From contig JAFYEM010000019.1 of NCBI GenBank assembly GCA_017544265.1, forward strand, positions 1-50,566: a stretch of DNA of 50,566 bases, read 5' to 3'. The notes under the pieces are model-generated. The model was given only the letters and a program-made list of their open reading frames with translations. It searched no databases and was not told where the DNA came from. Positions 1 to 50,566 of the stretch are shown in pieces (position 1 is the stretch's first letter; the number at the start of each line of letters is the position of its first letter). This DNA is from Bacteroidales bacterium (GTDB lineage: Bacteria; Bacteroidota; Bacteroidia; Bacteroidales; UBA932). Both the position numbers and the translations under genes were made by a program.

Positions 1-794
1 GTTCCCAGACGGAGTCCGTCCAGTTTGCTGCCGGAGTGGTTTGCGAAGTTCCATTTGTGCGGCCAGATTGTGTCGTCGCCGCCGCCTTCCGCCTTGTTGT
101 GCCCCGCAAAGAAGAAAAAGACGTTGTCCAGACGGCTGTCGCCGTCATTGTCGTACTGGGAGAAGTCTATGGATTCATCGATGGCCACCAGCGAACGGTA
201 GAAGAAACTCTCGGCGGAACGGCTGTGGTTCGAAGGGTCTGAGCTGACGAAATCGTCATGGTCGCAGTCCAGGGTGACAGGGCCGACGACATCGAAATCC
301 GGTTGGAATTTCCCGAGTGAATTGTCTATGAAATAGTCTCTTGCTGAACCTGTGGCGCCGCCGGTGCTGTAACCCGGGGCATTGAGCAGCGCGCTGAAGC
401 TGTCCTGGGGGTTGGAAACGGTGAACTTGAGATCGTTCCACTGCACCAGCACAACCAGGAATTTGCCGGTACCGTTGGTGAACGACCGCAGGCTGAAGCC
501 GGGCGATGCGACATTGCCTTCGTTGACACTGCGCCTGAGCGTCCGCGCCGCGCTTATTTCAGCCTGGCCCGGGGCGGGACCGTTGCGGAAGAAGCCGTCC
601 GCATCCCGGACCATGCACTTGCCCCCGGTGTCAGTCATCCAGTTCAGGAACTCGTCTCCGTGCATAACGAGGGTGATTTTGCTTCCGTCCGGCTGCGTTA
701 CGGTAAAGGGCCTCGGCCGGGCGGGGACGGCAGATGCTTCGTAAACGGAGAGCATCGTCATCAATGCTGCTGCAAGTATTTTAATAGCTCTCAT
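1..794 (-). CDS. M6-family metalloprotease, N-terminal part (cut by window start)
   Basis: Only the first 264 codons are present; the gene runs off the left edge. The protein opens with a signal peptide (MRAIKILAAALMTMLSVYEA) and then a prodomain-like stretch with a DGDEFLNW-like segment (MHGDEFLNWMTDTGG). This is followed by the start of an M6/immune-inhibitor-A-like domain: FLVVLVQWNDLKFTV, then LLNAPGYSTGGATGSARDYF and a DNDGDSRLDNVFFFFAGHN stretch. The family is secreted zinc proteases. The zinc HExxH motif should lie beyond the window, so catalytic competence cannot be judged. It is the last visible gene of a four-gene minus-strand operon, 1 nt after the BACON lipoprotein stop. The similarity is to the family pattern I know, not a computed hit. 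Confidence 0.85.
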   Translation of the reverse strand, partial: MRAIKILAAALMTMLSVYEASAVPARPRPFTVTQPDGSKITLVMHGDEFLNWMTDTGGKCMVRDADGFFRNGPAPGQAEISAARTLRRSVNEGNVASPGFSLRSFTNGTGKFLVVLVQWNDLKFTVSNPQDSFSALLNAPGYSTGGATGSARDYFIDNSLGKFQPDFDVVGPVTLDCDHDDFVSSDPSNHSRSAESFFYRSLVAIDESIDFSQYDNDGDSRLDNVFFFFAGHNKAEGGGDDTIWPHKWNFANHSGSKLDGLRLG

Positions 795-795
795 G

Positions 796-2016
796 TTACT
801 TCTTCAGTATCAGTCCGTTATTTTCGCCGTCTTTGAGATAGACAAGTTCTTCAGTGACTCCGACGACCTTGAATTTCCGCGCAGACCGGGCAGGCAGCGC
901 GGTGGAGAAATTCTGGAGTATGTCTATATCGAGCTCATCTCCTTCATTAATATCATTGCCTATGCCGCCGGCGCTGAAGAACGTGCCTGTGGCAGGGTGT
1001 ATGAAGGTTTCATCCCATCTGCCGTCGCGGAAGGCGCAGCAGAGCACGTCCTCCCCGTCGCGCAGCGCCCAGTTCTCCCGGCTGAAGCCATAGACTCCGG
1101 GGACGGTATTGTCCAGGAGATGCTCATGCCAGAGCTGGTGGACATTTATTCTCTGCTCGCCGAGGGCAGATGTGAAGATTATGCATCCGTCGCGGAAACC
1201 GTCGCTGTCGTTGGGGAGTATGTCGAAACTTACCGTCTCGCGGACAAGGGCTTTCGGCTGCACGGTGACAGGGACTATCCAGGGAGCGTCTGCTGTCACG
1301 GAAAAGTCTATGTTCCGGGCTATCTCAAAACTGAGCCTTTCGCCTTCTTCGGCCGCCTCGACATCTCCGCCGCTGAGTATGAAAGCATCTTTCTGGGCCT
1401 GCGAGACCTTGATTCCTGAGGAAAGGGAAAAAGCTTCGTTGGAGAAGGTGAGCACAGCTTCGCGGGGGCTGTAGTCCGTGTTTTCGGCAATCAGGAAACT
1501 GTAGCTGATTATTTCCTCTTTGACTGGCTCTCCGTCGAGGCTTATCCAGTCGCAGCCCTCGGATATGGCAAGTTTGACGGGAACATTGCAGATCAGCGTG
1601 ACTTTCAGGCTGGAGGCTTCGCTGGAGAATACCGCCGGCCTGTCGGTCTTTGCAAAGAGTATTGGATCCACTCCTTCCTGCCGGATTTCAACTTTCCAGA
1701 TATGGGTTTTGGTGGTGAATACTATTTCCCCCTGCCTGGCTTCGATTGTCTCGTTAGGAAGAATCCGGAACACAAGTTCGTAATCAGTGGCCTTGGACGT
1801 GGGTATAATCCATTCTTTTCCCTGCGTGATTTCGCTGGAAAGGCTGAAATCGGAGGTAAGCGAGAAGGTGAAATCGCCGCCCTCAGCTCCGAAAGTTCTC
1901 TGCTGGGAATCTTCTTTGGGAGAACTCTTTCCGGAGATCTCGCCATTTTCTCTTGAAGCGCAGGCGTAAACCGCGACTGCGGCAAGAAGGAAAAACAGTA
2001 TTCTGCGAAGCTGCAT
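796..2016 (-). CDS. BACON-domain surface lipoprotein
   Basis: 406 aa. An N-terminal signal sequence ends in a lipobox (VYAC, Cys19), so the protein is probably a lipoprotein that Bacteroidales export to the cell surface or periplasm. Three repeats of roughly 80 residues (about 42-118, 125-212 and 215-300) have the BACON pattern: a GGDFTFSLTS-type strand, a 'W I' core (GKEWIIP, CDWISL, APWIVP) and a closing strand near RQEG/SQAQ/VHQ. BACON modules are known in Bacteroidetes as carbohydrate- or mucin-associated domains in proteases and glycosidases. The C-terminal 100 residues are not recognised. It sits 1 nt from the M6 protease on one side and 1 nt from the small membrane protein on the other, so co-expression is nearly certain. 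It may act as a partner of the protease. Confidence 0.8.
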   Translation of the reverse strand: MQLRRILFFLLAAVAVYACASRENGEISGKSSPKEDSQQRTFGAEGGDFTFSLTSDFSLSSEITQGKEWIIPTSKATDYELVFRILPNETIEARQGEIVFTTKTHIWKVEIRQEGVDPILFAKTDRPAVFSSEASSLKVTLICNVPVKLAISEGCDWISLDGEPVKEEIISYSFLIAENTDYSPREAVLTFSNEAFSLSSGIKVSQAQKDAFILSGGDVEAAEEGERLSFEIARNIDFSVTADAPWIVPVTVQPKALVRETVSFDILPNDSDGFRDGCIIFTSALGEQRINVHQLWHEHLLDNTVPGVYGFSRENWALRDGEDVLCCAFRDGRWDETFIHPATGTFFSAGGIGNDINEGDELDIDILQNFSTALPARSARKFKVVGVTEELVYLKDGENNGLILKK

Positions 2017-2017
2017 A

Positions 2018-2563
2018 TCAGAATTTGTAGCTTAGGCCGAGGCCGCCGGGGGTGAAGCTGAGTTCGAGCACCGGCTCGGGGGCGGTGGAGAAACGGTTTA
2101 TTCTATTGACTGTGTTGTTCAATTTCTTTACACCGGCGCAGTGGAGCGGAATACCGGCCGCCACCATCAATATGCCTGAGAGGCTCATGGCAAGCCCCGC
2201 GGTCATATACGGAGTGGTGGAACTGACTACATTGTCGGCGCCTTGCTGCCCTGCGATGGGCGCGGCGATGATTACACCCGCCAGAGTGCCGGCGCTGGAA
2301 ATCAGGAACATGATTGAACCGGAAACGGCAAGAGCCGAGCCGGTTATCCAGGTGCCCATCCCCCAGCCTCGAAGATGGGCTCCAGTCCTCCAGTCTTTCT
2401 CCAGCCCGGTTCTGGCGAGTATGCTGTCCTGGACTGCCCAGGGAATCTTGATATTGTTTTCAGTGAGACGGATGCCTTTGTGGGAATACTGCACAGGAGC
2501 AATCTGGGCGCCTGCCTGGATGCCCATGCATAGAAGCGCAAACAGTAAAACCAGTTTTTTCAT
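2018..2563 (-). CDS. Small exported/membrane protein of unknown function
   Basis: 181 aa, not recognised as a named family. It has a clear signal peptide (MKKLVLLFALLCMGIQAGAQ) and a short polar region. Two hydrophobic stretches follow, about residues 75-105 (GSALAVSGSIMFLISSAG) and 120-140 (AGLAMSLSGILMVAAGIPL). The end (LELSFTPGGLGLSYKF) resembles the final beta-strand of an outer-membrane protein, with a terminal Phe. Bacteroidales carry many proteins of this layout. Its start codon overlaps the DJ-1 gene stop (ATGA) and its stop lies 1 nt before the BACON gene. No function is proposed. Confidence 0.75.
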   Translation of the reverse strand: MKKLVLLFALLCMGIQAGAQIAPVQYSHKGIRLTENNIKIPWAVQDSILARTGLEKDWRTGAHLRGWGMGTWITGSALAVSGSIMFLISSAGTLAGVIIAAPIAGQQGADNVVSSTTPYMTAGLAMSLSGILMVAAGIPLHCAGVKKLNNTVNRINRFSTAPEPVLELSFTPGGLGLSYKF

Positions 2564-3123
2564 AACATCAGTCCGGAAAGTACTTTTTCAACTGCGGCCC
2601 TGCCCTTGACGGATTCGAGAATGGCGAGGCCGAAAGCAATGGCATGACCGGCTCCGCGGCCGGTAATCATGTTCCCGTCAGTGACGGCGGGTTCGGGGGT
2701 ATATACAGCGCCTTTGGCGATGAGACTGTCCTGGAAGCCGTCGAAGCAGGTGAAACGGCGGCCTTCGAGTCTGTCCAGCTGCGAGAGCACGAGGCCCGGA
2801 GCGGCGCAGATGGCAGCCACCCTGCCGCCTGAGTTCCAGTGTGTGTAGGTGAGTTCCATCAATGCTTTGTGGGCTGCGAGATTCTTCGATCCCGGCATTC
2901 CGCCGGGGAAAACGAGGATGTCCTCCCTGTCCGGGACAGGCCCGTCCGCGAATTCTTCCCATGTGCAGTCTGCGAATACTCCCTGCCCGTGGGAAGAGCA
3001 TACCATCACGTCTTCATTCATGGAAACGGTGCTGACGGAGACGCCACCCCTGAGCAGGACATCTCTTGTGCCGAGGGCTTCCATATCTTCGAAACCGTCG
3101 GCGAGAAAAATAAAACAAGCCAT
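2560..3123 (-). CDS. DJ-1/PfpI-family protein (YajL/DJ-1-like)
   Basis: 187 aa from the start MACFIFLADGFEDMEALG. An in-frame ATG 21 nt upstream would add MGVFFFK, which is not typical of the family. The fold signature is clear: the glutamate of GFEDME (Glu15) and the nucleophile elbow AAICAAPG, with the cysteine at residue 106, the same number as in human DJ-1. Family members act as chaperones or glyoxalase/deglycase-like enzymes in the cytoplasm, and the exact reaction is debated. It is the first gene of the minus-strand operon leading to secreted proteins, and a Bacteroidetes -7 box lies just upstream. The link with BACON and M6 proteins may be only transcriptional. Confidence 0.88.
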   Translation of the reverse strand: MACFIFLADGFEDMEALGTRDVLLRGGVSVSTVSMNEDVMVCSSHGQGVFADCTWEEFADGPVPDREDILVFPGGMPGSKNLAAHKALMELTYTHWNSGGRVAAICAAPGLVLSQLDRLEGRRFTCFDGFQDSLIAKGAVYTPEPAVTDGNMITGRGAGHAIAFGLAILESVKGRAAVEKVLSGLML

Positions 3124-3141
3124 CTTGAAAAAAAATACTCC

Positions 3142-3149
3142 CAAATATA
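3142..3149 (-). promoter_or_regulatory. Bacteroidetes -7 box for the DJ-1/BACON/M6 operon
   Basis: On the minus strand the bases read TATATTTG, matching TAnnTTTG, about 20 nt before the DJ-1 start codon. I see no convincing TTTG -33 element at the usual distance, so this is a partial match in an A/T-rich divergent gap (3124-3199). Confidence 0.4.
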
Positions 3150-3199
3150 GTTTTTTTTTGAAAAATTTCCGTTATTTGTAAAGATAAACCAATCAAAAG

Positions 3200-5254
3200 A
3201 TGAAACGAATAATACTTTTCCTCTCACTTTCCGCAATTGCTCTTTCGCTGAGTGCCGCTCCTGTCATCACCAAGGAGCGTAAAGAGCGGGCTGCATCCAT
3301 TGTTTCAAAGATGACTGTCGAAGAGAAAATCGACCTTATCTCCGGCAAGATAGACGGATTCAAGACCCACGGCATTCCCCGGCTCGGGATACCCTGCATC
3401 CGCATGGCTGACGGTCCCCAGGGTGTGCGTAACGTGGACGGAAAGAATATCCAGAGTACTTTCTTCCCCTGCGGTATTTCCGCGGCGGCGTCGTGGAACC
3501 GTGAGGCAGTGAGGGGAATGGGCGCCGGCATCGGCAGTGCTGCTAAAGCCCACGGAGTGCAGATTATGCTCGGCCCGGGCGTAAATATCTATCGCAGCGC
3601 CCTCTGCGGCCGTAATTTCGAATATTTCGGAGAGGATCCTTTCCTTGCCGCCGAAACTGCCCTCAATTATATAGAAGGCATGCAGGATGAAGGCGTCATG
3701 GCCACGATTAAACACTTCGCCCTGAACCAGCAGGAATACGACCGTCACGGAGTCAGCTCCAACGCGGACGAGCGTACCATCAACGAACTTTATTTCCCGA
3801 CCTTCCGCAAGGCCGTCGAGAAAGGTAATGTCGCGGCCGTCATGACCAGCTACAATCTCGTCAACGGTACCCATGCGGCCGAGAATCCATGGCTGGTGAA
3901 GGAGAATCTCCGCAAATGGGGCTTCGACGGCATTGTGATGAGCGACTGGATTTCCTCCTATAGCACCGTAAACTTCATGACCGGCGGTGTGGACCTTGAA
4001 ATGCCGCGCAGCTATGTCTCCAACCAGAAAGCCGTGAAGGCGCTTCTCGAGAACGGCGTGGTGACCGAAGCGGACCTGAATGAAAAATGCCAGAACATAC
4101 TTCAGAGTTTCATCGCCTATGGTTTCCTTGACAATTCCCTGGAAGCGGACCCGTCGGCTGAGGACCCCGCAGTATCCCGCAGGCGTGCCTATGACATCGC
4201 GATCGAAGGTCCGGTGCTCCTCAAGAACGAAGGAAACCTGCTTCCCCTGAAGCCCGGCAAAGATGTAATTGCCGTAATCGGCCCCAACGCCAATATCATC
4301 CCCTGCGGCGGCGGCTCCGGCTGGGTCAATCCCGAGGACGGCAAGGCAGTGACTCTCGCGGAGGGCCTGCTTCGTCTGGGAAAGAAATGGAATGTCCAGC
4401 TCATGGGTACTCCCCAGCCCGATATTCTCAAAAAAGCGGCGGCCGTAATTGTATGTATTGGATTTGACAACCTCAGCGAAACTGAGGGCAAGGACCGCAA
4501 ATACACTCTTCCCAAGGGTCAGGATGAACTGGTCGAGAACGTAGCGTCGTACAATAAGAATGTAATAGTGGTCGTGAATTCCGGCGGAGAGTTCAGCCTA
4601 ACCAGGTGGGAAGGCAAGGTCAAGGCCATCATCATGGACTGGTATCCCGGCCAGGAGGGCGGCAACGCCCTTGCCGACATCGTAAGCGGCAAGGTCTCTC
4701 CTTCCGGCAAGCTTCCCTTCACCTTCTGGGGAGAGTGCGAGAAGAACCCTGCCCAGAAATGGTATGAGGCAGCTCCGCTCCACCCCAGGGCCAGCCGCGA
4801 CCGCTATCCTTTCACCACTTATGGCGAGGGTATTTTCCTCGGATACCGCGGAGTGGAGCACTTCGGAGTGCAGCCCCTCTATCCCTTCGGCTTCGGTCTC
4901 AGCTACGGCTCCTTTGACTACAGCGACCTCTCCGTGATTCCTGCAGGTGACGGCTTCGACGTGAGTTTCTCTGTCCGAAACAGCGGAAAGGCAGACGCAA
5001 AAGAGGTAGCCGAGGTCTATGTCGCCCCTAAGAACCCTTCCCTGATGCGTCCTGCAAAGGAACTCAAGGGTTATGACAAGAAGCTGATTGCAAAAGGCAA
5101 ATCCGTACGCTACACCATCCATCTTGACGCGGATGCTTTCAAGGTCTATGACACTGCAATCCATGCCTGGCGCACAGATCCCGGAAAATATGAAATCCAG
5201 ATCGGCTCATCCTCCGCAGACATCCGCCTGAGCGCCTCCGTGGAGGTGCGTTAA
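3200..5254 (+). CDS. Secreted glycoside hydrolase family 3 (beta-glucosidase type)
   Basis: 684 aa. It begins with a signal peptide (MKRIILFLSLSAIALSLSAA) and continues with a GH3 N-terminal barrel: MTVEEKIDLISG, then RMADGPQGVRN, then ATIKHFALNQQE. The catalytic nucleophile aspartate is in IVMSDWISS (Asp249). A GH3 C-terminal alpha/beta sandwich follows (PVLLKNEGNLLPL, VIGPNAN, YPGQEGGNALADI). A fibronectin III-like tail ends the protein (YPFGFGLSYG onward, about residue 565 to the end). No PA14 insert is apparent, and the length fits the short form of the family. It should hydrolyse beta-linked oligosaccharides in the periplasm; the exact substrate cannot be read from sequence. It precedes the MscS gene by 10 nt, so the two are probably co-transcribed. 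Confidence 0.93.
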   Translation: MKRIILFLSLSAIALSLSAAPVITKERKERAASIVSKMTVEEKIDLISGKIDGFKTHGIPRLGIPCIRMADGPQGVRNVDGKNIQSTFFPCGISAAASWNREAVRGMGAGIGSAAKAHGVQIMLGPGVNIYRSALCGRNFEYFGEDPFLAAETALNYIEGMQDEGVMATIKHFALNQQEYDRHGVSSNADERTINELYFPTFRKAVEKGNVAAVMTSYNLVNGTHAAENPWLVKENLRKWGFDGIVMSDWISSYSTVNFMTGGVDLEMPRSYVSNQKAVKALLENGVVTEADLNEKCQNILQSFIAYGFLDNSLEADPSAEDPAVSRRRAYDIAIEGPVLLKNEGNLLPLKPGKDVIAVIGPNANIIPCGGGSGWVNPEDGKAVTLAEGLLRLGKKWNVQLMGTPQPDILKKAAAVIVCIGFDNLSETEGKDRKYTLPKGQDELVENVASYNKNVIVVVNSGGEFSLTRWEGKVKAIIMDWYPGQEGGNALADIVSGKVSPSGKLPFTFWGECEKNPAQKWYEAAPLHPRASRDRYPFTTYGEGIFLGYRGVEHFGVQPLYPFGFGLSYGSFDYSDLSVIPAGDGFDVSFSVRNSGKADAKEVAEVYVAPKNPSLMRPAKELKGYDKKLIAKGKSVRYTIHLDADAFKVYDTAIHAWRTDPGKYEIQIGSSSADIRLSASVEVR

Positions 5255-5264
5255 TACGCGGATC

Positions 5265-7808
5265 ATGAAGAAAAAAATACTGCTCTTCGCGGCGGCCCTG
5301 CTGCTTGCCGCAATTCCCACATTCGCTGTCCTCAGCGAAGATAATCTGGCAGGTACGCTCTCGGTTCTCAGGTATGAACTTCGCAGCGCCTGCGAGTCCC
5401 GTGCGGAGTTCTCCAAGCGCATGAAGAGCCGCGGCGACAGGCAGCACGCCCGCCTCGTGTCCATGATGCAGCGGAGCAACGAACTATCGCTGATGCTCTA
5501 TTCGCAGAAACAGGACTATACCTTCGACATGACCTATGCGCTCAACGAGGTGTCCAAGCAGTACGAGGAGTTCTCTTCGCGCAAGCTGCCCTTCGACGAC
5601 ATCCTGAGGCGTCTGGACATAGATATAGACCGCTATGACCGCCTTGTGCATACCCTTCGCAGCCTGCCCCCTTCCTCGGTCATGGAGTATGTGGACAGTG
5701 CCGGAAGAGTGAATTATCTCGCCGCGCATCAGCACCCTGCGCTAACCTACGGGGAACAGGAGCGCCCGTTCCAGCTGGATTCGGCGGGAATCGCTGACCG
5801 CGACAGCTGCATCGTCTATGCAAAATGGCTGCTGGATGACTGTCTGCAGCAGAAAGAGAGGCTGGTGCGGGATTCCACTCATTACCAGGAGACCGCCGAC
5901 ATGCTGAAATCCGCTTATGACTATGCGCAGGAACGTTACAAGAATGTCCAGACCAAGATTTTCATAGACGGTCAGTCAGATTATGCAACCATCGTCGGCC
6001 AGTTCGGCCGCTACTGGCACCAGGCTGTGTCTGACGCCACCGACAAATACAGCCGTGACCCCAATGGAGATGTCCACAGCCAGTGGAGGGGGCCTATGGT
6101 CGCCGGTTTCGGCATTTTCGTGCTGTTCTATCTGATTGTTTCGGGAGTTATAGCCTCGGTGCTTGTGGCCGTGCTTCGACGCCGCGGACGTTTCGCCGCC
6201 AAGACCTATTTCCAGAACAACTCCTTCGCGATGGTGCTGATTGCAACTGTGGTCATTTTCGCAATTTCCACAATGTTTGCTGCGGCACTGTCCTCCCAGC
6301 ACTTCTTCTCCATGGCAGCAGCCCTGCTGATAGAATTCGCCTGGATGCTTGCGGCAATCCTGATTTCGCTGGTAATCCGCTACAAGGGCTCGTCCGTGAA
6401 AAAGGGCTTCGGCATGTACGTTCCCGTCATGCTTATGAGTCTGGTGGTCATTGCCCTCCGCATCGCCTTTGTCCCCAACAGCCTTATAAACATCATCTTC
6501 CCGCCTGTGCTGCTGATTACGACCGCAGTCCAGGGACTGGTGCTGTTCAGACTCGGCCGGAAGGTCAGGGGCGGCGACCGCATCTTCGGCTGGGTATCCT
6601 TCGCAGTCATGATTCTCACCTCGGCAGTGGCCTTCAGGGGCTATGTCCTGCTGGGCATCCAGCTGCTTATATGGTGGTTCTTCCTCTTGACCCTGCTTCA
6701 GACCATAACCGCCGTCTATGACCTCCTGGACATGTTCTATCACAGCCATATCCGGAATTCCACGGCGGCATACATAAAGAATCATCCGGACCGTCCGCAC
6801 CGCACTGACGAAGACCTGATTGCAGTGACCTGGTTCCATTCCCTTGTGAAAAAGGCCCTGCTTCCCATGGCGATAGTAATATCCATACCGCTCAGTCTGT
6901 TCATGGCTTCCGGGGTATTCGACCTGAAGGGAATCTTCGCGAATTACTACAGCTATCCCTTCCTCAATGTGGAAGGTTATGTGAGCCTTTCCTTCTCCAG
7001 AATAATCCTTGTCGTGTGCTTGTATTTCGTTTTCGGCTATCTGAACTACCTTTTCGGAGCACTCTACCGCCAGTGGAAAATCAGCGAAATACTCTCCAAA
7101 TCATCCGGCGGCTATTTCAATGAGAACGAAGTGAACTTCACCCTTGCCCGGCATATCATAGGCATAATCCTGTGGAGCGTCTATGTAATTTCACTGTTCG
7201 TCCTGCTCAGTATTCCAACTACTGCCGTCAAGGTCATAGGCGCGGGACTTGCCACTGGTCTGGGCTTCGCCATGAAGGATATACTTAACAACTTCTTCTA
7301 CGGGGTCCAGCTGATGTCCGGCCGCCTGAGGGTAGGGGATTATGTGGAGTGTGACGGAGTCCGGGGAAAGGTGGACAGCATAAGCTATCAGAGCACGCAG
7401 ATCATTGCTTCAGACGGCTCCGTGATGGCTTTTCCCAACGCCACGCTTTTCAACAAGAATTTCAAGAACCTGACGCGCAACCACGGCTACGAACTGCTTT
7501 CCTTCGAGGTGGGCGTTAAATACGGCTCCTCTGTGGAGCAGGTCCGGGATATCATTCTCGCCGCGATGCAGCCGCTCTGCATCAAGGACAAGTACGGACG
7601 GGAGATAGTGGAGCCGAAGTTCGGCATAGAGGTCCGCTTCAAGGAGTTCGGCGACAACAGCGTAAACCTGCAGATTCTTCTGTACACCACCGTGGAAGAG
7701 CATTTCTCCTTTGCTGCGAAAGCTAAGGAACTGATATACATAGCGTTGAATGACAATGGAATAGAAATTCCATTCCCGCAGAGAGATGTTCATATCAAAA
7801 ACGATTGA
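5265..7808 (+). CDS. Large MscS-family mechanosensitive ion channel
   Basis: 847 aa, far longer than E. coli MscS (about 286 aa) and closer to the large MscK/MscM-like members. A signal peptide precedes a periplasmic, coiled-coil-like region (residues about 25-270). Then comes a series of hydrophobic segments from about residue 277 (GFGIFVLFYLIVSG) onward. The pore and MscS signature lie near residues 655-690 (GAGLATGLGFAMKDILNN, then GRLRVGDYVECDGVRGKV), followed by the cytoplasmic beta and alpha/beta domains. These channels open on membrane tension and release solutes during hypo-osmotic shock. It lies directly behind the GH3 gene, and repeat element A follows the stop codon by a few bases and probably ends the transcript. 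Confidence 0.93.
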   Translation: MKKKILLFAAALLLAAIPTFAVLSEDNLAGTLSVLRYELRSACESRAEFSKRMKSRGDRQHARLVSMMQRSNELSLMLYSQKQDYTFDMTYALNEVSKQYEEFSSRKLPFDDILRRLDIDIDRYDRLVHTLRSLPPSSVMEYVDSAGRVNYLAAHQHPALTYGEQERPFQLDSAGIADRDSCIVYAKWLLDDCLQQKERLVRDSTHYQETADMLKSAYDYAQERYKNVQTKIFIDGQSDYATIVGQFGRYWHQAVSDATDKYSRDPNGDVHSQWRGPMVAGFGIFVLFYLIVSGVIASVLVAVLRRRGRFAAKTYFQNNSFAMVLIATVVIFAISTMFAAALSSQHFFSMAAALLIEFAWMLAAILISLVIRYKGSSVKKGFGMYVPVMLMSLVVIALRIAFVPNSLINIIFPPVLLITTAVQGLVLFRLGRKVRGGDRIFGWVSFAVMILTSAVAFRGYVLLGIQLLIWWFFLLTLLQTITAVYDLLDMFYHSHIRNSTAAYIKNHPDRPHRTDEDLIAVTWFHSLVKKALLPMAIVISIPLSLFMASGVFDLKGIFANYYSYPFLNVEGYVSLSFSRIILVVCLYFVFGYLNYLFGALYRQWKISEILSKSSGGYFNENEVNFTLARHIIGIILWSVYVISLFVLLSIPTTAVKVIGAGLATGLGFAMKDILNNFFYGVQLMSGRLRVGDYVECDGVRGKVDSISYQSTQIIASDGSVMAFPNATLFNKNFKNLTRNHGYELLSFEVGVKYGSSVEQVRDIILAAMQPLCIKDKYGREIVEPKFGIEVRFKEFGDNSVNLQILLYTTVEEHFSFAAKAKELIYIALNDNGIEIPFPQRDVHIKND

Positions 7809-7814
7809 TACGAT

Positions 7815-7943
7815 GAAAAAATTACCTGCATCGCTTTCATCGCCTGTGCCACCCTCGGCACCATAAGAGGGAGGGGCCCAACGCAGTTGGGAGGGGTCGC
7901 CTGGAAGGCGACGGTTAGATGAAAGCGATGCAGGTATTTTTTC
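7815..7943 (+). repeat. Repeat element A: GGGAGGGG-hairpin core inside a long terminator-like stem
   Basis: Outer arms 7815-7840 and 7919-7943 are reverse complements with one bulged base. The left arm starts with an A-run and the right arm ends in a T-run, so the whole can act as a two-way intrinsic terminator. The 74-nt core (7841-7914) holds three hairpins: GTGCC/GGCAC (7846-7861), CCCAAC/GTTGGG (7877-7891) and TCGCCT/AGGCGA (7897-7911). The second and third are each preceded by GGGAGGGG (7869-7876 and 7889-7896). The core matches element C at 72 of 74 positions, whereas the arms do not match. It lies between the MscS gene and the DMT transporter, both on the plus strand. Confidence 0.85.
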
Positions 7944-7970
7944 ACAATAACTGAATGTATTATATTATTG

Positions 7971-8858
7971 ATGAAGTGTAAGGTTTCAGCGTACCTGGCA
8001 GCTGTCGGCACTGTGCTGCTATGGGGAATGTCCTACATCTGGGCGGACAGATTATTGGAGGCGGGGATTCCCGTTGAGTTTTTCGTACCGGTGAGAACTC
8101 TTCTCGCCGGAGTCCTGCTGCTGATTTTGAACCTGATAGCAGGGCTGGACATGAGGCTGAGGCGGAAGGATATCTGGCGCTTCGCACTGCTGTCCCTGTG
8201 CATGCCTTTCGTGTACTTCATTGCCGAGACCTACGGCCTGGGACTCACTGAATCTCCGACCATCACTTCCCTCGTGATAGCGACCAACCCGCTTTTCGCG
8301 ATGATGGCCGGGATTTTCATTTTTAAGGAAAAATTCGGCTGGAAGAATATCCTTGGCGTGTTCATCACTCTCGCCGGCCTATGGCTGGTGACATGGACCC
8401 AGTCGTCCACGGGGCAGTATTTCATTGCCGGCATACTGATTCTGTTCATTGCCGTCATTTCGGAAGTCAGCCAGATTGCCTTCACAAAGTCTCTTTCCGA
8501 GTCCTATTCGCCATCGGTGATCGTGATGTACCAGTTCCTGCTCGGCGCGGTGCTTTTCCTGCCCCTTTTCCTGACAAAAGGCATTGCCGCTTACGACGCC
8601 GGAGTTTACCTTTCCTGGAAAGTCATGTATCCCACCCTGGCTCTGGCGCTGCTTTGTTCCGCCACTGCCTTCTCCATCTGGGCCTATGCCATAAAACATC
8701 TCGGGGTGGCGCGCACCAGCGTCTTCCTCGCCGTGGTGCCGCTGGTCACAGCTGTGCTGTCCTTCCTTTTCGGCGACGAAGTCCTTTCGCTGTGGCAGTG
8801 GGCGGGACTTGCCGTCGCCATGGGCGGAATACTTTTGACTCAGATGAAAACTACATAG
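7971..8858 (+). CDS. DMT-superfamily (EamA) inner-membrane transporter
   Basis: 295 aa from ATG 7971; a TTG two codons earlier is less likely. The protein is almost wholly hydrophobic, with about ten membrane segments in two homologous EamA halves. Recognisable stretches are VLLWGMSYIWADRLL at the start, ITSLVIATNPLFAMMAGIF in the first half and LFGDEVLSLWQWAGLAVAMGGILL at the end. EamA proteins export or import small metabolites, and the substrate cannot be predicted from sequence. It stands 24 nt before the arginine-deiminase-type gene, so it might move an amino acid or an intermediate of that pathway; this is inference from position only. Confidence 0.88.
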   Translation: MKCKVSAYLAAVGTVLLWGMSYIWADRLLEAGIPVEFFVPVRTLLAGVLLLILNLIAGLDMRLRRKDIWRFALLSLCMPFVYFIAETYGLGLTESPTITSLVIATNPLFAMMAGIFIFKEKFGWKNILGVFITLAGLWLVTWTQSSTGQYFIAGILILFIAVISEVSQIAFTKSLSESYSPSVIVMYQFLLGAVLFLPLFLTKGIAAYDAGVYLSWKVMYPTLALALLCSATAFSIWAYAIKHLGVARTSVFLAVVPLVTAVLSFLFGDEVLSLWQWAGLAVAMGGILLTQMKTT

Positions 8859-8882
8859 ACAATTTATACTACCACATAATTT

Positions 8883-9800
8883 ATGGAATTACACGTAACA
8901 TCTGAAACTGCGAGGCTGAGGGAAGTAGTACTTGGCTGGCCTTTTTCATCAGGTCCCGTCCCGACGCTTGAAGAAACATGCGACAGCAAATCATACGAAT
9001 CTGTACTCAACGGGGTGTACCCTGCCGAGGAGGACATAGTAAGGGAGATGGGGGCCTTCGAAGCCATACTGAAAAAGTATGACGTGAAGGTCTATCGTCC
9101 GGCTCCGGTGGAAAACTGCAATCAGATATTTTCCCGCGACGTCGGTTTTGTCATAGATGACAAAATCATAGTCTCCAACATCATTCCCGACCGTCAGGCG
9201 GAGATCGACGCCTATGAGAACATATACCGCCAGATTCACTACAAGAACATCTACAACCTCCCCGAGACGGTGCATGTGGAAGGCGGCGACGTGGTGCTCT
9301 GCGGTGAAACGATTTTCCTCGGGCAGTATGATTTTCCGGATTACCGGGAACTCAAGACAGCAAGGACCAACCGCCTTGCCCTGGACTATCTTAGGATGAT
9401 TTTCCCGAATAAGGAGATTGCCCCTGTGAATCTCAGAAAGAGTGATACGGATCCTCTTGAGTGTATACTACATCTGGACTGCACCTTTATGCCGGTAGGC
9501 CGCGGCAAGGCGATAATCTACAGGCCGGGATTCATGAATCCGCGCGATGCTGACCATATCATAGAGCGCTTCGGCCGCGAGAATGTGTTTGAGCTGACTC
9601 TTCAGGAGATGTACTACATGAACTCCAACATTTTCTCCATTTCCCCCGATGTGGTTGTTTCGGAAGAGCATTTCACACGCCTGAACACTCACATGAAGGA
9701 AGTCTGGGGAATGACCGTGGAGACTGTGCCGTACAGGGAGATTTCCAAGATGGGAGGTCTTCTCAGGTGTTCCACATTGCCGCTTAGAAGAGATGAGTAA
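8883..9800 (+). CDS. Arginine deiminase/DDAH-type amidinohydrolase
   Basis: 305 aa, shorter than classical ArcA (about 410 aa) and closer in size to dimethylarginine dimethylaminohydrolases. It carries the guanidino-modifying enzyme triad: Glu133 in VHVEGGD, His197 in LHLDCTFMPVG and Cys296 near the C-terminus in MGGLLRCSTLPLRR. The motif FSRDVGFVI is also typical. The stop overlaps the carbamate kinase start by 8 nt, and ornithine carbamoyltransferase follows. The likely reaction is therefore L-arginine to citrulline plus ammonia, the first step of the arginine deiminase pathway, in the cytoplasm. Alternatives are a methylarginine hydrolase or another amidinotransferase-fold enzyme. Family certainty is high and substrate certainty moderate. 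Confidence 0.85.
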   Translation: MELHVTSETARLREVVLGWPFSSGPVPTLEETCDSKSYESVLNGVYPAEEDIVREMGAFEAILKKYDVKVYRPAPVENCNQIFSRDVGFVIDDKIIVSNIIPDRQAEIDAYENIYRQIHYKNIYNLPETVHVEGGDVVLCGETIFLGQYDFPDYRELKTARTNRLALDYLRMIFPNKEIAPVNLRKSDTDPLECILHLDCTFMPVGRGKAIIYRPGFMNPRDADHIIERFGRENVFELTLQEMYYMNSNIFSISPDVVVSEEHFTRLNTHMKEVWGMTVETVPYREISKMGGLLRCSTLPLRRDE

Positions 9801-10785
9801 GCTTGCAGTAGTGGCCTTTGGCGGCAATGCGCTGCTTAGGGCCGGTCAGGCCGGTACATTTGAAGAACAGTTGGAAAATGTCACCCGCACCTGTTCTCAG
9901 CTACGGCCTTTGCTCCGCGAGGGTTACAATATTATAATAGGTCACGGGAACGGCCCCCAGGTCGGCTCGGCCCTTCTTCGCCACGAGGCCGGCCACCGCC
10001 AGTTCGGTCTTCCCGCCATGCCCATGGACTTCTGCGGGGCGGAAACCCAGGGCAGCATAGCCTACCTGATCGAAACCGCTATGGAACGCGTCCTGCGCGA
10101 AGAAGGCATAGACCGGCGTGTCGTGTCTATAGTGACGCGGGTTGAGGTCGATGCGGCCGACGAGATGTTTTCCAATCCCACCAAGCCCGTCGGCCCGTAT
10201 TATACCGTCGCCGAGGCCGAGGCCCTCGCCGCTTCCGGCGCCGGAGTCTATCGCGAAGATCCCCGCGGACGCGGCTGGAGGAAGGTCGTAGCATCACCCA
10301 AGCCTGTGCGTATCAGCAATATAGACCTTGTCGGGCGCCTTGCCCGCGAGGGAAATATAGTGGTGACTGTCGGCGGGGGCGGGATTCCGGTCGTTGCCTC
10401 TGAAGCAGGGCACCGCGGCGTCGAAGCCGTAATAGACAAAGACCTTGCCTCCGCGCTTGCGGCTGTCCAGGTCGGTGCGGATGAATTCTATATCCTCACT
10501 GACGTGCCTAAGGTCTATATAAACTTCCGGACTTCTTCCCAGCAGGCCCTCGACACTATGACTGTCGCAGAGGCGGAGCGCTATCTTGCCGAAGGCATGT
10601 TCACTGAAGGTTCCATGGCCCCGAAGGTCCGCGCCGGCATTTACTTCGTCACCGCGAATACGGCTACGGAAGACAGGGCCCCGTCGGCTGGACAGGGTGA
10701 CGACGCCTCCGAGTTCCGCCAGTGCGTAATCACTGAAGCATCAGAGCTGCAAAACCCTGCGTGTGGAACAAGAATTATTCAATAA
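9793..10785 (+). CDS. arcC: Carbamate kinase
   Basis: 330 aa, a little longer than the usual 310. Recognisable parts are the N-terminal VVAFGGNALLRAGQ, the substrate loop IIGHGNGPQVG, a central FSNPTKPVGPYYT segment, the glycine-rich VTVGGGGIPVV and the C-terminal GSMAPKVRAG. It transfers phosphate from carbamoyl phosphate to ADP and gives the ATP yield of arginine breakdown. Translational coupling to the amidinohydrolase (8-nt overlap) and the ornithine carbamoyltransferase downstream support the pathway assignment. Repeat element B begins 9 nt after the stop, which could reduce read-through into the third pathway gene. Confidence 0.94.
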   Translation: MSKLAVVAFGGNALLRAGQAGTFEEQLENVTRTCSQLRPLLREGYNIIIGHGNGPQVGSALLRHEAGHRQFGLPAMPMDFCGAETQGSIAYLIETAMERVLREEGIDRRVVSIVTRVEVDAADEMFSNPTKPVGPYYTVAEAEALAASGAGVYREDPRGRGWRKVVASPKPVRISNIDLVGRLAREGNIVVTVGGGGIPVVASEAGHRGVEAVIDKDLASALAAVQVGADEFYILTDVPKVYINFRTSSQQALDTMTVAEAERYLAEGMFTEGSMAPKVRAGIYFVTANTATEDRAPSAGQGDDASEFRQCVITEASELQNPACGTRIIQ

Positions 10786-10794
10786 CTCTGCTAT

Positions 10795-10915
10795 GAAAAA
10801 TAACTGACACGTTTGGAACGTGGCCGCCCGTGGCCTATGAACGGGAGGGGCCCAACAAAGTTGGGAGGGACGAGCCCGAAGGGCGAAGGTGGAAAAACGT
10901 GTGCAGTTATTTTTC
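10795..10915 (+). repeat. Repeat element B, between arcC and the carbamoyltransferase
   Basis: Outer arms 10795-10814 and 10895-10915 are complementary with one bulged base, again A-rich on the left and T-rich on the right. The core has hairpins CCCGT/ACGGG (10827-10845), CCCAAC/GTTGGG with an AAA loop (10851-10865) and GCCC/GGGC with a GAA loop (10874-10884). GGGAGGG stands before the second and third. The middle hairpin and its GGGAGGGG foot are shared with elements A and C; the first and third hairpins differ in sequence but keep the layout. It lies inside an otherwise co-directional pathway operon. Confidence 0.82.
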
Positions 10916-10950
10916 AAATAAAATAGAAAAATACAAAACAAATAATTACT

Positions 10951-11952
10951 ATGGCATACAATTTAAGAAACAGAAGCTTTCTAAAACTGTTGGACTTTGA
11001 ACCGAAGGAAATTGAGTTCCTGCTGGATCTTGCAGCGGAACTTAAAAAAGCCAAATACACAGGGACGGAGCAGCCCCGGCTCAAGGGGAAAAATATAGCT
11101 CTGATTTTCGAAAAGACCTCCACGAGGACCCGCTGCGCCTTCGAGGTGGCGGCGCACGACCAGGGCGCCCATGTCACCTACCTCGGTCCCACCGGCTCCC
11201 AGATAGGCGTAAAGGAATCAATGAAAGACACCGCTCGCGTACTTGGAAGAATGTATGACGGAATAGAATACAGGGGTTTTGCGCAGAAGACAGTGGAAGA
11301 GTTGGCTCAGTACTCCGGCATCCCGGTCTGGAACGGCCTCACCAACGAATTCCATCCCACGCAGATTCTCGCTGATTTCCTCACCATGCGCGAACACTCC
11401 GAAAAGCCGTTAAACCAGGTCGCTTACGCCTATCTCGGCGACGCCCGCTTCAATATGGGAAACTCCCTTCTTGTGGGAGGCGCGAAGATGGGAATGGACG
11501 TGAGAATAGTTGCTCCTAAGGCGCTGCAGCCTGCTGCTGAACTGGTTGCCGAATGCCGCAGGATAGCTCGGGAAACCGGAGCACGCATAACCATTACGGA
11601 TAATGTGGGCAAAGGAGTGAAAGGCTGCGATTTCATATACACCGACGTGTGGGTGTCTATGGGCGAACCGGATGAGGTTTGGAAAGAGAGGATAGACCTT
11701 CTGAAGCCCTATCAGGTAAACGCATCCCTTATGGAACGTACCGGAAATCCCGACTGCAAGTTCATGCACTGCCTCCCGGCCTACCATAACCTCGAGACCA
11801 AAGTCGGCCGCGATGTCCACGAAAAGTTCGGCCTTGACGGAGTCGAGGTCACCGAGGATGTGTTCGAGGGCAAAAACAGCATAGTTTTCGACGAAGCCGA
11901 AAACCGTATGCATACTATCAAGGCAGTAATGGTCGCTACCCTAGGACTCTGA
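10951..11952 (+). CDS. arcB: Ornithine carbamoyltransferase
   Basis: 333 aa. It has the carbamoyl-phosphate motif [12 protein letters not shown], an HPTQ box ([12 protein letters not shown]), the ornithine-binding VWVSMGEP loop and the HCLPAYH motif. These mark an ornithine carbamoyltransferase rather than the acetylornithine/succinylornithine enzymes that many Bacteroidetes use. Next to the amidinohydrolase and arcC it would run in the catabolic direction, citrulline plus phosphate to ornithine plus carbamoyl phosphate, although an anabolic ArgF role cannot be excluded. Element B separates it from arcC. Its 3' end overlaps the convergent histidine phosphatase gene by 12 nt. Confidence 0.93.
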
Positions 11953-13170
11953 GTATTGATTTAAATTATTGTAAATCAGCTCTTTCATCTCGCCCCACCG
12001 GTAGCAGCCATTGCAGACCGGTGTGAGTGTGGGTATATTGATGGGGTGCTCATTGAGAAGCGGCCACACTATCACGTCGTCCTTTTTATTGCGGAAAAAA
12101 TAGAGTTGGATGTTTGCAGCCATCGGTGTAACCTCCCAGCCTTTGTATTTGAGGTCAAGTTCCTCAAGGGAATCGATGGGTGGGACCACATCCGCGCCCA
12201 TAAGGCTCAGCAGGGTAAGTACAGGGAAATCATGTCCGAAGCGAAGGTCGACGGTGACACCGTTCCCAGCGATGGCGTCATCGGCCTTGGAAACAATTTC
12301 ATTGGCAAGAGGTCCGGAGTAGGGTATCACCGATTTGCCGGAGATGGAGTTGGCGCAGTTTTTAAGGTAGAAGAAGCGGTTGCTTCTTTTCCATCTGTAT
12401 CGAAGCTCTTCCGGAGTGAGATATTTCATCATATATGGGGCCCCTTCTATATCCTGCGCCACTGCGGCAAGACCATAGACACAACTCACAAGGGACTTCC
12501 ATTTGGCCGGATAGGCCGAAGGGTCGTCGAACAGCAATTCCTTCAGTCTCATCGTGTCGCATCCGTGAGGCTCGTCTGTTTTGAGCAAACTGTCGAGAAA
12601 TGCTTTCTGCCACTTCGGAGTCTTGACGGTCAGGACCTTCATCAATCCGTCCTTGGTGTCAACCGTCAGCGGTGTCTTCGGAGAGAGGCGCATAAGCTCG
12701 TTGGTGAAAGCCGTCATAGACAAAATACACCGTTGTACCGTCGATGAAACAGCCCTGACGCGGCCCTTGCTTCCGAAGAGCGACGGTGCCCTTTTATACA
12801 TCCCACGGGCAATAACCGTATGCTGCTCAATGCCTTTTGTGGTCAATGCTCCAACCGCTCCATTCATCAGGGAGTCCATCACCTGGACGTCTTTCAGAAG
12901 GGCTTCACCCTCCGGGGTAAGATGTCCCTCGCCCAGATATTTAAGCAGTTTCTTTTGCTCGCTGTCCCCGACATTTGTCCTGGAACCGTGACGGCCGTAA
13001 TGGCTGATATAGAAAAGCTTATAGCCTTTCGGTGCAGGCAGTTTGAGGGGGGATTCAAGATACTGATAGAGGTATCTTTCATTGGCGGCTCTTTCCGGGT
13101 TTACGGAAAAGTCCTGGGCTGCTGCTGCAAGGCATAGCAGAGCTGCAAGAAGGGAAAACAGTCTTTTCAT
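11941..13170 (-). CDS. Exported histidine acid phosphatase (MINPP/phytase-like clade)
   Basis: 409 aa with a signal peptide ([19 protein letters not shown]). The phosphohistidine motif is [11 protein letters not shown] (catalytic His61), and the proton-donor motif is FGHDFPV (His313-Asp314). This is the two-domain branch-2 histidine phosphatase layout. Bacteroidales homologues include phytase/MINPP-like enzymes, so periplasmic release of phosphate from inositol phosphates or other phosphomonoesters is plausible but not proven. Its start overlaps the nadE stop (ATGA), which indicates coupling; a scavenging theme is possible but speculative. Confidence 0.88.
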
Positions 13171-15200
13171 TTAAGTTCGTCTATGGAATTAATAAACAGG
13201 GCCCATTTGGCGTCTGAAGGCATCCTCCAGTCACCTCTGGGGGAGAGTGATACACTGCCCACCTTTGGCCCGTCAGGCATGCAGGAGCGTTTGAACTGCT
13301 GCCCTATGAAGCGTTTGAAGAAGGTCCTGAGCCAGTGCTTGATGACTTCCGGGGAGTATTTTCCGCCGAAGGCTTTACGGGCGAGGAAGAATATCTTTTC
13401 CGGGGAGGCTCCGAAACGGATGAAATGATAGAGGAAGAAATCGTGGAGCTCGTAAGGTCCCACGAGATCCTCGGTGAGCTGGGCGATTTCGCCCCTGTCG
13501 TCGGTGGGGATAAGTTCAGGTGAAATCGGAGTGTCCGCTATGTCTGAAATTATATCGGATGCTTTCCGGCCATTGGCCGCGACGCCTTGGAGCGTCTTTC
13601 CGGCCCAGCGGCAGAGATATCTCACCAGGGTCTTGGGAATGGAAGCATTCACGCCGTACATGCTCATGTGGTCGCCGTTGTAGGTGCACCAGCCGAGCGC
13701 CAGCTCCGAGAGGTCCCCGGTGCCTATCACGAGCCCTCCGGTCTGGTTGGAAATGTCCATCAGAATTTGCGTGCGCTCCCTTGCCTGGGCGTTCTCATAG
13801 GTAGTGTCCATTACGGAGGGATCATGCCCGATGTCGCGGAAGTGCTGCTCCACCGAGGGTACTACGGAGATGGCCCTGGTGGTGATTCCGAGGGCTTCCA
13901 TCAGGTCGTCGGCGTTGGTGCGGGTGCGGCCCGACGTGCCCAGTCCCGGCATGGTCACTCCGATGATCCGGTCGCGGCTCCAGCCCAGTTTGTCAAAGGC
14001 CTTGACCGTCACGAGCAGCGCAAGGGTGCTGTCCAGTCCGCCGGATATGCCTATCACGGCAGTTTTGGCCTGGATGTGGTCGAGCCTGGTCACGAGTCCA
14101 TGGACCTGTAGGGACAGAATCTCCTCGCAGCGCTCGTCCGTGTGCGGACCGGAGTGCACAAAAGGATGGGCCTCGACTTCGCGGCATAGACATTTTTCCA
14201 AGTCGGTAGGTGCCGGCGAGCCTATGTCCACGCGGGAGTAAAGCTGCGCGTAAGTAGCGGCGCCTGTGCCGTCCGGCGTGACATAATGGAAGGAACTCTG
14301 ACGCTGGCGCAGATTCACCAGCTTGTCTATGTCCAGGTCCGCTACGATCATTGTCGATACCAGCGAGAAGCGTTCCGCCTCCGCCATCAGGGTGCCGTTT
14401 TCATAAATCAGGGAAGAGCCGGTAAAGACCATGTCCTGGGTGGACTCTCCGTAGGATGCGGAGGCATAGATATAGCCCGAGAGGGAGTGGGCGCTGTGCT
14501 GGCAAACGAGATTCTTGCGGTATTTATGCTTCAACAGAATCTCGTTGGAGCCGGAGAGGTTGACTATTATATGCGCCCCGGTGACGGCATGGTACAGAGA
14601 GGGCGGAATCGGAGTCCACAGGTCTTCGCACATCTCTATTGCGAAGGTGGCGTGCCCGATAGTGAAGAGTATGTTGGGGGAGATGTTGCATCTCGTGCCG
14701 GCATAGGTCACCTCGCCACGGAAGCCCTCCCGGACGAAATTCTTTCCGTCGCAGAGAAAGCGTCCTTCGTTGTGGATGTTGCCCGAAAGGAAGTCCGAGC
14801 CGGGGGAGAACCAGCGGGGCTCGTAGAACTCATTGTAGCTCGGAAGGTAAATCTTCGGCACGATTCCCTTGATCTGCCCGTTGCGGATTACCACTGCGCA
14901 GTTGTAGAGTTTGCCGTGGTAGCGTACAGGTGCCCCGACTACTACCGTGGCAGTCAGGCCCCTGGTGTGTTCCGCAATATGCGCGACCGCCTCTTCGGCA
15001 CTGTCAATCAGCAGATTGGTTCCGAAAAGATCCGCACAGGTGTACCCCGTTACCGAAAGTTCCGGGAACACCAGCAGCGAGACCTGTTTCTCGACGGCTT
15101 CATCGATGAGCCTTTCGCATTCATCCCTGTTGAAAGCCACATCCGCGACCTTCACCCTCGGTGAAGCCGCCGCCGTCCTTATGTATCCGTAGTTTTTCAT
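13167..15200 (-). CDS. nadE: Glutamine-dependent NAD+ synthase
   Basis: 677 aa from MKNYGYIRTAAASP. An upstream in-frame ATG at 15263 would start inside repeat element C and add 21 residues encoded by the repeat, so I reject it. The N-terminal nitrilase-type glutaminase domain has Glu47 in VFPELSVTGY and Cys191 in IEMCEDLW. The C-terminal synthetase has the PP-loop GISGGLDSTLALL near residues 380-390. The enzyme makes NAD+ from deamido-NAD+, glutamine and ATP. It is coupled by ATGA overlap to the phosphatase gene downstream, and element C separates it from recG upstream. Confidence 0.95.
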   Translation of the reverse strand: MKNYGYIRTAAASPRVKVADVAFNRDECERLIDEAVEKQVSLLVFPELSVTGYTCADLFGTNLLIDSAEEAVAHIAEHTRGLTATVVVGAPVRYHGKLYNCAVVIRNGQIKGIVPKIYLPSYNEFYEPRWFSPGSDFLSGNIHNEGRFLCDGKNFVREGFRGEVTYAGTRCNISPNILFTIGHATFAIEMCEDLWTPIPPSLYHAVTGAHIIVNLSGSNEILLKHKYRKNLVCQHSAHSLSGYIYASASYGESTQDMVFTGSSLIYENGTLMAEAERFSLVSTMIVADLDIDKLVNLRQRQSSFHYVTPDGTGAATYAQLYSRVDIGSPAPTDLEKCLCREVEAHPFVHSGPHTDERCEEILSLQVHGLVTRLDHIQAKTAVIGISGGLDSTLALLVTVKAFDKLGWSRDRIIGVTMPGLGTSGRTRTNADDLMEALGITTRAISVVPSVEQHFRDIGHDPSVMDTTYENAQARERTQILMDISNQTGGLVIGTGDLSELALGWCTYNGDHMSMYGVNASIPKTLVRYLCRWAGKTLQGVAANGRKASDIISDIADTPISPELIPTDDRGEIAQLTEDLVGPYELHDFFLYHFIRFGASPEKIFFLARKAFGGKYSPEVIKHWLRTFFKRFIGQQFKRSCMPDGPKVGSVSLSPRGDWRMPSDAKWALFINSIDELK

Positions 15201-15215
15201 TATGAATAGTTTGTT

Positions 15216-15339
15216 AAAGGATTGGCTGTTCACTTTTATCGCCTGTGCCACCCTCGGCACCATAAGAGGGAGGGGCCCAACAAAGTTGGGAGGGGTCGCC
15301 TGGAAGGCGACGGCAGGAAAAGTGAACAGGCAGTCCTTT
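15216..15339 (+). repeat. Repeat element C, between recG and nadE
   Basis: Outer arms 15216-15237 and 15318-15339 pair over 22 positions, with one G-U and one G-G site. The 74-nt core (15240-15313) matches element A except for two bases in the loop of the CCCAAC/GTTGGG hairpin. The arms share no clear sequence with those of A, B or D. The GGGAGGGG-bearing strand is the plus strand here although both flanking genes are on the minus strand, the opposite relation to elements A and B. The element therefore does not have a fixed orientation relative to transcription. Confidence 0.85.
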
Positions 15340-15344
15340 CGTCG

Positions 15345-17450
15345 TCATGATATTTTACTGTAGTCTTTCTGTATGTATTTCGAGCCCTGCAGCGCCGTGG
15401 CGAGCAGTTCGTTGCGCTGCGAGGAGAGTGAAGGGTCGGCTTCGAGGACTCTGGTGGCATAGTCACGGGATTCCGCGACAATGCGGCTGTCGCGGGCGAG
15501 CGAGGCAGCCTTAAGGTCTATCGGAAGACCGGACTGCTGGGTGCCTTCAAGGTCTCCAGGCCCCCGCATCTTCATATCCTCCTCGGCAAGCGCGAACCCG
15601 TCCTCGGTGGCGCACATAAGTTCCAGTCGTTTGCGGGATTCCTTGGAAATTTTTTCTCCGCGCATGAGTATGCAGTAGGATTTTTCGCTGCCCCTGCCGA
15701 CCCTGCCGCGAAGCTGGTGCAACTGACTGAGTCCGAAGCGCTCAGAACTCTCGATAACCATCACGGAGGCGTTCGGGACATCCACCCCGACCTCGATTAC
15801 CGTAGTGGAGACCAGTATGTCCGCCCTTCCGGCAGCGAATGCGTCCATGTTGAAATTCTTCACCTCCGTGGTCTGCTGGCCGTGAACTATGGCTACCTTG
15901 TAGTCCGGCAGGGGAAAGCGGCTGACAATCTGCTCATAGCCGTTCTGAAGGTTCTGATAGTCCATCTTTTCGCTCTCGAAAATGAGCGGATAGACAATGA
16001 AGGCCTGGCGGCCCTTGGCTATTTCATCGCGGAGGAAATTGTACATCGCCAGACGTTTGTTCTCGCCTATGCAGATGGTCTGTACGGGTTTTCTGCCGGG
16101 TGGCATCTCATCGATTACGGACACGTCCAGATCGCCGTAAAGAGTCATCGCCAGGGTGCGCGGAATGGGGGTGGCGGTCATCACCAGAACGTGCGGAAGC
16201 CGTCCGTCGGTGCGTTTGGACCATAGCCTTGCCCTCTGGTCGACGCCGAAGCGGTGCTGTTCGTCAATTATCGCGAGGCCGAGATTGCGGAAGACGACAG
16301 TATCCTCGATGAGGGCGTGAGTGCCTATGATTATTCCTATGGAACCGTCGCGCAGACCGGAGTCTATTTTCTTCCTCTGCGACGCCGGGGTGGACCCGGT
16401 CAGCAGGGCCGCCTGTACCCCGGTCGGGGCGAGATATCTGGAAATATTTGCATAATGTTGATTTGCAAGTACTTCCGTGGGGGCCATAAGGCAGCACTGA
16501 TAAGCGTTGCCGACGGCAATCAGGGCGCTCAGCACGGCGACCATGGTTTTACCGCTGCCCACGTCTCCCTGCAGCAGGCGGTTCATCTGAGAGCCGCTTT
16601 TAAGGTCTTCCCGGATTTCCTTTATAACCCTTTTCTGGGCTCCGGTCAGGGAGTAGGGGAGAGCGTTGTAGCATTTGTTGAAGAACTCCCCGACACGTGG
16701 CATGGGAATGCCGTTGTCGCTTCTGGACCTGATGAATTTCTGTTTCAGCAGGGACAGTTCCAGCAGGAACAGCTCCTCGAATTTTAACCTGTAGAGAGCC
16801 TTTGCGAGGGCATTCTGGTCGGTGGGAAAATGAACTTGCCGGAGAGCAAAGCTGAGCGGGACCAGGCCCTTTTCGTGTATCACATACTCCGGAAGAGTTT
16901 CTTTCAGATGCGGAAGAGCCTCCGCCAGGGCGGAGTTCATCAAGTTGTTCATCACCTTTGCCGTGACGCCCGCGTTTTTCAGTTTCTCCGTGCTTGGATA
17001 GACACCGGTCATCACTCCCGAGCTGGCGCTGTCGGGCGGGTCTATTTCGGGATGGACCATATTCACCCGTCCGTTGAAGACGGTGGGCTTGCCGAAAAAG
17101 ATGAATGTGCTGCCCTGGGTGAGCTTGGGCCCAAGCCATTTTATGCGTTTGAAGAACACCAGTTCCATCTCGCCGGTACCGTCCCCTACAATGACTGACA
17201 GGCGGCCTTCCTTGCCGGATTTTCCGGGAAGGACGCTTTCGGAGAGAACGGTGGCCCGTATTTGGACAAAGGCCTGGTCCGGACGGATTTCGCCGATTGC
17301 GTGAATTTTGCTCCGGTCTATGTAGCGGAATGGATAGATGCCCAGAAGGTCCCCGACGGTTTCCACGCCCAGTTCCGTTTTGAACAGGGCGGCCCGTTTA
17401 GGCCCGACCTTGGGCAAATACTGGAGTTCCATTTCAAGCCCGCTTGCCAT
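15345..17450 (-). CDS. recG: ATP-dependent DNA helicase RecG
   Basis: 701 aa from MASGLEMELQYLPKVGPKRA, the usual RecG opening. A longer frame reaches back to 17561 but adds 37 unrelated residues that overlap the divergent peptidase gene. A second possible start is ATG 17432. It has an OB-fold wedge domain, Walker A LLQGDVGSGKTMVA near residue 295, the DEQH box IIDEQHRFGV near residue 395, VMTATPIPRTLAM and the QLRGRVGRG motif. RecG remodels stalled forks and Holliday junctions. Its promoter should lie in the 64-nt gap shared with the S26 peptidase gene. Confidence 0.95.
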   Translation of the reverse strand: MASGLEMELQYLPKVGPKRAALFKTELGVETVGDLLGIYPFRYIDRSKIHAIGEIRPDQAFVQIRATVLSESVLPGKSGKEGRLSVIVGDGTGEMELVFFKRIKWLGPKLTQGSTFIFFGKPTVFNGRVNMVHPEIDPPDSASSGVMTGVYPSTEKLKNAGVTAKVMNNLMNSALAEALPHLKETLPEYVIHEKGLVPLSFALRQVHFPTDQNALAKALYRLKFEELFLLELSLLKQKFIRSRSDNGIPMPRVGEFFNKCYNALPYSLTGAQKRVIKEIREDLKSGSQMNRLLQGDVGSGKTMVAVLSALIAVGNAYQCCLMAPTEVLANQHYANISRYLAPTGVQAALLTGSTPASQRKKIDSGLRDGSIGIIIGTHALIEDTVVFRNLGLAIIDEQHRFGVDQRARLWSKRTDGRLPHVLVMTATPIPRTLAMTLYGDLDVSVIDEMPPGRKPVQTICIGENKRLAMYNFLRDEIAKGRQAFIVYPLIFESEKMDYQNLQNGYEQIVSRFPLPDYKVAIVHGQQTTEVKNFNMDAFAAGRADILVSTTVIEVGVDVPNASVMVIESSERFGLSQLHQLRGRVGRGSEKSYCILMRGEKISKESRKRLELMCATEDGFALAEEDMKMRGPGDLEGTQQSGLPIDLKAASLARDSRIVAESRDYATRVLEADPSLSSQRNELLATALQGSKYIQKDYSKIS

Positions 17451-17498
17451 ATACGCACTTTTTATTTTACAATTATACGAATTTTTACGGAATATTGC

Positions 17499-17506
17499 TA
17501 AATTTG
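17499..17506 (+). promoter_or_regulatory. Possible -7 box before the peptidase/PqqD operon
   Basis: TAAATTTG matches the Bacteroidetes -7 consensus but lies only 8 nt before the ATG at 17515, so a transcript would be almost leaderless. No TTTG is found at the expected upstream distance. Weak call. Confidence 0.3.
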
Positions 17507-17514
17507 CCGAGTTT

Positions 17515-18009
17515 ATGGACAAAATGGTAATATCTAATGATGAATTCTTTGCCGAAGTCAAGAGGCTTCTTGCCTCTGAGCGTAAGGTTACGATTCCGGT
17601 AAAGGGTTACTCGATGCTGCCATTTATCCGCGGTGGTAAGGACTTGGTCGTGCTTGAGCCTGAGAATGATTACCGTCCGGGGGACATAGTGCTCTTTTAC
17701 GTCGGGCGCGAAGGCGAAGGCCGCTATGTAATGCACCGGATTATCCGCCTGGAAGAGAGAAAAGGAACGATGTGGGCTGTGATCCGGGGGGACGGAGTTC
17801 TTGAGAACACCGAGCAGGTTCCGCTGTCCTCAGTTATAGCGAGGGCTGTCACGGTGCTCCGTGACGGGAAGCGCCCGGTGGACCCGAGAAGTCCCGGGCA
17901 TCTTCGCAAAGTGCGATTCTGGGATGCGCTTCGACCGTTTCGCCGCTATATTTTGTTTGTATATAAGCACCTGCCGTGGAATATCGGCTGGGTCCGACAG
18001 AATTATTGA
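17515..18009 (+). CDS. S24/S26-type serine peptidase, signal-peptidase-like
   Basis: 164 aa from MDKMVISNDEFF; the open frame upstream runs into recG and is not credible as coding. The catalytic box is GYSMLPFI with Ser33, and a histidine stands at residue 74 in YVMHRIIRLEE, where bacterial type-I signal peptidases normally carry lysine. This resembles the Ser/His arrangement of archaeal and eukaryotic-type signal peptidases. No N-terminal membrane anchor is seen. It is followed directly by PqqD-like, nucleotidyltransferase-like and ABC transporter genes. It may cleave a leader peptide rather than act as the general signal peptidase; this is inferred from context. Confidence 0.82.
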   Translation: MDKMVISNDEFFAEVKRLLASERKVTIPVKGYSMLPFIRGGKDLVVLEPENDYRPGDIVLFYVGREGEGRYVMHRIIRLEERKGTMWAVIRGDGVLENTEQVPLSSVIARAVTVLRDGKRPVDPRSPGHLRKVRFWDALRPFRRYILFVYKHLPWNIGWVRQNY

Positions 18010-18015
18010 TTGATT

Positions 18016-18285
18016 ATGAAGATAAAAGAAGGCTTCGTTCTGCGCACTATCTGCGGTCAGAATGTGATCTCCGGGGAAGGTACCCGGAACGTGAATTTTT
18101 CCAAGCTGGTCTCTTTGAACGAGACTGCGGCATTCCTCTTCCAGAAGGTTCAGGGAATTGAATTCGATGCCGGGACGATTGCCGAGCTGATTCTTTCAGA
18201 GTATGAGGGTGTGGACCGTGAGAGGGCACTTGCAGACGCCAAAAACCTTTGCGCCCAGTGGGTGGAAGTGGGCATAGCGCAATAG
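18016..18285 (+). CDS. PqqD-like peptide-binding protein (RRE fold)
   Basis: 89 aa from ATG 18016, 6 nt after the peptidase stop. The sequence follows the PqqD pattern: a beta-rich start (KEGFVLRTICGQNVISG), a conserved FSKLVSLNETAAFLFQKV helix and a C-terminal helical part (ERALADAKNLCAQWVEVGI). PqqD-like domains bind leader peptides of ribosomally made, modified peptides and hand them to processing enzymes. Stand-alone copies occur in RiPP clusters and also in Bacteroidetes cassettes of unknown product. No precursor peptide is visible beside it. The next gene overlaps its 3' end. Confidence 0.85.
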   Translation: MKIKEGFVLRTICGQNVISGEGTRNVNFSKLVSLNETAAFLFQKVQGIEFDAGTIAELILSEYEGVDRERALADAKNLCAQWVEVGIAQ

Positions 18286-19382
18286 TCAGGAGACAGTTTT
18301 TCGAACTGCTTCGTTCGGGGCTTCAGGGGAAGTCTCCGGACGCTGCTTTATTCTCCCAGCCCGTTTCGTGGGAGGCCATCTACGGCATCGCCTCAGAGCA
18401 GACCGTAGTGAGCAATGTGGTGGACGGAATCAATCTGCTTCCCCTGGAACTGATGCCCACCCCGGAGGAACTGGATTTGTTCCTCTGCGATATCTTCGTC
18501 GTCGAACAGCGCAATCACCAGCTGAACCGCTTTATTCCCAAGCTCCTCAGCCTTGCTTCAGGAGAGGAGGTCTGGCTTGTCAAGGGGCAGGGAATCGGTT
18601 TGTACCATAACCATCCCTTGCAGCGCCAACCTGGGGACATCGACCTTCTGATGTTGCCGGAAACCTATGAAAAACTCTCTCCGGTTTTTCTGAAGAAGGC
18701 TACTAAAAAAGAAGAGACAGACCAGTACATACTCCAGACCGGAATCATGTACGGCAGCATAGAGGTGGAACTGCACGGGTCTGTGAGGACTCTCATTTCG
18801 CCCTCCCTGGACCGCAGTCTGGACAGGTTCCTGCGTTACTCGTTTGAGAATCTGCCGCCGGATGTGGTCAGAATCGGGGATGCCGATGTGATGGTGCCGC
18901 ATCCGCAGTTCAACGCTTTTTACCTATTCACCCACATACTGCACCACTTCTGGACCGGCGGAGTGGGTTTCCGGCAGATTGTGGACTGGGCCCTGATGCT
19001 TCGCAAAGAGGCCCCGAGGATTGATACCGACGCGCTGCGCAGGCTTCTGGAAGAAAACGGCCTGATGCGCCAGTGGGTCGTTTTTGCGGACCTTTGCGAA
19101 GTCAAGCTCGGGCTCAGCGGGCTGCCGCTGTCCACCGGAAATTCTTCCGTATGGGTCGAACGCCTTTCGGATGACATTATCCGGAGCGGCAATTTCGGAA
19201 AGAAAAAGCCTCGTTCCAGGTCCCGCAGCTCCATGTCCAGGGTAAAGTGGCTGCTTTACTCATTCTATCGCCTGGTAATCAGGGAGCGGCTTTCCAAATT
19301 CCCTATCTTCCCTCTGGATTCGCTGCGATACGCCTTCGGTGCCTTTGCACACAGTCTCCGCAGAAAGGACCGCTGGCAATGA
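18258..19382 (+). CDS. Nucleotidyltransferase-fold protein (PF14907-like)
   Basis: About 374 aa. No ATG lies near the conserved start. GTG 18258 or TTG 18249 are the candidates, and both overlap the PqqD-like gene by 28-37 nt. The core motif is EVWLVKGQGIGLYHNHP followed by RQPGDIDLLM, an aspartate-pair arrangement of the nucleotidyltransferase fold. A long alpha-helical C-terminal region includes FTHILHHFWTGGVGFRQIVD and a basic stretch KKKPRSRSRSS. Such proteins accompany PqqD-like and ABC genes in lasso-peptide-type loci, where related proteins modify peptide tails. The substrate here is unknown. Its stop overlaps the ABC gene start (ATGA). Confidence 0.78.
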   Translation: MGGSGHSAIVRRQFFELLRSGLQGKSPDAALFSQPVSWEAIYGIASEQTVVSNVVDGINLLPLELMPTPEELDLFLCDIFVVEQRNHQLNRFIPKLLSLASGEEVWLVKGQGIGLYHNHPLQRQPGDIDLLMLPETYEKLSPVFLKKATKKEETDQYILQTGIMYGSIEVELHGSVRTLISPSLDRSLDRFLRYSFENLPPDVVRIGDADVMVPHPQFNAFYLFTHILHHFWTGGVGFRQIVDWALMLRKEAPRIDTDALRRLLEENGLMRQWVVFADLCEVKLGLSGLPLSTGNSSVWVERLSDDIIRSGNFGKKKPRSRSRSSMSRVKWLLYSFYRLVIRERLSKFPIFPLDSLRYAFGAFAHSLRRKDRWQ

Positions 19383-21010
19383 AAAGCTTGATGAAATATG
19401 CCCGATGGCTCTGGGTGCACTCCAAGGGGGTAAGGATGTCGCTTTTCGGGAATGTGCTCCTGGGGATCCTCAATGTGGCTCTTACTCTCGGATTCATTTA
19501 TATCTGCAAGCGGATTGTGGATATCGCGACGGGAGTGCTGGACGCGAATATTGTCCATTATACCATAGCAGTCCTCATTGTAATCGTGCTCCGGCTTACT
19601 GTTTCGGCCGTGAATGTGAAAATAGAGAATCTGGCGTCATCGAGGATGAATTTCATTATCCGCAGGAATCTCTATTCCTCCATCCTTCAGTCGCAGTGGC
19701 AGGGGAGGGAAAAATTCCATACAGGGGATACCCTTAACCGGCTTGAGACGGATGTCAGTAAGGTTACCGATGTAATAGTTTCAGACTTTCCCCAGGTGGT
19801 GACGACCCTCGTGCAGCTTGTCGCAGCGGTCGGTTTCCTCTGTTTCATGGACTGGCGCCTGGCTCTGGTGCTGGTGCTTTTCACCCCGGTGATGCTTATT
19901 CTGAGCCGGCTTTTCTTCCGAAAGATACGGGGCATGACCCGCGATATACGTGACCTTGAGAGCAAGGTCCAGAGTCATCTCCAGGAGAGCCTGCAGCACC
20001 GCATGGTGATTCAGTCCATGGAGAATGAAGACAGGATGGAAGACCGTCTGGACAGCCTTCAGGAAGAGGAGTACGGCCGGGTGGTCGAGCGCACGCGGTT
20101 CAACCTGTGGGCCCGCACCATAGTCAGCGCCAGCTTCTCGTTCGGCTACATATTAGCCTTTCTGCGCGGTGCCTACGGGATTCTCAAGGGCAGTACGTCC
20201 TTCGGAACAATGACCGCCTTCCTGCAGCTTGTGGGACAGATTCAGCGGCCGGTGGTTAATCTGACGCGTCAGATTCCAGCCTTCATCTATGCCACTGCAT
20301 CGATAGACCGCCTGATGGAACTGGAGGAGGCTCCGCGCGAAGAAAGCGGCGAAGCTGTGGAGCTTGCCGGCCCCTCAGGCGTCCGCATCAGCGGACTTTC
20401 ATTCCGCTATCCTGATGGGAATGAGTTTATTTTCAATGACTTCAGCTGCGATTTCCCGCCCGGATCATCGACCGCGATACTCGGCGAGACCGGAATCGGA
20501 AAGAGCACACTCATAAAGCTTATCCTTTCGCTGTTGAGACCCGTAAAGGGCAGCGTGGAGGTCTATAATGCCGATACCGCGGTGAACTCGTCGCCGCTGA
20601 CGCGCTGCAATTTCGTCTATGTCCCGCAAGGCAACACCCTTTTCAGCGGCACCATACGCGAAAACCTCCTGATGGGCGATCCGGAGGCTTCTTCCGAAAG
20701 GCTCGAGTGGGCGCTGCGCAGCGCTGTCGCGGACTTCGTGATGGACCTTCCGGACGGCATGGACTCTGTCTGCGGGGAGGGCGGAACCGGACTCAGCGAG
20801 GGTCAGGCCCAGAGGATTGCAATAGCCAGGGGCTTGCTTCGCCCCGGAAAAATATTGCTCCTTGACGAGTTCTCTTCTTCTCTGGATCCATCGACTGAAC
20901 TCCGTCTCATGGAAAATATAATGGCCCTGTCAGGAGACAAGACCATTATCTTCATTACCCACCGTGAGGCTGTAGCGGCACAATGCAGCCGCATTGTCAG
21001 GATTGCCTGA
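19379..21010 (+). CDS. ABC exporter, fused membrane and ATPase domains
   Basis: 543 aa from ATG 19379, coupled to the preceding gene by ATGA; an ATG 44 codons upstream lies in another reading frame's gene and is rejected. The first ~310 residues form a six-helix type-IV exporter membrane domain. The ATPase domain has Walker A ILGETGIGKST near residue 370, Q-loop VYVPQGNTLFSG, signature LSEGQAQRIAIARG near 472, Walker B ILLLDEFSSSLD and H-loop FITHRE. It is a homodimeric half-transporter like those that export peptides or lipids. Context suggests it exports the product of the PqqD-like cassette. The 3' end overlaps convergent pdxA by 14 nt. It has no N-terminal C39 peptidase domain. Confidence 0.9.
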   Translation: MKSLMKYARWLWVHSKGVRMSLFGNVLLGILNVALTLGFIYICKRIVDIATGVLDANIVHYTIAVLIVIVLRLTVSAVNVKIENLASSRMNFIIRRNLYSSILQSQWQGREKFHTGDTLNRLETDVSKVTDVIVSDFPQVVTTLVQLVAAVGFLCFMDWRLALVLVLFTPVMLILSRLFFRKIRGMTRDIRDLESKVQSHLQESLQHRMVIQSMENEDRMEDRLDSLQEEEYGRVVERTRFNLWARTIVSASFSFGYILAFLRGAYGILKGSTSFGTMTAFLQLVGQIQRPVVNLTRQIPAFIYATASIDRLMELEEAPREESGEAVELAGPSGVRISGLSFRYPDGNEFIFNDFSCDFPPGSSTAILGETGIGKSTLIKLILSLLRPVKGSVEVYNADTAVNSSPLTRCNFVYVPQGNTLFSGTIRENLLMGDPEASSERLEWALRSAVADFVMDLPDGMDSVCGEGGTGLSEGQAQRIAIARGLLRPGKILLLDEFSSSLDPSTELRLMENIMALSGDKTIIFITHREAVAAQCSRIVRIA

Positions 21011-22058
21011 GTCTTCCCTCCATCAGACTGTCGTAGCGCTGGCGGTTCCTCTGGATGCGGATTGCCGTGTAAATCGCGCTCATCATAGACCTCGGGTCGG
21101 CCTGGTCGCGGCCTGCGATTTCGTAAGCTGTGCCGTGGTCGGGGGAGGTCCTCACGATTGAGAGTCCGGCGGTGTAGTTCACGCCGTCTTCAAATGAGAG
21201 GGCTTTGAAAGGAGCCAGCCCCTGGTCGTGGTACATCGCGAGAGTCGCGTCGAATTTCTCATAGGCGGCCTTGCCGAAGAAACCGTCGGGAGAGTATGGG
21301 CCGAAGGCGAGAATGCCTTCTTCGGCGGCCTGGCGCACAGCCGGCAGGATAATCTGCTGCTCTTCATCCCCGAGAAGCCCGCCGTCGCCGCAGTGAGGGT
21401 TCAGGCCGAGCACAGCTATTCTCGGTTCGGTGACCATGAAATCTCGCTTGAGGGAGTCCCGGATGTCGCGGAGTTTCTTGACTATCAGCTCAGTGGAAAG
21501 GGTCGAGGGAACATCTTTGAGGGGAATGTGGCCGGTCGCGACACCGATTTTGATCCTGTCGCTGACCATCAGCATGGTGCTGTTTCCGTTGCCGAAGGCA
21601 TCCTGCAGATACTCGGTGTGGCCGGTGTAATTGAATCCTTCCGCGACCATGGCTCTTTTATTGATGGGGGCTGTCACAAGCACGTCTATGGAGCCGTTGC
21701 GGAGATCTTTCACGGCGGCTTCCAGCGATTTCACGGCTGCTCTCGCAGAATCCGGGGTCGACTGCCCGGGCTCGGCGTAGTGGCTTTCCGGAAGGCAGTT
21801 CACGATATTGATCCGCTTGGGACGGGCGTCGTCTGCGGAAGCGATGACGTTCGTGTCCATCTGGTCAAGTTCGTGGATAGTCTTGCGGTAGAAACCGAAG
21901 ATTTTTGATGAACCGTAGATTACCGGCGTGAATGATTCCATGATGCGGGCGTCGGCGAGGGCTTTGATTATGACCTCGTATCCGATGCCGTTGCTATCTC
22001 CCTGGGTTATCCCCACTATTGGTTTCCTGTTTTCCATAATGTTTTTTGACGTTGTCAT
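20997..22058 (-). CDS. pdxA: 4-hydroxythreonine-4-phosphate dehydrogenase
   Basis: 353 aa. The start MTTSKNIMENRKPIVGITQG is chosen because its ATG overlaps the rnhA stop (ATGA); an internal ATG at 22037 is the alternative. PdxA motifs are visible: GITQGDSNGIGYEVIIKAL, VTAPINKRAM, FNYTGHTEYL, GLNPHCGDGG and AMYHDQGLAPFKAL, whose histidines bind the catalytic metal. The protein oxidises 4-phosphohydroxy-L-threonine in the DXP-dependent pyridoxal 5'-phosphate pathway. It is in an operon with rnhA, with no functional link apparent. Confidence 0.94.
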   Translation of the reverse strand: MTTSKNIMENRKPIVGITQGDSNGIGYEVIIKALADARIMESFTPVIYGSSKIFGFYRKTIHELDQMDTNVIASADDARPKRINIVNCLPESHYAEPGQSTPDSARAAVKSLEAAVKDLRNGSIDVLVTAPINKRAMVAEGFNYTGHTEYLQDAFGNGNSTMLMVSDRIKIGVATGHIPLKDVPSTLSTELIVKKLRDIRDSLKRDFMVTEPRIAVLGLNPHCGDGGLLGDEEQQIILPAVRQAAEEGILAFGPYSPDGFFGKAAYEKFDATLAMYHDQGLAPFKALSFEDGVNYTAGLSIVRTSPDHGTAYEIAGRDQADPRSMMSAIYTAIRIQRNRQRYDSLMEGRLRQS

Positions 22059-22534
22059 ATCAAGGTTTCTTGCATTTCAGCATATCCTGTGTCTTCCGGC
22101 AGGCCGCTCTGCGATCCGGCTTCTACTGCAAGGGCGTCGCATCTTTCATTTTCAGGGTGTCCGGCATGACCTTTAAGCCAGTGGAAAGAAATTCGCTGGC
22201 CCGCGGCAGCCTCGTCGAAGCGAAGCCACAGGTCCACGTTTTTCTTGCCCTTGAAACCGCTGCGTTTCCATTTTTCCAGCCACTTCTCGTTTATGGCCTT
22301 GACCACGTAGGAGGAGTCGCTCCAGACCTCTATTTCGGCGTCTTTCCACTTGATGGCCTCCAGGCCCTTTATAACGGCCAGCAGTTCCATCCGGTTGTTG
22401 GTAGTGCAGGCGAATCCTCCGGAAAGTTCCTTGCGCAGGGGACCGCAGCGGAGCACGACCCCATAGCCCCCGGGGCCGGGATTTCCGCTCGCGGCTCCGT
22501 CGGTGAAGAGGTATATTTTCGGTTTCATCGGCAT
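22055..22534 (-). CDS. rnhA: Ribonuclease HI
   Basis: 159 aa from MPMKPKIYLFTDGAASG. The frame is open further upstream to 22690, but that part overlaps the divergent export gene and its promoter, so I reject it; ATG 22528 is a second option. The DEDD active site is seen in LFTDGAASGNPGPGG, NNRMELLAV, VWSDSSYVV and NERCDALAV, together with the basic handle region (WLEKWKRSGFKGKK). The enzyme removes RNA from RNA:DNA hybrids. It lies divergently from the polysaccharide export operon and upstream of pdxA. Confidence 0.94.
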   Translation of the reverse strand: MPMKPKIYLFTDGAASGNPGPGGYGVVLRCGPLRKELSGGFACTTNNRMELLAVIKGLEAIKWKDAEIEVWSDSSYVVKAINEKWLEKWKRSGFKGKKNVDLWLRFDEAAAGQRISFHWLKGHAGHPENERCDALAVEAGSQSGLPEDTGYAEMQETLI

Positions 22535-22542
22535 TATGGACA

Positions 22543-22550
22543 CAAAGATA
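22543..22550 (-). promoter_or_regulatory. -7 box for rnhA-pdxA
   Basis: On the minus strand the bases read TATCTTTG, a match to TAnnTTTG, about 9 nt before ATG 22534. A good -33 box is not obvious. It overlaps the upstream flank of the divergent export promoter. Confidence 0.4.
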
Positions 22551-22558
22551 ACCAAATT

Positions 22559-22590
22559 TTTGCTTAACTTGTAACAATTGATTATATTTG
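22559..22590 (+). promoter_or_regulatory. Promoter of the polysaccharide export operon
   Basis: TTTG at 22559-22562 is followed, after exactly 20 nt, by TATATTTG at 22583-22590. This is a full match to the Bacteroidetes sigma-ABfr promoter consensus. The start of transcription should fall near 22597, giving a leader of about 23 nt before ATG 22620. Confidence 0.72.
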
Positions 22591-22619
22591 CGTGTTTATA
22601 AGACAACAAAAACTCAGTT

Positions 22620-23453
22620 ATGAAGAACATAGCAAAAATCGCATTGATTTCGTTGCTTGCAGCCGCTCTTGTCTCCTGCAACCCGAACACCTGGAAGAAG
22701 ATTGTCTATCTGCAGGATGTCACTGAAGATTCCAGCGTCCCCATGGAGGTCAACACTGGACTTATCATCCAGCCACAGGACCAGATTTCCATAATCGTTT
22801 CTGCCCGCGATCCCAAGCTCGCCGCGCAGTTCAACCTCTCGGTCTCGAACTTTCAGACCGGCACGGAACTCGGTATGGGCGGCGGCGGTACCCAGCGTAT
22901 CACCGGATACATCGTGGACAATGATGGAAATATCAATTTCCCGGGGCTCGGGAAGGTGCATGTCGCAGGACTGAACCGCTGGGCGCTTCAGGATTTTATC
23001 CGCACCGAACTTGAGGACAAGGGACTTCTGCGCGACGCCGTGGTGACCGTGGAATTCATGAACATAAAGATTTCAGTCCTCGGTGAAGTCACTTCCCCGG
23101 GCACTTATTCGGTGACCGGTGACAAGATAACCATCTTCGGCGCCCTCGCCCTCGCCCGCGACCTTACCATCCACGGCCGCCGCGACGCCGTGAAAGTCCT
23201 CCGCGAGAAGAACGGGGTCAGGGAATTGTACGTCCTGGACCTTCGCGACAGCGAAATTTTCAATTCTCCTGCGTACTATCTGCAGCAGAACGATGTGGTT
23301 TATGTGGATCCTTCGAAGGTCCGTGCCGGCCAGTCCACCATCAACGAGAACTACTTCAAGAGCGGTGCATTCTGGATCTCCCTCGCGTCGATTTCGATGA
23401 CGACCGTGAGTTTCATAATCACGCTTATCAATACTGCCAAGTCCAACAAGTAA
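22620..23453 (+). CDS. Polysaccharide export outer-membrane lipoprotein (OPX/Wza family)
   Basis: 277 aa. The signal peptide ends in a lipobox (AALVSC). The poly-export domain (about residues 50-145) contains LIIQPQDQISIIVSARDP and GYIVDNDGNINFPGLGKVHV. A SLBB-like repeat follows (ISVLGEVTSPGTYSVTG). A C-terminal membrane segment (FWISLASISMTTVSFIITLI) is typical of Bacteroidetes members, which are shorter than E. coli Wza. The protein forms the outer-membrane export channel or its periplasmic part for capsule or exopolysaccharide. It is the first gene of the large locus, 15 nt ahead of the co-polymerase kinase, behind a consensus promoter. Confidence 0.92.
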   Translation: MKNIAKIALISLLAAALVSCNPNTWKKIVYLQDVTEDSSVPMEVNTGLIIQPQDQISIIVSARDPKLAAQFNLSVSNFQTGTELGMGGGGTQRITGYIVDNDGNINFPGLGKVHVAGLNRWALQDFIRTELEDKGLLRDAVVTVEFMNIKISVLGEVTSPGTYSVTGDKITIFGALALARDLTIHGRRDAVKVLREKNGVRELYVLDLRDSEIFNSPAYYLQQNDVVYVDPSKVRAGQSTINENYFKSGAFWISLASISMTTVSFIITLINTAKSNK

Positions 23454-23468
23454 TAAATCAAAACAAAT

Positions 23469-25925
23469 ATGAGCGAAAATCAGAACACAACCCCGACTCA
23501 GGGTTTTGCCCAGGATGATGAGAGGACAATCAGCCTCTCGGACCTCTGGAACCTTATTTGGGACCACATGTGGTGGTATGTATTCTCCGTTTTGGTGTGC
23601 CTTTTCATCGCATCTTTCCATCTTTACAAGACCCCGAAGACCTTCAGCCGTACCATGAAGGTAATCGTGGATGAGGACGATCAGGCTGCAACCGTAAGGA
23701 ACCTCACCGCTTTCGCTTCCAACTACCGCCGTTACAGCGCCGGTACAAACGTGGACAACGAACTTGAGGCCTTCACATCGCCGGACCTGATTGAAATCGT
23801 CGTGCGCCGCCTCGGTCTCGAGACTGCGTATGTTGAGAAGCAGTTCCTGCGTACCCGCGAACTCTACAAGAACACTCCGCTGGAGATGCAGATCCTGGAA
23901 AACAGCACCTCTGCCTTCAGCTTCCTTCTCAGCAAGTCCGGAGAGGACACATTCACGCTGAAGGAATTCCGCGTGGCGGGAGAAGATCTTGAGAGCGGCC
24001 CCATCAAGGGACGCATCAATGACACGATCAAGACTCCTGTGGGCCCTATCCGTCTGGTTCCCACCCTCCACTTCGAGAAATGGGACCGCGACATCGTGGT
24101 TTCCTGGGTCAATGCGAGGGCAAAGGCCAAGGCCTATGGCGGACGACTCAACGCATCCCTCTCTTCGAAGCAGTCGTCAGTCGTGGTGCTCAGCATGCAG
24201 GATGTGTTCCCGTCAAGGGCCGAGATCGTGCTTTCCACCCTACTGGACGTCTATGACGAGGAATGGATAAACAACAAGAACAAATCCGTAAGGAATACTT
24301 CGGTGTTCATAAATGACCGTCTCTCGGTCATCGAAAGGGAACTCGGCGGTATCGAGAACGACCTCAAGGATTACAAGCAGTCTCACAAGCTGACCGATAT
24401 CCAGTCCGTTTCAAACAATTACCTGAGCCAGTCCAGCACCTATTCCCAGAAGTATTTCGAGACTTCCAACCAGCTCGAAATCGCGAAGTTCATCAAGGAG
24501 TACCTGGATGACCCGAACCACAAGAGGGATCTTATCCCGGCCAACTCCGGACTCCAGAACCTGAATGTGTCCAGCCAGATTGCGGACTACAACAAGGCTC
24601 TGCTCGAGAGAGACCGCCTCGTGGCACTTTCCTCCGAGAGCAACCCGTACGTTCAGGATCTGAATACTTCCCTGGACGCCATGCGCGACGCTATCGACCG
24701 CAGTGTGGTCCAGCTTATCTCCACCCTTCAGCTGCAGGTGGACAAGATCGAGGGCCAGGAACAGGAAGTTTTGCGCCGCATCGCAAACACTTCCGGGCAG
24801 GAGCTCGAACTGCTTTCCATACAGCGCCAGCAGAAAGTCAAGGAGCAGCTCTACATCTTCCTTCTCCAGAAACGTGAGGAGAACGAGCTCCAGAGCCTGC
24901 TGACCGTGGGAAATACCCGTCTTATCATGCGTCCTAACGGCGGCACCGGCCCTATCTCCCCGAACAAGATGATGATTCTTCTTATCGCCCTCGTGTTTGG
25001 ATTCGGCCTTCCTTTCGCAGTGTTCTACCTTATTACAATCATAGACACCTCTGTCAAGGGTCGTAACGACATTGCCCGCACCAGCGTGCCGTTCCTCGCC
25101 GAGATCCCGCAGGTCGGACTTGTGGACAATTACTGGAAGAGGCTCCGTACGGACAAGTTCGACGATTCCAACACCCGAATCGTGGTTCAGAGCGGCAGGC
25201 GCAACCTGATAAATGAAGCCTTCAGGGTGCTCCGTACAAATCTGGACCACATGGCCCACTCCACCGGGAAAGCGGCACAGGTCATTATGTTGACTTCATT
25301 TAATCCGAATGCCGGTAAGACCTTTACGATAATCAACCTCGCCCAGTCAATGGCTCTCAAGGGATCCAAGGCCCTCCTTGTGGACCTTGACCTGCGTAAG
25401 GCCACAATGTCCAAGGTCCTGAAGAAGAACAACACCGGTGTGAGTTCCTATCTCAGCGGCGTTACAGATGACCTTCTGAGCCATATAGAGAATGTCGAGG
25501 GCAACCTTGACCTTCTTCCTGTCGGCTCCCTGCCTCCTAACCCTACCGAACTTCTGGTTTCCGACCGCTTCGCTAAAATGGTCGAGACCCTCAGGGGCCG
25601 TTACGAGTATATCTTCTTCGACTGTCCTCCTGTGGACCTGGTCGCAGATACTTCCATCATCGCTTCCACGGTTGACCTGACCATCCTCGTAATCAGGGCC
25701 GGCCTCTTCGACAAGAGGGCCCTTCCTGTCGTGGACCAGATGTACAAGGAAGGACACTATCCGCGTCTTGCACTTATCCTCAACGGTGTGGATACCTATC
25801 GCAAGCAGAGCGGTTACAGCAGCTATTCATACGGATACGGCGCGTCCTATACCTATGGCTATGTCTATGGCGAGGGTCGCAAGAAACGTCCTTCCCTGCT
25901 GAGGCGGCTTATTTTCTGGAAGTAG
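23469..25925 (+). CDS. Polysaccharide co-polymerase with BY-kinase domain (GumC/Wzc-like)
   Basis: 818 aa. The Wzz-like chain-length part has a first membrane helix at about 35-55 and a second at about 500-522 (MMILLIALVFGFGLPFAVFY), with a long coiled-coil periplasmic loop between them. The cytoplasmic kinase domain has Walker A SFNPNAGKTFTIINLA near 612, Walker A' ALLVDLDLRKA near 636 and Walker B YIFFDCPPVDLVAD. It ends in a tyrosine-rich tail (GYSSYSYGYGASYTYGYVYG) that is the autophosphorylation cluster. The protein controls polymer length and export. The PHP-family phosphatase gene follows at once. Confidence 0.94.
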   Translation: MSENQNTTPTQGFAQDDERTISLSDLWNLIWDHMWWYVFSVLVCLFIASFHLYKTPKTFSRTMKVIVDEDDQAATVRNLTAFASNYRRYSAGTNVDNELEAFTSPDLIEIVVRRLGLETAYVEKQFLRTRELYKNTPLEMQILENSTSAFSFLLSKSGEDTFTLKEFRVAGEDLESGPIKGRINDTIKTPVGPIRLVPTLHFEKWDRDIVVSWVNARAKAKAYGGRLNASLSSKQSSVVVLSMQDVFPSRAEIVLSTLLDVYDEEWINNKNKSVRNTSVFINDRLSVIERELGGIENDLKDYKQSHKLTDIQSVSNNYLSQSSTYSQKYFETSNQLEIAKFIKEYLDDPNHKRDLIPANSGLQNLNVSSQIADYNKALLERDRLVALSSESNPYVQDLNTSLDAMRDAIDRSVVQLISTLQLQVDKIEGQEQEVLRRIANTSGQELELLSIQRQQKVKEQLYIFLLQKREENELQSLLTVGNTRLIMRPNGGTGPISPNKMMILLIALVFGFGLPFAVFYLITIIDTSVKGRNDIARTSVPFLAEIPQVGLVDNYWKRLRTDKFDDSNTRIVVQSGRRNLINEAFRVLRTNLDHMAHSTGKAAQVIMLTSFNPNAGKTFTIINLAQSMALKGSKALLVDLDLRKATMSKVLKKNNTGVSSYLSGVTDDLLSHIENVEGNLDLLPVGSLPPNPTELLVSDRFAKMVETLRGRYEYIFFDCPPVDLVADTSIIASTVDLTILVIRAGLFDKRALPVVDQMYKEGHYPRLALILNGVDTYRKQSGYSSYSYGYGASYTYGYVYGEGRKKRPSLLRRLIFWK

Positions 25926-25932
25926 TTCTGCA

Positions 25933-26652
25933 ATGTTCGGACTCTTCCGCAAATACTTTTCGGTTATCGGCAGCGGCCTTCTTGAGGGCGCTGTCGATAA
26001 CCATAGCCACCTCCTCCCCGGCGTTGACGACGGAGTAAGTACTCTGGACGAGTCTTTGGACATACTTTCCATGCTTGAGGAAAACGGAGTGAAGAAAGTC
26101 TGGTTCACTCCGCACATAATGGAGGATGTCCGAAACACGACCGACGACCTGCGCCGGCTTTACGACCAGTTGCTGGAAGCCTACGAGGGGAAGATGATGA
26201 CTGCGCTTGCGGCCGAATATATGATGGACAATGTTTTCGAGGAGCGTCTCAGAACCGGTGACCTGCTCACCCACGGCGGAGGGACGCTCCTTGTGGAAAC
26301 ATCGACCTGGGCCCCGCCTCTGCGTTTCTGGGAACTTATATCGGAAATGCAGGACAGGGGATACCGTCCGATTCTGGCTCATCCCGAACGCTATCGCTAC
26401 ATGCGGGATTCGGATTACGACAAACTGGTTGAATCCAAGGTTATTCTTCAGGTGAACATACCCTCGCTCGTGGGATTCTATGGAGAAGACGTGCGGGCCA
26501 AGGCAGAGACTTTCCTGAAGAAGGGATGGGTCTCCATGCTTGGTTCCGACTGCCACTCAGAGCGTCGTATCAAGTACCAGTACAACGTAAAGGAACTTGA
26601 TAAGACAATAATAGAGCGTCTGAAGCCTATAATGACGGCTGACGCAGGATAA
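25933..26652 (+). CDS. PHP-family tyrosine-protein phosphatase (CpsB/YwqE type)
   Basis: 239 aa. It shows the PHP metal motifs of the CpsB/YwqE class: DNHSHLLPGVDDG near the N-terminus, VWFTPHIMEDV, VETSTWAPP, ILAHPERYRYM and LGSDCHSERR near the C-terminus. These manganese-dependent enzymes dephosphorylate the tyrosine tail of the cognate BY-kinase. The gene starts 7 nt after the kinase stop, as expected for the pair. A 95-nt structured gap separates it from rfbD. Confidence 0.93.
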   Translation: MFGLFRKYFSVIGSGLLEGAVDNHSHLLPGVDDGVSTLDESLDILSMLEENGVKKVWFTPHIMEDVRNTTDDLRRLYDQLLEAYEGKMMTALAAEYMMDNVFEERLRTGDLLTHGGGTLLVETSTWAPPLRFWELISEMQDRGYRPILAHPERYRYMRDSDYDKLVESKVILQVNIPSLVGFYGEDVRAKAETFLKKGWVSMLGSDCHSERRIKYQYNVKELDKTIIERLKPIMTADAG

Positions 26653-26731
26653 ATCCCGGAGAGGATTCTTTCCTGGACAGGAAAGTTCGCTTCGGGGCTG
26701 TTCCCGGTCAACGCTAAGGTGGCCGGGGATT
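26652..26731 (+). other. Structured intergenic segment, possible cis-acting RNA
   Basis: The gap between the phosphatase and rfbD can fold as a branched structure. A closing stem of AATCCCGG (26652-26659) pairs with CCGGGGATT (26723-26731) with one bulge. A perfect 7-bp hairpin CTTTCCT/AGGAAAG (26668-26685) has a GGAC loop. Two smaller hairpins follow, CGGG/CCCG (26693-26706) and GGTC/GGCC (26706-26724). Simple terminator features (a T-run) are absent. It may be an RNA leader, a processing site or an attenuator. The fold was drawn by eye and no family was recognised. Confidence 0.4.
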
Positions 26732-26747
26732 GTAATTGTTACCTATT

Positions 26748-27620
26748 ATGAACATACTGGTCACCGGAGCAAACGGTCAGCTTGGAACAGAGCTCAGAAA
26801 TGCCTTCCGCGGTAATGCCAATCATTTGATTTTCACTGACGTGGCTAGTCTCGGAGATGCCGAGACCGTGTATCTGGACATAACTAATCCGGATGCTGTT
26901 CGTCTGATTCTCGAGGCTGAGAAGGCAGATGTTGTCATCAACTGCGCAGGATATGTGGACGTGGACAGGGCGGAAGATGATTTTGCCATGGCGGACCTTC
27001 TGAACAGGGTTGCACCGAAATATCTGGCCGACGAGTGCAGAAGGCTCGGCGCAACACTTGTCCATATATCGACCGACTATGTATTCAGCGGAGATATGTC
27101 CCTTCCTTATCGCGAGGATGTCCCTACGTCTCCGCTCGGGGTCTATGGCGTAACCAAGGCCCAGGGCGAAAAGGCCATTATGGACTCCGGCTGCAAGTAT
27201 ATTATTTTCCGCACCGCCTGGCTTTACTCTCCCTACGGGCGCAATTTCGTGAAAACCATGCGGCAGCTTACCTCCGGAAGGTCTTCGCTGAAGGTCGTCT
27301 CGGACCAGGTAGGGACTCCCACTTATGCCGCCGACCTTGCCTCTGCTATTGTCCATGTGATTTCCTCTGGGCAGATATCCAAAACCGGTGTGTACAATTA
27401 CACCGACGAAGGTGTCTGTTCTTGGTATGACTTTTCCTGTGCGGTGAGGGATCTTTCCGGGAATGTCTGTGATATCTTCCCATGCCGAAGTGAAGAGTAT
27501 CCGACCAAGGCCCGCCGCCCGGCCTATTCGGTGCTGGACAAGTCAAAGGTCAAGGCAACTTTCGGCCTTAAGATTCCGCACTGGTACGATTCGCTTGTGA
27601 AATGTATAGCAAGAATGTAG
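26748..27620 (+). CDS. rfbD: dTDP-4-dehydrorhamnose reductase
   Basis: 290 aa from MNILVTGANGQLGTEL; an ATG 12 nt upstream only adds MLPI. It is a short-chain dehydrogenase with the Rossmann motif GANGQLG, the RfbD segments VINCAGYVDVDRAE and VHISTDYVFSG, and the catalytic YGVTKAQGEKA (YxxxK). It makes dTDP-L-rhamnose with NAD(P)H, the last step of the Rml pathway. rfbC follows at 3 nt and rfbA lies at the far end of the locus; rfbB is missing from the window. Confidence 0.95.
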   Translation: MNILVTGANGQLGTELRNAFRGNANHLIFTDVASLGDAETVYLDITNPDAVRLILEAEKADVVINCAGYVDVDRAEDDFAMADLLNRVAPKYLADECRRLGATLVHISTDYVFSGDMSLPYREDVPTSPLGVYGVTKAQGEKAIMDSGCKYIIFRTAWLYSPYGRNFVKTMRQLTSGRSSLKVVSDQVGTPTYAADLASAIVHVISSGQISKTGVYNYTDEGVCSWYDFSCAVRDLSGNVCDIFPCRSEEYPTKARRPAYSVLDKSKVKATFGLKIPHWYDSLVKCIARM

Positions 27621-27623
27621 AGT

Positions 27624-28166
27624 ATGAATATAATCAAGACAGATATAGAAGGGCTGCTCATTTTGGAGCCTAAGGTTTTCGGGGATTCCAGAGGGTATTT
27701 CTTTGAAGTTTTCAACCGCCGCGAGTTCGCCGCAGCCGTCTCTGACGTGAATTTCGTGCAGGACAATGAGAGTATGTCCGCAGGCGGGGTGCTACGCGGC
27801 CTGCATTACCAGAAGGCGCCTTTCGCACAGGCAAAACTTGTCCGGGTGGTAAAGGGCCGGGTACTCGACGTGGCGGTGGATATCCGCCCCGGCTCAAAGA
27901 CCTTCGGAAAGTACATCATGGCTGAGCTCTCCGATGAGAACAAGCGGATGGTATTCATCCCCAAAGGCTTTGCCCACGGCTATCTGACCCTTGCCGCGGA
28001 GAATATTTTCCAGTACAAATGCGACGAGTTCTACCACCCCGAAGCCGAAGCCGGAATAGCCTGGGATGATCCCACCCTCGCAATTCCCTGGCCCCTTCCC
28101 GAAGGCGGCCCCATCCTTTCCGAAAAAGACCGGAAACATCCTGGGATAAAAAGTATTGATGCTTGA
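27624..28166 (+). CDS. rfbC: dTDP-4-dehydrorhamnose 3,5-epimerase
   Basis: 180 aa cupin protein. Typical RmlC features are FGDSRGYFFEVFN, NFVQDNESMSAGGVLRGLHY with the catalytic His, VRVVKGRVLDVAVDIR, and FIPKGFAHGYLTL. It converts dTDP-4-keto-6-deoxyglucose to dTDP-4-keto-L-rhamnose, the substrate of RfbD encoded just upstream. The length is that of the standard family. Confidence 0.95.
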   Translation: MNIIKTDIEGLLILEPKVFGDSRGYFFEVFNRREFAAAVSDVNFVQDNESMSAGGVLRGLHYQKAPFAQAKLVRVVKGRVLDVAVDIRPGSKTFGKYIMAELSDENKRMVFIPKGFAHGYLTLAAENIFQYKCDEFYHPEAEAGIAWDDPTLAIPWPLPEGGPILSEKDRKHPGIKSIDA

Positions 28167-28193
28167 TACCGGTACAGGCCTAGTCTGAAGATA

Positions 28194-29696
28194 ATGGCTG
28201 AAAGTTCTAATAAAGAGTACAGGAATATCTTCAATTCCACCCTTCTATTTTCATTCGTGAGAGTGGTCCAGATGCTGGTCGGAGTGGTCCGGAATAAATT
28301 GGTGGCCATACTCCTTGGACCGTCCGGTGTCGGGGAAGTGGAAATTTATTTCCGTACTACTGAACTCATCAAGAAGGGTGCCGGCCTGGGCCTGTCCCAG
28401 AGCGCTCTCCGGGATATTTCCCATAGTCTTGCGTCGGGAGACAGGCTGGTGTATGAGCGGGTTATGACCGCTACAAGGCGGATACTCTTGTTGACAAGCC
28501 TGCTGGGACTTTGCCTTACCATCATGTTGTCGCCTTTGCTCAGCCTGTGGACATTTGGAGACAACAGCCGGATAGTTCCGTATATCCTGCTTTCCCTGGT
28601 CACATTCTTCACAATCAGGACCGAAGTCCAGACATCTGTACTGAAGGGTGTCAGAGCGCAGCGCTATCTGGCATTGTCCAGTGTGGCCGGTTCTTTCATC
28701 GGACTGTTCGTGTCGGTCCCGGTTTACTATTTCTGGGGAGAAAAGGGAATAGTCCCGGCTCTGATTATCAATGCTGTCCTGGCATGTGCCGTTACTGATT
28801 TTTTTACCAGGAAGATCGATTGCCGCAGGGTGGACATGACTTGGAAGGAAGTCTTGTTACTGGCCTGGCCTATGATAAAGACCGGAGTGATGCTCATGGC
28901 CGTCGGCGTTGTAAATTCGCTTTTCGTAGTAGCACTGTCAGCTTTGCTGAGAAAAAGTGGCGGTCTCGAAATGGTCGGTTGTTATCAGGCAGGCTTTACT
29001 GTAGTCAACAGTTATATCGGGGTTGTGGCGACGGCGCTCATAATGGATTATTTCCCAAGAGTTTCGGCCGTGAATGATAATGACGGCAGTATCTCGAAAG
29101 AATTGAACGGGCAATTGAAGATAGGAATTCTGTTCATAGCACCGTTGCTTGTGCTGCTGATGCTGTGTTCCCGCTTTGTCGTGGATGTACTCTACACAAA
29201 GGATTTCAGTGACGTTGTCGGCTTTCTCGATCTTGCATTGTTCGCAGCAGTGTTTGATGTAATGTCCCAGTGTTTCTGGATTATTCTGGTAGCAAAGAAA
29301 AAGACAGGTGCATATCTCCTTGCCACAATAGTGGAGAAAGCTGTAGTTTTGCCGGTCTATATAGTCCTGTCAGGCCATTTCGGCATGCATGGGCTTGGAG
29401 CTGCTTTCCTTCTGGATTATATCCTTCAGGCATCGATGTATGGAGTCCTTGTGGGAAAGTATTCTGAAGTCAGTTTGGAAAGATCATCCTTTTATCTGGT
29501 TCTCCTGACTTGCGCAGTTACTTTCTTTGCCTGGGGAATAAGACTGATACCCTTGTCATGGTTGAGGTATTGTTCCGGCGCTATGTTGGTGCTGATTACT
29601 GTCTTTTTTGTAAACAGCCAGTTTAAATTATATATGAATCGCGGTATATTCGGCATTATAGGTGAGTATATCGGTAGGGGAAGAAACAACAAGTGA
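28194..29696 (+). CDS. Wzx-type polysaccharide flippase
   Basis: 500 aa, hydrophobic throughout, with about 12-14 membrane segments. The polysaccharide-biosynthesis/MOP pattern is seen: an N-terminal FSFVRVVQMLVGVVRNKLVA-like helix, LLGPSGVGEVEIYF, then repeated long helices and a polar loop before each half. It should flip the undecaprenyl-linked repeat unit across the inner membrane. The neighbouring Wzy and glycosyltransferases support a Wzx/Wzy-dependent pathway. From here to about 38 kb the DNA is richer in A/T than the flanking operons. Confidence 0.88.
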   Translation: MAESSNKEYRNIFNSTLLFSFVRVVQMLVGVVRNKLVAILLGPSGVGEVEIYFRTTELIKKGAGLGLSQSALRDISHSLASGDRLVYERVMTATRRILLLTSLLGLCLTIMLSPLLSLWTFGDNSRIVPYILLSLVTFFTIRTEVQTSVLKGVRAQRYLALSSVAGSFIGLFVSVPVYYFWGEKGIVPALIINAVLACAVTDFFTRKIDCRRVDMTWKEVLLLAWPMIKTGVMLMAVGVVNSLFVVALSALLRKSGGLEMVGCYQAGFTVVNSYIGVVATALIMDYFPRVSAVNDNDGSISKELNGQLKIGILFIAPLLVLLMLCSRFVVDVLYTKDFSDVVGFLDLALFAAVFDVMSQCFWIILVAKKKTGAYLLATIVEKAVVLPVYIVLSGHFGMHGLGAAFLLDYILQASMYGVLVGKYSEVSLERSSFYLVLLTCAVTFFAWGIRLIPLSWLRYCSGAMLVLITVFFVNSQFKLYMNRGIFGIIGEYIGRGRNNK

Positions 29697-31066
29697 GATT
29701 GTCGGCAGGCATAATCAACAGCAGAGTTCGGCAGAATAGTCTGAATCGGAGGAGTTTGCTCCGGTTCGATTATCTGTTGCCGATTGCTGTTTCGGTGTTG
29801 ATGCTTGCGGATATGTTTTTTATGTCGCTTCCGGTCCAGGCAGTACTCTTGTTGATGCTGGCTTTTTTTATAGTCAGATGCAACTTGTATGAAAATATCT
29901 TTCTGCTCCTGCTGTATTATCCGGTGGCATTTGGCTTTATATTGAACGCGAGAGGAATATTCGGTCTTGGAGGGGCATTGTCCCTGGTGGGAATGGCAAT
30001 CCTTTTCTGGTGGATGCTGAAGGGAGGGAACAAACTGAATAACTTTTGGAAAACATCTTTGCTTTTCTGCCTTCTGATAATCTGGTTCGGCCTTTCCGCC
30101 TTGACTACAGTCGGCGGTACCTTTGCTATGAGCAAATGGGGCAGGACTGCGTTGAATGGGTTCACGGCTTTGCTGGCCTTCTCATTTCTGTTCTCCAACC
30201 TGAAAAAAATAGACACGGTCAAATTGGGACTGTGCTATCTGGTTTATTCTGCCTGCCTTTTGCGGTGGGCAATTCAGATTAACGGCATTCCCGGTCCTTC
30301 CGGCTTATTTGATATCGCTTTTTTGCGCTTTCAGACCATACAGTTCCTGGGTTACGAACCTCAGTCTTTCCATGTGGATTATCAGAATCTTGGCTTTTAC
30401 TGTGTCCTGGGTTCTGGTTATGCGTTGATTGCTGATGACGGCAAGTCTGTCCTCAGGAGTTCAATAATTATTCTTCTGAGCACGGTCATGGCTTTGTATT
30501 CCGGTTCGAGACAGGCGATAATAACAATGTTCACTGTGATATTGTTATGGATTTTTATGTTCCGGAAAGGTCGGTTTTTTATAAAGTTATTGTTTTCAAT
30601 GGCATTTGTGGCCGGCCTGTTTTATGTCGTTCCACTGCTTATAGAGAGGGAAGGTGTACTCAACTCGGTGGTCTCTTACGGCTATCTGGATGGTGGAGGA
30701 CGGGGAGAATGGCTTTCCAGCGGCATTGAACAGTTTAAGATGAATCCTTTGACGGGCGTTGGCTTCGGACGGTACAGAGTCTTCGGACGGTATGGGTCAT
30801 ATCCTCACAACATAATCATCGAACTATTGTGTGAAACCGGAATCTACGGGCTGTTGTTCGCAGTAGCACTTTCGTCAGTTTCCATTTGGAAATGCAAAAA
30901 GCATTTCCCTGTCGTGTTGTTTATTTTCTGGGTCTTTCTCATGCGTTCGATGGCCAGCGACTCGCTTGCAGCCAACATAACTTTGTTCAGTATTATTTTT
31001 TCTCTGTTTGCGTTTGAGTCGGGCCCCGTCAGGAATAAAGTACTGTTATGGAGGGAATTGAGTTGA
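29693..31066 (+). CDS. O-antigen/capsule polymerase (Wzy-like) membrane protein
   Basis: 457 aa from GTG 29693, whose bases overlap the wzx stop (GTGA), so coupling decides the start. About 10-12 hydrophobic segments are seen, and a large periplasmic loop near residues 310-370 has the RGEWLSSGIEQFKMNPLTGVG and YPHNIIIELLCETG pattern found in Wzy/WaaL-type proteins. It should polymerise repeat units at the outer face of the inner membrane. A ligase role cannot be excluded on sequence alone, but the position directly after Wzx favours polymerase. Confidence 0.82.
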   Translation: MRLSAGIINSRVRQNSLNRRSLLRFDYLLPIAVSVLMLADMFFMSLPVQAVLLLMLAFFIVRCNLYENIFLLLLYYPVAFGFILNARGIFGLGGALSLVGMAILFWWMLKGGNKLNNFWKTSLLFCLLIIWFGLSALTTVGGTFAMSKWGRTALNGFTALLAFSFLFSNLKKIDTVKLGLCYLVYSACLLRWAIQINGIPGPSGLFDIAFLRFQTIQFLGYEPQSFHVDYQNLGFYCVLGSGYALIADDGKSVLRSSIIILLSTVMALYSGSRQAIITMFTVILLWIFMFRKGRFFIKLLFSMAFVAGLFYVVPLLIEREGVLNSVVSYGYLDGGGRGEWLSSGIEQFKMNPLTGVGFGRYRVFGRYGSYPHNIIIELLCETGIYGLLFAVALSSVSIWKCKKHFPVVLFIFWVFLMRSMASDSLAANITLFSIIFSLFAFESGPVRNKVLLWRELS

Positions 31067-31902
31067 AGTATTCAGTTATAATTCCGTTCGCCGGAGATTT
31101 GGCCCTGCTGACCAGGGCCGTGCATTCCATTCCTGACAGGGAAGACATTCAGATTATAATAGTGGACAACGGCAGCCCTTATACTCCGGTTTCGGATTTT
31201 CCGGCAATGGAAAAGGCCGGCATGACATTGTTGACCAGCGAACAGGGGAGGGGTGCAGGACGTGCAAGGAATGTCGGACTGGGCAGTGTCGCCGGGAGCA
31301 GAGTTCTTTTTCTGGATTCGGACGACTATTATTTACCCGGAGCATTTGAATGTTTCGACAGATATTGTAAACAGGATTTCGACATAGTCTTTTTCAAGGC
31401 AGACAGTTACAATATTGAAGACGGTTCAAGGAGTGACCGTCACGAGAAGATGAATTCACTTGTTGAGGAATACATCAGGAAAGGGAATGAGGATGGACTG
31501 CGCTATAAATTCGTTAATCCGGTCTGCAAATTGTTCTCTGCCCGGTTCCTTAAGGACAGCGGAGAATTATTCGAGGAGATTACGGTTTCAAACGATATGA
31601 TGTTCTCAATCCGGACCGGTCATATTGCAAAGACAATTACCGCCGATTCAGGAATCGTCTATATGATTTCATCTGCCGGCGAAGGAGGCTCCCTTACCAA
31701 AGACAAGTCGTCCGGCAATCAGTTTATCCGTTATCAGACTGCAATCCGGCAGTACCATTTTATGGAGACTATAGGAAGGGATGATCTGCGTTTTTCCCTT
31801 CTTTCGTTCGTTTTGCATGCATTTCTGGATTATGGCATACCCGAGGGCATGAAATATATCAGGTATGCCATTGCGGAAAAGGTTAATATTTTTGTCAGAT
31901 AG
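31048..31902 (+). CDS. Family 2 glycosyltransferase
   Basis: 284 aa; the start overlaps wzy by 19 nt. GT-A features are YSVIIPFAGDLALLTRAV, IIIVDNGSP, GAGRARNVGLGSVAG and the DxD-like box VLFLDSDDYYLP. The rest of the protein is less conserved. It adds one sugar to the lipid-linked repeat unit in the cytoplasm; donor and acceptor cannot be read from the sequence. It is followed 9 nt later by another transferase. Confidence 0.88.
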   Translation: MEGIELKYSVIIPFAGDLALLTRAVHSIPDREDIQIIIVDNGSPYTPVSDFPAMEKAGMTLLTSEQGRGAGRARNVGLGSVAGSRVLFLDSDDYYLPGAFECFDRYCKQDFDIVFFKADSYNIEDGSRSDRHEKMNSLVEEYIRKGNEDGLRYKFVNPVCKLFSARFLKDSGELFEEITVSNDMMFSIRTGHIAKTITADSGIVYMISSAGEGGSLTKDKSSGNQFIRYQTAIRQYHFMETIGRDDLRFSLLSFVLHAFLDYGIPEGMKYIRYAIAEKVNIFVR

Positions 31903-31911
31903 TCTTTGTCT

Positions 31912-32805
31912 ATGAAAGAGTTATCCCCGATAGTCGTGTTCGCCTATAACCGTCCGGGCAAACTGGAGAATCTTCTCAATATCCTTTCCAGAGATCCCCT
32001 GGCGAGAGATTCGGAGCTGTTCATTTTCATAGATGGTCCCAAATCATCTGCTGACGCGCTGAAAGTTGATAAAGTGTATGAAGTCGCTTCTCGTGCCGGC
32101 GGATTCCGTTCGGTCAGCATTACGCGCTCAGACCATAATAAAGGACTTGGAACGTCTATTGTCACGGGCGTCAGTGCAGTCTTTGAAAAGTATGACAGAG
32201 TGATTGTGCTGGAAGATGATCTGGCACCCGTCAGCTGTTACCTGACATATATGAATGCCGCCCTGGAACGGTATAGGGATAATCCTGCCGTATTTTCAAT
32301 CTGCGGATACACGAACTCCGTTCCAATGCCTAAGGACTATCAATATGATGCTTTCTTCTGTGTAAGGAGTTCTTCCTGTGGTTGGGGTAGCTGGCGGGAC
32401 CGGTGGAAGACCGTCGATTGGGATCCTTCTTTGGAAGATATTGAAAAATTCGGTTCTGCATTCAATCGTTGGGGCGGTTCAGACTGCGCCTCAATGTTAA
32501 AATCCTGGCGCATTGGCCGGAACCAGTCCTGGGCGATACGTTTCTGCTATTCACAGTTCAGGCAGAATAAAGTTTCGTTGTTCCCTGTCAAAAGTTTGGT
32601 TGATATATCCGCATCATTTGATGAGGAGGCAACGAATTGCCACAAGTACAGCCGGTTTAAATTTGAATTGTTCTGCCCGGATATGGAGCAGTTCAGGTTC
32701 CCTGAAAAGGTGGAGATAATTCCTTCTGTCCGGAGAAAGTTTTTGTGGTATCATTCCATTCCTGCGAGGGCGATATCAAAGATTATGTACATGATTTACG
32801 GATAG
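31912..32805 (+). CDS. Glycosyltransferase, GT-A fold
   Basis: 297 aa from ATG 31912; a TTG at 31906 is possible. It begins SPIVVFAYNRPGKLENLLN and shows DHNKGLGTSIVTGV and the acidic motif VIVLEDDLAP, as in GT2/GNT-I-like transferases of Bacteroidetes. SSCGWGSWRDRW is a conserved block in this group. It is probably a cytoplasmic or membrane-associated sugar transferase of the repeat-unit assembly. The C-terminal part is basic and may touch the membrane. Confidence 0.82.
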   Translation: MKELSPIVVFAYNRPGKLENLLNILSRDPLARDSELFIFIDGPKSSADALKVDKVYEVASRAGGFRSVSITRSDHNKGLGTSIVTGVSAVFEKYDRVIVLEDDLAPVSCYLTYMNAALERYRDNPAVFSICGYTNSVPMPKDYQYDAFFCVRSSSCGWGSWRDRWKTVDWDPSLEDIEKFGSAFNRWGGSDCASMLKSWRIGRNQSWAIRFCYSQFRQNKVSLFPVKSLVDISASFDEEATNCHKYSRFKFELFCPDMEQFRFPEKVEIIPSVRRKFLWYHSIPARAISKIMYMIYG

Positions 32806-32825
32806 GACCGTCAATTTTTTGTCCG

Positions 32826-33236
32826 ATGAAGAATAACTTGCCTGAAATACTCCAGTTGCCAAAAATTTCTGACGGCAGGGGAAATTTGTCCATTGTCGAA
32901 CAAATGAAGCATGTCCCGTTTGAAATTAAAAGGGCGTATTGGATATATGATGTTCCCGGCGGGTCCAAGCGTGGCGGACACGCATACCGGGAAAATGAAG
33001 AGTTCATTGTCGCTCTGTCCGGTAGTTTTGACGTCGTACTTCACGACGGCCTGAAGGATTATCGTTTCTCTCTCAATCGTTCCTACTACGGACTTTATGT
33101 CCCTAAGGGGATGTGGCGTGAGATGGAAAACTTCTCCACCAATTCACTTGGCCTCATAGTGTCTTCAACCGATTTTAACGAGGGGGACTATATAAATGAT
33201 TTTGAAGAGTTTGTTAAATGGAGACAAAGTCTATGA
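32826..33236 (+). CDS. FdtA/WxcM-like sugar 3,4-ketoisomerase, copy 1
   Basis: 136 aa from MKNNLPEILQLP; an upstream frame overlaps the previous gene. It is a cupin of the FdtA/QdtA type: DGRGNLSIVE, FEIKRAYWIYDVPGG, KRGGHAYRENEEFIVAL and YVPKGMWREMENFS. Family enzymes convert dTDP-4-keto-6-deoxyglucose to the 3-keto sugar. The second histidine of the family HAH pair is Tyr54 here (H52-A-Y54) and the usual downstream Gln is Glu59, while the Arg of the RGxL motif is kept. It overlaps copy 2 by a few bases. Confidence 0.82.
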   Translation: MKNNLPEILQLPKISDGRGNLSIVEQMKHVPFEIKRAYWIYDVPGGSKRGGHAYRENEEFIVALSGSFDVVLHDGLKDYRFSLNRSYYGLYVPKGMWREMENFSTNSLGLIVSSTDFNEGDYINDFEEFVKWRQSL

Positions 33237-33646
33237 AAACCGTATATGACTGCTCTTTGATACAGTTGCCCAAGGAAGAGTTTCCGGAGGGAAACCTGAC
33301 TTATGTTTACAATAATGTCCACGTACCATTTCCGATCCGGAGGGTCTTTTATTCTTATGATATTCCGGGAGGAGAAAAAAGGGGAGGACACGCCCATAAG
33401 CAATGCCATCAGTTTATAGTGGCGGCGAGCGGCGCATTCGAAGTGCTTATTGACGACGGAGTGAACAAACGCACCGTGTTGTTGAACCGCCCGTATCAGG
33501 GTATTTATATACCTCCTGGAGTATGGGCTGATGAACAGGGCTTTTCTTCCGGCGCAGTTTGTCTTGTCCTGGCTTCAGAAGAGTTTTCGGAGCAGGATTA
33601 TATCCGTTCTTATGAAGAGTACCTGGAGTTTATATCGCAAAAATAA
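33233..33646 (+). CDS. FdtA/WxcM-like sugar 3,4-ketoisomerase, copy 2
   Basis: 137 aa from ATG 33233, which overlaps the stop of copy 1 (ATGA); an ATG at 33218 is the alternative. It keeps the complete HAH pair (His53, His55) and Gln60 in KRGGHAHKQCHQFIVAAS, plus YIPPGVWADEQGFSS and EFSEQDYIRSYEEY. The family RGxL arginine site instead reads EGNL (Glu19-Gly20). The product should be dTDP-3-keto-6-deoxyhexose, the substrate of the aminotransferase encoded 6 nt downstream. The pair of unequal copies suggests shared or divided function. Confidence 0.82.
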   Translation: MKTVYDCSLIQLPKEEFPEGNLTYVYNNVHVPFPIRRVFYSYDIPGGEKRGGHAHKQCHQFIVAASGAFEVLIDDGVNKRTVLLNRPYQGIYIPPGVWADEQGFSSGAVCLVLASEEFSEQDYIRSYEEYLEFISQK

Positions 33647-33652
33647 CAGAGG

Positions 33653-34753
33653 ATGGTAAAGTTATTGGACCTGCAGAAAATCACGATGAGTCATGGCGGC
33701 GAGATTAAGGCAGCCGTGAACAGGGTAATTGAATCCGGATGGTTCTTGCTTGGCAGGGAAACTGCTGCTTTTGAAGCCGCTTATGCCTCTTATACCGGAA
33801 CTGAACACTGCGTCGCAGTCGCGAATGGTCTTGACGCCTTATATCTGATACTGAGGGGATATATGGAATTAGGTTTGATTGAGGAGGGTGATGAGATTAT
33901 CGTTCCGGCAAATACCTATATAGCCACTATCCTTGCCATAACGAGGAACAAACTTGTTCCGGTTCTTGTCGAACCCACCTGGGATAATCTTGAGATAGAC
34001 ATTGATAAGATTGAAGACCATATCACGCGGAAAACCAGAGGAATTATGATTGTCCATTTATATGGACGGATTGCTTATGGAGATAAATTGAAGGACATTT
34101 GCCGGAGATATGGTTTATTACTGATGGAAGACTGCGCTCAGAGTCATGGATGCGCATGGAAAGGTGTCAAGACGGGGGCTTTGGGGGATGCGGCCGCCCA
34201 TAGTTTTTATCCGGGAAAGAATCTCGGGGCGCTTGGTGATGCCGGAGCGGTTACGACCAGTAATGCCGAGCTCGCTTCTGTTATCAGGGCTTTGGCCAAT
34301 TATGGAAGCCAGAAAAAGTATGTTTTCCGTTATATCGGTGTGAACAGCCGTATGTCGGAAATTGATGCGGCAGTGCTGGCTGTCAAACTGAAATATCTTG
34401 ACGAAGATAATCGTGCCCGTCAGAAACTGGCGGATTTTTACTATTCATCCATCCATAACCCGCTTGTCACAATGCCTTTGAGAATTCCGGACGAGAATAA
34501 TGTCTATCATCAGTTTCCGGTTTTTTGTGGGCGGCGGGATGAACTTCACTCTTTCCTCGATTCGTGCGGTATCCAGACACTCATACATTATCCTGTGCCC
34601 CCTCATAAGCAGGAGTGTTACAAGACATGGAACGGCCTGTGTTTTCCCGTTACGGAGAGAATCCACGATGAAGAACTGAGTCTGCCGATGAATCAGGCTG
34701 TGTCCCCGGAGGAAGCGGAAGAAGTGGTCCGTGCGATTAATTCTTTCAGGTAA
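33653..34753 (+). CDS. DegT/DnrJ-type sugar aminotransferase (FdtB/QdtB-like)
   Basis: 366 aa PLP enzyme. Motifs: SGWFLLGRETAAFEAAYA, GLDALYLILRGY, VPANTYIATILAI, LMEDCAQSHG and the PLP-lysine segment HSFYPGKNLGALGDAGA. The late motif HYPVPPHKQECY is typical. Together with the ketoisomerases it would form dTDP-3-amino-3,6-dideoxyhexose (Fuc3N or Qui3N). I see no matching N-acetyltransferase in the window, so the amine may stay free, or be acylated by another protein such as the ATP-grasp enzyme nearby. Confidence 0.9.
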   Translation: MVKLLDLQKITMSHGGEIKAAVNRVIESGWFLLGRETAAFEAAYASYTGTEHCVAVANGLDALYLILRGYMELGLIEEGDEIIVPANTYIATILAITRNKLVPVLVEPTWDNLEIDIDKIEDHITRKTRGIMIVHLYGRIAYGDKLKDICRRYGLLLMEDCAQSHGCAWKGVKTGALGDAAAHSFYPGKNLGALGDAGAVTTSNAELASVIRALANYGSQKKYVFRYIGVNSRMSEIDAAVLAVKLKYLDEDNRARQKLADFYYSSIHNPLVTMPLRIPDENNVYHQFPVFCGRRDELHSFLDSCGIQTLIHYPVPPHKQECYKTWNGLCFPVTERIHDEELSLPMNQAVSPEEAEEVVRAINSFR

Positions 34754-34754
34754 T

Positions 34755-35750
34755 ATGATGTATTTCTGTACATTGTTCGATGCAAATTACGCAGGGAAGG
34801 GGATAGCAATGATACTGTCTCTCTTGGAGCATATTCCCGGCAGTGTTTTGTACGTTATGGCAATGGACAGGAAGTGTAGTGAAATCCTGGACAGATGTAA
34901 TCTGGACAATGTCTTCGTTGAATGCATAGAGGACTTGGAATCTCCTGAACTGGACAAGGCAAGGTCCGACCGCTCAAGGGCTGAGTTCTGTTGGACTTGC
35001 GGCTCTTTCGTGACAAGCTATTTCCTGCATAAGTATAGTCTTCCCCATATAACATATCTGGATTCGGATTTGATGTTTTTCTCTTCCCCCGAGTGCGTGC
35101 TGGATGATTTGGAAGCGGAAAATGCATCTGTCGGACTGACGCCGCATTTCACTGACCAGACTCTTTTCGGCCGCTACTGTGTCCAATATGTCTATTTTAA
35201 AAATAATGAAAGCGGCGTCGCCGCGCTGGACTGGTGGAAAGGGGAATGTCTTAAATGGTGCTATTCGAAGCTGGAAGATGGAAAATATGGTGATCAAAAG
35301 TATCTGGATTACCTTGGTGAGCGTTTTGAAAATGTGCGTGAGATAAGCAACCGGGGCGTCGGTATTGCTTACTGGAACATGAATTCCTATTCGTTCGGGA
35401 ACGGGAGAGTATATTATTCCGGACAGAGTTGGCCCATTGTGTTTTTCCATTACAGCGGATTCGTCGTCTCCATCGAAGACAAGCGTCTATGCCTGAGACA
35501 TACAATGTATATAAATGATACTGTCAGAGAAACATTCGTCAGACCGTATGCCGATCTGTTGAAATCGGTTTATGAAAAATATCTTGGGCTTTCGGTTGAC
35601 AGTATTTCGATCAGGCCTTTGAATCCTGTAAAGCACGCCATTAAGCATTTGGCGTATATTTTAATGAGATTTCTGCCGATAGAAAAAATCGATGCGGTTT
35701 TTCTGAAGCTCAAGTATCGGGAAAGAAAGTCCCCGTACAGTGAGAGATAG
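34755..35750 (+). CDS. Putative glycosyltransferase (GT-A fold)
   Basis: 331 aa from the tandem ATGs at 34755/34758, just after the aminotransferase stop; a longer frame overlaps that gene. It starts MMYFCTLFDANYAGKGIAMI and contains ITYLDSDLMFFSSP, a DxD-type motif with context like GT8-related proteins, plus TLFGRYCVQYVYFKN and WPIVFFHYSGF. The C-terminal 60 residues are basic and helical. A transferase role is likely; the sugar is unknown. It lies within the A/T-rich core of the locus. Confidence 0.68.
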   Translation: MMYFCTLFDANYAGKGIAMILSLLEHIPGSVLYVMAMDRKCSEILDRCNLDNVFVECIEDLESPELDKARSDRSRAEFCWTCGSFVTSYFLHKYSLPHITYLDSDLMFFSSPECVLDDLEAENASVGLTPHFTDQTLFGRYCVQYVYFKNNESGVAALDWWKGECLKWCYSKLEDGKYGDQKYLDYLGERFENVREISNRGVGIAYWNMNSYSFGNGRVYYSGQSWPIVFFHYSGFVVSIEDKRLCLRHTMYINDTVRETFVRPYADLLKSVYEKYLGLSVDSISIRPLNPVKHAIKHLAYILMRFLPIEKIDAVFLKLKYRERKSPYSER

Positions 35751-35758
35751 TTTTTAAA

Positions 35759-36952
35759 ATGACAAAGTGTAATAATACTGTCTATATCTGGGGGGCGGAT
35801 GACTACAATACCCTTGGGCTGTGCCGTCAGATAGGTGCTGGAGGGTACGATGTGTGCTTTGTCGCATGGGGCGGGCTTTACAAGTGTACCGGTAAAAGCA
35901 GGTACTGCACCAGACAGGTCATCACTGAGGGGCTTGAGGACGGATACAAATTCCTGATGGAGAACCATCCGGACGTGAAAGCGGTACTCATTAATACAAA
36001 TGATGTTATTGCCGGCTTCATAGACTCCCGCCGGGTCGATTTCGAGCAGTTCTATCATGTCAGCGGAACCGATTGTCCCGGACGGCTGGAGGAGTACAGC
36101 GACAAATTCCGGATGTCCTCTCTTGCCGCCCGGCTTGGATTCAGGATACCGGAAACTCGGCATATCACTCCCCGGGATGATTTCCCGGACAGGGGTTATC
36201 CCTATATCTTGAAGCCGTCCGGAAAGGTCCAGGGGCACATCAGCCCATTCAAAACCCGAATCTGCCGTAACCGCCGTGAACTGGAACGGCTTATGAAGTT
36301 TGTAAGAAAAGATTCCGGATTCGTGCTTCAGGAGCTTATTCCCCAGGAGTCCGTGGCCCTCGTTTACGGATGCCGTCTGATGGATGATACGGTGCTTCTT
36401 GCCGGAGTCTTGAATAAAGTGCGTTTCAATGACCGCGGGGATGGTTCCTATGGTGTCGTGAGTTCGGATTTGCCGGAGTCCATATCCGCCGGGGCAATTG
36501 AATCCCTGGTCCGGGAAATAAATTATTTCGGGCTCTTCAGCGTCGAGTACGGGATTGTCGGGGACAAGGCTTATTTCTATGAGATCAATCTCCGCAATGA
36601 CGGTACCTCCCATATCTTCTTCCAGGCTGGGGCCAACCTGCCCCTGATATGGACAAAAAGCCTGCTTGGAGAAGACTGCTCAGGCATTTCTTCCAAAGTT
36701 GTCGGGGAAGCGGTTTTCATCGATGAACTGTTCGATTCCGTCAATATAGGCAGGAATGGCCTTACCAGGCGCCTGTGGAAGGCGCAAAAAGAATCAGCCA
36801 CTTTGTTCAAGTTCTACGACAAGGATGACATCGAGCCGTACAAATTCGTAAAGAAACGTTCGTGGTATCTCGGAATGTTGGACCGTATTGCTTCCAGGTA
36901 CCGTCTGTATATAGTTTATTTTTTGGACAAGTTGGGCGTCAGCTCTTTATAG
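35759..36952 (+). CDS. ATP-grasp ligase in the polysaccharide locus
   Basis: 397 aa. An N-terminal pre-ATP-grasp domain (YIWGADDYNTLGLCRQIG) is followed by ATP-grasp elements: YPYILKPSGKVQGHIS with the ATP-binding lysine, FVLQELIPQESVALVYG and the metal-binding EINLRNDGTSH near residue 280. ATP-grasp enzymes join a carboxylate to an amine or thiol through an acyl-phosphate. In this location it could put an amino acid or other acid on an aminosugar of the repeat unit, for example the 3-amino group made upstream. That role is inferred only from position; carboxylate-amine ligase relatives elsewhere act on many substrates. Confidence 0.8.
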   Translation: MTKCNNTVYIWGADDYNTLGLCRQIGAGGYDVCFVAWGGLYKCTGKSRYCTRQVITEGLEDGYKFLMENHPDVKAVLINTNDVIAGFIDSRRVDFEQFYHVSGTDCPGRLEEYSDKFRMSSLAARLGFRIPETRHITPRDDFPDRGYPYILKPSGKVQGHISPFKTRICRNRRELERLMKFVRKDSGFVLQELIPQESVALVYGCRLMDDTVLLAGVLNKVRFNDRGDGSYGVVSSDLPESISAGAIESLVREINYFGLFSVEYGIVGDKAYFYEINLRNDGTSHIFFQAGANLPLIWTKSLLGEDCSGISSKVVGEAVFIDELFDSVNIGRNGLTRRLWKAQKESATLFKFYDKDDIEPYKFVKKRSWYLGMLDRIASRYRLYIVYFLDKLGVSSL

Positions 36953-36961
36953 CTTTTGATT

Positions 36962-38092
36962 ATGAGTGTTTCAACTATTGTTTTGCTGTCCGATTTTGCC
37001 GGCGGGTTCCTTATCGGCACAATGCTGATACTGCTGCTTCTGAAAGTATCGTACAAGAACAAGATATTCGATGTGCCTGATGCCAGGAAAATTCATCATC
37101 TTCCAATTCCCCGGCTTGGCGGGATGGCATTCCTCCCGTCGGTAACCGTCGTGACAGCAGTTACACTTGTGATTCTGTATCAGCAGGATTTCATCTATCC
37201 GGGCTTTCTTGGCTCGCGTGGGTTCATACATATGTCCTGCATGTCCGCGGGAGCTTTTCTTGTCTATATGATCGGCATCGCTGACGACCTTTCCGGCGTT
37301 GACTACAAGCTGAAGTTCCTTGTCCAGTTTGCCGCCGCGGGTATCATCTGCGCTTCCGGCCTGTGGATGTCCACGTTGTACGGCTTGTATTTCGTGAACA
37401 GAATGTCTGTTTTTGTGGGCATACCGTTTACGATTCTTCTGGTGGCGTATATTACCAATGCCCTAAATATGATAGATGGTGTGGATGGACTTGCTTCCGG
37501 CTTCAGTCTGGTTTTCCTTGGGTGTATGTCGGTTATTTTCATTACCGAGCACCGGCTGCTGCTGTCCATGATTTCAGTAACGACATTTTCCACGGTGCTT
37601 GCATTCTGGTTCTTCAATGTGTTCGGAAGTCAGGAAAAGTCCACGAAACTGTTTATGGGCGATACTGGTTCGCTGACCCTCGGTATGATAATGTCATATC
37701 TGATTATTTCAATAACTACGCTTGCCCCTTACAATGGACCGACCCGCAATTGCAAGTATCTGATAATCGCTTTTTCCGCGCTTATGCTTCCGATGCTGGA
37801 TGTGCTGAGGCTGATTGTCTTCAGGCTTAAGAATCATAAGAGTCCTTTCAAGCCGGATATGAACCATATACATCATAAATTCCTGCAGCTGGGTTTTTCC
37901 CAGAAGCAGACATTGTTTATTCTGTTGGCTATTGATGTGGTTTTGATAGGTTTGAATGCGGGTCTGTCCATGCTGATGAATGTCAATCTGCTCTTCCTTC
38001 TGGATGTCGCCATATACTACGTTCTCGTCAGGGTGCTGACGCATAAGATTCTGCAAAAAGAGAATGCTGCCAAAGTCGTACAGGGTAGGTAG
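36962..38092 (+). CDS. MraY/WecA-family undecaprenyl-phosphate sugar-1-P transferase
   Basis: 376 aa from ATG 36962; the frame also has a TTG at 36956. It has about ten membrane helices and the cytoplasmic motifs of the family: IFDVPDARKIHHLPIPRLGG, IGIADDLSGVDYKLKF (DDxx metal site), NALNMIDGVDGLASG and MNHIHHKFLQLGFSQ. It attaches the first sugar-phosphate, in this family often GlcNAc-1-P, to undecaprenyl phosphate and so starts the repeat unit. The WecG/TagA-type gene follows with a 29-nt overlap. Confidence 0.92.
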   Translation: MSVSTIVLLSDFAGGFLIGTMLILLLLKVSYKNKIFDVPDARKIHHLPIPRLGGMAFLPSVTVVTAVTLVILYQQDFIYPGFLGSRGFIHMSCMSAGAFLVYMIGIADDLSGVDYKLKFLVQFAAAGIICASGLWMSTLYGLYFVNRMSVFVGIPFTILLVAYITNALNMIDGVDGLASGFSLVFLGCMSVIFITEHRLLLSMISVTTFSTVLAFWFFNVFGSQEKSTKLFMGDTGSLTLGMIMSYLIISITTLAPYNGPTRNCKYLIIAFSALMLPMLDVLRLIVFRLKNHKSPFKPDMNHIHHKFLQLGFSQKQTLFILLAIDVVLIGLNAGLSMLMNVNLLFLLDVAIYYVLVRVLTHKILQKENAAKVVQGR

Positions 38093-38843
38093 GGTTCCAG
38101 TCAGCCCGGCTTCCATGCAGGAAGTCTGCTCCGTCGTGGAGAATACTGTCCGCGATGGCGGCAAAGGCTATATCTGTGTCTCAAATATGCGCACGGTAAC
38201 CATTGCCAACAAGGATGACAGGTATTTCCGCGTAATGGAGAATTCCATTCTGAATACGCCGGATGGACGGCCTCTGGTCTGGTGCGGAAGAGCATGGGGA
38301 CTGAAGGAAGTGGATTCTGTCCTGGGGCCGGATATTTTTGAGCGTCTGTTAACGGCGGGCTCGCCTTTGCTGAAGCATTTTTTCCTTGGCGATACCCAGC
38401 AGACTCTCGATGCTCTGTCCCTTAAGTGCAGGGAAGAATTCGGACTTGAGCCGGCAGGTATGTATTCTCCACCCTTCGCGCCGCTGGAATCCTATGATAT
38501 TCAGGATATTGCCGACAGAATCAACAATTCCGGCGCCACGCTCGTATGGACTTCTCTCAGGGCCCCGAAGCAGGATTTCCTTGCAGAAGCTTTGATGCCT
38601 TTGCTTAATGATGGTATTGTTATGATTGGAGTGGGGGCGGCGTTCCGCTTCATGCTGGGAGAGTATAAGATGAGCCGTGGCCTGATTCAGCGAATGGGTT
38701 TCGGGGGATTCCAGGTGGTGCGGAATTCTTCATTCTGGAACGAAACCAAGTGGTATTTCAAGCATACCGGATGGCTGATAAGATATATCGCCCAAATACT
38801 CTGGAGACGTTTTGTGCTCCGGAAACAATGTGATGAATTATGA
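38064..38843 (+). CDS. WecG/TagA/CpsF-family glycosyltransferase
   Basis: 259 aa. It has the family landmarks: RVPVSPASMQEVC, GYICVSNMRTVTIANKD, NTPDGRPLVWCGRAWG, a HFFLGDTQQTLDALS segment and GIVMIGVGAAFRFMLGE. These enzymes add the second sugar, such as ManNAc or ManNAcA, to undecaprenyl-PP-GlcNAc, which fits its position directly after the WecA-like gene. The ATG at 38064 lies inside the preceding gene, and the stop overlaps the deacetylase start. Confidence 0.9.
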   Translation: MLPKSYRVGRVPVSPASMQEVCSVVENTVRDGGKGYICVSNMRTVTIANKDDRYFRVMENSILNTPDGRPLVWCGRAWGLKEVDSVLGPDIFERLLTAGSPLLKHFFLGDTQQTLDALSLKCREEFGLEPAGMYSPPFAPLESYDIQDIADRINNSGATLVWTSLRAPKQDFLAEALMPLLNDGIVMIGVGAAFRFMLGEYKMSRGLIQRMGFGGFQVVRNSSFWNETKWYFKHTGWLIRYIAQILWRRFVLRKQCDEL

Positions 38844-39688
38844 ACATCCTGACTTTCGACCTGGAGGAGTGGTTCCATCTGCTGGACTTCGATGCGACGC
38901 GCGGGGAGGAGCAGTGGAAGGGCTTCGAAGTGCGGATCTATGAAAATACAGAGCGGATTCTGCGGCTGCTGGACGGCTCCGGATCGAGCGCTACTTTTTT
39001 TGTAATCGGATGGATAGCAAAGACATATCCGGATCTTGTCCGAAGAATTTCCGAAAAATACGAAATCGGCTCCCATACTGACAGCCATGAACTGGTGAAC
39101 GTAATGGGACCGGTGCGGTTCCGTGAGGATCTTAAAGCATCGAAAGCCCGTCTGGAGGATATCACCGGGCGGAAAGTCGAAGCCTTCCGGGCACCGGGTT
39201 TCTCCATAGGGAAGGATGAGAAATGGGCGCTGGAAATACTTGCAGAAGAGGAAATTAAATATGACTGTTCAATCTTTCCGGCCAGGGCTTCACACGGGGG
39301 ATGGGATGGTTTTCCCGCGAATTCTCCCGCGTTGGTGAAGACGAACTCTGGGGACATCCTCGAGTTTCCCATGTCCACCCACCGTATCGCCGGAAGGGAA
39401 ATTGCTTTCACAGGGGGAGGGTATTTCCGCCTGTGTCCGTATCCGCTTCTCCGCAAATGGAGCCGCGAAGCTGGCGATTATCTTATTTCCTATATCCATC
39501 CCCGTGACCTGGACGCCGGTCAGAAGGTCCTCCCCGGGCTGAGTGCCGTTCGCCGCTTCAAGTCTTATTACGGTCTGAAGGGAGCCGGGGCCAAACTGCG
39601 CCGATATCTGTCGGATTTCAGTTTTACCGACGTTCGGACAGCGGCGCGAAACATAGACAAGAATAAATTGAATACTTTAGAATTATGA
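38840..39688 (+). CDS. Polysaccharide deacetylase-family protein (NodB fold)
   Basis: 282 aa. The N-terminal motif [13 protein letters not shown] contains the catalytic aspartate, and [17 protein letters not shown] plus [13 protein letters not shown] carry the HxxxH metal site. [14 protein letters not shown] and [10 protein letters not shown] supply later motifs. The layout is that of the deacetylases with a DUF3473-like tail found in exopolysaccharide loci. It probably removes acetyl groups from the growing or exported polymer. No signal peptide is apparent, so action on a cytoplasmic or lipid-linked intermediate is possible. It is ATGA-coupled to its neighbours on both sides. Confidence 0.88.
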
Positions 39689-40557
39689 AAGGAATAGTGC
39701 TTGCCGGGGGGAGCGGAACCCGTCTTTACCCCATCACCAAGGGCGTCAGCAAGCAGCTGCTGCCGATTTTTGACAAGCCCATGGTCTATTATCCGCTGTC
39801 GGTGCTTATGATGGCGGGAATCAGGGACATACTTCTGATTTCCACGCCCCAGGACCTGCCTGCGTTCAGGCGCCTTCTCGGCAGCGGGGAGGACTTCGGC
39901 GTGAGGATGCAGTATGCAGAGCAGCCTTCTCCGGACGGCCTCGCGCAGGCCTTCATAATCGGGGAGGAATTTATCGGCGGCGAAAGTGTCGCCATGGTGC
40001 TCGGGGACAATATTTTCCATGGTTCCGGTTTCGAGCCCCTGCTCAAAAAGGCGGTGGAGTCCGCGGCAAGGGGAGAGGCAACAGTCTTCGGCTATCAGGT
40101 CAGCGACCCTGAACGCTACGGCGTGGCGGAGTTCGATGAAAGCGGCCGCTGCATAAGCATCGAAGAGAAGCCGGAGCATCCGAAATCCAACTACGCCGTT
40201 ACAGGGCTGTATTTCTATCCGAACAGCGTCGTGAAGGTCGCGAAAGCGGTGAAGCCCTCCGCCCGTGGCGAACTGGAGATAACATCTGTCAATCAGACCT
40301 ATCTCGCGTATGGAGCACTGCGTGTCGAAACCCTCGGCCGCGGCTTCGCCTGGCTGGATACCGGCACCTACGACTCTCTCGCCGAGGCATCGACCTATAT
40401 CGAAGTAATCGAAAAAAGGCAGGGCCTGAAGGTCGCCTGCCTTGAGGAAATTGCCTACAGAAGCGGCTGGATTTCGCGTGAAAAGCTGCTTGAAGCAGCT
40501 GCCCCGATGGCGAAGAATCCCTACGGGAAATACCTGCAGGCTATCTCTCAGCTCTGA
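39685..40557 (+). CDS. rfbA: Glucose-1-phosphate thymidylyltransferase
   Basis: 290 aa. RmlA motifs are all present: [65 protein letters not shown] and [15 protein letters not shown]. It makes dTDP-glucose from glucose-1-phosphate and dTTP, and so feeds both the rhamnose branch (rfbC/rfbD) and the 3-aminosugar branch. It is the last plus-strand gene of the locus; its end overlaps the convergent fcl gene by 17 nt. Confidence 0.96.
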
Positions 40558-41482
40558 CGGGAGAAGTCAGGAAATCGTGATAGGCGAGGCGGATACCCTC
40601 GCCTATTTCTGTTTTATAGGTCCATCCGAGGGCGGCGGCTTTGGAAACGTCCAGCAGTTTCCGGGGAGTGCCGTTGGGTTTGGAAGTATCCCAAACGATA
40701 CGGCCTTTGTAGCCCACCGTCGATGCCACCAGTTCGGTCAGGGCCTTTATCGTCATCTCTTTTCCGGTGCCGGCATTGACAGTGTCGTCACCGGAATAAT
40801 TGTTCATCAGGAAGATGCAGAGGTCAGCAAGGTCGTCCACGTAGAGGAATTCCCTAAGAGGCGTGCCGTCGCCCCAGCAGCTCACTTCTTCGAGTCCGGC
40901 TTCCCTGGCTTCGTGGAAGCGCCGTATCAGGGCGGGGAGTACGTGCGAGTGCTCGGGGTGGTAGTTGTCTCCGGGGCCGTAGAGGTTGGTGGGCATTACG
41001 CTTATGAAATCCGCTCCGTACTGGCGCCTTAGGTATGTGCAGTACTTCAGTCCGCTTATTTTCGCCAGGGCATAGGCCTCGTTAGTCTTTTCGAGCGCGC
41101 CGGTAAGGAGGCAGTCTTCGCTCATGGGCTGAGGGGCCATGCGGGGATATATGCAGCTGGAGCCGAGAAACAGCAGTTTCCGGCAGCCGCATTTCCAGGC
41201 TGAGTGAATCACGTTTATCTCCAGGGCCATGTTCTCGTAGAGAAAGTCTGCCGGAGCTTTGTCGTTCGCCATTATCCCGCCGACTTTCGCGGCTGCAAGA
41301 AAGACATACTCCGGCCGTTCAGCCTCGAAAAACGCCTCAACCTCAGCCTGCCGTGTCAGGTCCAGTTCGGAATGCGTCCTCAACACCAGATTCCCGTAGC
41401 CTTCCTTCTTCAGCGCCCTTACGATAGCACCGCCGACCATCCCGCGGTGCCCCGCAACGTATATTTTGCTGTCTTTGTCCAT
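40541..41482 (-). CDS. fcl: GDP-L-fucose synthase
   Basis: 313 aa. It has the Rossmann motif [12 protein letters not shown], the fucose-synthase segment [27 protein letters not shown] and the catalytic [12 protein letters not shown] (YxxxK). It also has [15 protein letters not shown] and [13 protein letters not shown]. The epimerase-reductase makes GDP-L-fucose from GDP-4-keto-6-deoxymannose, the product of Gmd encoded just upstream. Repeat element D fills the gap between the two genes. The GDP-fucose may serve this polysaccharide or other fucosylated glycans. Confidence 0.96.
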
Positions 41483-41498
41483 CGATTATTGTTGTTTT

Positions 41499-41670
41499 AT
41501 GATTTGTCATATACCCTCCAGGGGACCTGTCCACCCCCGGACAGGGGCAGGGGGAGGGGCCCGTTGGATACAAGTTACCGCCAGGCGGTGACGAAGTAGA
41601 CAATGGGAGGGGCCGGAGCGAAACGCATGGCGTTGAGCGGAGTTTCCCGGGAGGGTATATGACAAATCAT
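41499..41670 (+). repeat. Repeat element D, larger and divergent, between gmd and fcl
   Basis: Outer arms 41499-41519 and 41650-41670 are perfect reverse complements over 21 nt, and the right arm takes in the gmd stop codon. The core repeats the family layout with other sequences: hairpin CCTGTCC/GGACAGG (41526-41545), then GGGGAGGGG, then CCCGTTG/CAATGGG (41560-41607). The last encloses a 9-bp hairpin GTTACCGCC/GGCGGTGAC. GGGAGGGG (41605-41612) and hairpin AACGC/GCGTT (41622-41634) follow. GGGAGGG occurs once more at the right arm. Confidence 0.8.
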
Positions 41671-42755
41671 TTTACAATACCTTTTTCGAGATATTCGGCA
41701 AGGTTGGTGCGGACGCGGGCGGCGGCGCCTTCGGCGGCAACCTTAGCCACGTCGTGCTTCACCATAAGCCGAACAAGCCGCTCGAATGAAGTTTTTGCGG
41801 GATTCCATCCCAGGACTCTCCTGGCTTTCGACGGGTCGCCCAGAAGGTTAACCACGTCCGTGGGGCGGTAAAAGTCCGGGGAAACTTCCACCAGAACGCG
41901 TCCCGTAGCCTTGTCTATACCCTTTTCATCCGCCCCGGAGCCGGTGAACTCCAGTTCTATTCCGACTTCCCTGAAAGCCAGCGCGCAGAATTCCCGGACT
42001 GAATGCTGTACTCCGGTAGCAATGACAAAATCATCCGGCTTGTCCTGCTGGAGGATAAGCCACATGCATTCCACATAGTCCTTTGCATAGCCCCAGTCAC
42101 GAAGGCTGGAAAGGTTGCCGAGGTAGAGCCTGTCCTGAAGCCCCTGGGAAATGCGGGCGGCCGCAAGGGTGATTTTGCGGGTTACGAATGTCTCTCCGCG
42201 GCGCTCGCTCTCATGGTTGAAAAGAATTCCGGAACAGCAGTACATACCGTACGCCTCGCGGTATTCCTTCACTATCCAGTATCCGTAGAGCTTTGCAACG
42301 GCGTATGGACCGTAGGGATGGAACGGCGTCTGCTCGTTCTGGGGCACCTCCTCCACCTTTCCGTACAGTTCGGAGGTCGATGCCTGATAGATACGGCAGG
42401 ACTTTGCGAGGCCGGTCAGCCGGACCGCCTCGAGAATGCGGATTACGCCGGTCGCATCCACGTTAGCCGTATATTCGGGAGAGTCGAAACTGACCTGCAC
42501 ATGGCTCTGGGCCGCGAGGTTATAGATCTCGTCCGGGCGGACGCGTCCGACCACATCTACAAGGCTCATCGAGTCGCCGAGGTCGGCATAGTGCAGGTGA
42601 AAGCCCCGGCGGCCCTCCAGATGGGCGATTCTTTCGCGGAAGTCCACCGACGAGCGGCGGATGATTCCGTGGACCTCATATCCTTTTTCCAGTAAGAATT
42701 CCGACAGGTAAGACCCGTCCTGTCCGGTAATTCCGGTTATCAGTGCTTTTTTCAT
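41667..42755 (-). CDS. gmd: GDP-mannose 4,6-dehydratase
   Basis: 362 aa. [19 protein letters not shown] gives the nucleotide-binding start, followed by the GDP-mannose dehydratase blocks [47 protein letters not shown] (YxxxK) and [30 protein letters not shown] lies further on. It makes GDP-4-keto-6-deoxymannose from GDP-mannose and so starts the fucose branch with fcl. Its stop lies inside the arm of repeat element D. Confidence 0.96.
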
Positions 42756-42793
42756 ATCGACTGCTAATTTAGGTAATTTTTTGAAAATTATTG

Positions 42794-42801
42794 TAAATTT
42801 G
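42794..42801 (+). promoter_or_regulatory. -7 box before the aminotransferase gene
   Basis: TAAATTTG fits the Bacteroidetes -7 consensus 23 nt before ATG 42824. A TTTA at 42768-42771 is the nearest candidate for the -33 box, at 22 nt spacing and with one mismatch. Medium-weak call. Confidence 0.42.
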
Positions 42802-42823
42802 CATTTGAATAAAGAATTCGGAA

Positions 42824-44011
42824 ATGGAAATCTCCCAGAGAGCCCTAAAGATGCAGAGTTCGCCTATCCGCAAGCTCGCCAAATACGCCGACAGGGCGAA
42901 ACTTGCCGGCACCCATGTCTATCATCTCAATATCGGCCAGCCGGACATCAAGACGCCCCAGTGCGCCCTCGACGCAGTCAAGAATGTCGGTTTGGACATT
43001 CTCGCATACAGCCCGTCAGAAGGCCTGAAATCCCTCAGGACCAAACTGGTGAGCTATTATGCGGAATACGGCATAGACCTTTCTCCGGATGAAATAATCA
43101 TTACTTCCGGCGGTTCGGAGGCTATTATGTTCGCGTATATGGCCTGTCTGGATTCGGGCGACGAAATCATAGTCACGGACCCTTCGTATGCCAATTACAT
43201 GGCCTTTGCGACCAGTTGCGGCGTTGTGATGAAACCGGTCAAGACAAATATTGAAAACGGCTTCCGGCTGCCCTCCATGGCCGAATTCGAGAAACAGATA
43301 ACTCCCAAGACCAAGGCTATCCTGATCTGCAACCCGAACAACCCGACCGGTTATCTTTACTCCAAGCAGGAGATGCGCCAGATTCGCGACATGGTCCTGA
43401 AATACGACCTCTATCTCTTCTCCGACGAGGTCTATCGCGAATTCATCTACACCAAGCAGCCCTATATCTCCGCCTTCCATCTGGAGGGCCTGGAGGACCA
43501 TGTGGTGCTGATAGACTCTGTGTCCAAACGGTATTCGGAATGCGGAATACGTATCGGCGCGCTGATTACCAAGAACAAGGCCATACGCGAAGCGGTGATG
43601 AAATTCTGCCAGGCGAGGCTTTCCCCGCCGCTTATCGGCCAGCTTATCGCAGAGGCGTCGCTGAGCACCCCGAAAGAATATATGGCGGAGGTCTATGACG
43701 AATACCTCGGCCGCCGCAATTTCCTCATTGACGGGCTCAACCGTATTCCCGGGGTCTATTGCCCCACGCCTATGGGCGCTTTTTACGTTATGGTCCAGCT
43801 GCCGGTTGACGATACCGAGAAATTCTGCCGCTGGTGCCTTACCGATTTCACATACGAAGGTGCGACCATAATGATGGCCCCCGGTTCGGGCTTCTACACC
43901 AATCCGGAAGACGGCCGCCATGAGGTCCGGCTTGCATATATACTTAACAAAGAAGATCTTGCGAAGGCCCTCGTGGTGCTTTCCAAGGCGCTTGAAGCTT
44001 ATAACAAATGA
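42824..44011 (+). CDS. PLP-dependent aminotransferase, class I/II (AspC-like)
   Basis: 395 aa. Fold-type I features are [47 protein letters not shown] and the PLP lysine (Lys235) in [15 protein letters not shown]. The C-terminal arginine in HEVRLAYIL should bind the substrate carboxylate. The group includes aspartate, aromatic and branched-chain aminotransferases, and the substrate cannot be fixed. It overlaps the DUF4954 gene (ATGA) and begins a co-directional set of four genes ending in glycosyltransferases. Confidence 0.92.
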
Positions 44012-45993
44012 CATACAGGAATCTTACCGCCGAAGAGGTGGAAATCCTCAAGGCGGCCGGTTGCCGTGCAGAGGACTGGTCCAAGGTGACCACCAGCGCC
44101 GGTGAAGGCGTAACCAGCCATATCAAGAGAGTAGTCTTTTCCGGAGAAGTCCGTTTCGGCTGCTTCGACACCCGTTTCTCCCTCCCGGGCGGAATCAGCA
44201 AGCATTCCGGTCTCTACGACGTGTCCCTGCATAATGTCACGATAGGGGACAACTGCCTGATAGAGAAAGTCTCCAACTATGTCGCCAACTACGACATAGG
44301 CGACGGCAGCCTTGTCGCCAACGTGGACCTGCTGGTCACAGACGGCCTCTCCAGCTTCGGCAACGGAGTCGAGGTCTCGGTGCTCAACGAAACCGGCGGC
44401 CGCGAGGTGCTGATTCACGAAAAACTCAGTGCCCAGATTGCCTATATGATGGCCATGTACCGCCACCGTCCGGCGCTTATCGAGAAGTTGAACGCACTTT
44501 CGAAGGCCTATGCCAAAAAGCATTCTTCGGACCGCGGCACCATAGGCAAAGGCGTCATTCTCCGCAATACCCGCAGCGTGGAGAACGTCCGGATAGGGGA
44601 CTATGCGGTCGTGGTCGGTGCCGGTCGGCTTCGCAACGGCAGCATAGTCAGTAACGCATCGGCGCCTGTGCATATCGGTTACGGCGTCGTCGCGGAAGAT
44701 TTCATCATATCCAGCGGCAGTAAGGTCGAGGACAACACTACGCTCAGCAAGTGCTTCGTCGGGCAGGCCTGCACCCTGGGTCACGGCTACTCTGCTTCCG
44801 ATTCTTTATTCTTCTCGAACTGCCAGGGAGAAAACGGCGAAGCCTGCGCTATTTTCGCCGGGCCTTTCACCGTCACCCATCACAAGTCCACCCTGCTGAT
44901 AGCGGGTATGTTCTCGTTCATGGACGCGGGCAGCGGTTCCAACCAGTCCAACCACATGTACAAACTCGGCCCCATCCATCAGGGCACTCTGGAAAGGGGC
45001 GCGAAGACTGCTTCGGATTCATACATTCTCTGGCCTTCCCGAATCGGCGCCTTCTCGCTGGTAATGGGACGGCACGTCACGCATTCAGACACCACCAACC
45101 TGCCTTTCTCCTATCTCATAGAGCAGCAGAACACCACCTATCTGGTGCCGGGTGTGAACCTCAGGAGCGTGGGTACCATCCGCGACGCCCAGAAGTGGCC
45201 CCGCCGCGACAAGCGCACAGATCCCGAGAAACTGGACTGCATCAATTACAACCTCCTGAGTCCGTACACCATCCAGAAGATGATAAAAGGACTCAAACTG
45301 CTTGGGAACCTGCAGTATTCCTCAGGTGAGCTTTCCGATGTCTATTCCTACCACAGCACCAAAATCCGCAACACCTCGCTGCGCAACGGTATCGGCTATT
45401 ACCGTACTGCCGTGACCAAGTTCCTCGGAAACTCGATTATCAAAAAACTGGAAAACCTGCCTGCAGGCGCTTCGGACGAACTTATCCGGCAGACACTCCG
45501 CCCTGAGACCGAAATCGGTCACGGCCAGTGGGCGGACCTGAGCGGCCTGATTGCACCGATGAGTGAAATCGAGAGGGTGATCTCAGAGATAGAAAACGGG
45601 ACCCTGGGGCGGCTCGGGGATATCAATGACGAGTTCCGCAAGATGCACGCCAACTACTATACATACGAGTGGACATGGGCCTATGACCGGATTCAGGAGT
45701 TCTTTGAAATTGCTCCCGAGACAATCACCGCCAAAGAGGTTAAGGAAATAGTGCTGAAATGGGAGGATGCGGTTATCGGTCTGGACAACATGCTCTACGA
45801 GGATGCCCGCAAGGAGTTCAACCTGGCGTCAATGACAGGCTTCGGCGCAGATGGAAGCCGGGAGGACAAGGAACGCGACTTCGAGGAAGTCCGGGGCGAT
45901 TTCGAGTCTAATTCGTTCGTTACGGCCGTCCTGGAGCATATCCGCGTCAAGAAGGCCCTCGGCGACGAACTTATCGGCAGGCTGGACGCGTAA
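44008..45993 (+). CDS. DUF4954 left-handed beta-helix protein
   Basis: 661 aa. The N-terminus (YRNLTAEEVEILKAAGCRAE) and a long set of hexapeptide-like repeats from about residue 65 to 300 (LHNVTIGDNCLIEKV, VRIGDYAVVVGAGRL, PVHIGYGVVAEDFIISSG) point to a left-handed beta-helix. A strongly conserved middle follows (DSLFFSNCQGENGEACAIFA, MFSFMDAGSGSNQSNH). The sequence matches the Bacteroidetes DUF4954 family as I know it, related in fold to nucleotide-sugar transferases and acyltransferases. The reaction is not established. It sits between an aminotransferase and glycosyltransferases. Confidence 0.88.
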   Translation: MTYRNLTAEEVEILKAAGCRAEDWSKVTTSAGEGVTSHIKRVVFSGEVRFGCFDTRFSLPGGISKHSGLYDVSLHNVTIGDNCLIEKVSNYVANYDIGDGSLVANVDLLVTDGLSSFGNGVEVSVLNETGGREVLIHEKLSAQIAYMMAMYRHRPALIEKLNALSKAYAKKHSSDRGTIGKGVILRNTRSVENVRIGDYAVVVGAGRLRNGSIVSNASAPVHIGYGVVAEDFIISSGSKVEDNTTLSKCFVGQACTLGHGYSASDSLFFSNCQGENGEACAIFAGPFTVTHHKSTLLIAGMFSFMDAGSGSNQSNHMYKLGPIHQGTLERGAKTASDSYILWPSRIGAFSLVMGRHVTHSDTTNLPFSYLIEQQNTTYLVPGVNLRSVGTIRDAQKWPRRDKRTDPEKLDCINYNLLSPYTIQKMIKGLKLLGNLQYSSGELSDVYSYHSTKIRNTSLRNGIGYYRTAVTKFLGNSIIKKLENLPAGASDELIRQTLRPETEIGHGQWADLSGLIAPMSEIERVISEIENGTLGRLGDINDEFRKMHANYYTYEWTWAYDRIQEFFEIAPETITAKEVKEIVLKWEDAVIGLDNMLYEDARKEFNLASMTGFGADGSREDKERDFEEVRGDFESNSFVTAVLEHIRVKKALGDELIGRLDA

Positions 45994-46910
45994 TGGTAAG
46001 TGCCGTAATAGTCTCGATGAGGAATTCCCGCCGTCTGCGGGATGCTCTTTCGGGTCTGTTGCAGCACACGAAAACGCCGCTGGAAGTATTTGTAGTGGCA
46101 TATCTTTATCCTCCGGAGGAACTTGAATCCCTTCGGAAGGATTTTCCGGACATACATATTGTCGAGAGCAACGAAACCCGGGGCTTCTCGGAGAACAACA
46201 ATCTGGCGCTTCGCCAGGTGAGCGGGGAATATTGTTTCATAGTCAATGATGACACCCTGATTGATTCGCCGCTTGTGGATGAACTTGTGGATGATATGCT
46301 TAAGTTCGGTCCCCGCTGCGCTGCTGTGACTCCGAGAATAGTCTTTCCATCCGGAAAGGTACAGACCTGCGGCCGGGCGCCATGGAATGCCTGGAGATGG
46401 ATGAAACATTACCTCCATCTGGTGGATGAGACCATTCCCACGAAATGGAGCATGAAGGTCGGGCAGTTCCGGACCTGGACTCTCAACGGGGCGTGTTTCC
46501 TTGCAAGGACCAGTGTTTTCCGCAAGGCGGGATGGTTCGACGAGCGTTTCTTTTTCACTCCGGAAGACATAGCCATCGGACAGAAGTTCAACGAAATGGG
46601 TTATCAGGTCTGGTGCGATTCGGACGCGGTCATTGTCCATATTGCCGGCGACACCGCATCGACTCTCGGGCCTGCGATAAAGGCGGCGAGGGTAAAGGGC
46701 GCGCTGCTGTATTATGCCCCGCACCGTTTCGGGCGCTTCTTCCTGAAACTCTATGTCGCCGTAGTGGAGTTTTGCCGGCTGGTAAAGCATGGTTTCCGCG
46801 AGAGTGTCGCCTCTGCCGTGCTCGGCAGCGTCTTCACTTCCGAAACCCCGAAGGAAACATTCATCCGTATTAACATTGAAACAGAGCCACCGCCTTTATT
46901 GATAAATTAA
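45993..46910 (+). CDS. Family 2 glycosyltransferase (rhamnosyltransferase-like)
   Basis: 305 aa, starting on the last base of the DUF4954 stop codon. Motifs: VSAVIVSMRNSRRLRDAL, ESNETRGFSENNNLALR, the DxD site FIVNDDTLID, LNGACFLARTSVFRKAGWFD and FFTPEDIAIGQKFNEMGYQV. This is the pattern of WbbL-like GT2 enzymes. Since the organism makes dTDP-rhamnose, a rhamnosyltransferase is plausible but unproven. It acts in the cytoplasm at the membrane, with hydrophobic helices near the C-terminus. Confidence 0.88.
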   Translation: MVSAVIVSMRNSRRLRDALSGLLQHTKTPLEVFVVAYLYPPEELESLRKDFPDIHIVESNETRGFSENNNLALRQVSGEYCFIVNDDTLIDSPLVDELVDDMLKFGPRCAAVTPRIVFPSGKVQTCGRAPWNAWRWMKHYLHLVDETIPTKWSMKVGQFRTWTLNGACFLARTSVFRKAGWFDERFFFTPEDIAIGQKFNEMGYQVWCDSDAVIVHIAGDTASTLGPAIKAARVKGALLYYAPHRFGRFFLKLYVAVVEFCRLVKHGFRESVASAVLGSVFTSETPKETFIRINIETEPPPLLIN

Positions 46911-46912
46911 AT

Positions 46913-47743
46913 ATGAAGATTCTGGTAATCATAGTGATACACAACGGCATGAAGTGGCTGGAACGTTGCCTCGGGAGCGTGAAGGGAGCGGACGTGTTTG
47001 CCGTGGACAGCGCTTCGGAGGACGGCTCGGCAGATTTTGTCGCAGCGAAGTTCCCGGAAGCGCATCTTGTGCGTAAAGCCGAGAACATCGGTTTCGGAGC
47101 CGGGAACAACCTGGGTCTGAAGTACGCAGTCGAGAGGGGATATGACTATGTGTATCTGATGAACCAGGACGCCTGGCTGGAGGAGGATACGTTGGGAAGG
47201 CTGGTGGAAGCGGCCGAGTCAAATAAGGAATACGGTATCCTTTCACCTGTGCAGAGGTCTGCCACCGGTGAGCCTGACAGGCAGTTTTCGAAGTTATGGA
47301 AAGGTGGCGGTGGAATTCAGGAAGTGAAATTCGTAATGGCGGCACACTGGCTTGTGCGACGCACCTGCATACTGAAAACCGGCGCATTCGCACCGATTTT
47401 CACGCATAACGGGGAGGACGACAACTACTGCGACAGGGCCCGCTACCATGGCTATAAAATCGGAATTAGCGGCAATGTTTCCGCAGTCCACGACAGGGGA
47501 CAGAGGCCGGATGGCAAAGCCGCAAGGCTGCGCCGGAGCACGTTCACAGGGGCCGTCGCTACGCTTTGCAACCCCTCGTGGCCCCTTTTCGCAGAGTCTG
47601 TCTATGTAATCCTTTTCGCCTTCTGGAAATCGGTAAAACACGTCTCATTTCTTCCGATCAGCTACCTCGGGGAAGTATTTAAACTTCGCCGGGAAATAGC
47701 CCGAACACGAAAAGAATCGGTCCTTTTTGGCGCTTATTTGTAA
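46913..47743 (+). CDS. Family 2 glycosyltransferase
   Basis: 276 aa, 2 nt after the preceding transferase. Motifs: ILVIIVIHNGMKWLERCL, FAVDSASEDGSADF, RKAENIGFGAGNNLGLKYA, LMNQDAWLEEDTL (DxD-equivalent) and THNGEDDNYCDRARYHGYK. The WbbL-like class again fits. The two adjacent genes probably add sequential sugars to the same acceptor. They are separated from the main polysaccharide locus by the fucose genes and the aminotransferase/DUF4954 pair. Confidence 0.87.
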   Translation: MKILVIIVIHNGMKWLERCLGSVKGADVFAVDSASEDGSADFVAAKFPEAHLVRKAENIGFGAGNNLGLKYAVERGYDYVYLMNQDAWLEEDTLGRLVEAAESNKEYGILSPVQRSATGEPDRQFSKLWKGGGGIQEVKFVMAAHWLVRRTCILKTGAFAPIFTHNGEDDNYCDRARYHGYKIGISGNVSAVHDRGQRPDGKAARLRRSTFTGAVATLCNPSWPLFAESVYVILFAFWKSVKHVSFLPISYLGEVFKLRREIARTRKESVLFGAYL

Positions 47744-47759
47744 ATTTTTATTAATTTTG
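47726..47759 (+). promoter_or_regulatory. Possible promoter of the outer-membrane barrel pair
   Basis: TTTG (47726-47729) and TAATTTTG (47752-47759) resemble the Bacteroidetes -33/-7 pair with a 22-nt spacer, slightly long. The -33 box would lie inside the end of the preceding gene. The A/T-rich leader after it (47760-47802) fits a promoter region. Confidence 0.4.
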
Positions 47760-47802
47760 CAAACAATATAGACAATTTTTAGTTTAATAAATAGTACCTG
47801 AA

Positions 47803-48528
47803 ATGAAAAAACTAATGAAAATTGTGGCCGTTGCAGCTATGATGCTTGCCGCGACCAACGCTTTCGCCCAGCTCGAGGTTGGATTCGGCTTCGCTTCCGA
47901 GACGTACAGGCAAACTGACCCGGACCTAAATGCAAAGAATTGGAACTCCAGCTTTGACGCCTATGGTTTCTATGCAGGAGTCGCCTATGGCATCCAGATT
48001 GTACCCAATTTCAAGATTACTCCCGGTCTTTACTATTCTATGACCTCTGCGAATAAGGGATATGTCGTTGCGGACGGCAAGAAGACTGAATACAACTTCA
48101 AGGATGACGATGCCAAGACCGGTCCTATGGTTCACCATGACCTCAGCCTCCCCATCCTTTTCAGCTATTCCATTCCCGCCGGCCCCGTGAAGATTACTCC
48201 TTTCCTCGGCCCCAACCTGCTCTTCAACATTGAAACTGCATATGAAAACAAGTCTGCTATGTTCAAGGAGGCCTATGGTACCACCAGTAATAGCTATTAT
48301 AAGATATATGGCCGGGATCTTAGTGCTGACGGAGTTAAGGGTACCGTTAAAAACAACCCTGACCTCAGCCGCTTTGACGTCCAGGGCCAGGTGGGTCTCG
48401 CCATCGAAATCATGGACCTGTTCGTGGTCAAGGGCGGTTACAACTTCGGTTTCCTCGACCGCAACAAAGACAAGGATGTCATCCTCCACAGCAACAGCTG
48501 GTTCATCGGCGTTGCAGTCACCCTCTAA
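47803..48528 (+). CDS. Outer-membrane beta-barrel protein (PF13568-like)
   Basis: 241 aa with a signal peptide (MKKLMKIVAVAAMMLAATNA then FAQ). Alternating amphipathic strands follow: LEVGFGFASETYRQTD, FYAGVAYGIQIVPNFKITPG, HHDLSLPILFSYSIPAG and ITPFLGPNLLFNIET. The last strand, SWFIGVAVTL, has the outer-membrane barrel look. Proteins of this kind are common in Bacteroidetes and usually of unknown function. A related but distinct barrel follows 3 nt downstream, so the pair may be a duplication or a functional couple. Confidence 0.85.
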   Translation: MKKLMKIVAVAAMMLAATNAFAQLEVGFGFASETYRQTDPDLNAKNWNSSFDAYGFYAGVAYGIQIVPNFKITPGLYYSMTSANKGYVVADGKKTEYNFKDDDAKTGPMVHHDLSLPILFSYSIPAGPVKITPFLGPNLLFNIETAYENKSAMFKEAYGTTSNSYYKIYGRDLSADGVKGTVKNNPDLSRFDVQGQVGLAIEIMDLFVVKGGYNFGFLDRNKDKDVILHSNSWFIGVAVTL

Positions 48529-48531
48529 TCC

Positions 48532-49146
48532 TTGAAAAGACTACTTACAGTCTTACTGACGACAATACTTTTCTCCACTGTAGCAAGCGCCCAGCTGGTT
48601 CTGGGGCTCGGCTACAGCGGAGAAAGTTTTAATGATATCAATATACGCGGCGGGCGCACTTCAATGAGCCCCCACGGCGTAATCGCAGCGGCGGCCTGGA
48701 GGATACCGCTGCTCGCAAAGGGAGGGCACCTTCTCGCCCTCGAGCCAGGCCTTGCTTTCTCATTTTCAAAGGCCTCCTCCATGAAAATAGCGGATGCGGC
48801 CGGGGTGGTATCTGACTACAAGTCCGATGTCTTTTTCTCGGATGTCTCTCTTCCGGTTCTCGCCACCTACGGCTACACTTTCGCCGGAATTGTCGCCCCC
48901 TACATCGCTCTCGGGCCGCGTCTTTGCTACAACATAGACACGTATTCTGCGCGCGAGAGCATATATTCCGGCACTTCCACCACTCATTTCGCGATTCAGG
49001 CCGCTCTTGGCGGAGGGGTCACTCTCTGGGACCATTACCGCCTCGGGGCTTATTATTGTTTCGGCCTTTTCAACCGCGAATTCCGCTCCGAGGACCGGAA
49101 CCTTTTCCCATCGAATGTGGTAGCCACGTTCTGCTATATTTTCTAG
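48532..49146 (+). CDS. Second outer-membrane beta-barrel protein
   Basis: 204 aa. The start is TTG 48532, since no ATG precedes the signal peptide (KRLLTVLLTTILFSTVASAQ), and it lies 3 nt after the first barrel gene. Strands similar in order to the neighbour are visible: LVLGLGYSGESFNDINI, LLALEPGLAFSFSK, SDVSLPVLATYGYTFAG and YIALGPRLCYNIDTYSA. It ends in Phe (VVATFCYIF), the usual outer-membrane insertion signal. The barrel is shorter than its neighbour's. The function is unknown. Confidence 0.8.
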   Translation: MKRLLTVLLTTILFSTVASAQLVLGLGYSGESFNDINIRGGRTSMSPHGVIAAAAWRIPLLAKGGHLLALEPGLAFSFSKASSMKIADAAGVVSDYKSDVFFSDVSLPVLATYGYTFAGIVAPYIALGPRLCYNIDTYSARESIYSGTSTTHFAIQAALGGGVTLWDHYRLGAYYCFGLFNREFRSEDRNLFPSNVVATFCYIF

Positions 49147-49214
49147 ACGTTTCCCGTCTCCTGCCCTTGTCTTCCCGACTGGGCGAAATGTGCGGAGATA
49201 TATCGAAATGACAG

Positions 49215-49246
49215 TTTGCTTTATAGCATAATTATTGCTACATTTG
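49215..49246 (+). promoter_or_regulatory. secA promoter
   Basis: TTTG at 49215-49218, a 20-nt spacer and TACATTTG at 49239-49246 give a full Bacteroidetes promoter match. A leader of roughly 65-70 nt to ATG 49320 follows. It contains an alternating C/G stretch near 49256-49270 with the palindrome CACGCGTG. Confidence 0.7.
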
Positions 49247-49319
49247 CAAGATTGCACGCGTGTGCGCGCGAGTAAATGCGCATGCGATGACACAAAGATT
49301 TCGAAAAGAAGAGAAGAAA

Positions 49320-50566
49320 ATGACACTTGCAGACTTTCTGAAAAAGATTTTTGGCTCGAAGACGGACAAGGATATGAAGAAAATCCGTCCGATCCTCGAC
49401 AAGATACTCGCTGTTTATCCCGAAATCGACGCACTCTCGAACGACGACCTCAGGGCCCGTACCGTTGACATCAGACAGAAAATCGCCGATGTGGAAAAAC
49501 CTTTCGAAGACCGTATCGCCGAGATTAAGGTGGAACTTGAAGGAGATATCCCTGTTTCCGAGAAAGAGGATCTCGCCACCGAGAGCGACCGTCTGGTAAA
49601 AGACGAGGACGAGGCCATCGAGAAGATACTGATGGAGGTCCTTCCGGAGGTCTTCGCCATTGTGAAATCCACCGCCAGGCGCTTCGCGGGAAGCGAAAAC
49701 GTGGAGGTCACCGCCAGCGAGTTCGACCGCAGCCTCGCCGCTGCCGGCAAGGAATTCATCGAAATAGACGGCGACAAGGCCATCTGGCACAACCACTGGA
49801 TCGCCGGCGGCAACGAGATAACCTGGGACATGGTCCATTACGACGTCCAGCTTATCGGCGGAATAGTCCTGCACCAGGGCAATATCGCAGAGATGGCTAC
49901 CGGTGAAGGAAAGACCCTGGTGGCGACCCTGCCGGTATTCCTTAACGCACTTGCCGGAAAGGGCGTGCACGTGGTTACCGTGAACGACTACCTCTCCAAG
50001 CGTGACTCCGAATGGATGGGTCCCCTGTATCAGTTCCATGGCATTTCCGTCGATTGCATAGACAAGCATCAGCCTAATTCAGACGCCCGCCGCAACGCCT
50101 ACAACTGCGATATCACCTTCGGTACCAACAACGAGTTCGGCTTCGACTATCTGCGCGACAACATGGCCACGCGCCAGCAGGACCTCGTGCAGCGCAAGCA
50201 TCATTATGCCATCGTGGATGAGGTTGACTCCGTGCTGATAGACGACGCGAGGACTCCGCTCATTATCTCCGGCCCCATGCAGAAGGCGGACGACGACGCG
50301 CAGTTCATGGAGTACCGCCCATACGTGGAGCGGCTCTATACAATGCAGCGCACCCTTGTGAACCAGACCCTGATCGAGGCCAAGAAGAAGATTGCCGAGG
50401 GCGACGAGGCCGAAGGCGGAAAACTGCTCCTGCGCTGCCACAAGGGCCTTCCCAAGTACCAGCCGCTGATTAAGTTCCTCTCCGAGCAGGGTATGAAACA
50501 GCTGCTCCAGAAGGCGGAGGCGTATTACATGCAGGACAACGAGAGGGAAATGCCGGTCGTAACGGA
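49320..50566 (+). CDS. secA: Preprotein translocase ATPase SecA, N-terminal part (cut by window end)
   Basis: 415 codons are present and the frame is open to the last base. It starts [23 protein letters not shown]1 shows Walker [12 protein letters not shown] (from residue 192), [32 protein letters not shown] and the DEAD-like box [20 protein letters not shown]. The family drives protein export through SecYEG. Bacteroidetes SecA has an extended segment between the N-terminus and Walker A, seen here as the acidic helical region around residues 60-150. The rest of the protein lies beyond the window. Confidence 0.97.

Follow-up and report, generated by a model that had tools for sequence, protein, structure and literature searches.

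Four structured elements in a Bacteroidales contig

The window that we analysed is a 50,566-nucleotide stretch of contig JAFYEM010000019.1 from a Bacteroidales bacterium, and it carries four copies, A to D, of a structured element (Table 1). All four are intergenic, and direct reading of the sequence bears out both the positions and the shared layout of three hairpins within a long outer stem that a preliminary description had assigned to them. The core of the element (~65–90 nt) is composed of hairpin P2 with its pseudoknot, the foot GGGAGGGG, which is invariant in the family, hairpin P4, a GGGAGGG motif and hairpin P5, and it caps a closing stem of ~20–30 bp. The cores of copies A and C are nearly identical, as had been described, with a count of 74 of 76 matching positions rather than 72 of 74; the differences, GC versus AA, both lie at the apex of the second hairpin. 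In RNA folding, copies A, B, C and D gave z-scores of -8.5, -5.1, -6.2 and -4.3, respectively (copy D being folded without its outermost stem), and 0 of 200 shuffles folded as well. The arms are A/T-rich, and T-tracts are present at copies A and B.

Table 1 Positions of the four elements and their parts in the window
Feature	Position	Strand	Context, pairing or basis
Copy A, complete element (arms and core)	7815..7943	+	MscS-like gene on one side, EamA transporter gene on the other
Copy A, left arm of outer stem P1	7815..7844	+	Partner is 7913-7943
Copy A, hairpin P2, GTGCC (ACCCTC) GGCAC	7846..7861	+	Read from sequence and covariation
Copy A, P2 loop CCCTC, one pseudoknot strand	7852-7856	+	Covariation
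Copy A, GAGGG, second pseudoknot strand	7867..7871	+	Overlaps first GGG of foot; covariation
Copy A, invariant foot GGGAGGGG	7869..7876	+	
Copy A, hairpin P4, CCCAAC-GCA-GTTGGG	7877..7891	+	Covariation
Copy A, second GGGAGGGG	7889..7896	+	
Copy A, hairpin P5, TCGCCT-GGA-AGGCGA	7897..7911	+	Folding
Copy A, right arm of P1, T-tract at its end	7913..7943	+	
Copy B, complete element	10795..10915	+	Aspartate/ornithine carbamoyltransferase gene downstream
Copy B, P2, GGCC (GCCCGT) GGCC	10822..10835	+	Loop 10827-10831 with ACGGG 10841-10845
Copy B, foot GGGAGGGG	10843..10850	+	
Copy C, complete element	15216..15339	+	Flanked by recG-type and NAD-synthase-type genes
Copy C, P2, GTGCC (ACCCTC) GGCAC	15245..15260	+	Loop partner is 15266-15270
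Copy C, foot GGGAGGGG	15268..15275	+	
Copy D, complete but diverged element, P4 and P5 longer	41499..41670	+	Flanked by two epimerase/dehydratase-type genes
Copy D, P2, CCTGTCC (ACCCCC) GGACAGG	41526..41545	+	Loop CCCCC with GGGGG 41550-41554; by eye
Copy D, foot GGGAGGGG	41552..41559	+	

The elements form a dispersed family

The pattern GGGAGGGGN{4,34}GGGAGGG has 22 matches in the 1.87-Mb draft genome to which the window belongs and 0 in the reversed control. Trained on 38 diverse copies, all from outside the window and six of them from the same genome, a covariance model recovered the four window copies with E values of 1.4e-23 to 6.4e-12 and nothing else in the window up to E = 1. The same model finds 35 copies in the draft genome at E <= 0.01. 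The proposal of a dispersed repeat family is supported. The strict pattern is present in 19 of 25 genomes of the same genus, a set that includes several incomplete ones, and 16 genomes from other families gave no match. Across the order, at least six of 393 genomes were positive with the covariance model, a lower bound since 11 candidates were scored per genome; the six comprise two from the same genus (one being that of the window), one from a sister genus and three from other families. Many Bacteroidales metagenome-assembled genomes are among the matches listed in a motif scan of a genome collection, as are one Candidatus Cryptobacteroides caccocaballi genome and unrelated high-GC genomes. 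As copies were gathered with exact motifs, degenerate ones are under-counted.

Four sibling genomes (92–95% identity at one locus) hold 95 copies in total, and the sibling statistics below rest on the 90 that were fetched and parsed, whose median length is 133 bp (110–232 as delimited). Rfam gave no match over the whole window at the gathering threshold or over 7700-15500 up to E = 1. A literature search by title and start of abstract, with most subscription journals outside its scope, returned nothing on this element family.

Similar sequences were also seen elsewhere. In genome G426, from another family, the shared sequence at five loci (L539, L546, L550, L553 and L556, three of them at contig starts) reaches well past the element, and the repeated unit is longer there. 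Alphaproteobacterial loci from Caulobacter, Azospirillum, Sphingomonas and relatives (L064, L087, L091, L097, L133 and others) contain the same GGGAGGGGCCC-hairpin-GGGAGGG module set within CCCTCTCCC...GGGAGAGGG; at the five loci named it occurs as inverted pairs ~100–460 nt apart, and no pseudoknot loop was seen in this module by eye. Short viral contigs (L180, L182, L186 and similar), which we take to be inovirus-like, and unrelated bacteria (L073 from Caloramator, L248 and L220) also contain a stem closing around GGGAGGGG-CCC..GGG-AGGG.

An H-type pseudoknot at the first hairpin

The first hairpin of the preliminary description is present, but it is not a simple hairpin: the P2 loop, N-CCC-NN, pairs with NN-GGG, the GGG of which opens the foot, to form an H-type pseudoknot. 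The two variable pseudoknot bases are Watson-Crick complementary in 185 of 187 copies (many of them related and not independent), compared with an average of 65 and never more than 83 after shuffling; the 187 were taken from 210 distinct copies by omitting 23 without a parsable P2. The most frequent variable pairs are TC/GA (97 copies), GT/AC (46) and AC/GT (17), followed by CC/GG (9), AT/AT (8) and GC/GC (8). In the 38-copy alignment 98.4% of cells are paired versus 79.8% in shuffled controls, double changes number 101 versus 30, and sliding the pseudoknot partners abolishes the covariation signal. Alignment A1 was selected on P2 pairing, so the 100% pairing of P2 is not evidence, and copies also had to contain the loop CCC and the GGG feet; the weight therefore rests on the two variable pseudoknot pairs and on P4 pairs 4–6.

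At P4 pair 4 (n = 136) there are 75 A-T, 50 G-T, 10 G-C and one T-T pairs and no A-C, a bias suggestive of folding in the GGGAGGGG strand rather than in its complement. The evidence is mixed given pairs 5–7, at which A-C (7, 20 and 12) exceeds G-T (0, 1 and 1), perhaps on account of internal loops in long P4s.

Two kinds of extra sequence within the P2 region were seen. L299, L320, L383 and L413 have a GC-rich hairpin unit nested within the P2/pseudoknot region that resembles the insertion of one element into another, and L009 and L024, from the genome of the window, share an extra A/T-centred palindrome of ~40 nt within P2.

Closing arms change faster than the core, and both orientations occur

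Outer-stem length has a median of 28 pairs, compared with 15 when the right flank is taken from another copy; it is the medians alone that separate the two, as 104 of 207 chimeric controls also reach 15 pairs. In genome G023, 47 copy pairs share 95% identity or more across a 39-nt stretch of the core, and their left arms have a median identity of 45%, versus 42% for random 22-mers. Arms are less private in the genome of the window, where they are 64% alike in 29 pairs with similar cores, and a faded arm consensus of the kind GGGTATATGTTCCC-AAACC can be recognised in the cluster of four sibling genomes. Because of this consensus and the 64% likeness, we regard the arms as part of the element and probably inherited, changing far faster than the core. 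None of 55 arm 16-mers was found away from any element in 0.9 Mb of sequence, which is partial coverage. The locus-specific arms had also led us to consider inverted target duplication as their source; this was ruled out by clean empty sites that lack arms. At L382, in the ribF region of genome G199, the arms are mismatched in an apparent recombinant of two alleles, which could be a metagenome assembly chimera.

We delimited 25 orthologous groups manually from flank matches, splitting two merged clusters and excluding L420 and the L383/L413 pair; 14 of them include the element in both orientations. In particular, the 77-nt core of L364 and L401 is identical yet inverted, while both arms are letter-for-letter identical in place. 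L391 and L438 likewise share an identical 63-nt core, with one base differing in the arms. The P4 variant also differs between L372 and L400, and the core types differ between L363 and L418; at such sites replacement or separate insertion is possible.

Arms that are mostly perfect yet fast-changing, on cores that are near-constant, might point to retroposition, in which a pseudoknotted RNA would be the template for new DNA and its arms would be re-made each round by self-priming. The H-type pseudoknot and the G-T pairs without A-C at P4 pair 4 would fit such a route, which we nevertheless consider unlikely: single-stranded DNA also forms G-T pairs, the other P4 pairs lack the bias, and the faded arm consensus fits simple inheritance with drift.

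Many copies lie in frame within genes

In the sibling genomes 48 of 90 copies have an open frame of at least 50 codons on each side, although in a few cases the frame lies on the wrong strand of a real gene and in one (L408) it is spurious. The term terminator-nested, used in the preliminary description, is apt for the A/T-rich arms of the species of the window and fails for the family, given these copies in reading frames. The family does not show the layout of an intrinsic terminator, a stem and then a T-tract at gene ends, which the T-tracts at copies A and B match only in part, and sibling arms mostly end without a T-tract (by eye).

NCBIfam models span the insert in YgiQ, MurB, DapF, MetG, a rhamnosyltransferase-like protein, MurE (L416), RibF (L099) and an MFS transporter (L392). 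The match is in two stretches for UvrA, MetH, an FAD enzyme, TilS (L301), YggS and TruB (L386); one side alone is recognised for TruA, TrmB and AroB, and L364, L385 and L394 gave no NCBIfam match at 1e-20. At L387, L388 and L429 murE is in frame on the opposite strand. The MurE protein reads CEEIPEG-insert-IEF in genomes G280 and G238, the insert is inverted in G304, and in G398 a small palindrome of nine codons occupies the same position. G280, a metagenome-assembled genome with a reported contamination of 6%, contains two murE copies with the element (L387 and L388), a duplication that is possibly contamination.

At coding sites all 21 non-zero length differences are multiples of three, compared with 11 of 29 at other sites, of which L372 (ligA-like 3' end) and L374 (ksgA-like 5' end) are by eye probably coding and contribute three of the 11. 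Orthology of the sites was assigned from DNA homology, irrespective of frame, and members whose flanks matched poorly were left out. Because the 21 differences are divisible by three, the insert is probably translated as a peptide. The copies use both orientations and two or more sense frames. The exception to frame keeping is L408, where a frame shift breaks a TrmH-like gene. The genome of the window has one clear in-gene copy, L015, between kinase-like and RapZ-like parts. In an open-run test, which mixes genes with gene pairs, 115 copies had at least 60 open codons on each side, 53 in frame and 62 not. When 10 of the 62 were checked with Pfam, both sides were recognised, as different genes, in four, one side in two and neither in four.

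The closing stem joins the ends of the element and copies lie in housekeeping genes, as might be expected of an intron-like element removed from the mRNA or of one skipped by the ribosome. Conservation of the frame in 21 of 21 length-variable comparisons disfavours splicing or bypass, the insert is open in both orientations, and an inverted core would be unable to form the same RNA, so that we judge either process to be highly improbable.

Elements are present or absent as units between relatives

When 30 joined flanks were queried against the four sibling genomes and G398, which is more distant, 18 loci had one or more counterparts that lack the element. Because of these 18 sites the element family appears mobile. 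At 11 of the 18 (L391, L431, L439, L409, L380, L432, L442, L376, L395, L375 and L371) nothing else is in place, with flanks that have diverged at several of them. The other seven (L374, L394, L402, L405, L387, L392 and L428) have a short remnant, a different small palindrome or other sequence in the counterpart. For example, at the L394 site G199 retains 27 nt and G398 18 nt that resemble arm remnants. Some empty sites could be precise losses. The L380 element lies in the middle of CTGA-TCAG and that of L442 within the T-tract of a terminator-like hairpin. By eye, possible direct repeats of 4–6 bp, which would be candidate target-site duplications, flank L391, L376 and L375; L380 and L432 show no obvious ones.

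At sites filled in the siblings, other genomes hold a different palindrome of ~24–36 nt (L449 in murE, L462/L474, L467 and L476). Several small palindromes resemble the CGTC-type repeat GATTCCCGGTCAGGCCGGGAATGACG, which has 11 close matches in 0.7 Mb of loci.

This variation bears on whether the element is instead a structured RNA or bidirectional terminator that serves the host and is under selection. The strong covariation and the A/T-rich arms with T-tracts at copies A and B speak for a host function. Presence and absence between relatives, both orientations in more than half of the orthologous groups and the 48 sibling copies within reading frames argue against it, and we regard it as very unlikely.

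Y1-type enzymes do not track the element

The preliminary description related the elements to REP sequences mobilised by RAYT transposases. It saw no transposase in the window, and none lies beside the copies that we looked at. The sole Y1/HUH-type ORF of the genome of the window is at L055:1399-2283; it encodes 294 residues and matches PF01797 below the cut-off. Y1-type proteins of ~300 residues are common in the genus, and such matches were obtained for 15 of 19 element-bearing genomes and for three of the six that lack the element, so that they do not separate the two groups; G014, a 70% complete genome, has 14 element copies and no Y1 match. We inspected 13 Y1-type loci of ~2–3 kb, a part of the many Y1 matches, 12 of them from the genus and nine of these from element-bearing genomes. 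The foot GGGAGGGG was found in 0 of the 13, and a RAYT/IS200-like gene flanked by the same hairpins, which had been suggested as a target for searching, was thus not among them.

Composite REPs moved by a RAYT-like Y1 (HUH) transposase would account for hairpins with a fixed 5' foot, and the genus has proteins of suitable type, including the weak match in the genome of the window. The elements are larger than REPs and have the foot GGGAGGGG rather than a GTAG/GGAG or CGTC tag, and, together with the 13 loci and the distribution of Y1 matches, this tells against the proposed kinship, which we find improbable. Y1 subclasses without REPs have also been reported (PMC6006769). A Y1/HUH enzyme that acts from elsewhere is a possible, though unsupported, mobiliser.

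A model for the element family

Small non-autonomous selfish elements, with a pseudoknotted core on a closing stem and inserting between or inside genes, are probably what these dispersed copies represent, present or absent as units, covarying in structure, conserved in frame and found in both orientations at orthologous sites. The whole unit, core and arms, would insert between genes or within them, with gain rather than precise loss being the probable direction at each variable site. A mobility enzyme acting in trans may recognise a folded single GGGAGGGG strand, as single-stranded DNA or RNA. The arms would drift, their complementarity alone mattering, and inversion may occur by strand switching or by recombination at the palindrome. 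Within genes mainly frame-keeping copies would persist, and translation would continue through them to give a peptide insert, much as for Rickettsia palindromic elements. The frame shift at L408, the possible precise losses, the single clear in-gene copy and the less private arms in the genome of the window, the mixed strand bias of P4 and the constancy of the core in apparently inert copies count against selfish elements.

A bolder proposal, on the doubtful side in our estimate, is a new class of mobile nucleic acid in which a pseudoknotted single strand (RNA or single-stranded DNA) is the substrate of transposition and the closing stem is re-made from one arm at each jump. If true, such a substrate would explain the near-perfect locus-specific arms, the near-constant core and the frequent flipping in place, and the element would keep writing new, orientation-switchable peptide inserts into essential enzymes. 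The same enzyme genes are available from the sibling genomes with the site filled, empty or inverted, which makes tolerance of random insert peptides, target choice and inversion directly testable, and the pseudoknot offers a handle for finding the mobilising enzyme.

Comparison with known systems

MITEs are shorter than 500 bp, have no coding capacity of their own and end in inverted repeats. The family described here is similar in these respects and in being present or absent as a unit (18 loci, 11 of them clean). MITEs, however, share their terminal inverted repeats, whereas here the ends tend to vary from copy to copy, more so in G023 than in the genome of the window, and no parent transposon was found. 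Mitochondrial byp elements and the T4 gene 60 bypass are hairpins within reading frames; they differ in that frame conservation here favours translation through the insert.

REPs are palindromes of 20–40 bp with a tetranucleotide tag and often an adjacent RAYT gene. GTAG- and CGTC-tagged REPs and REPINs resemble the present family as dispersed hairpins with a fixed foot, some of them intragenic, and differ from it in size, tag and RAYT neighbour, the family here having a median of 133 bp and the foot GGGAGGGG. According to PMC3733652, some REPs lie within genes and, in several other bacteria, are translated inside proteins, and the tRNA pseudouridine synthase B gene of R. conorii is interrupted by RPE-1. 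Rickettsia palindromic elements are ~150 bp long and many are in frame in unrelated genes (PMC10969869). The likeness is that of in-frame palindromes in unrelated protein genes, with a truB copy here as well (L386). The Rickettsia elements are from another phylum; the family here has a pseudoknotted core, locus-specific arms and both orientations at orthologous sites, and a conserved peptide like that of the Rickettsia elements was not found among copies that use both orientations and two or more sense frames. Rickettsia palindromic elements appear to be the closest in behaviour, a likeness drawn by description and not by sequence. The behaviour itself is known from Rickettsia palindromic elements and REPs, and the present elements are a structurally defined family of in-protein palindromes in uncultured gut Bacteroidales.
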